From the IMG/VR virus record IMGVR_UViG_3300029787_000321, positions 1-24,259 of that record: a stretch of DNA of 24,259 bases; one strand, given 5' to 3'. The notes under the pieces are model-generated. The model was not told where the DNA came from, searched no databases, and worked only from the letters and a program-made list of their open reading frames with translations. Position numbers and translations under genes: made by a program. The stretch comes from a virus. This document shows, in pieces, positions 1 through 24,259 of this stretch (the stretch's first letter is position 1; the number at the start of each line of letters is the position of its first letter).

Positions 1-632
1 ATCGCGTGGTCGAACTCCACCGCCTGTTCAAACGACGCTGGGTCATTTAGCTTCATGTCTCGCCACATCGCGTCGTTGTGAAACGGACAAGCGACGCAAG
101 CCGACTTGGCTAGTTTGCGATCAACGTAATTCTGCTCAAACCAACGAAGGCAATCTTGGCGCGACATCCCCGCGTCAATCAGCGGCCACCAATTTTGCAC
201 ATATGCAACGCCGCTGGGCTTCATCCGCATTGCTTCGTCAGTTGAAATGCCTATCCACTGACGCACCGAATTTGGTCTTTTTTTAGGGCCAATCAATTCC
301 GCAATTTTTCGGCGTATTGGCACAATTTTGTATTCTCTGGTGCATTGCCTTCGACCAATGCCGGTTTCTGTAAAAAACGGAATTACCGAAAACTTCTGGC
401 CGGTTGAGTTTACTCCAGCCAACGTATGTTCGCGTAGATTGCCTTCAGTCACCCGGTGAACGGGAAACGGTAGCTGCGCCTCAAGCCAATCCAAATGCGC
501 GTAAACTTCTGCCGGTTCCCACTGCGTATCCGCAAATATCGCGCAGTCGGGCATCGGCAGTTCACCATGTGCCGCCATCAGCGCCATGACCGATGACTGC
601 ACACCCGCGCCAAGGCTAATCACATTCAACAT
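1..632 (-). CDS. PAPS-reductase-like PP-loop ATPase family protein (3' end beyond window)
   Basis: The frame is open from an ATG at 632 to the left edge, giving about 210 visible residues. The N-terminus reads MLNVISLGAGVQSSVMALMA, a PP-loop variant (GAGVQSS) of the adenine-nucleotide alpha-hydrolase fold used by PAPS reductases, QueC and DndC. It is followed by a D-A-x-F-A-D-T-x-W-E-P segment, a QCTREYK motif and, near the edge, a SACVACPFH cysteine pair that could bind metal or an Fe-S cluster. This is the phage protein type usually annotated as phosphoadenosine phosphosulfate reductase family; its substrate is unknown. The start overlaps the stop of the transglycosylase-like gene by 7 nt, with a GGAGG about 6 nt upstream, so the two are translationally coupled. 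The gene is last in the visible part of the early operon. Fold is confident. A role in DNA modification with its neighbours is inference only. Confidence 0.85.
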   Translation of the reverse strand, partial: MLNVISLGAGVQSSVMALMAAHGELPMPDCAIFADTQWEPAEVYAHLDWLEAQLPFPVHRVTEGNLREHTLAGVNSTGQKFSVIPFFTETGIGRRQCTREYKIVPIRRKIAELIGPKKRPNSVRQWIGISTDEAMRMKPSGVAYVQNWWPLIDAGMSRQDCLRWFEQNYVDRKLAKSACVACPFHNDAMWRDMKLNDPASFEQAVEFDHA

Positions 633-1267
633 TCGTCATCCTCCACCTCACCCGTGCCGAAGCACCGCTCAAATAACCGCGGTTGATTTGCTATCCGGTT
701 CAGCCACGCAATAACCTGCGGTGTGTACTGATCCGGTTTAAAAGCCAGATGCGTCCCATCAACCGAATTGACGCCAAGCGCATTCGCGGCAGAAATACGC
801 GCCCAACTGTTGACGCGCCCCATGTGAACCCATTTGCCTTGGCGCTTGCCTTCAGCAATCAAATCTGCCGCCGCGCCTGACAGCTTCCACTCAGTGGTGC
901 CGCCGACGAAAAGCGCGTCGAAATCCGGCCAAGGTAAACTGCTAGGCGTCGAACCATCCTGACCCACGAATGCGGCACGGAACCCCAACCCCTGGATACG
1001 CGGCAGCATCGGAACAGCGCGATCTAAAGTGCCGTCAGCGTCTCCGACGACATCAGGTGCGACGGCAAACAGGCAACCAGTTCGCGGATGGGCGTCAAGC
1101 CACTCCAGAAAACCGTCGTCGGTGTACTTGTCGGGCCGCGTAAAACAGCCGTTGTCGCACGCGAAAAGAACGTGGCCATGCTTGCGAGTGTGGTTAGCCA
1201 TGCTCAACATGACCCCGATCTGCGGGTGCGGTTGGATGGGCAACGCTCTGCCGCTAAGATAAATCAC
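626..1267 (-). CDS. tRNA-guanine transglycosylase-like (DpdA-like) protein
   Basis: 213 aa from a GTG at 1267. I read it as a small TIM-barrel transglycosylase because motifs occur in TGT order: CDNGCF at 37-42 (like the DSGGF segment of TGT), VAPDVVGDA at 69-77, FVGQDG at 100-105 (like FAIVQGG), FVGGTTEWKLS at 120-130 (like GGLSVGE), HMGRVNS at 148-154 (like YLMGVGK) and SVDGT at 168-172. D170 is the candidate nucleophile and D38 the second acid. TGT-family enzymes exchange guanine for a 7-deazaguanine; the DpdA branch does this in DNA of phages and of bacterial dpd islands. The gene overlaps the YhhQ transporter gene upstream by 14 nt and the PP-loop gene downstream by 7 nt. It is shorter than bacterial TGT (about 370 aa). 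An ATG about 19 codons in is an alternative start, but the first residues fit the family. Function is inferred from motifs. Confidence 0.6.
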   Translation of the reverse strand: MIYLSGRALPIQPHPQIGVMLSMANHTRKHGHVLFACDNGCFTRPDKYTDDGFLEWLDAHPRTGCLFAVAPDVVGDADGTLDRAVPMLPRIQGLGFRAAFVGQDGSTPSSLPWPDFDALFVGGTTEWKLSGAAADLIAEGKRQGKWVHMGRVNSWARISAANALGVNSVDGTHLAFKPDQYTPQVIAWLNRIANQPRLFERCFGTGEVEDDEC

Positions 1268-1724
1268 GCCGGTTTACCATCCGCCAAACGACGACGGCGC
1301 CAATCAGCTTCGCGACAGTCATCAACGCGCAGCCAAGCCAACTAAAATGGCCGATCATCAGGAGAAACACCGCGCTGTCGAGCGGCGTGCTAACGACACT
1401 CGAAATCAAAATTCGCTGCGCAAACGGTTTTTTGGTGTAGGAATAAACGCCCCAGTCCGCCGCCTCGCTGATTGCAAAAGCGGTGACGCTGGCGACAGCA
1501 ACAAACGGGTCTGCCATCAGGTAAGAAAGAGCGCCAGCCGCCGCCATTGCATACCAGACGCGATGACCGATAGCCCGTTGTGCAAAATCTCGCGCTACGA
1601 AGACCAACCCGACAGCAAGCGACATCGGCGGAAACATTTCGCCCAGCACAGGCACCAGCGGCACAACGCTGAAGCCGTAATTGACCGCGACAATCAACGC
1701 GATGTAAATCGTTGCACTAGTCAT
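1254..1724 (-). CDS. YhhQ/VUT family queuosine-precursor transporter
   Basis: 156 aa. The ATG at 1724 is chosen because AAGGAG lies 7 nt upstream; the frame continues further 5' but that stretch encodes a different small gene. The protein is almost entirely hydrophobic, with about five or six membrane spans. It shows VUT family (Vut_1) landmarks: FVARDFAQR at 42-50 after the first spans, ISEAADWGVYS at 85-95 and STPLDSAVF at 112-120. E. coli YhhQ imports preQ0/preQ1, precursors of queuosine; phage and actinobacterial members are shorter, as here. It would sit in the host inner membrane and raise the supply of 7-deazaguanine base. It overlaps the zinc-ribbon gene upstream by 8 nt and the transglycosylase-like gene downstream by 14 nt, which ties transporter and transglycosylase into one translational unit. 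The family call is firm; the substrate is taken from the family. Confidence 0.88.
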   Translation of the reverse strand: MTSATIYIALIVAVNYGFSVVPLVPVLGEMFPPMSLAVGLVFVARDFAQRAIGHRVWYAMAAAGALSYLMADPFVAVASVTAFAISEAADWGVYSYTKKPFAQRILISSVVSTPLDSAVFLLMIGHFSWLGCALMTVAKLIGAVVVWRMVNRRDLS

Positions 1725-1887
1725 CAGGAATCTCCTTGATAATTTGTTCGACTGGGGCGCCCCAGCCGTTACAAGTTGGGCATTCGATCCAGCGTGTCCG
1801 TATCTCAACCCAGCGGTCAGGGGTGTAGCCGCCAACGGTGTATTCGACTTCGATTTCCCCTTCGCCATCGCAATCGGGACAATTCAT
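1717..1887 (-). CDS. small zinc-ribbon protein, DnaJ-type CxxCxGxG repeats
   Basis: 56 aa, found by reading the gap between the nuclease and transporter genes. It starts with ATG at 1887 in a TGATG overlap with the upstream stop and ends with TAG at 1717-1719, overlapping the YhhQ start by 8 nt. It holds two zinc-knuckle motifs, CPDCDGEG near the N-terminus and CPTCNGWG near residue 37, separated by a short acidic beta-like stretch. This matches the four-cysteine zinc ribbon of DnaJ-like central domains and many small phage proteins. Perfect operon packing on both sides supports it being a gene. No function can be assigned. It might assist one of the flanking enzymes, but that is only positional. 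Confidence 0.75.
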   Translation of the reverse strand: MNCPDCDGEGEIEVEYTVGGYTPDRWVEIRTRWIECPTCNGWGAPVEQIIKEIPDD

Positions 1888-2765
1888 CACTCCATCGCCT
1901 CGCGCTTCAAATAGTCACCGCAGCCCGCCGCCTGCTCGCCCGCGTCCAGGTAATTTTTGTGCTTAGTGCAGAGCCATTGCGGCCCATCGACCGGCTTGCT
2001 GTACGCACAAGTCCGACAGTTCTGATCGACCGGCTCATCCGCGTGGCAAATTTGTTTGAAGTCGCACCACATGCAGTCGGGCGACTTTGGATTTTCTGCG
2101 ATGCGCTCCGGCATCTCATCGACGTTCTCAACCATCGACCGCATCCGCTCAGCAAAATACTCCGCCTCGTCGCGGACGAACTCGGTGCGACACGCATCCC
2201 AGTCCCTGCACCCCGCCGACGCCACAGTCAGCCAGTGGCGCGTGTAGCCGCCGTAGAGCATGTAAAGCTGGGCCTGCACCCAGTAGACGTGATCCCACTG
2301 GCGCAGCGTCGCCTTCTCGCCATCTTTCGCCTTAATCTTGCGGAAGCTCTCCAGCTTGCGCTGCGCGACGACCTTGCACTCCCACACATGCGGCGTCTTC
2401 GGCGCTGCCGGGTGGCCGTACACCACGCCGTCCATGTGACCAGCAACGTGACCGCCCGCATCAACGACCTCGAACTGCCGTCCCGTCTCTGGGTCGCGCG
2501 TCAAAAGAGAGCCGACCGGCGCCGCCTGGATGCGCGCCGCAATCACGTCTTCGCCGCGGATGCCGTCATCGATAGCGCACAACCCGCGCGCTGGTATCTT
2601 ACGAGGCGCAGCCCAAAGCCAGCCGTACCACTGACGCCGTGGACAGTAGCCGCCGCCGCTCATGCCGAGATGCAATCGCGGCGGCTTCATTGTCTCCCGC
2701 CGCTCCATCTCGGCATCAGCGGCCGCAAGCAGCGCGTCGCCGTCGTTTAGTTCAATCGCAACCAT
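1887..2765 (-). CDS. Cas4/RecB-like PD-(D/E)XK nuclease with Fe-S-type cysteines
   Basis: 292 aa, ATG at 2765 preceded by GGGAG. The nuclease core has D112 in GHMDG, E129-C-K131 as the ExK motif and Q164-x3-Y168 in the following helix, the order expected for RecB/Cas4 nucleases. C41 (YCPRRQWY) together with C231, C234 and C240 (CMWCDFKQIC) gives the one-plus-three cysteine layout of Cas4/AddB 4Fe-4S nucleases. A further cysteine-rich tail (CRTC near 250, a later C-x2-H and a GC near the end) looks like an added zinc ribbon. In phages such proteins process DNA ends for recombination or replication, which fits the recombinase and SSB genes just upstream. A terminator-like hairpin lies in the 68-nt gap before the gene. 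The zinc-ribbon gene follows with a 1-nt overlap. Confidence 0.85.
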   Translation of the reverse strand: MVAIELNDGDALLAAADAEMERRETMKPPRLHLGMSGGGYCPRRQWYGWLWAAPRKIPARGLCAIDDGIRGEDVIAARIQAAPVGSLLTRDPETGRQFEVVDAGGHVAGHMDGVVYGHPAAPKTPHVWECKVVAQRKLESFRKIKAKDGEKATLRQWDHVYWVQAQLYMLYGGYTRHWLTVASAGCRDWDACRTEFVRDEAEYFAERMRSMVENVDEMPERIAENPKSPDCMWCDFKQICHADEPVDQNCRTCAYSKPVDGPQWLCTKHKNYLDAGEQAAGCGDYLKREAME

Positions 2766-2784
2766 GTCTTCTCCCGATAAAAAG

Positions 2785-2823
2785 GGCGGGCGTCAGAAAA
2801 ATGCTAAAAAACTGACGCCCGCC
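2785..2823 (-). terminator. intrinsic-terminator-like hairpin between the SSB-like and nuclease genes
   Basis: A perfect 12-bp inverted repeat: GGCGGGCGTCAG at 2785-2796 and its complement at 2812-2823, with a 15-nt A-rich loop. On the minus strand the stem is followed after one base by TTTTT, then within about 10 nt by the GGGAG of the nuclease gene. It begins 10 nt after the SSB-like stop. It probably lowers, rather than abolishes, expression of the distal nuclease, transporter and modification genes. Confidence 0.75.
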
Positions 2824-2833
2824 AGTTGACGCT

Positions 2834-3283
2834 CTAGCCGACCCAGGGCGCGGACGACGCCGCCGGGGCCGGTGCTGGAGCGGGTGCTGCGGAGGGAATG
2901 GCCGCAGCCGCCGGCGGGGAGGACGCCGGGAGGTAACCCAAGACTTCGTTGTATTCGGGGTTGTTCTTCTGGATGCCGACGCGGATGCGTACCTGCTTCG
3001 CTAAGAGCTGGTCCGTGTCATCGATCTTCTGCATCCCAAGCACGGACCCGATTGATGACAGGCGCTCTTTCGCGATCTCGACCGCCTTCGGGTTGCTGTG
3101 CCAGAGGTTCAGATTGTCCCAGACCTTGCCCTTCGCGGTCTGGATTTCCAGCGACAGCATGTTCGTGCCGCTGCGCGTTTCCTTGATTTCGCAGGCAACG
3201 ATCTCGCCGTCGTACTCGCCTGCCGGCAGCGGTCCAAACGAAGACGGCTCAACCGCCTCCACCTCAAAATTAAGTTCAACCAT
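2834..3283 (-). CDS. DUF669 family SSB-like protein
   Basis: 149 aa from the ATG at 3283; an ATG three codons earlier is less likely because the chosen start gives an 8-nt overlap with the recombinase stop. The body matches phage DUF669: a short N-terminal strand, PAGEYDGEI, a T-R-S-G-T turn, then DNLNLWHSNPKAVEIAK and a GYLP end to the beta-barrel. The last 25 or so residues are an Ala/Pro-rich low-complexity tail (APAPAPAPAA) ending in PWVG, like the flexible tail of single-stranded DNA-binding proteins. DUF669 genes commonly travel with Sak4-type recombinases and act as their SSB partner. Here it is directly downstream of one. The terminator-like hairpin at 2785-2823 follows. Confidence 0.85.
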   Translation of the reverse strand: MVELNFEVEAVEPSSFGPLPAGEYDGEIVACEIKETRSGTNMLSLEIQTAKGKVWDNLNLWHSNPKAVEIAKERLSSIGSVLGMQKIDDTDQLLAKQVRIRVGIQKNNPEYNEVLGYLPASSPPAAAAIPSAAPAPAPAPAASSAPWVG

Positions 3284-4028
3284 TCTTCTCATCCTTCTGT
3301 GTGATTGCGTTCATCAACGCCGCCCATTCGAGCGGCAGTTCATCGGGGATTTGGTATCGGGTCTTGGCGACGAAGTTGGGACGCGAGGCGCAGCGCAGGA
3401 CGCGCTCACCGCTACCCACGGCTTTGACCTTCTTCTGGCCGAACGACGAGGTCGTTTCGCGGGTGGTCATCTTGTAATTACAAAAGCCGACGACGTCGCA
3501 GAACTCGGTGTAGAGATCGGATGCGCGCTTGTGCAGCTTGATCTCGAAGCGGTCGAACGCTTCCGTCGTCGGATCTTCGAACCGCTTGACCTGGCTATGC
3601 GCCAGCAACACACACGCCATGCCCTTGTCGCGCCGCAACTGCGTGAGCTTGCCCAGCAGTGCGCGGTGGAAAGCGAGCGCCATCACATAGCCCTTGCCGT
3701 ATCCCGCGTCCTCGATGCTTTTGAACTGGTTTTCGTCGCAGACGCTCTTCCAGGTCAGCGCCTCGAACCAGTCCAAACTATCGATCGCGACGACCTTGTA
3801 GTCGTGCTTCTCTTTGATCAGCCCATCAAGCGCGTCCATGACGGCGCCGGTCGTCTCGCATAGATCGAAGCGATCAACGCCGACAACGTCAGCGCCCTCC
3901 TCAGTCGGCACGAAGATCGCGTGCTTGCCGCTCCCGGCTGCAAACGTCGTTTTACCCACGCCCGGTGGGCCGTAGATCAGGATGCGGGGCGGCGCCATTG
4001 CCGTACCGCTGGTGATGTTAAGAGGCAT
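3276..4028 (-). CDS. Sak4-like RecA-fold recombinase (AAA_24 type ATPase)
   Basis: 250 aa. ATG at 4028 with GGAG 6 nt upstream; the open frame extends further 5' but that part is the antisense-like overlap with the upstream gene. Walker A is GPPGVGKTT at 20-28 and Walker B is VVAIDSLD near 79-86. A later LLAHSQVKRF segment corresponds to the strand after Walker B in RecA-like cores. This is the short single-domain ATPase type found in phage recombination modules (Sak4), which promotes ssDNA annealing or strand exchange with an SSB. It overlaps the nuclease-like gene upstream by 11 nt and the DUF669 gene downstream by 8 nt. Family call is strong; biochemical role follows from family and context. 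Confidence 0.85.
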   Translation of the reverse strand: MPLNITSGTAMAPPRILIYGPPGVGKTTFAAGSGKHAIFVPTEEGADVVGVDRFDLCETTGAVMDALDGLIKEKHDYKVVAIDSLDWFEALTWKSVCDENQFKSIEDAGYGKGYVMALAFHRALLGKLTQLRRDKGMACVLLAHSQVKRFEDPTTEAFDRFEIKLHKRASDLYTEFCDVVGFCNYKMTTRETTSSFGQKKVKAVGSGERVLRCASRPNFVAKTRYQIPDELPLEWAALMNAITQKDEKNG

Positions 4029-4353
4029 GATTGTCTCCTTTCGCTCTCTCCAACAATTCAAGGACGACGGCCTCGCGCAGCACCCAAAGCCGCGGCGAAC
4101 GATCAGCGCGCACGACCACGATGTCGGCGTCGTCCTGATCAAAGGCGTCGTAAATAGTTTTGAAGCCGGACTTCCTGCGCTTGCATTCAACGCGCAGCCC
4201 TTCCACGACCACGTCCCCGGCAAAGTCCTCGCCGAGCTGCACCTTGTGCTGGCCGCTGCCGAACACGCGCTTGGCCTCTAGTCCTGCCGCCTCGGCTGCG
4301 ACGACGACCTCGCGCTCAAGTTCGTAGCCGCGCTGCTTGTTGCGCGCGCTCAT
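4018..4353 (-). CDS. Holliday-junction-resolvase-like PD-(D/E)XK nuclease
   Basis: 111 aa from ATG at 4353, which overlaps the upstream stop as ATGA. The fold signature is E11 or E13 in the first helix, GD47VVV, then E56-C-K58, the E...D...ExK arrangement of small archaeal-Hjc-like and phage resolvases. The N-terminus (SARNKQRGYELER) is basic, as is usual for these. A resolvase fits between the Cro-like regulator and the recombinase: it would cut branched intermediates made during phage replication or recombination. The longer frame starting at 4491 is rejected because it would swallow most of the Cro-like gene. Confidence 0.8.
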   Translation of the reverse strand: MSARNKQRGYELEREVVVAAEAAGLEAKRVFGSGQHKVQLGEDFAGDVVVEGLRVECKRRKSGFKTIYDAFDQDDADIVVVRADRSPRLWVLREAVVLELLERAKGDNHAS

Positions 4354-4556
4354 TGCTGCGCCTGCATGAATGCGAGTTGATGGTCGTCGGCTGTGACCTC
4401 GCCGCCTGTCTCGCGCATGATGTTTGCGCAGATCTGCGCGCCGGGGCGCATCCGACCGATTGCGTAGTAGTAAACGGCTGGGCGGCTGCACCCGAACCGC
4501 GAAGCCGCTGCGGTGTAGGTCAGGTCGTTTTCAATCAACCAATCGCGAAGTAGCAT
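4350..4556 (-). CDS. Cro-like helix-turn-helix regulator
   Basis: 68 aa, ATG at 4556 with a GAGAGAGA ribosome-binding stretch. Residues about 5-35 form an HTH: WLIENDLTYTAAASRFGCSR then PAVYYYAIGRMRPG, with Ala/Ser and Gly at the usual turn positions. It is the first gene of the leftward operon and is divergent from the repressor gene, exactly where Cro sits in lambdoid switches. Operator O1 lies between its promoter and its start codon. It likely binds the same operators and favours the lytic state; that is inference from position. Confidence 0.75.
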   Translation of the reverse strand: MLLRDWLIENDLTYTAAASRFGCSRPAVYYYAIGRMRPGAQICANIMRETGGEVTADDHQLAFMQAQQ

Positions 4557-4569
4557 TCTCTCTCTTTTC

Positions 4570-4586
4570 CATTACGTTTCGTAATG
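4570..4586. promoter_or_regulatory. operator O1 (perfect 17-bp palindrome)
   Basis: CATTACGTTTCGTAATG: two 7-bp perfect arms around TTT. It lies 14 nt upstream of the cro-like start and downstream of the putative leftward promoter, so a bound repressor would block transcription. The 13-bp string TTTCGTAATGTCT at its right side recurs exactly at O3 (5318-5330). This is the best candidate recognition site for the S24 repressor. Confidence 0.8.
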
Positions 4587-4597
4587 TCTGAGAAAGT

Positions 4598-4625
4598 GCT
4601 ATCATCCGTTCACAAATTCTGACAA
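4598..4625 (-). promoter_or_regulatory. putative leftward early promoter (pR-like)
   Basis: On the minus strand TTGTCA (4625-4620) and GATAGC (4603-4598) are spaced by 16 nt. The -35 matches consensus at five of six; the -10 is weak. Transcription would start near 4590 and enter O1, then the cro-like gene. O2 lies directly upstream of the -35. Assigned by eye only. Confidence 0.45.
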
Positions 4626-4627
4626 CA

Positions 4628-4646
4628 TGTAATTTGCTACATTACA
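4628..4646. promoter_or_regulatory. operator-like inverted repeat O2
   Basis: TGTAAT-N7-ATTACA, a 6-bp inverted repeat using the same GTAAT/ATTAC half-site as O1 but in outward order with a 7-nt centre. It sits between the divergent cro-like and repressor genes, next to the leftward -35. A run of nine A's follows. A second, looser repeat GCTACA (4636-4641) and TGTAGC (4657-4662) overlaps it. It may be a repressor or Cro site controlling the repressor gene. Confidence 0.5.
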
Positions 4647-4688
4647 AAAAAAAATTTGTAGCTGATAAAAAACGACGACGGACGACAT

Positions 4689-5303
4689 ATGCCACAGAAC
4701 CGTATTGCCGAACTCGCTGCGCGGGCCGGCTTAAAGATACCGGAACTCGCCAAGATGATAGACGTGAAGGCGCCAACGCTGCGCGTCTACATTCGCGGAG
4801 AGCGTGAGCCGCGCCCTGCCCTGGCGGAGAAGATAGCCGAAGCACTGGGCTGCACCGCGAACGAAGTCATAGGCTTTGATATGAACGGCGGTCCACCGCC
4901 TAAAGACGTTGGCGAAAACCAAATCCCCGTATACGGCAACGCAGCCGCCGGCTTGGGCGCCGACGTGACCGACGTCAGCAACCCGGTCGAGTACGTTGAC
5001 CGCCACCCGCTCATGGCAAGCAGCGCGAACGGCTACGCCGTGTTCGTAGTCGGCACGTCTATGGAGCCGCGCTTCCGTGAAGGCGAGATCGTTTACGTCC
5101 GACCGGGCAAGCCGCCGCGGAAAGGCGACGACGTGGTCGTCCAGATCGAGGATGGCAAGACGCGCACTGCAATCGTCAAAGAATATGTGAGCGCGGATGA
5201 CGACGAAGTAACGCTTCGTCAGTACAATCCGTCGAAAGAAATTACGATTCGGCGAGATTCTATCGCTGCGATCCACATCGTGTGTGGAACATCTATAACG
5301 TAA
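4689..5303 (+). CDS. CI/LexA-type phage repressor with S24 self-cleaving peptidase domain
   Basis: 204 aa. Residues about 5-60 are an HTH domain (IAELAARAGLKIPELAKMI, then APTLRVYIRG). The C-terminal half is a LexA/CI S24 peptidase: S124 in VGTSMEPRF and K164 in TAIVKEY are the Ser-Lys dyad, and A87-G88 in GNAAAGLG is the likely self-cleavage site. Such repressors hold the prophage silent and cleave themselves when RecA filaments form after DNA damage. The ATG at 4689 has only a weak ribosome site (ACGG). The gene is divergent from the cro-like gene, with operators O1 and O2 between them and O3 starting 7 nt after its stop codon. It is the only gene of the rightward unit before O3. Assignment is firm; operator binding is inferred. 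Confidence 0.92.
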   Translation: MPQNRIAELAARAGLKIPELAKMIDVKAPTLRVYIRGEREPRPALAEKIAEALGCTANEVIGFDMNGGPPPKDVGENQIPVYGNAAAGLGADVTDVSNPVEYVDRHPLMASSANGYAVFVVGTSMEPRFREGEIVYVRPGKPPRKGDDVVVQIEDGKTRTAIVKEYVSADDDEVTLRQYNPSKEITIRRDSIAAIHIVCGTSIT

Positions 5304-5309
5304 TTTTTA

Positions 5310-5340
5310 CTTTACATTTCGTAATGTCTTAAACTAGGCT
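5310..5340 (+). promoter_or_regulatory. operator O3 overlapping a putative rightward promoter
   Basis: CTTTACATTTCGTAATG at 5310-5326 matches O1 at 15 of 17 positions, and the following TCT is also shared. TTTACA (5311-5316) inside it can act as a -35, with TAGGCT (5335-5340) as a weak -10 after 18 nt. The 34-aa ORF begins 30 nt further on. A bound repressor would therefore shut the rightward operon. The operator call is better supported than the promoter hexamers. Confidence 0.7.
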
Positions 5341-5369
5341 CTTTCTCCTTAACGACAAGGAGAGAGAAA

Positions 5370-5474
5370 ATGTTGCGCTTTGCAACCGAATTTATCGTTC
5401 TGGCGGGCCTAATAGCCCTCGCCTACTTCACTATGATTTTTAGCTGCGCCTCAATCGACAGGTGCTTTCTGTGA
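5370..5474 (+). CDS. 34-aa single-span membrane peptide
   Basis: ATG at 5370 is preceded by AAGGAG with 8-9 nt spacing, one of the best ribosome sites in the window. The peptide has a short N-terminal part (MLRFATEF), a hydrophobic stretch of about 17 residues (IVLAGLIALAYFTMIFS) and a short tail with two cysteines. Its TGA overlaps the GTG of the next gene. It is the first gene behind O3, so it would be among the first products made on induction or infection. Function unknown; exclusion or membrane-signalling peptides of this size occur in phages, but nothing here decides. Confidence 0.65.
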   Translation: MLRFATEFIVLAGLIALAYFTMIFSCASIDRCFL

Positions 5475-5653
5475 GCGCCCAGACTGCGCTACTAGACAAA
5501 AAGCGCGCCTGCATGGCGCTCTTCGGTTCCGCCAACTCCAATCGCTATAAGCAACTAAACGCGCTCGCCGCAGCCGGTGAGATCAAGCTGATCGACGGCA
5601 AGTGGGTGCCGCGAGCCGAGATCCTGCGCCTTGCGGGTGAACTTGATGACTGA
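5471..5653 (+). CDS. small HTH-like protein, possibly excisionase-like
   Basis: 60 aa from the GTG at 5471, which overlaps the previous stop (GTGA); an in-frame GTG at 5462 is the alternative. Residues about 12-50 suggest two helices, a turn and a short wing: ALFGSANSNRYKQLNALAAA then GEIKLIDGKWVPRAEILRLAGE. The GKWVPRAEI ending resembles small MerR/Xis-type DNA-binding proteins. No classical excisionase is otherwise visible near the integrase, so this is a candidate, though it lies in the opposite-strand operon. It overlaps the DUF3310 gene by 8 nt. The gene call is good; the role is speculative. Confidence 0.6.
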   Translation: MSAQTALLDKKRACMALFGSANSNRYKQLNALAAAGEIKLIDGKWVPRAEILRLAGELDD

Positions 5654-5957
5654 GTGCGAGCGGTGCCACGGCGACCATTTCTATCGCACGTCAAACGGCA
5701 TGATCGTCCAGTGTGAGTGCATTTCTGATGAAGCCTACGACGCGGTCAACCGTCCAAATTATTACAACAAGGGCGGGGTCGAGTGCATCGCCGCAGTCAA
5801 GGCAGCGGTATCGAATCTGCAAGGCGTTGAAGCTCACGCTACTGCGAGTGCGATCCAATATTTGTGGCGCTGGCGCGAGAAAAACGGCGTCGAAGACCTG
5901 CGCAAGGCGCGCTGGTTTTTGGACTTGCTTATTGAGGGAGTAGAAAATGGCAAATGA
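5646..5957 (+). CDS. DUF3310 protein with N-terminal zinc ribbon
   Basis: 103 aa from ATG 5646 (an upstream TTG at 5631 is less likely). The first 30 residues hold CERC and, later, CEC, a likely zinc-binding knuckle. Residues about 35-100 match phage DUF3310: VNRPNYYNKGGVECIAAV, a Gln-Tyr-Leu-Trp-Arg-Trp core, GVEDLRKARWFLDLLIE. DUF3310 proteins are small nucleotide-associated phage proteins often called nucleotide kinases by homology; no activity can be read from sequence. Overlaps both neighbours, so it is part of the repressor-controlled rightward operon. Confidence 0.85.
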   Translation: MTECERCHGDHFYRTSNGMIVQCECISDEAYDAVNRPNYYNKGGVECIAAVKAAVSNLQGVEAHATASAIQYLWRWREKNGVEDLRKARWFLDLLIEGVENGK

Positions 5958-6159
5958 TCTGAACGATGCGTGGCGCTACCGCCATTCCAAAATGATTGCG
6001 GCGCCTGCGGAAAGGGCGGAGCGTATGCGCGCGCCCAACGTGGATTTCGGCGGTCAGTTCGAGGATGACCCGCGCGCGGAGCGCGAGGGTACAAAGTTGA
6101 GTCTAGTGACGCAGCAGCGGCTGCTCGCTCTCGCCATTGCCAGGACTACCCGACGATGA
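5947..6159 (+). CDS. hypothetical 70-aa protein
   Basis: ATG at 5947 with GAGGGAG upstream inside the DUF3310 gene; the two genes overlap by 11 nt. The protein is charged and Ala/Arg-rich, with no recognisable domain (LNDAWRYRHSKMIAAPAERAER, then an acidic stretch). It ends the rightward operon and its last 57 nt overlap the converging gene at 6103-6336. Kept because of its ribosome site and operon position; no function suggested. Confidence 0.6.
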   Translation: MANDLNDAWRYRHSKMIAAPAERAERMRAPNVDFGGQFEDDPRAEREGTKLSLVTQQRLLALAIARTTRR

Positions 6160-6336
6160 CCGCGAGGTAATTACCTGGACGTCATCGACGTCCGCAAACA
6201 GATCAGCGGCGCGGCGGGCAAAATCCTCCGCGTCGTTTTTCGTTGAGAACTCATTCGCGATGAATGCATCGGTATCTGGAAACGTGATCGTGACGTCAAA
6301 CACATCGCCTTCGTCGTGCAACTTTATTTTGATCAT
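6103..6336 (-). CDS. hypothetical 77-aa acidic protein with hairpin-embedded ribosome site
   Basis: ATG at 6336, GAGGGAG 7 nt upstream. The protein starts with beta-like alternation (MIKIKLHDEGDVFDVTITF) and then a helix (STKNDAEDFARRAADLF); the tail is Ser/Gly-rich. This small alpha/beta pattern is also seen in the other small proteins of this operon. The ribosome site lies in the 3' arm of the perfect 13-bp hairpin at 6344-6381, so folding would hide it. It ends converging with the rightward operon. Confidence 0.7.
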   Translation of the reverse strand: MIKIKLHDEGDVFDVTITFPDTDAFIANEFSTKNDAEDFARRAADLFADVDDVQVITSRSSSGSPGNGESEQPLLRH

Positions 6337-6419
6337 AAAAAAACTCCCTCTCGTTGAATATCAGGCCACAACGAGAGGGAGAAAAAAATCATCAATTTGC
6401 TCAGCATTTTGCTGAGCAT
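6333..6419 (-). CDS. possible 28-aa leader peptide
   Basis: ATG at 6419 opens a frame of 28 codons that runs through both hairpins (6399-6417 and 6344-6381). It stops at TGA 6333-6335, overlapping the next start as ATGA. Ribosomes reading it would melt the hairpin that hides the next ribosome site. There is no good Shine-Dalgarno at normal distance; an AGGAGG at 6442-6447 is 22 nt away. Evidence is positional only. Confidence 0.25.
   Translation of the reverse strand: MLSKMLSKLMIFFSLSLWPDIQREGVFL
6344..6381 (-). terminator. terminator-like hairpin containing the next gene's Shine-Dalgarno
   Basis: Perfect 13-bp arms CTCCCTCTCGTTG (6344-6356) and CAACGAGAGGGAG (6369-6381) with a 12-nt loop, flanked by seven A's on each side in the plus orientation. 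Read on the minus strand it is stem, TTTTTTT, ATG. The terminating U-run and the ribosome site of 6103-6336 are therefore the same element. It could act as a terminator, a translational lock, or both. Confidence 0.75.
6399..6417. terminator. short stem-loop after the winged-helix-like gene
   Basis: GCTCAGC-ATTTT-GCTGAGC, a perfect 7-bp stem with a 5-nt loop, 10 nt past the stop of the gene at 6428-7045. ATTTTGC follows on the plus strand. It could be a weak terminator for rightward transcription or an mRNA 3' end for the leftward gene. Confidence 0.4.
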
Positions 6420-6427
6420 TTTGCAAA

Positions 6428-7045
6428 CTATTTTTCGATAACCTCCTGGATGGGCCGCATGGTCATCTCGGGGTATTCGTCATGCACTGACCAGCCAAGG
6501 CGATTTTTTCGCAGATCGTCCAGCGCCTCGATCTGATCAATGCGCTCGCGCAGACCTCGCGTGAACTGGTTGTGCTTGTGGCTGTTCTCGCAGATCACTT
6601 TGTAATACTGGTAAGTGAACCCCTCGAAAAAAACGATGAACGTGCGCGATGGCCTGACCAGCTTCTGTCGCTTGTCGTCGCCCTCCATCGGATCAAGACT
6701 GATATAACCGGCTTCCTGCGCTTGTCTGATCAGCCGTTGAAATTGACTGTCCGGAACAGTAGCGCAGTGAGCCTTTAACTCTTGACGGCTAAGCCAGTAG
6801 CCCCTGTGCCACGCCTCGCCGATGGCATAACAGATTGACGACGCAAAGCGGTTCTGGAACCAGAATTTTCGAGCCGGTGATGCGTTGGGCTTCCAGGCTT
6901 CTTCCAGCCACCACAATCTTGCCTCGCAGTACGCGGCCATAAACTCACGATACTCGCCGAACTCACTCTGCTGTTGCAGCGGGATATCTTGGCCCTGTAT
7001 CGATTCCCATTTGACGCCTTCGACGCTCGGAATTTTCTTAGCCAT
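6428..7045 (-). CDS. winged-helix-like phage protein, function unknown
   Basis: 205 aa from ATG 7045, with AGGGAG 8 nt upstream; the in-frame GTG at 7054 is less likely. The first 60 residues are Trp/Glu-rich (YCEARLWWLEEAWKPNA). The centre looks like a small winged-helix: YWLSRQELKAHCATVPDSQFQRLIRQAQEAGYISL, then a basic strand DKRQKLVRPS and an aromatic strand. The last part is charged and helical. It lies 12 nt downstream of the integrase stop, so it is co-transcribed with it. A role in DNA binding or regulation of integration is possible but not shown. Confidence 0.7.
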   Translation of the reverse strand: MAKKIPSVEGVKWESIQGQDIPLQQQSEFGEYREFMAAYCEARLWWLEEAWKPNASPARKFWFQNRFASSICYAIGEAWHRGYWLSRQELKAHCATVPDSQFQRLIRQAQEAGYISLDPMEGDDKRQKLVRPSRTFIVFFEGFTYQYYKVICENSHKHNQFTRGLRERIDQIEALDDLRKNRLGWSVHDEYPEMTMRPIQEVIEK

Positions 7046-7057
7046 TTTTCTCACTCC

Positions 7058-8155
7058 CTATATGTCGAACGCTGCGGTCATCTTGTCTGCCAGCGTCTTG
7101 TCGCGCCGTGGATCAGACAACCAGTGTGCATATTGCTTGCGCGTAAAATCGATGGACGTGTGTCCGAGAAACTGCGTGATTTGCGCGTCGGTGTAGTCCG
7201 TTTCGAAAAGTAAAACAGATGCGTAGAAGTGGCGCAAATCGTGCCAGCGGATCGGTTCGATGCCTGCGGCAACGCAAGCCGGGTGCAGACCGCGCTTCCG
7301 CCAGTTGTTCACGTCGGCCATGTTTCCGGCAAGCGTTGGAAATACCAGCCCGCGCGTCCGCTGCTCCAGCGGTTGGGCCAGCTTCCACTCTTTGAGATCC
7401 TGCACCAGCGGCGCCGGCAACGGGATTGACCGGACGCCCGCTTTTGTTTTGACGGACCCTAGCGCGCCCGATTTGTCCCGCGCCTGAGTCACATGATAAA
7501 CGGCGCCGTCTAAATCCAAGTTATCCCAGCCGCAGGCTATCTGCTCGCCAGCGCGGACTCCGGTATAGCCAGCGAACTTGATGCGCAACGCATAGTCACC
7601 AGCGTTCGCGATAATCGCCGCAATGTCCTCGCGGCTGATCCGGGGCGGCGCCTTGTGTTCGATCTTGCGCTTTGGGAGATCGACCTCGCGGCACGGGTTG
7701 GCCCGCGCCCACTTGCGCTTGACTGAATACTTCAGAAGCTGGCGCAACGTATCGTATCGCTGAAGGCCGGTCGCGTGGGCCTGCCGGAACAGGGCGGGGA
7801 CAACGCGCTCTTCGATGTAGCCCGCGTCGATATCAATAATCTTATGCAAGCGCAGCCCCGGAACATTATCCAACAAAAATTGGATGTTGCGCCGATGCGT
7901 CACCAAGCGGTCTTCCGACAAATCGCCAGCCTTGTACTTCGCGTTGAGTAAAGACTGAAACGCTTTCTTTGCATCGCCAAAATTTGGGTTCGACGTGCGC
8001 GGAATATAAACGCCGTTCTGCTTGTCGGCGTAGGCTTGGTCGCGAGCGTGGATAGCCTCTTCCATCGTGTAGTGCGTTTCGCGCCCCCCGCCGATATCGC
8101 GCAGGTCCAGAATGAACTTGCCATCGCGGCGCGTGATTTTGTCTGATTTCTTCAT
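7058..8155 (-). CDS. int: tyrosine integrase
   Basis: 365 aa, ATG preceded by TAGGAGAGAGAC. All catalytic residues are present: R201 (GYTGVRAGEQ), the lysine near 236-238, H305 and R308 (HDLRHFYAS), H332 (LGHTS) and Y342 (KQYAHW). The N-terminal 60 residues are the arm-binding region and about 60-155 the SAM-like core-binding domain. It catalyses site-specific recombination between attP and the host att site. The attP core (9235-9278), derived from tRNA-Arg, lies about 1.1 kb upstream of its start. The operon promoter region carries an operator of the repressor type, so integrase is likely shut off in established lysogens. Confidence 0.96.
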   Translation of the reverse strand: MKKSDKITRRDGKFILDLRDIGGGRETHYTMEEAIHARDQAYADKQNGVYIPRTSNPNFGDAKKAFQSLLNAKYKAGDLSEDRLVTHRRNIQFLLDNVPGLRLHKIIDIDAGYIEERVVPALFRQAHATGLQRYDTLRQLLKYSVKRKWARANPCREVDLPKRKIEHKAPPRISREDIAAIIANAGDYALRIKFAGYTGVRAGEQIACGWDNLDLDGAVYHVTQARDKSGALGSVKTKAGVRSIPLPAPLVQDLKEWKLAQPLEQRTRGLVFPTLAGNMADVNNWRKRGLHPACVAAGIEPIRWHDLRHFYASVLLFETDYTDAQITQFLGHTSIDFTRKQYAHWLSDPRRDKTLADKMTAAFDI

Positions 8156-8164
8156 GTCTCTCTC

Positions 8165-8368
8165 CTATCGGCAGCGGTGCTGACGGCACCGCTCGCGGTA
8201 GCCGTCCACAGCCTCGTCAAAATTTTGGAAGTAATCGCCCGACAGCGCGAGGCCGTCGTCGCGTAGGTACCAGGTGGCAAACGGCGTGTAGCTGTTGCCG
8301 GTTTTGCACAGCGCAATCTTGGCCTTGTCGCGTCGAACCGGGCGAGCGTCGATGATGTCGTAGTTCAT
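8165..8368 (-). CDS. hypothetical 67-aa protein
   Basis: ATG at 8368 with AAGGAG upstream; the longer frame from 8440 is rejected because it reads through a strong hairpin and the end of the upstream gene. Predicted beta strands (YTPFATWYL, GLALSGDYF) lead into one helix (FDEAVDGYRERC). The FxxxxEA helix start is shared with the small genes at 6103, 8424 and 8697. It lies 9 nt upstream of the integrase start. No function assignable. Confidence 0.7.
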   Translation of the reverse strand: MNYDIIDARPVRRDKAKIALCKTGNSYTPFATWYLRDDGLALSGDYFQNFDEAVDGYRERCRQHRCR

Positions 8369-8384
8369 GTTTTCTCTCCTTAAT

Positions 8385-8404
8385 GCCGGGGCCGAAGCCC
8401 CGGC
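8385..8404. other. stable UUCG-type hairpin in gene gap
   Basis: GCCGGGGC-CGAA-GCCCCGGC, perfect 8-bp stem. On the minus-strand transcript the loop is C(UUCG)G, the most stable tetraloop class. It sits just upstream of the ribosome site of the 67-aa gene. An identical copy is at 8670-8689. There is no U-run on the minus strand, so stability or processing is more likely than termination. Confidence 0.8.
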
Positions 8405-8423
8405 GTCTTTTAGGGTCGGGTGA

Positions 8424-8654
8424 TCACGCCTCCTCCACATCGCACCAGTGGTAGCGGGGGCCGTATTTCCCAGTCGCCTCGAAAATCGGGTCTATGTCGC
8501 GGGGGTGCGCAAAGACTTCCGCGTTTAATGTCATTTCCAGCGCAGCCGCATCCTTGGCTGCGCGGATCGCGTCGTCTTTGGTGGACAAACATGTTCTGGA
8601 AACACTGCCCTCACGCCCGTAAACGCGCAGTTCAAATTCTTCGGTGGTAGTCAT
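8424..8654 (-). CDS. hypothetical 76-aa protein
   Basis: ATG at 8654 with AAGGAGAGAGAC upstream. An N-terminal strand region (EFELRVYGREG) is followed by a helix (TKDDAIRAAKDAAALEMTL) and an aromatic tail (YGPRYHWCDVEEA). Gene arrangement, size and ribosome site match its two neighbours, and identical hairpins lie on both sides. Function unknown. Confidence 0.7.
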   Translation of the reverse strand: MTTTEEFELRVYGREGSVSRTCLSTKDDAIRAAKDAAALEMTLNAEVFAHPRDIDPIFEATGKYGPRYHWCDVEEA

Positions 8655-8669
8655 GTCTCTCTCCTTGAT

Positions 8670-8689
8670 GCCGGGGCCGAAGCCCCGGC
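8670..8689. other. stable UUCG-type hairpin in gene gap, second copy
   Basis: Identical 20-mer to 8385-8404: GCCGGGGC-CGAA-GCCCCGGC. It lies between the 108-aa and 76-aa genes, directly before the latter's ribosome site. The repeat of the exact sequence points to copying or selection of the RNA structure. Confidence 0.8.
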
Positions 8690-8696
8690 GGGTTGA

Positions 8697-9023
8697 TCAA
8701 AGCAATGTGCGGATGTTGTGGGGGATGGACGGGTCGTCTTCCGAGCAAGCGCCCGAGCGAATGGAGGATGCGTACATATGAGCGTCTCTCTCTTCGGCCT
8801 CAAACGCCGCTGAACCGTAAGTGCTGCGCCAATAAACCCAGCGCGCCTCGTCGATTGATCCAAAAGCCCGCACCTTACGAGCGGTAGCTTCGGCGGCTTC
8901 TTGACTATCAAAATGATGACAGAGCAAAAAATTATGACCGGCTGCGGTACTAGCGCAGACCGCGTAATGTCCGTTGCCTTGAGTATCTACTGCACCAGCG
9001 TCGATGATCGGTGTGCGTTCCAT
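8697..9023 (-). CDS. hypothetical 108-aa protein, first gene of integrase operon
   Basis: ATG at 9023 with GAGGAG upstream is chosen over the in-frame start at 9092, because the latter would lie inside the operator and promoter. The N-terminal half has strand-helix character (GHYAVCASTAAGHNFLLCHHF, then DSQEAAEATARKV). The second half is acidic and aromatic (EARWVYWRSTYGSAAFEAEERDA). No known domain recognised. It is the first gene behind the operator at 9075-9100. Confidence 0.65.
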   Translation of the reverse strand: MERTPIIDAGAVDTQGNGHYAVCASTAAGHNFLLCHHFDSQEAAEATARKVRAFGSIDEARWVYWRSTYGSAAFEAEERDAHMYASSIRSGACSEDDPSIPHNIRTLL

Positions 9024-9074
9024 GTGGTCTCTCTCCTCAATCTGCGGATGCCCAGTCCGTGGGTCATCCTTCGT

Positions 9075-9113
9075 CATTACATATAGTAACATTTTGTTAC
9101 GTTACAAGGTCAA
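9075..9113 (-). promoter_or_regulatory. operator O4 and promoter region of the integrase operon
   Basis: Two overlapping repeats: CATTAC-ATATA-GTAACA (9075-9091), an O1-like arrangement with one arm imperfect, and GTAAC-ATTTT-GTTAC (9086-9100), perfect. On the minus strand TTGACC (9113-9108) or TTGTAA (9107-9102) can be -35 elements, with TACTAT or TATATG around 9081-9089 as -10. A further 6-bp repeat AGGTCA/TGACCT brackets 9107-9131. The operators overlap the promoter, as expected for repression. Confidence 0.6.
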
Positions 9114-9177
9114 AAAATAACTTTCTGACCTACGGATTATGTTGAGGGATTTTTTTTTGGCACTAGAACGCGAAAAA

Positions 9178-9201
9178 CCCCCCGATTTTAAAATCGAGGG
9201 G
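9178..9201 (-). terminator. intrinsic terminator between attP and the integrase operon
   Basis: CCCC-C-CGATTTT (9178-9189) pairs with AAAATCG-A-GGGG (9190-9201), 11 pairs with one mismatch. On the minus strand it is followed by TTTTT (9177-9173). It would stop late leftward transcription after the nuclease gene before it reaches the integrase promoter. Confidence 0.75.
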
Positions 9202-9234
9202 TTCTAAAAACACGGCTAAGTGTTTGATTTTAAA

Positions 9235-9278
9235 TGGCGCGCCCGGAGGGATTCGAACCCCCGACCTGCGGATTAGAA
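9235..9278 (-). other. attP: attP core: 3' half of a tRNA-Arg(UCU) gene
   Basis: On the minus strand this reads as a tRNA from position 32 to CCA: anticodon loop CTTCTAA (anticodon UCU), anticodon 3' strand TCCGC, variable loop AGGTC, T-arm GGGGG-TTCGAAT-CCCTC, acceptor strand CGGGCGC, discriminator G and CCA. There is no matching 5' half: the bases beyond 9278 neither complete the anticodon stem nor form a D-arm or acceptor strand. This is the classic integrase core, which rebuilds the host tRNA 3' end after integration. Phage genes on both sides mean it is attP, not attL or attR. Confidence 0.85.
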
Positions 9279-9332
9279 GAGCGTCTAGTGCTCAAAAAAT
9301 ACCAAATAAAATCAGGTTCTTAGCGCGTAAAC

Positions 9333-9350
9333 CTCGATTCCAAAATCGAG
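9333..9350. repeat. stem-loop / repeat in the attP right arm
   Basis: CTCGATT-CCAA-AATCGAG, a perfect 7-bp stem 49 nt after the stop of the late nuclease gene on the minus strand. It could be a weak late terminator. Its AAAATCGAG string followed by GTTCTA (9342-9360) also occurs at 9190-9206 on the other side of the core, so an integrase arm-site role is possible. The remaining 9279-9398 holds no gene I can support. Confidence 0.4.
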
Positions 9351-9398
9351 AATCGTTCTACTATGAGAAAAACGAACACGCAATGAGAAAATCTTACA

Positions 9399-9755
9399 TC
9401 AAATTTTTGGCAGTGGGTCGTTCAACTCCGTGGGTCGCTTTCGATGGGAGTGAAAATTGTGATCGGTAATGAACACCTCTCTCGTGTCGATGTTGACGTA
9501 GACGAACTGAACGCCGAGATCTTTCTGCAACTGTGAGCGAACGCGATGAATACGGGCAGATTTATTGCGGCCGGGGTTCACCCTGCCCGCGTCCTTTTTT
9601 ACCTGGATAAGGTGCATGCCGTCTTCATTGACAACGACGAGATCGATAGGGCTGCTGCCCTGCGCGGCTGGGAACACCCAGTAACCCTGCCGCATAAAAT
9701 GCTCGGCGCAAATTAACTCACACACATCGCCGTCAATATGACGCTTGTCAGGCAT
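9399..9755 (-). CDS. PD-(D/E)XK-type nuclease, last gene of late operon
   Basis: 118 aa, ATG at 9755 overlapping the muramidase stop by 8 nt. The motif order E13, D38 (GSSPIDLVVV), Q51-V-K53 is that of small endonucleases of the Holliday-resolvase/VRR-like group with Gln in place of Glu in ExK. A basic helix follows (RNKSARIHRVRSQLQ). In the late operon it could trim DNA during packaging or degrade host DNA. It is the second resolvase-like nuclease in the window, the other being in the early operon. It ends about 120 bp from attP. Confidence 0.7.
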   Translation of the reverse strand: MPDKRHIDGDVCELICAEHFMRQGYWVFPAAQGSSPIDLVVVNEDGMHLIQVKKDAGRVNPGRNKSARIHRVRSQLQKDLGVQFVYVNIDTREVFITDHNFHSHRKRPTELNDPLPKI

Positions 9756-10185
9756 ACTCGCCGGTGCGAATCCGTTCGGCGATGCGGTCAGCCCGCTTGC
9801 CGACTTGATCGGCCCACCGGCTGTCGAGCGCCTGCGTTGCGGCGCCCTCGTAATCTTCCGCCATCAGCGCGTTAATCATGCGTTTAAACTTCGCAAGATT
9901 GCCGGCGCCCATATTGAAACACATTTCGATCAGCGCCTCGCGGCGTACCTGGTTAAGCAGCGACCAGATGTTATCGCCTACTACACGCCGCGCTGCGGCT
10001 TCGAACGCGATCAGATCGTTGGCAAGTAGGTCTTCCGCTTCTTCTTCAGTGATGCCCGTCCCCGGTTCGTCGGGGTCCACACACCGTCCAAAGCCGATGG
10101 TAAGGCGCCCTGTGGGGCAGCGGTACGCTGTCGGGCTGAAGCCTTCGTGGCGCTTGATGCTGTCGATCAGGTTTGCGCTGATCAC
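9748..10185 (-). CDS. endolysin, GH24 muramidase with E-x8-C-x5-T triad
   Basis: 145 aa from the GTG at 10185, which overlaps the holin stop (GTGA). The catalytic pattern is E14 (RHEGF), C23 and T29 (LTIGFG), the T4-lysozyme triad with the usual Asp replaced by Cys, a variant known in phage endolysins. GITEEEAEDLL and a Phe-Asn-Met-Gly segment complete the GH24 signature. No N-terminal signal or SAR span is seen, so export depends on the holin. It cuts the glycan strands of host peptidoglycan at the end of infection. The longer frame to 10389 is holin antisense and is not used. Confidence 0.92.
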   Translation of the reverse strand: MISANLIDSIKRHEGFSPTAYRCPTGRLTIGFGRCVDPDEPGTGITEEEAEDLLANDLIAFEAAARRVVGDNIWSLLNQVRREALIEMCFNMGAGNLAKFKRMINALMAEDYEGAATQALDSRWADQVGKRADRIAERIRTGEYA

Positions 10186-10586
10186 TTCCCTACTCCCTTG
10201 GTGCGCTCCCAACTTCTGAGCGAACCCAGCCCGAGCATTCCGAGAAGGATCGGCATCATCTGCGACATATCCAGCGTCGGCAGCGAGACGAGGTGGCCGG
10301 TCTGCGCTAGTACGAACGACGCCATCGGCTGGAGCAGATACGTCCACGCCAGCGATGCCGCGCAGGTCCATCCCGTCAGGGGGCGCCAAGACGATTGGAA
10401 CCAGTTACCCTTCGCCTCCTCCTTGTTCACGTCAATCTGCGCGAGATCGACCTTGGCGAGGTGTTCCGTCAGGCTCGCCTTGATTGCGCGCTCCGCCTTC
10501 GCACGCTCTTCAGCGTTTTCCGGCAGGAACCGTCCGACGATGTCGGTGACCGCGGGGAGAATGGACGGGATCAGGGATTGGATCAT
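10182..10586 (-). CDS. holin, GTA_holin_3TM type
   Basis: 134 aa, ATG at 10586 overlapping the upstream stop (ATGA) with AAAGG before it. A polar N-terminal half (ENAEERAKAERAIKASL) leads to a SWRPLTGW motif and two or three hydrophobic spans, ending LPTLD, MPILLGMLGLGSLRSWERTKG. This is the holin family of gene-transfer-agent and alphaproteobacterial phages. It forms lesions in the inner membrane that release the endolysin gene product just downstream. Confidence 0.88.
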   Translation of the reverse strand: MIQSLIPSILPAVTDIVGRFLPENAEERAKAERAIKASLTEHLAKVDLAQIDVNKEEAKGNWFQSSWRPLTGWTCAASLAWTYLLQPMASFVLAQTGHLVSLPTLDMSQMMPILLGMLGLGSLRSWERTKGVGK

Positions 10587-10945
10587 GTGGCCTTTCTTTC
10601 ACTAGATACTGGCGGATGGACGCCGTTATGGATTTTGTGCATTCGCGCCGCTTCGTCTTTCAGAAACGCGATGTCGGCTTGCATCGCAGCCATGTTCATA
10701 TGGTCACGGCGTAGGTTCTCCGGGGACGACATCTTTGCCAAAATATCGATCCGCTGTTCCTGGGTTTCAGTCAGCGTGTGTAACTTGTCAAAACGCGCAT
10801 CGAGCGAGCGCACAAGTTTCTGCAACTCTTTTGCGTCCTGACCGAGTTGCTTTATCTGAAACTTGGCCGCTGCCACGCCGCCAAATACGCTGGCAGCAAC
10901 ACCCAGCAAAGTGATGATAAGCCGCAGGTCTATCGCGCCGTCCAC
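10583..10945 (-). CDS. membrane-anchored coiled-coil protein (possible inner-membrane spanin)
   Basis: 120 aa from the GTG at 10945, set by GGGGAGAGGG upstream and a 16-nt overlap with the secreted-protein gene. One N-terminal span (LIITLLGVAASVFGGVAAA) is followed by a long charged heptad region (KELQKLVRSLDARFDKLHTLTETQEQRIDIL) and a soluble tail. That is the layout of Rz-type spanins, and the position next to holin and endolysin agrees, but no separate outer-membrane partner with a lipobox is seen. An alternative is a generic phage coiled-coil membrane protein. Confidence 0.65.
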   Translation of the reverse strand: MDGAIDLRLIITLLGVAASVFGGVAAAKFQIKQLGQDAKELQKLVRSLDARFDKLHTLTETQEQRIDILAKMSSPENLRRDHMNMAAMQADIAFLKDEAARMHKIHNGVHPPVSSERKAT

Positions 10946-11241
10946 GCAGCCCTCTCCCCTGCCCCGGTTACGACCTGCCAATTTTCACCCAGCCAAACGA
11001 TGCAGATAGCACCGTCCAAATTAGGCGGCGAAAACGTCAACATCCAAGTACCGGAACTGGTTACGGACAACTTAACCAAGCCCTCTGAGGTAGTGCCGTA
11101 GCCGCGCACCCATTCCTTCGGCTCGATTATCTCGGATTGTTCTTTGGCAAAGCACCCCAATTCGTGGGCGCCGGCGCGGGGCACAAAAAAAGCCGTCAAA
11201 ATGACGGCTAACAAGAACAGCGCAATTGCTCGGCCGATCAT
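10930..11241 (-). CDS. small secreted protein of the lysis region
   Basis: 103 aa, ATG at 11241 overlapping the upstream stop (ATGA). Residues 1-24 are a clear signal peptide: MIGRA, a hydrophobic core LFLLAVILTAFFV, and cleavage after AGA. The mature part has two cysteines (GCF near the N-terminus and AICIVW near the end) that could form a disulfide. Similar small secreted proteins occur in alphaproteobacteria and their phages; function unknown. It acts in the periplasm and lies just before the spanin-like and holin genes. Confidence 0.7.
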   Translation of the reverse strand: MIGRAIALFLLAVILTAFFVPRAGAHELGCFAKEQSEIIEPKEWVRGYGTTSEGLVKLSVTSSGTWMLTFSPPNLDGAICIVWLGENWQVVTGAGERAAWTAR

Positions 11242-11750
11242 GCGAGTTCCGGCCAGTCGTTCCAGCCATCGGCGTTAATGACCGCAGCGATTGCGTCGAT
11301 GTCTGCCGCCTGTGTGATCTGGTCTTCCTTCGCTGCTGCCGCCAATCGGATTTCATCGCGCCACTGCTGTATGTCAGTCGGAACGTCGATGTTGGTGTCC
11401 ATCTTCCGCACATAAGCCCAATCGGTTGATAGAAGCATCTGTGCTTGCCGTTCTTTGATCTGTGTCATCAGCACAGACTTGACGCCGGGAAACGTGATGA
11501 CCTCGCCATCAATCGTTTCGGTCCTGTCGTTTATATCCTTCGGCGTACTGGTGATAGACCCGTCGGAATTCTGCGCCCATGTGTAGAGGCGCGAGTCAGG
11601 CACAACCGGATCGGCTATCTCGATGACATTATGCGATGCCTTTTCTGCGGCGCTCCATGTGTGCCAGCTTGCCGGATGCCGCGCCCCATCCCGGTCGGTC
11701 CAAGCCATGCCGGGGCGAATCGTCTTGTTTGTCGGCGTATATTTCCACAT
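11238..11750 (-). CDS. tail fibre assembly/chaperone-like protein
   Basis: 170 aa, ATG at 11750 with AAGGAG. The N-terminal half is aromatic (MWKYTPTNKTIRPGMAWTD) and the second half reads QIKERQAQMLLSTDWAYVRK, DVPTDIQQWRDEIRL, as in phage tail-assembly chaperone C-terminal domains (the TDW..vR motif). It follows the adhesin genes, the usual place for such a chaperone. It may instead be a small structural tail component; the domain match is only moderate. Confidence 0.6.
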   Translation of the reverse strand: MWKYTPTNKTIRPGMAWTDRDGARHPASWHTWSAAEKASHNVIEIADPVVPDSRLYTWAQNSDGSITSTPKDINDRTETIDGEVITFPGVKSVLMTQIKERQAQMLLSTDWAYVRKMDTNIDVPTDIQQWRDEIRLAAAAKEDQITQAADIDAIAAVINADGWNDWPELA

Positions 11751-11762
11751 CGTCTTTGCTCC

Positions 11763-13319
11763 TTACGGATTGCCCTGCGCGTTGGCATTGTCAGCGAATG
11801 CAGCGCCAGTGGTTGAGATTGAATACGAATTTGACCCGCTTGCGTTGTAGCTGCTTGATGACGTGCGAACCTTGAAGCCATTCGACAGCTTGTCGGCATG
11901 GGTTGCGAACGTGACGCTATTGCCGTTGATCGTCATCGCGGTAGGCACGCCGTTGAGATAGACGAATGGACCATCTGCCGAGGCATTCCCGGTGAACGTG
12001 CCGCTGGTCGTTATAGTTGTGTCTGTGAGGTTGGCGGTGCTTATAGCCTTGTATTTTGTCGGCGTCGTTGACCAATCCGATGCGTCGAAGCGCATCTCCC
12101 ACGTCGCTTGTGTGCCTGACCCAGCATCGTAAAATACTGTTGGCACCATCAGGCCGGTCAGTCCTGTTTTAGCGGCTGTCCCTGAGTTTTGAATTGTGCC
12201 GTCAACGCTAAAATATAATGCACCAGCTTTGACAAGAACTCCGATGACTTTATCAGCAGTACCCGCCCAAGCAGAACCATAACTTGAACTGCTGCCAGCA
12301 TCGTTAAAGTTTCCATTGCTGCCAGTAAAAGAATAACGACCTGTGCTATTCCCCGACAAACTAGTAACTGCTCCAACTTGTGACGGGCTTTCAACCGTCC
12401 GGATGCCTACGTTTGGATACGTCGCGGCAGTTGTAACCTTTGCCTCGAAATAAAAACCGTCACTATCGGTAACATCAAAAGCCATCGTACCGATTGCTGC
12501 GCTGTCTGCCGCAGCGGAAGCAACTAGATTGCCATCGCTCAGTGTGTGGTTGTCCACCCACAACGGATTAAGTGTGCAGTGGTTGTCGGTCGGGCTATCG
12601 CTTACGCTATCGGCAGCGGCTAAATTATTCGATGTCCAGTCATTTGACCCAGCCTGATCTTCTCCAAGGTCAGAACTGTCCGCACCGTTGACGTGAAAAC
12701 CCGTCGTTCCATAACTTCCTGAGTAAGCCTTCGGCACCCACTGACCTGTATCGCTGTTTGTTTCACCGAAGCTGCTTGGTGCCAAGCTCGACCCATCAAC
12801 GTGGTTTATCTCAGCAAGATATCCATCAAAATATTGTGATGCGCCGACAAGTTTTCCGATGTTGTGTTCGCCGGTATTATTAAATGCAGTGTCGTAATTC
12901 AGCGTCGGATTTGTATCTGTTCCGAAGTCAGTGACCTCTGACCCATTGATGTAAAGGCGCAGTCTGTCCCCAGCGGAAGCGGTCGTGTCCACGCGAAGCA
13001 CCAAATGAAACCAGGCTCCGGGGTCTCGGAAAAGCTGACTTGTCACGATCCGATAATTGCTACTTCCATCGGTGTTAAAGCCAAGCGTTTCGGCAGACAA
13101 AAACATCAGCCAGTCGTCACCACCAGCGGAAAAGATAGGCTGGTTTGCGCCGGTCAAGTTTCCCCGTTTAACCCAGCAGCTAAACGTCCATGTCCGACGA
13201 TTGCCTGCGCTGCCGGGTGTCCGACTTAGGTAGGCGCTATGGTCGTCGTTGAAACGGATCGCTTGGTCAATAGTGAAATCCACCCCACCGCCAAAGTGAG
13301 CAACTGGAAAAGTAAACAT
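11763..13319 (-). CDS. LamG/concanavalin-like plus SPRY-domain virion adhesin
   Basis: 518 aa, ATG with GAGGAC upstream. Residues about 25-190 are a LamG-like jelly roll (TWTFSCWVKRG, AWFHLVLRVD, LYINGSEV, FDGYLAEINH). About 285-420 resembles a SPRY domain (GFYFEAKV, then a G-rich core, DKVIGVLVKAGALYFSVDG). The C-terminal 90 residues are Ser/Thr-rich with beta repeats. Such two-lectin proteins are common in marine podoviruses and probably bind glycans on the host surface. It is downstream of the T7-type fibre and upstream of the chaperone-like gene. Domain calls are good; the receptor is unknown. Confidence 0.8.
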   Translation of the reverse strand: MFTFPVAHFGGGVDFTIDQAIRFNDDHSAYLSRTPGSAGNRRTWTFSCWVKRGNLTGANQPIFSAGGDDWLMFLSAETLGFNTDGSSNYRIVTSQLFRDPGAWFHLVLRVDTTASAGDRLRLYINGSEVTDFGTDTNPTLNYDTAFNNTGEHNIGKLVGASQYFDGYLAEINHVDGSSLAPSSFGETNSDTGQWVPKAYSGSYGTTGFHVNGADSSDLGEDQAGSNDWTSNNLAAADSVSDSPTDNHCTLNPLWVDNHTLSDGNLVASAAADSAAIGTMAFDVTDSDGFYFEAKVTTAATYPNVGIRTVESPSQVGAVTSLSGNSTGRYSFTGSNGNFNDAGSSSSYGSAWAGTADKVIGVLVKAGALYFSVDGTIQNSGTAAKTGLTGLMVPTVFYDAGSGTQATWEMRFDASDWSTTPTKYKAISTANLTDTTITTSGTFTGNASADGPFVYLNGVPTAMTINGNSVTFATHADKLSNGFKVRTSSSSYNASGSNSYSISTTGAAFADNANAQGNP

Positions 13320-13328
13320 CTTTGTCCT

Positions 13329-15098
13329 CTACGAGAAGTTCAGTTGCGCCACGCCAAACATGCTGCTGCCGTCCGACACAAACGTCAGGATGTCCACCGC
13401 AGACGCAGCCGTGCTGAGCGTTGGCTCTGTGCCGCCCGGAAACTTGTAATTGCTTGCAGACGTGTTGAGCGTTCTGCTGCCGGTGCCGTCTTGTTTGACA
13501 ATTAGAATATAAGTGCAGCCAGCTACCTGATTAGATGGATTGTCCAGCGTGCGGTTGCCGCCAAGGGTGACCGTTGCCACCTGATTGGACGACAAATCCC
13601 AGCTAATGTTCGCGCCATCAGTCAGCGTCGTCATGTTAAAGTTTTGCGCTTTAGTGTACTCACGCGCTGTGGCGGTCAAAACGTCGGACCCAAACAGTTC
13701 AGTCGTCGTGATCTTCTTGTGCGTCGTTGCGTCGGCGTCGTAGATCGCGAACTCGTCCGCAGCGACCGGGCTTGCACTCAGGCCAGACTGACCGTTGATG
13801 CTAACAGTGACCGTGCCGCTGCCAGTGATAGTGCCGCCGGTGGCAAGGCCAGCCGTCGCAACTGACGTGACAGTTCCGCCGCTGCCTGGAAACACCCGCG
13901 TGTAAGCGATTGCGGTTGTGTCGAGCGTGCCGCCGGTGTTGCTGGTGCAGAGATACAGATCGTCCGCGTTCGTGGTGCCTTCCTCAATTGCGATCAGACT
14001 GCCGGGATGCTCATCGTAGGTATCGAAGAGGTCATCGCGCGCCGGCGAGCTGCCGACGACATAGATGCCGTTTTGCTCGGCGCTGGACTGATCCTTCACC
14101 AGCACCAGATCACCGTCTGCCAGGGTAACGCCATCAAGGCTGTCGCCGTTGTTTAAGGCAGACGATATAGTGATGTTGGCAGTCGATGCGGCGCGCACCG
14201 TGCTGCGTTTGCCAAGACCGGCGGCAACGCTGTCCACATACTGTTTTGTAGCAATGTGCAACGCGCTGGTCGGATCACCAGCCATCGTAGATGTGGCGAC
14301 TATGTTGCTATAGGTGCCGCCGGTAATTGTCTTGCCTGTAAGTGTCAAAGCACTAGGTATGCTCACAGTTGGATTGCCGCTGACGCCGTCGCCGTTGCTC
14401 AGTGTGATCTCGTTGCTGGTGCCAGTGATAGTGCGTGGTTCTGCGCTGCCGCTGCCAGCGTGCGCGATGATGCCGTTGCTCTCGGTTGCCAGCAGATTGG
14501 TGAAGACCTGCGCTGGTGTCTGAAACTCGTAGCTAGTCTCGCCGCTGTTCACGCGGATCATTTTAAGCGACGCGCCAGATAGTGACGTCGGCAGAATGAT
14601 GCTGTCCACCACAGCCAGCGTGTTACCGTCAGAACTGAAACCCAGCGCCTTGGATGCGCGCGCAGCAGCATTCTCGGTAAACTCTGGGGTCGTAATGCTG
14701 TTGGTGCGGCTGACCTTAAACGAGCGGTCCAGTTCCTCCTGCAGTCCCTGCGTGATAAACGTCAGGCGATCAAGGCCGTCTTCGTGGCTGTTTGCCGGAA
14801 ACGGATCGTTCTCGACGTAGTCAGTGCCTTGCGTTAGCGCGAGCTTGCGCCGCAGCACGACCGTCTCGCCCGATGCCGGGATGTTGCCGCTGGTAAACGT
14901 GACCGTGCCGCCGGAGTCGTTGCCTGCACCGCTGACGTTGTAATGAGTGGTCAGCGTCTTTGTCGTCTCTGTGCCGGTGGACGAGCGGATAATTACCTCC
15001 ATCTCGCTGTTGGCAAATATCTTAAAGGTGTAGTTGAACGCCGCGGTCGATCCGTCGCCGCTCGCGCTGACTTTCGTGGTGGTGCTTGAAACGGTCAT
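13329..15098 (-). CDS. tail fibre with T7 gp17-type N-terminal domain
   Basis: 589 aa, ATGA overlap with the upstream stop. Residues 1-150 match the tail-attachment domain of T7 gp17 (FNYTFKIFANSEMEVII, VTFTSGNIPASGETVVLRRKLALTQGTDYVENDPFPANSHEDGLDRL). The middle is Gly/Ser/Thr-rich beta repeat (TKQYVDS, GTVTSV, TGSGTVTVSI) and the C-terminus is a small beta domain. It would form the six-fold fibres attached to the tail by the N-terminal domain and recognise the host with the rest. Confidence 0.9.
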   Translation of the reverse strand: MTVSSTTTKVSASGDGSTAAFNYTFKIFANSEMEVIIRSSTGTETTKTLTTHYNVSGAGNDSGGTVTFTSGNIPASGETVVLRRKLALTQGTDYVENDPFPANSHEDGLDRLTFITQGLQEELDRSFKVSRTNSITTPEFTENAAARASKALGFSSDGNTLAVVDSIILPTSLSGASLKMIRVNSGETSYEFQTPAQVFTNLLATESNGIIAHAGSGSAEPRTITGTSNEITLSNGDGVSGNPTVSIPSALTLTGKTITGGTYSNIVATSTMAGDPTSALHIATKQYVDSVAAGLGKRSTVRAASTANITISSALNNGDSLDGVTLADGDLVLVKDQSSAEQNGIYVVGSSPARDDLFDTYDEHPGSLIAIEEGTTNADDLYLCTSNTGGTLDTTAIAYTRVFPGSGGTVTSVATAGLATGGTITGSGTVTVSINGQSGLSASPVAADEFAIYDADATTHKKITTTELFGSDVLTATAREYTKAQNFNMTTLTDGANISWDLSSNQVATVTLGGNRTLDNPSNQVAGCTYILIVKQDGTGSRTLNTSASNYKFPGGTEPTLSTAASAVDILTFVSDGSSMFGVAQLNFS

Positions 15099-17221
15099 TC
15101 TTTTTCGACTCCTTGCGGTTGCGGCGCTCCTTCAAAGGTCCGCAAAAATGCTGCGATGGGTTCTTTCAGTGCGGGGTCTTCTGCGGCGATAGCGGTCAGT
15201 CGCCCAAAATGGGGGCCGATGCCATTAGGGTTCGTGACTGGCGTAGTCAGCCAATTAATAAATTTTGGGCTGGTGATAAGTTTTGCTGAATATCTGCTGC
15301 CCAGACCACCAACTAGAAACGCGGACAAGGCGCCTGCGCCCTGACCTGTACCCATTTCGGCAAGCCCAGTGCCTGCTCCTGTCAGGGTAAGATAGGTGAT
15401 TAACACTCGGCCTGTGTTCGACGTGTTAGCAAGTTTCTCCACACCCTTGAGGGAAGAGGCAACGTCTACAAGCGTGTCCAGCCCCTCGCGCATTTCGGCA
15501 TACCTTTTGCCGCCAAAAAGCGCGTTTTTGGCTTCGGCTGACATCTTGCTCCAATTGGTGAAGAACGTGTTGACGGAGAACACTTCGCCCGTCGCGTCTT
15601 GCGCTCCTGGCCTTGCCAAGCCGATCTTTTCAAGAACGCTTGCTGCTACGGTGTCCCACTCTTCTGGCTCAAACTGATTGCGTAGGCGCTGCAAATTTGT
15701 GCCGCCATCACCCAAGCGGGACATGGCGAAGTTGTAGGCTTGCTCGTCAGTATCGAATTTGCCAATTTTGTTGAGCGTGACGCCCGCCGTGTTCATCCAG
15801 GCGCGGGTATATCGATCAGCTACCTCCAACGCCTTGCGCGCTTCTGGCCCTGCCAACTTTGCAACCGCGCTCATATCCTCGGTCAAAGCGCCGTAGACCT
15901 GCCGCATCGCAGCGTTCTGTGACCCGGTTGATCCAGCAAGCAAAGGCTCGTCTAGGTCTTTACCGATTGCCGTTCTGATTTGACGCAATGCACTGAACGG
16001 AATCGTGCCTGAGACAGCGGACTCTGTGGCATCCATTTCGATTGTTTTTAGGGTATTGATCGCTTGACCGAGTGACCGCTGTAATGATCCAGGAGCTTCG
16101 TTGAGTTGGTTTTCGAGGCTTTCCCGCAACGCACGGACAGCGTCCAGCGCGACCGGCGCATCCTTGCCAATCAGATCGAATGCTTTTTCATAGGCGGCGT
16201 TTTGCGTAGCTTTGAATCGACCCGCAGCGTTGCTGGCGGCTGTTCTAATTACCGACCCTGCTTCCGCCTTCGAAACAGGTGTGCCTATCTTTGCGACTGT
16301 GTTCTTTGCTGCTTGCGTGATCTGTTCAAGCACGCGCGTTGCTTGCTTCTGCACGACATCGCTGCTGAACGGTGAGGCTCCCAGCGCCTGCTCCAGCGTC
16401 GCGACGGTGTTGCTCGACGATACGGCGCCTGCGGGCGGGTCAATGCGTAATGATCGGAACTTAGCGGCGAGCTGTTTGGCCTTTTGTGTGCCGCCACCTA
16501 AAACGCGCTTTGTGCCTTCTGTCAGAAGTTCACCGCCCCGCTGGCCGACTGCTGACAGAAAAAATTCGGTGCCAGCGTCTACTGAGCGATCAAGGACGCT
16601 GCGCGTGTCAACGCGATTGAGGAAAACATTGCTGTAAGTGTCGTATAGTTCACCGGCGACGGTGGCGCCTGAGCCTGCTCCAACAGCTATGCCAGGCGGA
16701 CCAGCCGGCACCCCTAAAATCGCGCCAAACGTCCCGCCAGTAGCCACAAACGCTTCGCGCGTAAGACTCGCAACGTCGCCAACACTCAATCCGCGGTCGT
16801 TGTATAGCGTCAGCCTGCCCGTGTCGGGGTTTGTGTAAATAAAGTTGTCGTCGTCATACGGCGCAGCATCGGGATAAAAACGCCTGATATTGGCGAGCCG
16901 GTCCTCTGTTGGCGCGTTACCAACCTGCTCCCTGACAAATGCAGGAGCGCCCGAGTCCTGGTCAATAAACTCTTTGGCCGCATCTGACTGAAGATAGGCG
17001 TTTATAGCTTTTGCGCGATCAGCGTCACTCAGATTGCTGGGTAGCTCAATCGGCCGCGGAAAGCCGGGCAGCATAAAGCTCATAAACTCAGGCGAAACTT
17101 CAGCAGCGGGTGTTGGCGCTGTGTCAAGCGGGGGCGCTGTTTCGACAGGTGGCTCAGAAGCAGCCACAACGGGGGCTTCACCGCCGACCTCGTCAACGGT
17201 GTTGGTCTGCTCTTCTGCCAT
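15095..17221 (-). CDS. internal virion (ejection) protein, gp16-like by position
   Basis: 708 aa. A Pro/Glu/Ala-rich N-terminal 45 residues precedes an alpha-helical protein with a Gly/Ala-rich hydrophobic stretch around 160-190 (GAILGVPAGPPGIAVGAGSGATVAG) that could insert in a membrane. Another Gly-rich hydrophobic segment is near 610-650. No lytic transglycosylase motif like that of T7 gp16 is visible, and it is about half the T7 length. It lies between the gp15-like gene and the fibre as in T7. Likely ejected into the host envelope at infection. Role is by position and composition. Confidence 0.75.
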   Translation of the reverse strand: MAEEQTNTVDEVGGEAPVVAASEPPVETAPPLDTAPTPAAEVSPEFMSFMLPGFPRPIELPSNLSDADRAKAINAYLQSDAAKEFIDQDSGAPAFVREQVGNAPTEDRLANIRRFYPDAAPYDDDNFIYTNPDTGRLTLYNDRGLSVGDVASLTREAFVATGGTFGAILGVPAGPPGIAVGAGSGATVAGELYDTYSNVFLNRVDTRSVLDRSVDAGTEFFLSAVGQRGGELLTEGTKRVLGGGTQKAKQLAAKFRSLRIDPPAGAVSSSNTVATLEQALGASPFSSDVVQKQATRVLEQITQAAKNTVAKIGTPVSKAEAGSVIRTAASNAAGRFKATQNAAYEKAFDLIGKDAPVALDAVRALRESLENQLNEAPGSLQRSLGQAINTLKTIEMDATESAVSGTIPFSALRQIRTAIGKDLDEPLLAGSTGSQNAAMRQVYGALTEDMSAVAKLAGPEARKALEVADRYTRAWMNTAGVTLNKIGKFDTDEQAYNFAMSRLGDGGTNLQRLRNQFEPEEWDTVAASVLEKIGLARPGAQDATGEVFSVNTFFTNWSKMSAEAKNALFGGKRYAEMREGLDTLVDVASSLKGVEKLANTSNTGRVLITYLTLTGAGTGLAEMGTGQGAGALSAFLVGGLGSRYSAKLITSPKFINWLTTPVTNPNGIGPHFGRLTAIAAEDPALKEPIAAFLRTFEGAPQPQGVEKE

Positions 17222-17222
17222 T

Positions 17223-19319
17223 TTACTGGATTACCTTGCCGCTGGCGTCGATCCTGATGGGGGGATCAGCCGCTGATGGCGCAGCAGACGGCGGCGAAAC
17301 CGCAGCCGCAGGCTGTGCAGCGCCTACAGGAGTTGGCTGCTCGCTTGGCTGGACAACCGGCGCGGAGACTACGGGCTTTTTATCAACTAGGTCATAGACC
17401 ACCTGCTCAGGGGGTAGGCCGAACATCGTTGCAAGGTTTTCATAACGCTTTTGAAGATCGCGCTGTAAAGGCTGCTGCGACTCAAACAGCTTTTCCGCCG
17501 AATTTTTGAAATCAGCCCTTTGTTCTTTTGTAAGCCGTTCGCCCTTTAGCCCAGCATTATATCTTGCCCATAAGCGTTGGGGTATTGATCCCGTGTTTTG
17601 AGCCGTTGCGAACTCTCCTTCTCTGACCACAGAACCGGGGTCAATCATCTTCATGTAAGCAAAAATTAAGCTGACATCACCGGCCGGGGACACATTCTCT
17701 GCCGATGCTTTTACCTTGCTAAAGTTTTCCTCCAGCAATCTGTATCTCGAAGACCCCTTTTCAAACGCATCGCGCAATCCTTTTGCTTGCTGGAACGCTT
17801 GCTTTGAATCGCCAGCGCCCATCATCTGCCGCTTCATCCTCGCGTCAGGCTCTACACCAAACTCTGCTTTGTAGAGGTTGACTTTCTCACGATATTTCCG
17901 CGTGAACTCGTTTTGGTTGTTGTCGTAGTCGCGAAATTTTTGCTTGTAATTTTCTTGTAAACTAGGGGTAAGAGCCTGTGCAACGCCGGGGCTGTTGAAA
18001 AGTTCACGCGCGGCGTTGACGTCACCTTTAGCCAAATGCGTGTTCAAAACGGCTTCGAATAAATCTTCACGGCCAGCCTGGCGGGCGTTTTCTTCTTCTT
18101 CGGTATTCATAAACCTTGCCGCGCTTTCGCTGATCGACAGATCAAGCGTTTGAAGAGCATTGCCAATCTGTCCGGGGTCGCGTGTTACGTCGGTTACTAA
18201 CGCTCGCACGTCTCCGTCAACTTTTCGCAGAGCTTCTTTGCGCCGCGCGGTTTGCTGAAGTTCTCCAATGTTGATCATTTGTTTTGATCGCAGCTTCCGC
18301 AATTGAATGCTCAGTTCCGCCTTGCTTTCTGCGGACCCGTCATGCGCGTCAACCGCGTCGTCAATCATCTGCGTGGTGTCTTCTGTGAACTTAGTTGCCA
18401 CATTTTCATCAGCCATATCAGCGTTCACTTTCAAGTCGTTGACTATGCTTTCTAGTTGATTTGCAAAATCCAGCGCGATTGATTCTCGCTGCACGATTTG
18501 CTTTCGTTCTGCGTATGCGCGCGAGCGGTCTGTCGAGGATTTTACCTCGCCATAAATCTTGTCAACGTCACTAGGAGATAGGTTTTGCCGCGCTGCGCTT
18601 ACGACAGGGTCGGCAGACTTATTCGTGCGAAAATCTTCAAGCGTCTCTTCAGCGTCTAAACCTTTATTGATGGCGGAGATCAGGCTGTTTTTTGCCAAAC
18701 GCTGATAAAAATCATTCCGCAGCTTTGCGTGTTCTTCCGGCCCCAAATCACTTAGCGCATTGTCAATGGCTGTCAGCCCTAAGTTTGCTACTTCGGCACG
18801 GCTTTCTAACGAGTTTGACGGGTTGGTTGCGTGTCTCAGCGCATCATCAATGTCGTTGGTGAGAAGCACCTTGCGCTGTTCAACGACGCGGGCGTTGTTT
18901 GCCTTCAGAAAGCTCGTCTGATTGCGCAACGTCACTTGTGCGGCGCGGTTGCGAAACGCATCGCGGGCAAGGCGATTGGATAAGCCCGACTTAAACGTCT
19001 CGACCTTCCGCCGCGCCATATCCTGATATTTTTGCTCGGCCTGCTGCATATTAGGATTTGCGAGAAAATCCTGCTGCATCTGTTGCAGTTCAATATCGAG
19101 CTTTAACGCTGCCGCTTGTGCTTCATTGTCAGCACCAATCTGCGCTTTCTTGAAACCAAACGCGGCAAGATCAGATCCAGCCTGCGCAAGCTGCTGACCG
19201 GATTGTGCAAACGCGCGTGCGGGTGCGGCCATTGCCGACGCACTGAGCTGGGCGGTCAGAAACTGCCCTTGCCCCCGGCGTGGTCGATCTAGCTGTGCTG
19301 TGTAAGTGGGAACCTTCAT
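17223..19319 (-). CDS. internal virion protein, gp15-like
   Basis: 698 aa, overlapping the gp14-like stop by 4 nt. Almost wholly alpha-helical and charged with long Gln/Glu/Lys/Ala helices (KLDIELQQMQQDFL, KYQDMARRKVETFK, EEEENARQAGREDLF), and a Pro/Ala-rich C-terminal 60 residues. This is the profile of the T7 gp15 core protein, with similar length (T7: about 750 aa). It would be part of the internal core and of the trans-envelope conduit for DNA. Confidence 0.8.
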   Translation of the reverse strand: MKVPTYTAQLDRPRRGQGQFLTAQLSASAMAAPARAFAQSGQQLAQAGSDLAAFGFKKAQIGADNEAQAAALKLDIELQQMQQDFLANPNMQQAEQKYQDMARRKVETFKSGLSNRLARDAFRNRAAQVTLRNQTSFLKANNARVVEQRKVLLTNDIDDALRHATNPSNSLESRAEVANLGLTAIDNALSDLGPEEHAKLRNDFYQRLAKNSLISAINKGLDAEETLEDFRTNKSADPVVSAARQNLSPSDVDKIYGEVKSSTDRSRAYAERKQIVQRESIALDFANQLESIVNDLKVNADMADENVATKFTEDTTQMIDDAVDAHDGSAESKAELSIQLRKLRSKQMINIGELQQTARRKEALRKVDGDVRALVTDVTRDPGQIGNALQTLDLSISESAARFMNTEEEENARQAGREDLFEAVLNTHLAKGDVNAARELFNSPGVAQALTPSLQENYKQKFRDYDNNQNEFTRKYREKVNLYKAEFGVEPDARMKRQMMGAGDSKQAFQQAKGLRDAFEKGSSRYRLLEENFSKVKASAENVSPAGDVSLIFAYMKMIDPGSVVREGEFATAQNTGSIPQRLWARYNAGLKGERLTKEQRADFKNSAEKLFESQQPLQRDLQKRYENLATMFGLPPEQVVYDLVDKKPVVSAPVVQPSEQPTPVGAAQPAAAVSPPSAAPSAADPPIRIDASGKVIQ

Positions 19320-19840
19320 ACGATCTGGCTCAATTGGTAGCCGCCCTTAGCCAAAGTTGTCAGCGCGCTCATGCGCGCATCGCGCGCTTTGATGTTGTAG
19401 GCCAGTCGTTGCTGGCGCCCTTCAAGAAGCGTTAACTGACCAGCCAGACGCTGATTGACGCCCTGCTCGCGCAGACGTCCCGCGTCTGTCGTCGCTGTCA
19501 GGCGAATGGTCTGGATATCCTCTTCGGCCTCGTCGGCGCTTTCTCTCAAAACGTCCAGCGGCGTGCCGGTGGTGGCAAGCACACCCGACTTGCGATACGC
19601 CGTACCGGCGCGCGCTTGGAGCTTGTCAAACTGCTTGCGGAACCTGACGACTTCTCGACCGCCGACGCGCTCACGCAAGTCAGCTTCTTGCTCAGCGACA
19701 CGCGCGTTTCGGTCGCGAATTTTTTTATTATATTCGGCAGTCTGCATGGCGGCTCTGCCTGCCGCCTTCATGCCTCGCGCGGTTTGCATCTGGCCGTATG
19801 CCGAGAACAATCCCCCGGCGATGGTTGCTCCTACTGCCAT
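19316..19840 (-). CDS. internal virion protein, gp14-like
   Basis: 174 aa. N-terminal Gly/Ala stretch (ATIAGGLFSAYGQ) followed by continuous basic helices (AEYNKKIRDRNARVAEQEADLRER) and a segment SGVLATTGTPLDVL typical of podoviral gp14 core proteins. It overlaps the gp13-like gene by 10 nt and the gp15-like gene by 4 nt. Expected to be ejected into the host outer membrane with the other core proteins. Confidence 0.82.
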   Translation of the reverse strand: MAVGATIAGGLFSAYGQMQTARGMKAAGRAAMQTAEYNKKIRDRNARVAEQEADLRERVGGREVVRFRKQFDKLQARAGTAYRKSGVLATTGTPLDVLRESADEAEEDIQTIRLTATTDAGRLREQGVNQRLAGQLTLLEGRQQRLAYNIKARDARMSALTTLAKGGYQLSQIV

Positions 19841-20274
19841 GTCTTTGCATACCTTTCGTAGTCAAGTTTGTTTGCGCCGTACATCGGCATGGTCCCTTCG
19901 TGTTCCATGCCGAGAAACTTTGCCCAACGCGCCAGTTCCGGCCAGTCGCTACGCATCGCTGCCTGCACGCGCCACAGACCCTGCTCCTCGGCAATACGCA
20001 GCAGCCCCTCACGGACGAGCTTCGCCACGCGGAGCTGATGCTTGCCGACCCGGCTAGCACCCAGAAACCACGCCTCGCCAACGCCCTCCCACAGCGGGAA
20101 GATGCCAGCGGCTGCTACCAAGTAGCCGTTGTCGATGCCTGTGAACGCCATGTCCTCATGCACCAGCGTCGGCATGAAGTTGCCGAACTCCGGGGCCGGA
20201 CGGTTGCGGTCGTCGTTTAGGTCAGCCTCAAGCAGCGCCTCGCCGTGCGCTATCTCAAACGGCACAATCCTCAC
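19831..20274 (-). CDS. gp13-like (DUF2833) GNAT-fold virion protein
   Basis: 147 aa from a GTG at 20274 that overlaps the gp12-like stop (GTGA). The body follows the GNAT pattern: MRIVPFEIAHGEALLEAD, a strand pair (AFTGIDNGYLVAAAGIFPL), EAWFLGASRVGKHQLRVAKLVREGL and a C-terminal FLGMEHEGTM. It matches the podoviral gp13/DUF2833 type, where a GNAT fold is present but acetyl-CoA binding residues are not clear. Its place between gp12- and gp14-like genes is the T7 order. Needed for virion assembly in T7; enzymatic activity not implied. Confidence 0.85.
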   Translation of the reverse strand: MRIVPFEIAHGEALLEADLNDDRNRPAPEFGNFMPTLVHEDMAFTGIDNGYLVAAAGIFPLWEGVGEAWFLGASRVGKHQLRVAKLVREGLLRIAEEQGLWRVQAAMRSDWPELARWAKFLGMEHEGTMPMYGANKLDYERYAKTWQ

Positions 20275-22745
20275 TGATCAAAAGTACTCAGCGTTGCGTA
20301 AACGGCGAGGATGTTCATCGGCAGCGGCTGGTCCTGTCGGATCGTGAGCTGCCCATCGGTGTCGTAGTTGCCGTTGAGTTCGATCTCCTTGTCGCCGGTA
20401 AACAGCGCAATCGGCGCGTCCATAGACGTCGCAGACGAGCGAAACGGCACGATGTCCAGGTTGCTGGCATCGCGGCCAACCTTGAGGCCCACTGATCGGT
20501 AGAGCCTGACCGTCAGCTCGTTGATGCGTTTAATCTTGCCCTGCGACGTTCCCATCGCGCTGCCGGCATCTACGCGCAGCGTCCGCAGTGTCGAGTTGTA
20601 GGACAGCCCTGCGTGCGCCTTCGTAACGTACCGCTCCAGCGTGACTGCGCCGCTCGATACTGTCTTGTCAGGATGGACCGAACCATCGCCGAGAATGCTG
20701 ACAGTCTGGCCTTCAAGGTGACTGAGACCTGATAGCGACAACGTCGCCTGTGTGACCGTGGCGCCCGAACTATGCGCCGCTGCGGGACCGACTACGCCAC
20801 GCACGCAGCCCGTCAGGTCGTTCGTGCTTTTGCCGCTGTATGTGATGACCTCGGTGCCAATCTTGATGGCGCCCGAACTGGGGAACGAAGAGGCGTCTGC
20901 CAGCGTGATCGTCGTCTGGTCTGCGGCTTCGTCGCCAGCCAGCGTGCTGGTCACGCCTGTAAAGGTCAGCGAGCTGTCCACGAAGATGGCGTTGTTGACG
21001 TCGGTGCCGAAGTCGAAGTCCTTGATGAACTCGACGTAGCGTTTGGTCGCGCCGTTCACTGTCCGCTTTACGACAACCCAGACTTGATCCTCGTCAAGAT
21101 CGCCAGGGATTGTGGCAATGCTTTCCACGACCGCGTCACCCGTACCGAACGCGCCGCCAATAATCTGACGCGACCAGCCGATAACCTGCTCCTCGCGCTT
21201 GTACGTCATGCAGGCAAGCTGCCCGTCGCCACGACGACCCCAGAGAATGCTGTCAGGCTCCTGCTGGTACGCCAGCTCGTCCAGCCCGTTCTCAGTGATA
21301 TGCTCGGAGATCAACGCGACGTCCGGTGCGATGTAGCCATCGACGTCGAAGTTGAATTGCAGCTCCAGCACTTTACGCTTGGCGCGCTGCACGAACAGCA
21401 CCGCGTTGCCTGCCTGCATCGGCGCGATGTCCGCGGCACCATGACTGGTTTGCTGTTTGATCTGTATGTTGGTTGGGGTGATCGCCTCGTCAGCGCCCGA
21501 CGCGCGGACCACGAACTCGCCGCCCGATGTTCCGACGATCAGGTTTCGCGTCGATGCTAGGAACCTGATGACGTTCACGGTATTAGAACCAATCGTATAC
21601 ACCATGCCGTCGTCGGCTGCGGTCCCGCTCTCGAAGTTTTCGAAGTCTCCGCCCTGGCTGAAGAAAAGCGTCTGCGGCTGCTCTGACGTGCCGGCAAAAA
21701 CCAACCTCTGTTCATAAAACGCAACAGCACGCGGGTAGCCGGTCGTCTTACTAAATGCGCCCAGCGACCACTCGTCAGTCGCAACCAGCTTGCCCTGCAA
21801 CGTGTGGCCGCTGTCGGCTGCTTCTGTTGCCAGATCCGCACCTGGCGCCAGCGTGATGACACTATCGGTCACGTCCACGACCAGATGGCCGTCGGTCGTA
21901 TTGTTTGACGTCGAGCCGCTGATGACGATTGTCTGGCCGATCTTAAAACCCTGATCAATAAACGCAGCGGCTGTGTCCTCGATGCGGTCGTTATGCTCCA
22001 GCCCGGTCGCGTCAGGGTCGCCTTCGTGGAACGAGATCGTAGCGGCCGTGTAACTCGGCAGGATTTCTGCGCGGCCGTCCTCCAACTCCTGCGCTGTGCC
22101 GTCTACCACCGTCGCCGACGTAAACGACGTGATCTTGACGAAGCCGTCCTCAATCTTGACCAACCGACCAACGTCGTCGCTCGTGAACAAGCTGGCGCTG
22201 GCGGTCAGCCGGATTGTGCCGTCACGGCTGTCAGGCGTCAGAGTGGTGGTTGTCGTGTTCTGATCAAGAAACGGGCCGCGGGCTGTCGTCACCTCGGTAA
22301 AGGTCCACGCCGTGTGGCTGGTGCGCGTAATCTTGTAGATAGGATGATTTGGGCTGACGACGTACATGACATCTGCCGCCTGGGCGAACTTGAGGCCGTC
22401 AAGATCTGACGCGGTGTAGACCGTCGTCACCTCGACCGGCGACCCGCTTGATGTCACCGCGCCGCCGTCACGATAGATGCGGAAGTATGTCGGCCCGAAC
22501 TCCAGCACATACGCCTGCTCGACGTTGAACTCGAAAGGGATCAGCCGGACAGCGTTTGAGCTGTTTTTGACCTCGGACACAAAGCGCGTGCCAGGTCGGC
22601 GCATCAGGCCACCATGCGGCTGCACCAGAAAGTTCTCAACCGTCTCGGCGCCGTTGTCGTACTTCGAGATGTCGGTGCGCCCAAAGAGCTTGGGCGTGAT
22701 CTCGCCGGCCGTGAAGTTGGCAAAGGCTGTGCTAACTTTTGGCAC
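20271..22745 (-). CDS. tail tubular protein B (gp12-like nozzle)
   Basis: 824 aa, GTG start immediately after the gp11-like stop with CGAGG upstream. The N-terminus (FTAGEITPKLFGRTDISKYDNGAETVENFLVQPHGGLMRRPGTRFV) is the hallmark of podoviral nozzle proteins. The rest is long beta structure with AVAFYEQRLVFAGTSEQPQTLFFSQGGDFENF, typical of the family propeller. It forms the hexameric tip of the short tail below the gp11 ring. Confidence 0.93.
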   Translation of the reverse strand: MPKVSTAFANFTAGEITPKLFGRTDISKYDNGAETVENFLVQPHGGLMRRPGTRFVSEVKNSSNAVRLIPFEFNVEQAYVLEFGPTYFRIYRDGGAVTSSGSPVEVTTVYTASDLDGLKFAQAADVMYVVSPNHPIYKITRTSHTAWTFTEVTTARGPFLDQNTTTTTLTPDSRDGTIRLTASASLFTSDDVGRLVKIEDGFVKITSFTSATVVDGTAQELEDGRAEILPSYTAATISFHEGDPDATGLEHNDRIEDTAAAFIDQGFKIGQTIVISGSTSNNTTDGHLVVDVTDSVITLAPGADLATEAADSGHTLQGKLVATDEWSLGAFSKTTGYPRAVAFYEQRLVFAGTSEQPQTLFFSQGGDFENFESGTAADDGMVYTIGSNTVNVIRFLASTRNLIVGTSGGEFVVRASGADEAITPTNIQIKQQTSHGAADIAPMQAGNAVLFVQRAKRKVLELQFNFDVDGYIAPDVALISEHITENGLDELAYQQEPDSILWGRRGDGQLACMTYKREEQVIGWSRQIIGGAFGTGDAVVESIATIPGDLDEDQVWVVVKRTVNGATKRYVEFIKDFDFGTDVNNAIFVDSSLTFTGVTSTLAGDEAADQTTITLADASSFPSSGAIKIGTEVITYSGKSTNDLTGCVRGVVGPAAAHSSGATVTQATLSLSGLSHLEGQTVSILGDGSVHPDKTVSSGAVTLERYVTKAHAGLSYNSTLRTLRVDAGSAMGTSQGKIKRINELTVRLYRSVGLKVGRDASNLDIVPFRSSATSMDAPIALFTGDKEIELNGNYDTDGQLTIRQDQPLPMNILAVYATLSTFDQ

Positions 22746-23336
22746 CTAGAACCTCGAAGAGATGAAGACGTCGCTTTCGGTGTAGCTCGCGCGGTCGATG
22801 TTGACCGTGTTTGCCGGCGTACCTTCGGTCGCGTCCACGAAGCGCGCCTCTGATAGTTTGCTCTCGTATGTCGCCATCAGCATCTGCGACAGGCTGGCGC
22901 TGTTGACGAGGGCATACGATATGTCGGCAGCAAGCCGTGACGCGATGGACTCGATCAAAAGCTGGTCGTACTCGTTGGGGTCCGTGATGCGCGCGACATA
23001 GATCATCTTGAATGGTGTCGTGCTGCTGATGATCTTGCGCCCTTCCACGCGGAAGACCGTGTCGGGATCTTGCGGCCGCAGGACGCGCAGACAATAGGGA
23101 TCGGTGGGGAGCGTGTGCTGATGGTCAAACTCAAACGCCGGGGTGTCGCTATCTGCCGCCAGGCTGGTGCGCACGATCAGGCAGTTCCACGGATGCGCGC
23201 GCATGACGGCATCGCGGACAAACTCAAACCGCTGATTGCACACGCGCGCAGCGCGGCTGTCTTCTGTCAGCGAGATGATGTTGCTCGCGCCTATCATGTT
23301 TAAGGCCGAGTTACAGATATCGACGTTTGATGCCAT
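22746..23336 (-). CDS. tail tubular protein A (gp11-like adaptor)
   Basis: 196 aa from ATG 23336 with AAAGGA 6 nt upstream; the longer frame to 23381 is not used because it would include the terminator hairpin. MASNVDICNSALNMIGASNIISLTEDS and ARVCNQRFEFVRDAVMRAHPWNCL is the conserved start of podoviral adaptor proteins. It forms the dodecameric ring between portal and nozzle. The hairpin at 23358-23375 separates it from the capsid genes, as T-phi does in T7. Confidence 0.92.
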   Translation of the reverse strand: MASNVDICNSALNMIGASNIISLTEDSRAARVCNQRFEFVRDAVMRAHPWNCLIVRTSLAADSDTPAFEFDHQHTLPTDPYCLRVLRPQDPDTVFRVEGRKIISSTTPFKMIYVARITDPNEYDQLLIESIASRLAADISYALVNSASLSQMLMATYESKLSEARFVDATEGTPANTVNIDRASYTESDVFISSRF

Positions 23337-23357
23337 GTTGAATCCTTTGAAAAGAAA

Positions 23358-23375
23358 GGGGGGCCGAAGCCCCCC
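23358..23375 (-). terminator. T-phi-like terminator after capsid genes
   Basis: GGGGGGC-CGAA-GCCCCCC, 7-bp perfect GC stem with a UUCG loop on the minus strand, followed there by TTTCTTTTC. It lies between the decoration-like gene and the gp11-like adaptor, the place of the T-phi terminator in T7. It probably keeps capsid mRNA above tail mRNA levels. Confidence 0.75.
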
Positions 23376-23381
23376 TCTCAA

Positions 23382-23888
23382 TCAGTCAACAATGTAGGTG
23401 ATCTTGAACGACAGATCGCCAGCGGTGTCGCCGGCGGCGTCGAACTTGAGGCCCACAAAGTAATGGGTGTTTGGATCGGTGCTGTCGCCAGCATCTTCAA
23501 ACACCTTTTGACCCATCAGGTTGATATTTCTCGCCTCAAACGCGACCTCGGTGCCTGCGCCGCCAACGGCTGCACGCAGGTCAGTGATGGCAGAAGCGTA
23601 AACATCGTCGTCTTTTGCCGTCACATCACCATCGCTGGTGTAGAGACCAACATCACAGGTATTTGTGGTGCCAGAATCTAGGTCGTCGTTGTAGAGGACA
23701 ATGCTCACTATCGCCGCATTAGTCGGGATGGGGGCAAGCATTACCGTGTCACCAGCCGAGAGATCACCAGCCGCGAGCGCGATTGTGCCGCAAGCGACAC
23801 GCATCGAGCCGTGGAGCTGATGGACTGGGCTGTGGACGGGTGGGTCAGCAACGAAGTTGCTGGCGAGGGTCTGATTTACGTTAGCCAT
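23382..23888 (-). CDS. capsid-associated (decoration-like) virion protein
   Basis: 168 aa, ATG preceded by GGGGAGGAG. Beta-rich acidic protein (TIALAAGDLSAGDTVMLAPIPTNAAIVSIVLYNDDLDSGTT, YFVGLKFDAAGDTAGDLSFKITYIVD). It follows the major capsid gene after a 15-nt gap, where decoration or head-fibre proteins lie in many podoviruses. No domain hit can be named; the role is from position and composition. The strong ribosome site implies high expression, as for a capsid component. Confidence 0.7.
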   Translation of the reverse strand: MANVNQTLASNFVADPPVHSPVHQLHGSMRVACGTIALAAGDLSAGDTVMLAPIPTNAAIVSIVLYNDDLDSGTTNTCDVGLYTSDGDVTAKDDDVYASAITDLRAAVGGAGTEVAFEARNINLMGQKVFEDAGDSTDPNTHYFVGLKFDAAGDTAGDLSFKITYIVD

Positions 23889-23903
23889 AATTCACTCCTC
23901 CCC

Positions 23904-24259
23904 TTACTCGTTGCACGCGATTTCAACGACTTTGTCTTCTTCCATCCGGGTCGCCCCGAAGGTCGCGCAGTAGTAAACCTGCGTGGAATAGGACTTGTCG
24001 CTGCGCTCATCGATCCGAGCCATCACGTCTTTACCAACCGCAAGTTTGCAGCCGTCCTGCGCCCATGCGTAGCAAAGGCGTGACGTGCCATCATCCTTGA
24101 GGCGGTTCGAGACGATAAACTCGAATCCAACAAACGTATTGATGTCACCCTGGACCAACGCCTTTACGGTGTTGAAATCCGCTGAAGTGACGGTCGTGTT
24201 GTTGAGCAGGTCTTCAATCTGCTCAGGCGATACAACAATGTACCGCTTGATTGACGGGT
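23904..24259 (-). CDS. major capsid protein, C-terminal 117 residues (5' end beyond window)
   Basis: The frame is open to the right edge; an in-frame TTG at 24158 is not a start. The visible part reads PSIKRYIVVSPEQIEDLL, then FNTVKALVQGDINTFVGFEF, RLCYAWAQDGCKLAVGKDV, DERSDKSYSTQVYYCATFGATRMEEDKVVEIAC. This is the C-terminal half of the HK97-fold capsid protein of podoviruses of this type (phage capsid family). It forms the icosahedral shell. Portal and scaffold genes are expected beyond the right edge. Confidence 0.88.
   Translation of the reverse strand, partial: PSIKRYIVVSPEQIEDLLNNTTVTSADFNTVKALVQGDINTFVGFEFIVSNRLKDDGTSRLCYAWAQDGCKLAVGKDVMARIDERSDKSYSTQVYYCATFGATRMEEDKVVEIACNE

Follow-up and report, generated by a model that had tools for sequence, protein, structure and literature searches.

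Can a phage that carries no genes for making a 7-deazaguanine base modify its DNA with one that is taken up? The question is raised by a 24,259-base viral contig (hereafter the window, meaning the whole stretch analysed) that appears to be incomplete and belongs to a temperate tailed phage, with recognisable genes for an integrase, a CI-like repressor, tail proteins, an endolysin and a Sak4-like recombinase. A first-pass annotation had described in it a VUT (YhhQ-type) transporter gene overlapping by 14 nt the gene for a 213-aa protein resembling tRNA-guanine transglycosylases (TGTs) and the DNA-modifying enzyme DpdA. The ORF coordinates bear out this overlap (positions 1254–1267), with both genes on the minus strand.

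An importer gene and a compact enzyme gene in one phage gene run

The pair lies within a tight minus-strand run that comprises, in order, a DUF669/ssDNA-binding-like gene (2834–3292) and a Cas4-like exonuclease gene of the phage recombination module (1887–2765), which are upstream context assigned by profile match; a 57-aa CxxC zinc-ribbon-like ORF (1717–1890); the 156-aa importer gene (1254–1724, ATG at 1724, TAG at 1254); the gene for the 213-aa protein (626–1267, GTG at 1267, TGA at 626); and a PP-loop ATPase/PAPS-reductase-like gene of phrog_424 (3–632). A Shine-Dalgarno-like AAGGAG stands shortly before the importer ATG (1732–1737, minus strand). The 57-aa ORF overlaps the importer start by 8 nt and has a homolog in three of the loci surveyed below (L004–L006); it shares the gene run, but nothing ties it to the importer or the enzyme. 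The PP-loop gene, which had gone unremarked in the first-pass annotation, is cut by the contig end and shares 7 nt with the 3′ end of the 213-aa gene.

As had been stated before, no folE-, queD-, queE- or queC-like ORF is present in the 24-kb window. The conclusion drawn from this, that the base is imported, is weaker than was claimed, since the contig could be only part of a genome, and is strengthened by longer relatives carrying the importer–enzyme pair, in which queC and folE are absent except in Escherichia phage phiG7.

The importer scores just below the curated cut-off of Pfam Vut_1 (26.1 bits against 27.2; E 1.3e-5), but Vut_1 is matched by all 44 aligned importer homologs, the window copy included (E ≤ 0.001; best 1.5e-14), and the window protein matches phrog_4899 with an E-value of 6.5e-35. 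On these profile matches, it is a true relative of the Vut_1/COG1738 (YhhQ/QPTR-type) proteins and a predicted membrane importer. An AlphaFold2 model, built from an alignment of the window protein with viral-contig sequences, has a multi-helix membrane fold (pLDDT 95), and nearly all of its best 20 structural matches are S-components of ECF transporters or relatives of vitamin and metal transporters. S-components of ECF transporters are vitamin-binding membrane proteins. The best match (Z 10.0, rmsd 3.5, 142 residues) falls under the Z 13 line below which helical proteins call for caution, so that the score of this modelled resemblance is only suggestive, although its consistency across matches is notable. 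The substrates taken up by characterised Vut_1/QPTR proteins are preQ0, preQ1 or queuine and differ from protein to protein (PMC11130926, PMC5372724), and homologs of the window importer are located within the preQ0 operons of CAjan-like phages.

Predicted fold and motifs of the compact enzyme

The 213-aa protein matches phrog_15826 (E 2e-54), a family annotated in PHROG as of unknown function, and does not match the existing DpdA models phrog_887 and phrog_7068. Because phrog_15826 alone matches, we term the protein compact DpdA-like, outside the existing DpdA family. Searches of Pfam and NCBIfam gave no match for it, and Pfam gives none for phage DpdA either; phmmer found nothing among PDB sequences, where a profile of the compact family gave chance matches only. 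Members of the family are about 200–213 aa long. The first-pass annotation's view of the protein as a distinct small subfamily thus holds, but the family already exists in PHROG, and its actinophage homologs already carry the annotation 'DpdA-like tRNA-guanine transglycosylase'. One further member, in Erythrobacter phage ZS04 (L014, 7893–8534), is annotated as a 'DarB-like antirestriction protein', probably a misannotation.

The TGT-order motifs that had been picked out in the single protein coincide with columns conserved across a family that numbers hundreds of proteins, and so are not chance resemblances. In an alignment of 69 members, P71, D72, Q103, G122, G123, H148, G150, R151, N153, D170 and G171 are invariant, and D38, G40 and G105 are conserved in at least 90%. 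Profile–profile comparison (hhalign) relates the compact family to phage DpdA (probability 94%, E 1.4e-7, 140 columns), with the motif pairs DNGCF/DSGAF, GDxxxT/GDPxxT, FVGG/TIGG and SVDGT/SCDSS collinear. In this comparison D38 and D170, the two residues proposed earlier as catalytic, align to the D63 and D206 motifs of DpdA. Both residues are conserved; their predicted place in the active site of the barrel follows from the order of the motifs and the positions of strand ends. The CxCxxC zinc motif occurs in none of 165 compact-family members. Comparison of the family with one E. coli TGT sequence by hhalign returned nothing, a result that is uninformative because the same test also missed the accepted relationship between DpdA and TGT.

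The structure prediction proposed as a check of the first-pass annotation gave a match to the TGT fold. The AlphaFold2 model of the 213-aa protein (pLDDT 93.3, pTM 0.88) has as its top Foldseek match in the PDB the bacterial DNA preQ0 insertase DpdA (7ui4; E 3.6e-5), and superposes by VIA-align on tRNA-guanine transglycosylase over 195 of its 213 residues (Z 15.7, rmsd 2.7). As modelled, the protein is a TIM barrel of the TGT type. Since TGT and DpdA structures score alike, the fold alone cannot choose DNA over RNA as the substrate. The best viral structural match, BFVD A0A0F7L9Z1 from an uncultured marine virus, has 499 aa, over double the length of the compact proteins, and includes the compact domain; its extra part could hint at function.

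Importer linkage and its exchange for synthesis genes

To see where else the compact gene adjoins a VUT gene, the survey that had been suggested as a check, we compiled 91 non-duplicate phage loci from isolates and IMG/VR contigs. In 63 of them, including those of phages Aoka, ReqiPine5 and Majeke, an importer gene stands beside the compact gene in the same orientation (47 upstream, 16 downstream), and in 62 of these 63 the two genes touch or lie within about 300 bp of each other. In Mycobacterium phage Majeke, where no full DpdA was found, the importer is gene 53 and the compact enzyme gene 54. Queuosine-precursor synthesis genes (queC, queD, queE or folE) are found near the compact gene in 9 of the 91 loci, only one of which also has the importer; importer and Que genes are thus rarely together (Fisher p 3e-4, an indicative value because the rows are related). 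After single-linkage clustering at 60%, the importer is present in 16 of 30 clusters and synthesis genes in 8. The same alternation is seen in the 36 longer records that contain the compact gene, where 20 have the importer, 7 have QueC and one has both (p 0.03). On a tree of 165 compact-family members, made by a quick method and with many weak forks, the partner switches between importer and synthesis genes at least seven times.

We considered chance adjacency and rejected it, as importer homologs occur in 89 of 50,697 phage records against 20 of the 36 longer compact-gene records, frequencies that come from searches of differing sensitivity (the window importer as single query in the former, a profile in the latter). 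Both kinds of supply gene are missing from the neighbourhood of the compact gene in 20 of the 91 phage loci and in 55 of 80 bacterial ones, some of which are short, and reading the neighbours in importer-less loci by eye gave no common partner. A tight Streptomyces clade (L118, L120, L121, L126, L127, L129, L131, L134, L136 and L175) has the compact gene without either kind of partner; two of its members, L120 and L127, have a similar ORF of about 305–314 aa immediately upstream of it.

In seven loci (L011, L047, L062, L083, L085, L097 and L179) the compact gene adjoins queC and/or queE/queD. Four of these (L062, L083, L085 and L097) lack a FolE match in a search of the whole record, which may be incomplete, and may therefore rely on the host for the first step. 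Among records with the compact gene, FolE is found only in three phages that have a full DpdA.

The standard phage DpdA profiles (phrog_887 and phrog_7068) find nothing in 33 of the 36 longer records, and 4 of these 33 encode QueC. The phages Sonali, phiG7 and R29Z have the compact protein together with full-length DpdA and preQ0 pathway genes. The phiG7 copy of the compact gene consists of two overlapping ORFs (L015, 13244–13836), either a decayed gene or a frameshift; the SHIN8 copy is likewise in two pieces. In Vibrio phage K392 a full DpdA gene overlaps a VUT gene, which is the same arrangement with the longer enzyme. Taken together, the linkage, the exchange of supply genes, the DpdA-free records and the K392 arrangement point to the compact enzyme using a substrate of the same kind as DpdA does, with an interchangeable supply.

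Candidate function and relation to known systems

We consider it probable that the compact enzyme is a DpdA-like transglycosylase placing 7-deazaguanines in DNA, that the source of its base can be exchanged, being import in this phage, and that the modified DNA is resistant to restriction. Many phages unrelated to one another share the pairing, and its carriers therefore probably disguise their DNA with an imported modified guanine. In the proposed mechanism, the Vut_1 importer would provide the cell, whether infected or lysogenic, with preQ0, preQ1 or queuine from outside, and the phage could thus do without synthesis genes, while for other family members the base would come from phage queC, queD and queE. 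The 7-deazaguanine base is likely held in the TIM barrel of the 213-aa protein, where D170 (the equivalent of TGT Asp280) would be the nucleophile and D38 (the equivalent of TGT Asp102) the acid/base, and the enzyme would exchange guanine in phage DNA for this base, allowing the DNA to resist host restriction. The identity of the base, its insertion into DNA and the protection from restriction are drawn by analogy from DpdA biology (PMC6884629).

The compact enzyme might instead act on tRNA or other RNA of host or phage, the imported queuosine precursor aiding translation during infection. Vut_1 transporters are known mainly from tRNA-queuosine salvage (PMC5372724, PMC11130926) and the matches to TGT and to DpdA structures are of similar quality, but we regard action on RNA as improbable: the CxCxxC motif is missing from all 165 members, about 200 residues leave no space for an extra RNA-binding domain, the phage relatives matched by both profile and fold are DpdA-type proteins, and the gene sits in a recombination/replication run. 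Furthermore, the host of the pair-bearing mycobacteriophages is M. smegmatis, and queuosine genes are reportedly absent from mycobacteria (PMC6884629).

The presence of full-length DpdA in Sonali, phiG7 and R29Z means that, at least there, the compact protein may do something else. It could be an auxiliary TGT-fold protein and not the inserter, whether it serves as a partner subunit or works in tailoring or salvage, for example as a nucleoside hydrolase that releases the base, and the split gene in phiG7 suggests that it may be dispensable in that phage. For the family as a whole we think such a role unlikely, given the 33 of 36 longer records without standard DpdA profiles (even though 4 encode QueC), the full DpdA that occupies the same place beside VUT in K392, and the conservation of both aspartates. 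Still further from expectation, and in our judgement very improbable, is that the pair has nothing to do with 7-deazaguanines, with the importer taking another vitamin-like compound and the barrel performing other chemistry. The modest Vut_1 score of the window importer and an S-component fold common to many vitamin transporters would fit such a pair, but the alternative neighbours of the compact gene are queC, queD and queE, both profile and fold connect the enzyme with DpdA, and the importer family is found inside CAjan-type preQ0 operons.

As an extension of the favoured reading, that of a DNA transglycosylase supplied by import, the PP-loop ATPase could be the third member of an import-dependent hypermodification cassette, activating and altering the inserted base to give an undescribed 7-deazaguanine derivative; we hold this to be a speculative and rather unlikely extension. 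The importer, compact and PP-loop genes are consecutive in the window, in ReqiPine5 and in the bacterial loci L108 and L113, and Aoka too has all three. Across 170 loci, 15 PP-loop genes lie no more than 1 kb from the compact gene and 7 at 1–5 kb, about sixfold denser near the gene, a count biased upward because some seed sequences were themselves neighbours. The phrog_424 gene stands beside the pair in the window and in L019, L108, L113, L013, L084, L063, L100 and L116. Three Nonomuraea/Thermocatellispora loci without an importer (L161, L164 and L167) have two PP-loop genes, one at the compact gene or immediately ahead of it and the other nearby; the ORFs of L164 also include a DNA-methyltransferase-like one.

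A single compact DpdA-like family, tightly linked to an importer that has repeatedly been exchanged for synthesis genes, bears on the base source of phages that encode DpdA only. If the favoured reading is true, phage DNA modification would depend on environmental nutrients, phages propagated in the laboratory could wrongly seem unmodified, and an enzyme of about 200 aa would be a handy minimal tool for DNA base exchange.

Among known systems, phage DpdA of the CAjan/9g type (phrog_887) shares with the compact family a profile-level relationship, motif order, association with Vut_1 and preQ0 genes, and occurrence in phages. CAjan DpdA has 306 aa, so that the compact proteins are two thirds its length; there is no direct BLAST similarity between the two, and the compact family forms a separate PHROG and is usually paired with an importer in place of folE-queDEC. 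The DNA of CAjan, a phage in which the Vut_1 importer family is also present, carries dpdA-dependent dPreQ0, and deleting dpdA abolishes this base and restores cutting (PMC6884629). DpdA2 of Vibrio phage nt-1 is also a divergent TGT-like phage enzyme, with a VHM...S.KR stretch recognisable by eye, but it has 464 aa and is encoded inside a preQ0 gene cluster. Given this length and the lack of a match (hhalign probability 0.3% in a low-power comparison with the single sequence, by a method that also missed DpdA against E. coli TGT), we provisionally set aside identity of the compact family with DpdA2. The bacterial DpdA of the dpd island, the top Foldseek match, is a 413-residue chain. Bacterial TGT shares the barrel, yet has the CxCxxC motif that the compact family lacks, and the compact enzyme is a little over half its length (375 aa in E. 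coli). Similarly, E. coli YhhQ and the window importer share the family match and Asn/Asp positions in an alignment at 21% identity, with 221 aa against 156.

A 2019 survey described DpdA enzymes, DpdA-only phages and phage-encoded YhhQ; it named uptake as a possibility, left the base source of DpdA-only phages open and found YhhQ uncorrelated with any phage group, and the DpdA-only Mycobacterium phage Orion, grown in the laboratory, had no modification (PMC6884629), which, like the loci with neither kind of supply gene, counts against the favoured reading. We found no description of the compact family–importer pairing in the literature searched, which was mainly open-access, so that an earlier description is possible. 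DpdA chemistry, DpdA-only phages, phage YhhQ and the compact family as 'DpdA-like' in actinophages were thus already known, and what is apparently new is the conserved pairing of importer and compact enzyme together with the exchange of importer for synthesis genes.
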